The notes beneath the pieces were generated by a model. The model made no database searches. It was not told where the DNA came from and saw nothing but the letters and a program-made list of their open reading frames with translations. A program made the translations under genes and the position numbers. A stretch of DNA of 11,473 nucleotides, taken from Aquificota bacterium (GTDB lineage Bacteria > Aquificota > Aquificia > Aquificales > Aquificaceae). Below, one piece after another: positions 1 through 11,473 of this stretch (position 1 is the stretch's first letter; each line of letters begins with the position of its first letter). The stretch spans positions 1 to 11,473 of the forward strand of contig JAADEK010000083.1 of NCBI GenBank assembly GCA_013153455.1, given 5' to 3'.

Positions 1-790
1 CTAAAGATAGGTAAAGCTCAAGCTCGTGGTAGTTGAGAATCTCCTCAAAGAAGCGGAGTCTGTCAAGTTCCCTCGCTCGGAAAAAGTAAAGGAGAGCCCT
101 TCTCGGTTTTTTGGCTTTCTTCAGCGCGAGGGCGGTATACACGTTGTAGTAAACGTCGTATTTAAGCAACGGGTTTTTCTCGCGCGCGATTGAAAGCTCC
201 CTCAGCGCTTCTTCGGGTTTCCCCATTGAGACGAGGTATACGCCGAGGGCGAGCCTGCGCAGGTATTCAAGCTCTCCCCCCTCCCCGAGCGATAGAAGTA
301 GCTCGTAGCCCTCCGCCCTCCCCAAAAGCGCGGAGCTAAAGCCGAGCTTTACCGCGTATCTTCGCTTCTTTTCTTCCTCCCAAAGGGCGCTGTATACGCT
401 CCTTGCGTCCTCGTATAAGCCAACGAGCAGGTAAACGTCCCCCACAAACTCCCTCTGAAGGCTCAAAAACCTCGGCGGTTTGTAGTGAAAGGGATACTCG
501 TTCAGGTATCCGAGAGCGGAGAATATACCCGCCTTTTGCCCGAGCCTATACGAATAAAGGGCGTATGTGATGCCGTAGTAGAGGTATGATAGCTCGCCGA
601 CCTCGGAGCGGGGGGAAAGCGCGCGCGCACGGGAAAAGTATACGAGCGCGTCCTCGTAGTCGCTTACCTCAAGCGCCCTCAGACCCTTTTCGTAGTATAC
701 GCGCGCGGGACCCTCTTTCTCCTTTTCAGAGGAAAATACTAAGAGAGCTACCAGGCTCAGGAGAGCTATCGCCCTTATGATGAAACTCAT
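1..790 (-). CDS. Exported TPR-like repeat protein, partial (C-terminus beyond left edge)
   Basis: 263 codons are open from an ATG at 788-790 to the left edge, with no stop, so the C-terminus is missing. Residues 1-21 look like a signal peptide or N-terminal anchor: one Arg at position 6, then a hydrophobic stretch (about 7-19) ending FSS. The rest is helical and rich in Tyr, Leu, Ala and Arg, with TPR-like repeats. The clearest are about residues 29-62 (helix pair ending ALVYFSRARALSP), about 190-210 (GKPEEALRELSIAREKNP) and a third near the edge (RRALLYFFRARELD). TPR proteins are protein-binding scaffolds; the partner here is unknown. An in-frame TAG directly precedes the ATG, so this is the furthest upstream start. 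It overlaps the upstream fliK-like gene by 65 bases, which implies translational coupling. A purine-rich stretch about 15-25 bases upstream could help ribosome binding. The export/TPR call is solid; the biological role is not known. Confidence 0.75.
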   Translation of the reverse strand, partial: MSFIIRAIALLSLVALLVFSSEKEKEGPARVYYEKGLRALEVSDYEDALVYFSRARALSPRSEVGELSYLYYGITYALYSYRLGQKAGIFSALGYLNEYPFHYKPPRFLSLQREFVGDVYLLVGLYEDARSVYSALWEEEKKRRYAVKLGFSSALLGRAEGYELLLSLGEGGELEYLRRLALGVYLVSMGKPEEALRELSIAREKNPLLKYDVYYNVYTALALKKAKKPRRALLYFFRARELDRLRFFEEILNYHELELYLSL

Positions 791-1628
791 CTACTCTTAT
801 ATTATTCCTTCCCCTTTGTTTTTCCTTAGCGTAGAGCTCCTGCCCGTTTACGCTAAGGCTCTCCAACCGAATACCGAGCCCGCGGAAAATCTCCGATATC
901 CTGAAAGCGTCGTATTGGGTTATGAGCTCCGCTCTCGGAACCTCAAGCTTCAGGCGCGCGCTCTCACCCACGAGCCTTATCTCTATCCCGAGCTCCTTCA
1001 GCCTTACCTTAACACCCTTCAGGTTCTCGCGCTCAAATACGCGAACCTCCCTTATCTCCGGGGCGGGAGCGCTCTTTTGAACCTCCCGCCTTTCTTCCCC
1101 CCTTATCTCAAGAATCACGGGGGGTGGCTTTTGCTCTTGCTCTCGCTTCTCTTTTCGTTCGGGTTTTATTTCCGGGAGGGGCTCAGGGGCGGGCTTTTGG
1201 GGTCTTTGGCTTTCGCCCGCTCTTTGCACCTCTCTTTGCTCACCCGTGAGGGTCTTTAATTCTTTTTCAGATATAAATTTCTCCCGAACCCCTTCGGGGT
1301 TGTTTTTAGGAATTTCTTCGGGAGGTCTCAAGAAAAGCTCGGGCTTTTTGTCGGGTATTGGGCGCTCCGGGAGTTCCTTTTTGTGTGTTTTGTTTACCTC
1401 GGGGGTAAAGAGAGGGAGGATTTGTCCCGCGCTTTGGGGCGGTGGGTTAAGTATCTTTGTCTGGGGTAGCTTAGTCTCTTTCGGTTTTTCTTCGGGGTTT
1501 TTCTCGTTTTTTTGTCCCGAGAGGAGGGAAAGGAGGAGTTCAAGGAACTCGCTTCCCTTTTTCGTTTGGGGGTTTTGGAAGGGGTTTTGTGAGAGAGGGG
1601 AGATGAAGATGAGTTTCCATACCTGCAT
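726..1628 (-). CDS. fliK: Flagellar hook-length control protein FliK-like
   Basis: 300 aa with three visible parts. An N-terminal segment has a short amphipathic helix (FLELLLSLLSG, about residues 28-38). A long low-complexity middle (about 40-205) is dominated by Pro, Lys and Glu and looks disordered. A compact C-terminal domain (about 205-268) alternates strands and a helix (VKVRLKELGIEIRLVGES, then LKLEVPRAELI, then GLGIRLESLSVNG). This is the architecture of FliK, whose disordered middle measures hook length while the C-terminal Flg_hook domain contacts FlhB in the export gate. Length is at the short end for the family. The last ~30 residues, after KEKQRGRNN, lie mostly over the signal-peptide code of the next gene and are not expected in the domain; either the frame simply extends, or a small frameshift exists near the A-run around 810. 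It follows the unknown 164-aa gene by 19 bases. The identification rests on architecture and the C-terminal pattern, not on long identity. Confidence 0.6.
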   Translation of the reverse strand: MQVWKLIFISPLSQNPFQNPQTKKGSEFLELLLSLLSGQKNEKNPEEKPKETKLPQTKILNPPPQSAGQILPLFTPEVNKTHKKELPERPIPDKKPELFLRPPEEIPKNNPEGVREKFISEKELKTLTGEQREVQRAGESQRPQKPAPEPLPEIKPERKEKREQEQKPPPVILEIRGEERREVQKSAPAPEIREVRVFERENLKGVKVRLKELGIEIRLVGESARLKLEVPRAELITQYDAFRISEIFRGLGIRLESLSVNGQELYAKEKQRGRNNIRVDEFHHKGDSSPEPGSSLSIFL

Positions 1629-1647
1629 ACACGCCCCCGCTTTTAAT

Positions 1648-2142
1648 TTACTTCCCGCAGGGGAGAAAGTCTATACGCGTAAAGCCGAGGCGGTGGGCGT
1701 ATCGGAGCTGTGTTGAGTCAAGGAGTCTCTTTTTGTCGCTCTCTTGTCTTACACGGACGACTATCGTGTCCTTTTCTTTTCCCCTCAGCTCCACAGCGCA
1801 GAGGGGTATGCGGTTCCTGCTCGCGTCCATCTTCACAAATACGGGAAATATGGTTCTTTTGACGAGGAGGTATTCCTCGTATACCTTTCTGGACATGCCG
1901 TAGAGCTTGTGGTCCGGCTCACTTTTGTCTTTCCTCATCGCGTATTTTGTGTATATGACGTGTATCGGATACCCGAGGGCGTTTAGCTTGTCCACGAGGT
2001 AGGGCTTCACACCCTCTTTTTGTAGCCTTCTCTCAATCTCAACGAGCTGTGAGTAAATCTTAACTAACTTTTTCCTGTCGTTTTCGTAGGGGGGCGGAAG
2101 GACGAACCCGAGGCTCACGAGAAGGGAACTCAGTAACTCCAT
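1648..2142 (-). CDS. Protein of unknown function, first gene of the fliK-like/TPR unit
   Basis: I do not recognise this 164-aa protein. It begins with a hydrophobic stretch without positive charges (MELLSSLLVSLGFVLPPPY), which may be a weak signal or simply a buried helix. A charged helix follows (about residues 22-45, KKLVKIYSQLVEIERRLQKEG), then a mixed alpha/beta body containing IHVIYTKYAMR, a YEEYLLVKRTIFPVFVKMD segment and a strand-rich region DTIVVRVRQES. It ends GFTRIDFLPCGK. Two cysteines (ALCAVEL-like region and the C-terminal PCGK) form no motif. The ATG at 2140-2142 is preceded on its strand by an AT-rich stretch with no ribosome-binding site, so translation from a very short leader is possible. 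It sits 19 bases ahead of the fliK-like gene on the same strand, which makes a flagellar or cell-envelope role conceivable, but nothing in the sequence proves it. Confidence 0.7.
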   Translation of the reverse strand: MELLSSLLVSLGFVLPPPYENDRKKLVKIYSQLVEIERRLQKEGVKPYLVDKLNALGYPIHVIYTKYAMRKDKSEPDHKLYGMSRKVYEEYLLVKRTIFPVFVKMDASRNRIPLCAVELRGKEKDTIVVRVRQESDKKRLLDSTQLRYAHRLGFTRIDFLPCGK

Positions 2143-2181
2143 ATTAGATAAATATAAAGGTTATAATGCTCGTGTTGGGGC
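2143..2181. promoter_or_regulatory. Divergent promoter region between the fliK-like unit and mreD-mrdA
   Basis: Only 39 bases separate the two divergent starts. On the plus strand there is a perfect TATAAT at 2162-2167, preceded by GGT, with no good -35 hexamer at the usual distance. Transcription would begin about 2174, leaving a leader of only about 8 bases before the mreD ATG. On the minus strand the AT-rich block 2146-2158 contains a TATATT-like -10 close to the ATG at 2142. Both transcripts may therefore have very short leaders. Confidence 0.4.
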
Positions 2182-2649
2182 ATGGTTCTGCTCTTTTGCG
2201 CGGGTGCGGTTTTGGTCGCTCTCCTTCAGGCTTCCCTCTTTAGCCCCCTCTTCGGTAGCTTGTTCTTGACCCCTTCCCTTTCTTTCATATTCGTTCTCGT
2301 CTCCTCTTACTTTATAAAGGAAAAGGCTATCGTTTCCGCTTTCTTGAGCGGTCTTTTCCTTGATACGATAACCGACACACTCGGGGTTTTGACGCTTCTC
2401 AACGTCGTCTTTACATACCTCTTTTTGTTTTTAACGGGTGTTGTTCTCGTGAGGAATAAGTTCCTTGAGTTCTTCGTCCTCATCCCTTTCATCTCTTGGG
2501 TTAGGAAGCTTATCCTTATCCTTCTGGTGAGGGGTAGGTTTATGCTTGAGTTTTCCCTTGAGCTTTTCCTACTTTCCGCCCTTGTTGAACTTGTGTTTAT
2601 CTTTATTCTTTATAAGAGTTTATCGGGAAGGATAGATGAAAAGACGTAA
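2182..2649 (+). CDS. mreD: Rod shape-determining protein MreD-like membrane protein
   Basis: 155 aa, almost entirely hydrophobic, with about five predicted membrane segments: roughly residues 2-22, 28-47, 52-90 (two segments around a short charged link), 95-115 and 122-147. MreD is an inner-membrane member of the elongasome, which guides peptidoglycan synthesis along the cell cylinder. The pattern near residues 45-70 (KEKAIVSAFLSGLFLDTITDTLGVLTLLN) resembles the MreD core, in which a Gly-x-x-x-Asp turn follows the second helix. Length matches the family (about 160 aa). The direct neighbour mrdA, overlapping by 14 bases, strongly supports the call, since mreD and the PBP2 gene are commonly adjacent. 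mreB and mreC are not in this window. The start at 2182 is the only in-frame ATG after a stop at 2164; its ribosome-binding site (GGGG one base upstream) is poor. MreD sequences diverge widely, so the name rests on topology plus context. Confidence 0.75.
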   Translation: MVLLFCAGAVLVALLQASLFSPLFGSLFLTPSLSFIFVLVSSYFIKEKAIVSAFLSGLFLDTITDTLGVLTLLNVVFTYLFLFLTGVVLVRNKFLEFFVLIPFISWVRKLILILLVRGRFMLEFSLELFLLSALVELVFIFILYKSLSGRIDEKT

Positions 2650-4432
2650 TTTTATAATCTTTCTTCTTTCCGCGCTGGGGAGCTTTATAGGGGTGGGGGC
2701 TAACCTCTTTAGGCTTCAGGTTCTTGAGGGGGAGCGCTACAGGGAGCTTTCGGAGAGGAATTACGTCCGCAGGCGATACCTCTATCCCCCGAGGGGTGAT
2801 ATATACGACAGGAACGGGGAGAAGCTCGCTTACGACGTTCCGCGCTACGTTATGGTCCTTGATGTGAACAGGCTCAGGAAGGACGAACTACAAAAGACCC
2901 TGAAAGCCCTTTCGGAGCTTTTCGGTATAAATCCCGACAAGGAGAAGTTAATAAGGAAGGGTTTTGAGCTGGCGGTTCTGAAGACAGACCTCAGTCCTAA
3001 GGACATAGAAACCTTTTACAAAAACAGGCACCGCCTGAGGGGGGTCTTTATAGAGGTTATGCCAAAGCGCGTATACCCCCTCGGTGCGCTTTGCGCCCAC
3101 GTTCTCGGATACGTGGGGTATCCGGACCGCAGGGACATGGAGAGATTTCGGAAGATGAAAAAGAGCATAGGCTCAAACAGTTTCGTGGGGAAGATGGGTA
3201 TAGAGCGCTCCCTTGACCACATACTCACCGGTGAGCTCGGGGAGGAGAGGGTGATGGTAAACGCCTTGGGGCGTATCGTGAGGGTTCTTGAGAGGAAGGA
3301 GCCAAAAAAGGGAAAATCGGTTAAGTTGACGATAGACGTGAGGTTTCAGAGAATCGTTGAGGAGGTGTTTGAGGAAAGCGGAAACCCCGCGGGGGCTGTA
3401 ATACTCCTAAAGGCGTCAACGGGTGAGGTTCTCGCGCTTGCGAGCTTTCCCGACTTTAACCCTAACACCGTATACGAGGAGTGGAAGAAGTTAACGAGCA
3501 ATCCTTTAAAGCCCTTCTTCAACAGGGCGGTCAGGGGTCTGTATCCTCCCGCTTCGGTCTTTAAGGTTCCCGTAGCCTACGCTACGCTCGTGACAAAGAC
3601 AAAGGGACCTTGGGACGTCGTTTACTGCCCGGGGAAGTTTGAGCTGGGAGACAGAACATTTTACTGCTGGCGAAGGTGGGGTCACGGGAAGGTAAACCTC
3701 ATAAAGAGCCTGAGCGAGTCGTGTGATGTTTACTACTACACGGTAGGATACGAGCTCGGACCCACGAAGATAGCCTACTTTGCCCGAAAATTTTCATACG
3801 GTGAGGACATACCCTTTGAGCTCCCGGTGAGAAAGGGCTTCTTACCATCACCGAGTTGGAAAAGAAGGAGGTTTAAGGAGCCTTGGTATGACGGGGATAC
3901 GGTGAACATGAGCATAGGTCAGGGGTTTGTCCTGAGCAACCTCATGGAGCAGACGCTCATGATGATGGGGATAGCTAACAACGGCGTCATATACAAACCC
4001 ACGCTCCTGAAAGAGATAATTGACGAGAAGGGAAACGTCGTTTGGAGGAACAAAAGGCAAGTATTTAAAGCCCTATACGGGAACCTTGAGTATTTTGCGC
4101 TCATAAAGAGGGGGCTGAGGGATGCGGTTCGTAAGGGAACCGCGAGAAGGGCTATGTCAAAGATAGTGGACATAGCGGGAAAGACGGGAACCGCGGAGGT
4201 CTTTTTTAAGAACAAAAGAAAGATAAAAAGGTGGTATAAAAAGAGGAGAAAAAAACTCCCTTGGAAGTATCGTAATCACGCTTGGTTTGTTGGCTTTGCT
4301 CCCTACAGAGACCCGAAATTCGTGATAGGTGTGTTCGTGGAGCACGGAGAGAGCGGGGGCAAGGTAGCGGCACCCATAGCCCGCAAGATACTTGAAAGGA
4401 TATACATACAAAAGCTTCACAAGGAAATCTAA
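2636..4432 (+). CDS. mrdA: Peptidoglycan D,D-transpeptidase, penicillin-binding protein 2
   Basis: 598-aa class B penicillin-binding protein that cross-links peptidoglycan during cell elongation. After a basic N-terminus there is one membrane anchor (about residues 5-25). The non-catalytic dimerisation domain starts with the RGDIYDRNGEKLAYD signature. The transpeptidase domain carries all three catalytic motifs: SVFK at 307-310 (nucleophile Ser307), SCD at 362-364 and KTG at 516-518. The FYCWRRWGHG stretch before SCD and NHAWFVGFAPY after KTG are typical of PBP2 and relatives. The start overlaps the end of mreD by 14 bases, so the two are translationally coupled; rodA, a frequent partner, is not next to it. 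An oddity is a very basic stretch just after KTG (residues 525-540, 12 of 16 are Lys or Arg), on the outer face of the membrane. The stop overlaps the stop of convergent dprA by four bases. Confidence 0.95.
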   Translation: MKRRNFIIFLLSALGSFIGVGANLFRLQVLEGERYRELSERNYVRRRYLYPPRGDIYDRNGEKLAYDVPRYVMVLDVNRLRKDELQKTLKALSELFGINPDKEKLIRKGFELAVLKTDLSPKDIETFYKNRHRLRGVFIEVMPKRVYPLGALCAHVLGYVGYPDRRDMERFRKMKKSIGSNSFVGKMGIERSLDHILTGELGEERVMVNALGRIVRVLERKEPKKGKSVKLTIDVRFQRIVEEVFEESGNPAGAVILLKASTGEVLALASFPDFNPNTVYEEWKKLTSNPLKPFFNRAVRGLYPPASVFKVPVAYATLVTKTKGPWDVVYCPGKFELGDRTFYCWRRWGHGKVNLIKSLSESCDVYYYTVGYELGPTKIAYFARKFSYGEDIPFELPVRKGFLPSPSWKRRRFKEPWYDGDTVNMSIGQGFVLSNLMEQTLMMMGIANNGVIYKPTLLKEIIDEKGNVVWRNKRQVFKALYGNLEYFALIKRGLRDAVRKGTARRAMSKIVDIAGKTGTAEVFFKNKRKIKRWYKKRRKKLPWKYRNHAWFVGFAPYRDPKFVIGVFVEHGESGGKVAAPIARKILERIYIQKLHKEI

Positions 4433-5388
4433 ACATTTTCAAGAACGTAATAACCCCCCTCCATCCTTATCTTTTTCTCTATCATGAGTCTCCCGAGGAG
4501 TTCAAAAGCCCTCCTCTCGTCCCCGATGTGCTCAACGACCTCATCAAAGCTCCTCGGTTTTGAGAAAAACCCGAGCTCGTCCGCGGGAGTCCAAGGCTTT
4601 GCTCCCATTGAGAGGAGTCTCCTGCACCCCTCCCAGCGCTCGGAGCTCTCATCACCCACCCAAACGAAGACCTCCCTCCCGAGCTCAAGGGCGTGCTTTG
4701 CGCTTATGAGGGCACCGCTCCTTTTCGGAGCTTCCACGACGTAAAGGCGCTCCGAAAGCCCCGCTATCGTCCTGTTTCTGACCACGAACGTGTAGCGCGC
4801 GGGAGGAGTCCAAGGCATAAACTCCGAAAGAACGCAAACCCTACCCCTCTCAAGGAGTTTCTCTATCCTTTTTTCCATCATCCCTATACCGCTACCGAGG
4901 ACAACGACCGTCTCAAGCCCGCTATCAACGGCTTCCAAGTGAGCCCTGTAGTCTATACCCTGGGCACCCCCGGAAATTACGCGCCTTCCTTCCCTCCTCA
5001 CAATCCTTCCGACGACGCTCAGGGAAGACCCGCAGGGCTTCCTCGTCCCCACAACACCCACACCGGAGTCCGGCTTTTGACCGACGTAAAACAAAACGGG
5101 GGGAGGGTCCGGGAGGGAAAAGAGGAGTCTCGGGTAGCTTTCCTCCTCAAGCGTAATCACACCCACGTCCGGATTTTGTGAGAGAAATTTAAGAAGCTTT
5201 TCCTCGTAGGGCGATTCGGAACTGAGGGACTTCATCACCTTTTGAGCTTTCTTACTTCCGACGAGGTGTGTTAGCTTTTCCGGTTCTATCTTCTCAACGG
5301 AGCGGAAAAAGGATACGATTTTCTTTATCGTCGCGGGACCCACGGAGTTTGTATTTGCTAACCTGAGGTATTTTACTAAACGCTTCAT
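4429..5388 (-). CDS. dprA: DNA-processing protein DprA
   Basis: 319 aa from the ATG at 5386-5388. DprA binds incoming single-stranded DNA during natural transformation and loads RecA. The N-terminus (about 1-60) is helical with a helix-hairpin-helix-like SVGPATIKKIV. The Rossmann-like core shows the family motifs: YPRLL (85-89), VVGTRK (112-117), SGGAQGID (139-146), VVLGSGIG (162-169), RNRTIAGLS (204-212) and SGALISA (224-230). A short C-terminal region (about 275-319) could be the small winged-helix domain of many DprA proteins. An oddity is that the usual VPG after the GREVF strand reads VWVGD and the following loop is charged. A TTG at 5392-5394 is in frame two codons upstream, but the ATG gives the usual MKRL-type start; neither has a good ribosome-binding site. 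It converges on mrdA and diverges from the por operon. Its presence suggests natural competence. Confidence 0.93.
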   Translation of the reverse strand: MKRLVKYLRLANTNSVGPATIKKIVSFFRSVEKIEPEKLTHLVGSKKAQKVMKSLSSESPYEEKLLKFLSQNPDVGVITLEEESYPRLLFSLPDPPPVLFYVGQKPDSGVGVVGTRKPCGSSLSVVGRIVRREGRRVISGGAQGIDYRAHLEAVDSGLETVVVLGSGIGMMEKRIEKLLERGRVCVLSEFMPWTPPARYTFVVRNRTIAGLSERLYVVEAPKRSGALISAKHALELGREVFVWVGDESSERWEGCRRLLSMGAKPWTPADELGFFSKPRSFDEVVEHIGDERRAFELLGRLMIEKKIRMEGGYYVLENV

Positions 5389-5416
5389 AATCAAAGATTT
5401 ATCATATAATTTCTAC

Positions 5417-5445
5417 TTGTAAAACCCTTCAACAACCTTTATATT
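5417..5445 (+). promoter_or_regulatory. Sigma-70-type promoter of the por operon
   Basis: TTGTAA (5417-5422) and TATATT (5440-5445) are separated by 17 bases, giving close matches to the -35 and -10 hexamers. Transcription would begin near 5452. The leader is about 29 bases and includes a strong purine-rich ribosome-binding site (GGAGGAAGAGG, 5469-5479) just before the porE ATG at 5481. The same AT-rich interval must also hold the dprA promoter on the other strand (candidate TTGAAG with an 18-base spacer to TATATG), so the two may compete. Confidence 0.6.
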
Positions 5446-5480
5446 TTAATTCACAAAAACTCTTTACGGAGGAAGAGGTA

Positions 5481-5720
5481 ATGTATTACGTTGCCCAGGT
5501 CATCCGCGACGAGTGCTCAAAATACAACTGCAAGCAATGCACACTCTTCTGTCCCGAACCCAACACACTCATGTATACGGACGAAGGACACCACGCGTTT
5601 GTGATAACGCAAAGGTGTAAAGGGTGCGCGCTTTGCGTTTACGTTTGCTCAGACCTTCTGAAACGTAATTCAATTGAGATGGTTTACGCGGAAAACAGGG
5701 ACGTTGCGGGAGTAAGATAA
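5481..5720 (+). CDS. porE: 2-oxoacid:ferredoxin oxidoreductase, ferredoxin-like epsilon subunit
   Basis: 79-aa protein with two four-cysteine motifs, so it should carry two [4Fe-4S] clusters and pass electrons between the enzyme and soluble ferredoxin. Motif one is C12-x4-C17-x2-C20-x3-C24-Pro, with a wider first gap than the classic Cx2Cx2CxxxCP. Motif two is C46-x2-C49-x2-C52-x3-C56, followed by Ser rather than the usual Pro. It is the first gene of the operon, 11 bases ahead of porD, with an excellent ribosome-binding site. The E-D-A-B-G order matches the pyruvate enzyme described in Hydrogenobacter thermophilus, whereas the 2-oxoglutarate enzyme there is encoded D-A-B-G-E. Electron transfer is certain in kind; the substrate of the complex (pyruvate rather than 2-oxoglutarate) is inferred from gene order only. 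Confidence 0.85.
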   Translation: MYYVAQVIRDECSKYNCKQCTLFCPEPNTLMYTDEGHHAFVITQRCKGCALCVYVCSDLLKRNSIEMVYAENRDVAGVR

Positions 5721-5731
5721 GGAGGTAAGCG

Positions 5732-6301
5732 ATGGCAAAGCTCGGACCCTCTGGATACTCACCTTACCCCGTCGCGGTGACGGAGGGCGTCCTTACACCG
5801 CCCCCCGGCAAGGCTTTGATGTTCAACGAGATAGTTGACGAAGAGACCGCGATGAGGGAAGCGGCAAAAGCCATGCTCACGCGCGAAAACCCCACCATAT
5901 TCCCCGGACCACAAGTCCTATACGCGTGGAACGAGGAAGCGAAAAAGAAGGCAAAGCTCATAAAGGAGATGGCGGAAGTCCTCGGCGCGAAGATAATCCC
6001 CATGTATGACTACAGACCCAAATACCCGAAGATAGACCCCGAAAAGGAAATAAACCCCAACCACCCCAACCTCACCATTTGGCACAACAAGATAAAGGCT
6101 TGCATCTTCATAGGTGTTCACTGCCACTACGCAAACGTAGCCCTAAAGATAATAAGGGCGGAGACGGATTGCTTCACCATAGCGATGTGTAGCTTGGCGG
6201 GACACGAGGATGCGATGATTACGCTCAGGGACCAGCACGCGGAAGACCTTGAGAAGTTCATAAGGATAGCAAAGGAAGTAAAGAAGGAACTCGGGAAGTG
6301 A
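5732..6301 (+). CDS. porD: 2-oxoacid:ferredoxin oxidoreductase delta subunit, CO-dehydrogenase epsilon (CdhB)-like
   Basis: 189-aa subunit unlike the ferredoxin-type delta of archaeal four-subunit enzymes: it has no CxxCxxC motif. It looks like the small epsilon/CdhB subunit of CO dehydrogenase/acetyl-CoA synthase, a Rossmann-like fold. Shared features are a helix rich in Ala and Lys followed by a PTIFPGPQ turn (about 40-62), a long helix then strand AKIIPMYDY (86-94), and the strand-turn-helix IFIGVHCHYANVAL (125-138) followed by a TIAM strand (149-152). Four cysteines (124, 131, 147, 153) and two histidines (130, 132) cluster in the second half and could form a metal or redox site; this is inference. 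A strong GGAGG ribosome-binding site lies 9 bases upstream of the ATG. The CdhB similarity is my recognition of pattern, not an alignment. Confidence 0.75.
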   Translation: MAKLGPSGYSPYPVAVTEGVLTPPPGKALMFNEIVDEETAMREAAKAMLTRENPTIFPGPQVLYAWNEEAKKKAKLIKEMAEVLGAKIIPMYDYRPKYPKIDPEKEINPNHPNLTIWHNKIKACIFIGVHCHYANVALKIIRAETDCFTIAMCSLAGHEDAMITLRDQHAEDLEKFIRIAKEVKKELGK

Positions 6302-6367
6302 TACATCATTTTGATTTCAAGAAAAGGGGATTAAATTTAAAGGGAACTTTCCCAAGGAGGTGATGTA
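6302..6367 (+). promoter_or_regulatory. porD-porA spacer with possible internal promoter, hairpin and very strong ribosome-binding site
   Basis: At 66 bases this is by far the longest gap in the operon; the other junctions are 11 bases or overlaps. TTGATT (6311-6316) is followed after 15 bases by TAAATT (6332-6337), a weak candidate for an internal promoter. A small hairpin GGGA-ACTT-TCCC (6342-6353) sits directly before the ribosome-binding site AAGGAGGTGAT (6354-6364), which is complementary to the full standard 16S rRNA tail and lies just before the porA ATG at 6368. Together these could raise expression of the catalytic subunits relative to E and D. Of these, only the ribosome-binding site is certain. 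Confidence 0.4.
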
Positions 6368-7582
6368 ATGTCCCAGCAGGTCAAGACCGAGAAGGTCAGA
6401 TACAATAGAATGGGGCAAAAAATCGTATCCCCCGACTACCTCCTCTTTGAAGCCCCCAGAACGAAGCACTTCATCACCGGCTCCGAAGCGGTAAAGGAAG
6501 CGGCAAAGCGCGCGAGCGTTGACGCCTCCATCTCATACCCAATCACACCCCAGTCGGAAGCTGCGCACATGCTCGGTGAACTCTGGAGGGAAGGATACAT
6601 AGGCGTCTACTTCCGCGGTGAGTCGGAGTTCGGCGTTATGTCCGAGATAGCGGGCTGTGCGATGGCGGGGGCGAGGACGATAACCACAACCTCCGGACCC
6701 GGAACCCTCAGGGCTATGGAACTCTTCCCCATGTGGGCTGGGTCAAGGCTCCCGATACAGCTCGTCCTCATGGCTCGCGGTATAAACTCCCCGCTATCAA
6801 TACAACCCGACAACCTTGAGATGTATTTCCTCCTTGACACGGGATGTATGGTATGGCACGCGGAAACCGCTCAGGAGCTCTTTGACATGATAATCGCGGG
6901 ATTCGTAGTCGCGGAACAGCCCGACGTCCACGTTCCCGTCATAACCGCGATAGACGGCTTTTTCATCTCACACACGAGGGAGGCGGTATACCTCCCGCCC
7001 GACGACATAGCACTCCCCCCCTACGACCCCTACAAGGCACCCATGCCACCGATAGACATGGAGATGCCACCCGGAAGGTTCATGAGAGACCCGTTTGTGA
7101 TGAAGTCAAACTACATCTCATACGCGACTCACGCAAGCTGGCAGTTTGAGGTTCGCGCAGCGATAGAGAGGGCAAAGCCCTACGCAAAGCACTACCTTAG
7201 GGGACTCGTTGAGCACTTCGGAGACCCCGAGGGAGAGGTTCTCTTCATCGCGAGCGGAACCGCAGCGGCACAAGCAAAGGAAGCGACCCAGATACTCATA
7301 CACGAGGAAGGCGTAAAGGCGAGGGTTCTCCGCATAAAGACGATAAGACCCTTCCCCACGGAAGAGGTAAGGGAAGCGGTAAAAGGCGCGAAATACGTAT
7401 TCGTCCCCGAGTTTAACGTCATCGGATGGCTTGAGAGGGAGGTAAAGAGGGCTCTTTACGGACACACCGATATCCCCATATTCGGAACGCCGAGGGTGGG
7501 CGGTGGTATGACGATGCCACCCGAATACATCGTTCAAGAGGTTCTTAAGATTATCGGTAAGGAGGTGAAGCATGTCGGTTAA
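6368..7582 (+). CDS. porA: 2-oxoacid:ferredoxin oxidoreductase alpha subunit (pyruvate synthase type)
   Basis: 404 aa, the usual length for alpha of split 2-oxoacid:ferredoxin oxidoreductases. The N-terminal pyrimidine-binding domain has GSEAVKEAA (38-46), the signature YPITPQS (57-63), which contributes to substrate binding, and RGESEFG (83-89), with the Glu expected to activate thiamine diphosphate. SGPGT (109-113) and LMARGI (134-139) follow; Arg137 is a plausible contact for the substrate carboxylate. The second half is the transketolase C-terminal-like domain (about 270-400, with EVLFIASGTAAAQAKEA and a GGGMTMPPEYI tail). With beta it forms the thiamine-binding catalytic centre. In autotrophic Aquificales the enzyme runs toward carboxylation of acetyl-CoA. 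The stop overlaps porB by 11 bases. Codons are strongly C-ending (CCC, ACC, GAC), as expected for a highly expressed enzyme. Confidence 0.92.
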   Translation: MSQQVKTEKVRYNRMGQKIVSPDYLLFEAPRTKHFITGSEAVKEAAKRASVDASISYPITPQSEAAHMLGELWREGYIGVYFRGESEFGVMSEIAGCAMAGARTITTTSGPGTLRAMELFPMWAGSRLPIQLVLMARGINSPLSIQPDNLEMYFLLDTGCMVWHAETAQELFDMIIAGFVVAEQPDVHVPVITAIDGFFISHTREAVYLPPDDIALPPYDPYKAPMPPIDMEMPPGRFMRDPFVMKSNYISYATHASWQFEVRAAIERAKPYAKHYLRGLVEHFGDPEGEVLFIASGTAAAQAKEATQILIHEEGVKARVLRIKTIRPFPTEEVREAVKGAKYVFVPEFNVIGWLEREVKRALYGHTDIPIFGTPRVGGGMTMPPEYIVQEVLKIIGKEVKHVG

Positions 7583-8432
7583 GATTTTCAAGATTAACGA
7601 AGAGCTAAAGGAATACATGCCCCAAGAAATCGTTGACCTTGAAGAAAAAGCGACGTGGGGAAACCCCAAGCGCGGGGTGATGGACCTCCCCTACGCAAAG
7701 GAGCTCGTTGAGGAGCACTCCCTGTGCGCGGGCTGTCCCGAGTCCGCAGCTTTCAGATACATCCTCGCTTCCCTGCCGAACCCCGAGGACACGATAATCG
7801 TCAACTCAACGGGTTGCACATCTCTCGTCTTTCCGCACATAGCCCTCCACACGGTTCACCCCCTCTTCGGGAACCAAAACGCGGTCGCGTCCGGTATAAA
7901 GAGGGTTCTTGAGTGGAGGTTCCCCGACAAGGTCAAGGACGTCGTAGTAATAGCGGGTGACGGCGCAACGATAGACATCGGTCTTGACTGCACACTTCAG
8001 TCCTTCTTCCGCCAAGAAAAGATTACGACCATATGTTTTGATAACGAAGTCTACGCAAACACCGGAGGACAGGACAGCGGGGCAACACCCAAGGGAATGG
8101 AGTTCAAAATGGCTCCCGGCGGGAAGCAGTGGGACAAGGTTCCCATGTGGCAACTCGCGATAGACTCGGGCTGTCATTACGTCGCAAGACTTACAGTTTC
8201 CTCTCCCAAGAAGGTTGAGCAAGTCGTCAAGAAGGCTATATACGTAGCGAGAGAGGTAGGACCCACCTACATACACCTATACACCCCCTGCATACTTGAG
8301 ATAGGACTCAACGCGGACCAAGGTCTTTGGGAGATGAGACAGCGCGATAAGGAGCGCTTCAAGTTCTTTGAATACATGAGCGACGAAGCGAAGGAAGTGA
8401 TAAAGAAGAAGAAAGAGGAGGGACTGCTATGA
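7572..8432 (+). CDS. porB: 2-oxoacid:ferredoxin oxidoreductase beta subunit
   Basis: 286-aa subunit that binds thiamine diphosphate and one [4Fe-4S] cluster. The likely cluster ligands are Cys52 and Cys55 (LCAGCPE), Cys82 (STGC) and Cys240 (TPCI), the pattern of pyruvate-type beta subunits. The thiamine signature runs from GDG (129-131) through DNEVYANTGGQ (157-167), where Asp and Asn hold the magnesium and pyrophosphate, followed by SGATPKG. The N-terminal ~45 residues are longer than in minimal beta subunits. The ATG at 7572 lies inside the end of porA and has a good GGAGGTG ribosome-binding site within the porA coding sequence. The stop overlaps the porG start as ATGA, so A, B and G are translationally coupled and probably made in equal amounts. 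The motifs alone do not separate pyruvate from 2-oxoglutarate; the name follows operon order. Confidence 0.93.
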   Translation: MSVKIFKINEELKEYMPQEIVDLEEKATWGNPKRGVMDLPYAKELVEEHSLCAGCPESAAFRYILASLPNPEDTIIVNSTGCTSLVFPHIALHTVHPLFGNQNAVASGIKRVLEWRFPDKVKDVVVIAGDGATIDIGLDCTLQSFFRQEKITTICFDNEVYANTGGQDSGATPKGMEFKMAPGGKQWDKVPMWQLAIDSGCHYVARLTVSSPKKVEQVVKKAIYVAREVGPTYIHLYTPCILEIGLNADQGLWEMRQRDKERFKFFEYMSDEAKEVIKKKKEEGLL

Positions 8433-9145
8433 CGAGGAGAAGGATAAACGTCCGCATGCCCGCGATAGGCGGGCAGGGCGCGGTTTCCGCCGCGCACATA
8501 ATGGCTACCGCAGCGGACCACGCGGGCTACTACGCGGTGTCTAACCCCTTCTACGGCGCGGAAAAGAGGATGGCACCCTCCGAGAGCTACGTCCGCATAG
8601 GGATAGAGCCCATATACGACAGGGGTGAGGTCGTCTACCCGGACGTGATAATGGTCTTCCACGCTCAGGTCATAACGATGGGCAAATCCTACACGATGCC
8701 CTTCTATTCGGGCATAAAGAAAAACGGTCTAATCATCATAAACGCGGAGGAAGACCTCCTTACCGAAGAGGACAAGGCATACCTTGAGGAAAGAAACGTA
8801 AAGATATTCAACTTCAGCGCGACGAAGTTCGCAAAGGAATACGCGGGAACCGAGCTTGCGACGAACATGGCTATGCTCGGAGCGTTTTTCGGCATAACCC
8901 AAATAGTCGGTATGGACTCAATAGAGGAAGGGATAAAAGCCCGTTTCCTGAAAAAATTCGTAGCATCCGGGGGAACCGCGTCACTTGACTCCGCAATAGA
9001 GAGAAAGTTCAAAAAGAAGCTTGAGCTTATAGAGAAGAACATAGCCACCGCAAGGGCAGCTTACGAGTTTGCAAACCAGTGGGCAAAGGAACAAGGCATA
9101 GAACCCTGGCTACCCAAGCCGGAAACCGCCCTCCAACAGGCTTGA
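8429..9145 (+). CDS. porG: 2-oxoacid:ferredoxin oxidoreductase gamma subunit
   Basis: 238-aa gamma subunit, which forms the domain that binds or clamps coenzyme A in the assembled enzyme. The N-terminal IGGQGAVSAAHIMA (13-26) is the family glycine-rich signature, followed by NPFYGAEKRMAPSESYVRI, the usual link to the second strand, then YPDVIMVFHAQVI and NGLIIINAEEDL. Residues about 128-150 (FAKEYAGTELATNMAMLGAF) match the helix that packs on the other subunits. After the core there is a charged helical tail (about 190-238) ending in WLPKPETALQQA, longer than in many gamma subunits. The start is the ATGA overlap with porB. It is the last gene of the operon; tandem hairpins and a terminator follow within 55 bases. 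Confidence 0.9.
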   Translation: MTRRRINVRMPAIGGQGAVSAAHIMATAADHAGYYAVSNPFYGAEKRMAPSESYVRIGIEPIYDRGEVVYPDVIMVFHAQVITMGKSYTMPFYSGIKKNGLIIINAEEDLLTEEDKAYLEERNVKIFNFSATKFAKEYAGTELATNMAMLGAFFGITQIVGMDSIEEGIKARFLKKFVASGGTASLDSAIERKFKKKLELIEKNIATARAAYEFANQWAKEQGIEPWLPKPETALQQA

Positions 9146-9149
9146 AAGA

Positions 9150-9167
9150 TTCCTTTTCATAAAGGAA
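9150..9167 (+). terminator. Small AT-rich hairpin after porG
   Basis: TTCCTTT (9150-9156) and AAAGGAA (9161-9167) form a perfect 7-base-pair stem around TCAT, starting 5 bases after the porG stop and ending 5 bases before the main terminator stem. It may help termination or protect the 3' end of the por mRNA. Alone, with no T-run, it would not terminate. Confidence 0.4.
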
Positions 9168-9171
9168 AATT

Positions 9172-9202
9172 ACCCCGCCTTCGGCGGGGTCTTTTTATTT
9201 TT
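9172..9202 (+). terminator. Rho-independent terminator of the por operon, possibly bidirectional
   Basis: ACCCCGCC (9172-9179) and GGCGGGGT (9183-9190) form a perfect 8-base-pair stem with a three-base TTC loop, followed by CTTTTTATTTTT. It ends the por transcript. Read from the other strand, the same stem is followed by TAATTTTCCTTT, so it could also stop the minus-strand transcript that ends with the tRNA. Confidence 0.9.
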
Positions 9203-9214
9203 GAAAGAAATTAA

Positions 9215-9302
9215 TGGTGCCGGTGGCGGGAGTCGAACCCGCACGCCCGCGAGGGGCAGGGGATTTTGAATCCCCCGCGTCTGCCAGTTCCGCCACACCG
9301 GC
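9215..9302 (-). tRNA. tRNA-Leu, anticodon CAA
   Basis: Class II tRNA of 88 bases including an encoded CCA (9215-9217). The acceptor stem pairs GCCGGTG (5' end, 9296-9302) with CACCGGC (9219-9225), with A as discriminator. The D arm has GCG/CGC around GAACTGGCAGA. The anticodon stem GGGGA/TCCCC carries the loop TTCAAAA, so the anticodon is CAA (9266-9268 on the plus strand), reading TTG leucine codons. A long variable arm follows, as expected for leucine, and the T arm is GCGGG-TTCGACT-CCCGC. It lies 11 bases after flgJ on the same strand, close enough to be processed from the same transcript. Confidence 0.96.
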
Positions 9303-9313
9303 TCGGTGTGATA

Positions 9314-9565
9314 TTATAAGCCCTTCAGGATAAAGTTAGCAAGACCGATACCCCCCGAGAGGGCTATGTGCCTCGCGAGGGCTTGGGCAAACGTATCAAG
9401 GTATACCTCATACGTAAAGCTCTTTTCCTCGGAGGGTTTCAGAGCATTTCTCAGGAACTCCTTCAGGAAAATGGACTCTATCTCCTTCGCGAGCTCTTCG
9501 GGCTTTTTTGAGATAAGCTCGCGATAGGTAAGGGCTGGAGGCGGGGGCAGGAAGACCTCACTCAA
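9314..9565 (-). CDS. flgJ: Minimal FlgJ-type flagellar rod-binding protein
   Basis: 83 aa corresponding only to the N-terminal rod-binding domain of FlgJ. The pattern EIESIFLKEFLRNAL (about 28-42) followed by YEVYLDTFAQALARHIALSGGIGLANFILKGL (52-83) matches the family: an FE-x-x-F-x-x-x-x-L helix, then a helix with F-x-x-x-x-A-x-x-(I/L)A, then the diagnostic GGIGLA. FlgJ caps and scaffolds the growing flagellar rod in the periplasm. In enterobacteria it is fused to a muramidase domain, absent here, as in many non-proteobacterial FlgJ proteins. There is no signal peptide, so export through the flagellar apparatus is expected. The start overlaps the upstream 92-aa gene by 8 bases, indicating coupled translation. 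The nearest other flagellar gene in this window is the fliK-like gene more than 7 kb away. Confidence 0.8.
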   Translation of the reverse strand: MSEVFLPPPPALTYRELISKKPEELAKEIESIFLKEFLRNALKPSEEKSFTYEVYLDTFAQALARHIALSGGIGLANFILKGL

Positions 9566-9836
9566 TCTTTATCCTCCTTGACTTTTGGGTCTTTTGGGTT
9601 TCTTGTATGCGCTCCTCAAGGAGCTTTATCTCGTAGTCTATGAGCGTCCTGCATATCTTCAGAAGGGAGAGGGGTATCGTGTAGAGGTTCCTCATCACCT
9701 CCTGCCTTACCTCCGCGGGGGGTATGCAGAAGCGAAGGAGCGCAAACAGCTCCCCCTTCAGCTCTTCTATTTCTTTCTCAAGCGTGAGGGTCTCAAGCCT
9801 TTGGGTTTCCTTGCTTTCTTCTTTCTTGCGTTCCAT
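9558..9836 (-). CDS. Small coiled-coil protein of unknown function, coupled to flgJ
   Basis: I do not recognise this 92-aa protein. Residues 1-33 are very charged and predicted helical (RLETLTLEKEIEELKGELFALLRF, coiled-coil-like heptads). A break CIPPAEV at about 37-43 follows, then a second long helix (about 44-80, VMRNLYTIPLSLLKICRTLIDYEIKLLEERIQETQ), then a basic tail KSRRIKIE. Two antiparallel helices with charged ends resemble flagellar export chaperones in general shape, but there is no specific match. The 8-base overlap with flgJ suggests the two are made together, making a role with the rod protein the leading guess. The ATG at 9834-9836 has no ribosome-binding site and lies beside an AT-rich block, so a leaderless mRNA is possible. 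The gene diverges from reverse gyrase with only 38 bases between starts. Confidence 0.7.
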   Translation of the reverse strand: MERKKEESKETQRLETLTLEKEIEELKGELFALLRFCIPPAEVRQEVMRNLYTIPLSLLKICRTLIDYEIKLLEERIQETQKTQKSRRIKIE

Positions 9837-9840
9837 AAAA

Positions 9841-9866
9841 TATAATTTATGCTTCTTACAAAGAGG
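9841..9866 (+). promoter_or_regulatory. Promoter -10 and ribosome-binding site of reverse gyrase
   Basis: A perfect TATAAT at 9841-9846 lies 29 bases before the ATG, with no recognisable -35 hexamer. Transcription would begin near 9853. AAGAGG (9861-9866) is a good ribosome-binding site 8 bases ahead of the ATG at 9875. An in-frame GTG directly precedes this ATG, but the ATG has the better spacing. The minus-strand gene must use the same AT-rich core. Confidence 0.5.
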
Positions 9867-9874
9867 ATAAGGTG

Positions 9875-11473
9875 ATGATTAGAGCGTTGTTTGAGGGGTT
9901 GTGTCCCAACTGCGGGGGTGAGATTTCCTCCGAGAGGTTGCTCAAGGGTCTTCCCTGTCCCGAGTGCCTGCCCGAGGAGGTGAGCAGGGAAGAGGTTTGC
10001 GGGCATATCGGGGAGGGAAAGCTCGCGGAGTATTGCGACCTGAACCAAGAGCTCCGAAAGTGGGAAGACTTCTTTAAGGAAAAGCTCGGAACCTCCCCCT
10101 GGAGCCTTCAGCGCTCGTGGGCGAGGAAGGTGTTTCTCGGGAGGAGCTTTGCTCTCCTCGCACCGACGGGCGTAGGGAAGAGCACCTTCGGACTTATAAC
10201 CGCGTCCTATCTCGCAAAGAGGGGAGAAAGGTCTTACATAATCCTGCCCACACAACTTTTGGTTGAGCAGACGCAAAAGCGCCTTCGGGAGATGGGTCTC
10301 GGGGATGAGGAGCTTCTCGTCTGGGGAAAGCTGTCCGAGGGTAAGAAAAAGCGCTACAAGGAGCGCATAAAGGAGGGGGACTTTAAGGTTTTGGTCACGA
10401 CGTCCATGTTCCTTTACAAGAACTACGAATTACTCCCGAAGGACTTTCGGTTTGTATTCGTTGACGACGTTGACAGCTTCCTGAAGACCGCGAAGAACGT
10501 TGATAAGGTTCTTTTTCTCCTCGGGTTTTCGGAGCAAGACGTTCAGAAAGCCCTTGAGCTTATACGTCTTAAGGAAAAGCCAAAAAAGAGCGAGGAAGAC
10601 TGGGAGGAGATAAGGAAGAGGAGCGAAGAACTCAGACAAATATCCGAAAAGAGGAGGGGAGTCCTTGCGGTCTCCTCCGCTACGGGGAATCCCCGCTCAA
10701 ACAGGATAAAGCTCTTTCGTGAGCTTCTCGGTTTTGAGGTAGGAAAGCCCACGCTCTTGCTTCGGAACATACTTGACCTCTACGAGGAGACGGATAAGGC
10801 GGAGCGGAGGCTCGTTGAGCTCGTAAAGGAGCTCGGAAAGGGCGGACTCATATTCGTCTCTTCGGATTACGGTAAGAAGAAGGTTGACGAGATAAAGGAG
10901 CTCCTTGAGAGGGAAGGTATAAAGGCGCTCACGTATGAGGAGAAGCTTGACGCATTTGAGAGGGGAGAGGCGGACGTAGCCATAGGTATATCCTCCTTCA
11001 AGAACCCCCTCGCGAGGGGTGTTGACCTTCCCCACGTTGTGAGATACGCGGTCTTCTTCGGCGTTCCTAAGATAAAGATATCCTTGAACGTTGAGAGTTC
11101 CGTTTCGCACCTCCTTTGGGCTCTTTTGTCCCTCCGCCCGCTCATCACCAAGGACGAAGAGCTAAAAGCGCACGCAAGGCGCCTTGACAACTGGATACAA
11201 AAACTCCGTCGCTACTCGTTCCTGAGCGAGGAGTTCCTAAACACAAAACCCGAACTAAAACAAAAGATAGAAGAGCTTACGAACGAGATAAGGGAGTTTC
11301 TGAGGAGCGATAAACTCCTTTCAAAGGTAAAGGAGTCGGACGAGATTAGCCTCAGGGCGAGCGGGGAGGGATACGAGCTCGTCGTCGCGGACGTGACGGG
11401 ATACCTTCAGGCGAGCGGGAGAACCTCCCGTATGTTTGCGGGAGGACTTACGAGGGGGCTGAGCTACGTCCTC
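9875..11473 (+). CDS. rgy: Reverse gyrase, partial (N-terminal 533 codons)
   Basis: Reverse gyrase introduces positive supercoils into DNA using ATP and is found in essentially all hyperthermophiles. Visible here are an N-terminal zinc finger (C10-x2-C13 and C28-x2-C31), the helicase-like core with LQRSWARKVF (78-87), Walker A APTGVGKST (96-104), the reverse-gyrase form of Walker B VDDVD (196-200, DDVD rather than DEAD), and motif III SSAT near 292. The second RecA-like domain contains GLIFVSS, ARGVDLP and the ending GYLQASGRTSRM plus AGGLTRGLSYV, the strongly conserved stretch that leads toward the topoisomerase domain. The frame is open to the right edge; the topoisomerase IA half, with its catalytic Tyr, lies outside. 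Some Aquificales, such as Aquifex aeolicus, carry two reverse gyrases; which copy this is cannot be told here. Confidence 0.96.
   Translation, partial: MIRALFEGLCPNCGGEISSERLLKGLPCPECLPEEVSREEVCGHIGEGKLAEYCDLNQELRKWEDFFKEKLGTSPWSLQRSWARKVFLGRSFALLAPTGVGKSTFGLITASYLAKRGERSYIILPTQLLVEQTQKRLREMGLGDEELLVWGKLSEGKKKRYKERIKEGDFKVLVTTSMFLYKNYELLPKDFRFVFVDDVDSFLKTAKNVDKVLFLLGFSEQDVQKALELIRLKEKPKKSEEDWEEIRKRSEELRQISEKRRGVLAVSSATGNPRSNRIKLFRELLGFEVGKPTLLLRNILDLYEETDKAERRLVELVKELGKGGLIFVSSDYGKKKVDEIKELLEREGIKALTYEEKLDAFERGEADVAIGISSFKNPLARGVDLPHVVRYAVFFGVPKIKISLNVESSVSHLLWALLSLRPLITKDEELKAHARRLDNWIQKLRRYSFLSEEFLNTKPELKQKIEELTNEIREFLRSDKLLSKVKESDEISLRASGEGYELVVADVTGYLQASGRTSRMFAGGLTRGLSYVL

Follow-up and report, generated by a model that had tools for sequence, protein, structure and literature searches.

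Restriction-site avoidance by type II restriction-modification (R-M) systems was reportedly described by Gelfand and Koonin in 1997. In the part of their text that was available, Rusinov et al. 2015 (PMC4687349) state that about half of the orthodox type II systems show avoidance, which grows with the residence time of the system, and that lost systems leave traces of it; a ratio of 0.78 or less is taken there as avoidance. Bacteriophage phiX174 has a genome wholly without GATC according to the accessible portion of another source (PMC5014478). Restriction avoidance is usually a partial statistical bias, whereas in the genome of the thermophilic, Aquifex-like bacterium described here six words have been nearly eradicated.

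The window and its genome

The window, that is the whole stretch of 11,473 nucleotides analysed (1..11473), is contig C109 of a metagenome-assembled genome (G000) which was placed in a genus with records labelled Aquifex. This genome is a draft of 126 contigs and 1,149,446 bases, 83% complete, of which 43 contigs (360,093 bases, 31%) made up the genome-scale word sample. Exact counting gives no copy of GATC, GTAC, CTAG or GGCC in the window, as a sequence-only reading had claimed, and the 43-contig sample is equally depleted. The figure of about 45 expected copies each given in that reading holds under even composition; a second-order Markov model gives 15-38 (GATC 28.4, GTAC 37.6, CTAG 15.3 and GGCC 20.2, with Poisson probabilities of a zero of 4.6e-13, 4.9e-17, 2.3e-7 and 1.6e-9, respectively). 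A fifth depleted word, TCGA, had been overlooked (one copy; 41.9 expected). The component triplets are indeed common (GAT 142, ATC 101, GTA 136, TAC 156), as are other palindromes (AGCT 84, CGCG 87, GCGC 66, ACGT 49, CCGG 28, TTAA 28, CATG 24), though CCGG and ATAT reach about half of their expectation.

Ordinary coding sequence in the window obeys the avoidance. It includes a penicillin-binding protein 2-type gene (2636..4432, + strand; PF00905, PF03717), a DprA-type gene (4429..5394, - strand; PF02481) and a 2-oxoacid:ferredoxin oxidoreductase-type cluster (5481..9145, + strand) comprising, by Pfam, ferredoxin-like, CO_dh-domain, POR alpha, TPP-binding beta and gamma members, the first of which passed the cut-off for Fer4_10 only. 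The sole TCGA (+ strand position 9233) lies in the T loop of a tRNA-Leu (CAA) gene at 9215..9302 on the - strand. The claim that RNA genes obey as well holds for this tRNA and the four words then named, but nine tRNA calls in the wider sample carry five GGCC and six TCGA. A T-loop shift from TTCGA to TTCAA is not clear from these calls (six TTCGA, two TTCAA and one unclear, the last overlapping a protein gene and perhaps no tRNA). A small-subunit rRNA gene, which would show survival of conserved GATC or GTAC, was looked for in the assembly and not found.

Across the 43 contigs the observed and expected counts are GATC 1/828, TCGA 15/1338, GTAC 18/1195, CTAG 8/473 and GGCC 16/601, and a sixth word, CCWGG, stands at 32/355 (ratio 0.09). 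The ratios are 0.001-0.03 for the five four-base words and 0.001-0.09 for all six. CCGG (0.52) and ATAT (0.56) are mildly low, and most of the 34 genomes sampled for words have little CTAG, which makes this word weak evidence alone. These last observations would suit an aversion, independent of any enzyme, to palindromes or CTAG-like steps on general grounds of composition or structure. Against it AGCT, GCGC, CGCG and ACGT occur at or near their normal frequency, and the avoidance is lineage-specific: the subset of purged words differs between relatives, one of which (G005) is normal in GGCC, TCGA and GTAC. We see practically no chance that such an aversion accounts for the pattern.

Coding sequence and surviving copies

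As a control for coding sequence, 333 ORFs (102,180 codons) were subjected to 20 synonymous-codon shuffles. Observed against shuffled counts were GATC 1/653, TCGA 6/1420, GTAC 17/1358, CTAG 5/408 and GGCC 8/707, ratios of 0.002-0.013, so that the depletion is not due to codon or amino-acid use; the control words GCGC (1623/1557) and AGCT (2117/1925) showed no such loss. The suggestion that avoidance shapes isoleucine codon choice was borne out: after a codon ending in G there are 1564 ATA, 488 ATT and a single ATC, while elsewhere ATC accounts for 1243 of 4381.

Because the six words are so nearly eradicated, each copy that survives can be examined individually. All eight GGCC in the 333 ORFs fall at Trp-Pro (TGG-CCN), the sole dipeptide that forces this word; among the coding GTAC survivors 16 of 17 are not forced by the code. 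Trp-Pro is itself depleted (8 against 42.6 expected), and its use is also lower in genomes avoiding GGCC. At homologous positions the dipeptide is mostly retained (10 of 12, seven of these 10 in one conserved protein), hence its depletion rests on totals and not on observed replacements. CRISPR spacers were considered as a refuge of leftover words at one locus (L036), where no repeat array was found.

Homologous sites in relatives

Homologous sites were counted against G005 after exclusion of gapped alignment positions. The sites of this relative retained in our genome were GTAC 0/89, GGCC 1/206 and TCGA 0/100 (1/395 together), compared with 324/937 for eleven control palindromes (range 1/12 for AATT to 66/87 for ACGT); GATC and CTAG, with 0 and 2 aligned copies in G005, were not comparable. 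A wide variety of base changes was involved in their loss. Since the source is a metagenome assembly still in draft form (126 contigs), one might suspect that the pattern is artificial and stems from library preparation, assembly or binning, for instance from digestion of the DNA before sequencing. We regard this as next to impossible: within genes and at aligned homologous positions substitutions have taken the place of the words, and relatives, among them genomes in a single contig (e.g. G031), show similar patterns for different sets of words.

The kinds of substitution bear on mutational decay, in which methylated bases within the words mutate faster (e.g. by methylcytosine deamination) and no selection is needed. 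Of 83 one-step losses of TCGA from G005, 67 change the central CG by C>T or G>A, and of 30 one-step losses of GATC from five other members of the genus, 22 have A>G in second position, both as decay would have it. But ACGT, which is not avoided, has the same C>T/G>A bias in 13 of its 16 changes, few as these are, and the narrow spectra of TCGA and GATC do not decide the matter. Losses of GGCC from G005 run through all 12 possible single changes, many of them transversions, and 15 of the 69 GTAC losses are T>A or A>T; by this spectrum methyl-induced decay was judged unlikely for these two words. The genome also yields no match to the C5 cytosine methyltransferase profile (PF00145), and the scarcity of Trp-Pro in GGCC-avoiding genomes is a further point against it. 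Overall we hold decay to be very improbable.

Relatives also bear further type II enzymes and are low in the corresponding word. The sister genome G004 has a CTAG ratio of 0.09 and RE_MjaI beside a methyltransferase; it is low too in the other four words (0.14-0.22). From the ORFs lying beside methyltransferases of relatives, 134 of 165 listed were scanned (alignment A1); the other 31 are mostly repeats of the same loci, with nine exceptions (eight at L236/L237, one at L206). The scanned set holds two DpnII-family members, one of them traced to a genome (G040) outside the word-count sample.

Restriction-modification genes

Two methyltransferase-endonuclease pairs are present in the genome. The first, on contig C25, includes a TaqI-family endonuclease (RE_TaqI, 211.6 bits against a cut-off of 26.1; E 1.3e-62; profile positions 1-227 of 229) whose gene overlaps that of an N6/N4 DNA methyltransferase matching PF01555. 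The target of RE_TaqI (PF09573) we take to be TCGA, and a predicted cognate type II R-M system for this word is thus present. The arrangement is like the TaqI R-M system in its near full-length family match and overlapping methyltransferase gene; the neighbouring methyltransferase is of PF01555 in G000 and G035, whereas in G021 it is of PF07669 plus TaqI_C. Sequence comparison with solved structures gave the TaqI-like enzyme chance-level matches only.

RE_TaqI is carried by three of the 41 genomes searched (G000, G021 and G035). Their TCGA ratios (0.01, 0.10 and 0.03) are within the five lowest of 20, an association with an exact rank P of 0.0035 in which kinship is ignored; 34 of the 41 genomes were sampled for words, and the 20 with an expectation of at least 15 were kept and 14 dropped. 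Low TCGA also occurs without RE_TaqI, in G010 (0.06), G026 (0.07) and, among the dropped non-carriers, G012, G016 and G025 (0.00) and G027 and G031 (0.09). With the R-M genes set aside the carriers have TCGA counts of 11/1333 (G000), 1/61.7 (G021) and 2/63 (G035) observed/expected.

Inside the TaqI genes themselves TCGA has about its normal density in G000 (4/4.3) and G021 (6/6.2), though these genes lack the other words which their host avoids. They hold four of the six coding TCGA of the G000 sample (P 1e-8); in G021 they hold six of all seven TCGA within 40 kb (P 2e-7). The two tests are post hoc. This is not what simple long residence predicts, and it favours a variant, not exclusive of selection by resident systems, in which the purging was the work of systems since lost, while the enzymes seen today came later and merely fit a genome already purged. 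The purged words do outnumber the systems found, and traces of lost systems are described in the available part of PMC4687349. On the other side, the TaqI pair of G035 is without TCGA (0/2.5 expected), as for an old resident, and the second pair in our genome holds none of the five four-base words (26 expected in all). We consider this variant quite possible, though short of probable.

That second pair, on contig C116, comprises a D12-class methyltransferase (PF02086, 124.2 bits; TIGR00571, 118 bits with a cut-off of 114.85) adjoining a predicted endonuclease which matches the PADLOC type II profile PDLC03572. The methyltransferase resembles the Dam/DpnM type, the DpnII methylase and Dam being among its seven solved relatives; its best solved match, 7m6b, is an adenine methyltransferase for which no target is given there. 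The endonuclease matched neither the DpnII family nor, by sequence comparison, any solved structure, and had no relative among plasmid records. Names in the protein database gave no specificity for the pair among the best 120 of each list. Relatives of the pair occur in G028 (GATC 0.00) and in G011, where GATC is not avoided (0.81), so that GATC is not proven as the target. It remains a plausible target of this Dam-type pair.

The profile search of the genome gave a single PF01555 match and a single PF02086 match. Further methyltransferase matches are one to PF02384 (MmeI-like, at a contig end) and a weak one to PF07669, a family found in 39 of 41 genomes. With PF01555, PF02086 and PF00145 no spare methyltransferase was found for GTAC, GGCC, CTAG or CCWGG in this 83%-complete genome, and so short a list for six purged words counts against restriction as their cause.

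Origin of the avoidance

We consider it very probable that this is near-complete restriction-site avoidance, arising from the selection that type II R-M systems, both resident and lost, exert through self-cleavage. Such systems, present or ancestral, would now and then cleave host DNA on which methylation has fallen behind, so that each copy of a target word would be a small liability. Long selection would then have brought about the near-total removal of TCGA, GATC, GTAC, CTAG, GGCC and CCWGG, with leftovers that include spots having few or no cheap alternatives, namely Trp-Pro codons in the case of GGCC, and the T loops and stems of tRNAs. The cost would lie in self-cleavage and not in methylation itself. 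The TaqI-family and Dam-type pairs are presumably active, and former or unassembled systems may stand behind the loss of GTAC, GGCC, CTAG and CCWGG.

The sequence-only reading had likewise invoked restriction enzymes of several specificities, past or present. Restriction as the driver is favoured by the TaqI-family enzyme for TCGA, the rank of its carriers, the varied base changes and the enzymes of relatives with low words; as to the several specificities, no cognate enzyme was found for GTAC, GGCC or CTAG with methyltransferase profiles in the 83%-complete assembly, and the GATC pair is no firmer than stated above.

A bolder proposal, which we think rather unlikely, is that R-M toxicity in a hyperthermophile lineage is strong enough to bring several four-base words close to the minimum that the genetic code allows, with almost every unforced copy gone and even protein sequence yielding (Trp-Pro), while some TaqI-type genes retain their own target as though exempt from the purge. 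If true, this might reflect self-regulation by methylation or cleavage of the systems' own genes, or serial replacement among purged genomes.

As a yardstick, the selection would seem to be stronger than synonymous codon preference, perhaps to reach the level of dipeptides, and to be weaker than the constraint on Trp-Pro at conserved sites and on the structure of tRNAs. Enzyme specificity may be predictable from nothing more than word counts. Since the sampled Aquificales lineages purge differing subsets, they form a natural series in which the gain and loss of R-M systems could be dated.

Comparison with known systems

In the literature searched, with subscription journals mostly outside its coverage, we noticed no comparable case. 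The absence of GATC from phiX174 concerns a small phage and is tied, in the accessible portion of PMC5014478, to mismatch repair and not to restriction. There is a close likeness to the avoidance set out in the available part of Rusinov et al. 2015 (PMC4687349), where palindromic type II targets are under-represented genome-wide. Against the threshold of 0.78 used there, the ratios here are 0.001-0.03 for the five four-base words and 0.09 for the sixth word, and the GGCC copies of the 333 ORFs are all forced. The mechanism is already known; its completeness in this genome looks unusual.

Word counts in the window and in the genome

The sequence-only reading had claimed that GATC, GTAC, CTAG and GGCC are absent from the window. 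Exact counts are zero for all four, against second-order Markov expectations of 28.4, 37.6, 15.3 and 20.2 (the Poisson chance of a zero count being 4.6e-13, 4.9e-17, 2.3e-7 and 1.6e-9, respectively), and the claim was even an understatement: a fifth palindrome, TCGA, occurs once against 41.9 expected, the single copy lying in the T loop of the tRNA-Leu gene (9215-9302). The ten ORFs scanned in the window are, where named, ordinary (a penicillin-binding protein, a DprA-type protein and a 2-oxoacid:ferredoxin oxidoreductase-type cluster), and none of five methyltransferase family profile searches matched this contig.

The window is contig C109 of the assembly (G000), which comprises 1,149,446 bases in 126 contigs, and is 82.9% complete and 0.86% contaminated. 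A sample of 43 contigs, the window among them, totals 360,093 bases (two contigs cut at 20,000 bases, and C25 and C116 chosen because they bear methyltransferases) and gave observed/expected counts of 1/828 for GATC, 15/1338 for TCGA, 18/1195 for GTAC, 8/473 for CTAG and 16/601 for GGCC. A sixth word, CCWGG, is also avoided (32/355). Control palindromes are at or above expectation (GCGC 1913/1913, CGCG 2584/2405, AGCT 2470/2315), while CCGG (0.52), ATAT (0.56) and CATG (0.73) are mildly depleted. The counts in 21,997 noncoding bases are GATC 0/36.5, GTAC 1/53, CTAG 2/23.4, GGCC 7/39.1 and TCGA 7/61.8. Also depleted in the sample are the non-palindromic pair CGGC/GCCG (690 versus 1579 expected), GTNAC (0.35) and GCNGC (0.40).

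Codon use and surviving copies

When the synonymous codons of 333 ORFs (102,180 codons) were shuffled twenty times, the means were 653 GATC, 1358 GTAC, 408 CTAG, 707 GGCC and 1420 TCGA, where 1, 17, 5, 8 and 6 are observed; word avoidance is no by-product of codon or amino-acid use. Codon choice varies with the neighbouring codon. Isoleucine, for which the sequence-only reading had correctly anticipated such an effect, is encoded by ATC once among 2053 codons that follow a codon ending in G and 1243 times among 4381 others. The corresponding figures are 16/468 and 3062/3388 for tyrosine as TAC, and 0/1310 and 1234/5406 for alanine as GCC; phenylalanine is TTC in 1 of 468 cases when GA comes next.

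The five four-base words have left 58 copies in the sample: 11 in tRNA genes (5 GGCC, 6 TCGA), 8 at Trp-Pro codons (all GGCC), 5 in the TaqI genes on C25, and 3 clustered in about 250 bases (L036 6739-6991) inside an AT-rich contig end, L036:6500-7005, which is possibly recently acquired DNA. The other 31 have no special location of these kinds. Trp-Pro is the only dipeptide for which the genetic code forces GGCC, and each of the eight GGCC copies within the 333 ORFs is TGG-CCN; three more lie beyond these ORFs and the tRNAs. The dipeptide itself is scarce, with 8 occurrences versus 42.6 expected from composition (0.19), while Pro-Trp occurs 44 times. Trp-Pro stands at 33/52.9 (0.62) in 15 relatives with GGCC ratios of at least 0.5, at 19/38.6 (0.49) in ten intermediate ones and at 9/31.8 (0.28) in eight that avoid GGCC; the difference between G000 and the tolerant set has a Fisher P of 0.002, kinship being ignored. 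Coding GTAC is NNG-TAC in 16 of 17 cases, a form that the code does not force; these copies go together with a marked bias towards TAC.

Homologous sites

The closest of eight relatives compared by aligned nucleotide identity is G005 (75.9%). Across 19,731 aligned bases G000 keeps 0 of 89 GTAC, 1 of 206 GGCC and 0 of 100 TCGA of G005, versus 324 of 937 copies of eleven control palindromes, including ACGT 66/87, AGCT 68/117, CGCG 49/170, GCGC 36/146, CCGG 17/96 and TTAA 15/124. Since controls range down to AATT (1/12), a low rate of retention is not diagnostic by itself; what is diagnostic is retention close to zero over many sites. Of the copies in five further members of the genus, G000 keeps GATC 0/34, GTAC 0/161, CTAG 0/36, GGCC 7/69 and TCGA 6/99 (overlapping alignments retained, gapped sites excluded).

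Escape from GGCC has used all 12 possible single changes, a spectrum that does not look like decay of a single methylated base. TCGA was lost by C>T or G>A in 67 of 83 cases, the control ACGT being similarly biased (13/16), and GATC by A>G in 22 of 30.

Restriction-modification genes

On C25 a predicted methyltransferase gene overlaps that of a putative RE_TaqI endonuclease (E 1.3e-62); TaqI cleaves TCGA. On C116 a D12 methyltransferase has as its neighbour a protein of 368 residues that fits a PADLOC type II endonuclease profile (E 2.5e-71), and this pair is likely, if unproven, to target GATC. Its relatives occur in G028 (GATC 0.00) but also in G011 (0.81), and a relative in G027 adjoins a PF01555 methyltransferase instead. 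PF01555 and PF02086 each matched once in G000, and PF00145 had no match in this 82.9% complete assembly. The one PF02384 match is an MmeI-like N6 methyltransferase (L038 5344-6753) cut off by the contig end; at the start of that contig a 20-mer is repeated 67 bases apart (L038 3-90). PF07669, with matches in 39 of 41 genomes, gave a single weak one in G000, on C120 (26.6 bits, cut-off 25.3).

Word counts of relatives come from stretches of 34 of the 41 genomes, some only 4-5 kb and some picked for methyltransferase or TaqI matches. The purged subset differs between lineages. G005 avoids GATC, CTAG and CCWGG (0.01) and tolerates GTAC, GGCC and TCGA; G004 is low in all five four-base words, less deeply than G000 (0.09-0.22); and G035 (L254-L257), which belongs to a different family of the order, shares the whole set of six avoided words with G000 (CCWGG 0.03). 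ACGT is nearly missing from G011 (L260, 0.04) and G025 (L270, 0.11), as is GCGC from G031 (L276, 0.04), suggesting that the order harbours additional specificities.

RE_TaqI was found in three of the 41 genomes, with TCGA ratios of 0.01, 0.10 and 0.03 (rank P 0.0035 over 20 genomes, those of the 34 sampled whose expectation is at least 15). Outside the TaqI genes TCGA counts are 11/1333 in G000, 1/61.7 in G021 and 2/63 in G035. Counter-examples are G010 (0.06) and G026 (0.07), low without the enzyme; among the 14 genomes dropped for small expectation, non-carriers G012, G016 and G025 (0.00) and G027 and G031 (0.09) are also low.

The evidence on other endonuclease families covers genes beside a set of methyltransferases only, so further genomes may also carry them. 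RE_MjaI, whose target is CTAG, occurs there in G004, G014 and G020 (CTAG 0.09, 0.10 and 0.00), and in G036 and G040, neither word-sampled; CTAG is nevertheless depleted in most sampled genomes. HinP1I targets GCGC, and enzymes of this type occur in G031 and in G024 (GCGC 0.26), several other genomes having ratios of 0.26-0.36. A ThaI-type enzyme (target CGCG) is found in G018, where the CGCG expectation is too small for judgement, and a DpnII-type enzyme in G040.

The TaqI-type genes of two purged genomes (L138:13736-15362 and L252:8119-10255) carry their own target at normal density. By shuffling within the genes, with small numbers per pair, the G000 pair has TCGA 4/4.3, GATC 0/5.0, GTAC 1/5.6 and CTAG 0/3.2, and the G021 pair TCGA 6/6.2, GATC 0/3.5 and CTAG 0/4.0. 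The G035 TaqI pair lacks TCGA (0/2.5), and MjaI pairs lack CTAG (0/4.0, 0/2.9 and 0/3.2). Either the G000 and G021 pairs are recent arrivals from purged genomes, having replaced older systems, or their genes are exempt for some reason of their own.

Cause and significance

The avoidance in G000 is best explained by selection by present and past type II systems. Avoidance of type II restriction sites is a known process that has been examined in thousands of genomes (PMC4687349). What stands out here is how complete it is for all six words, that GGCC persists within the 333 ORFs solely at codons that leave no alternative, and an apparent cost at the dipeptide level; our impression is that avoidance as complete as this is rare.
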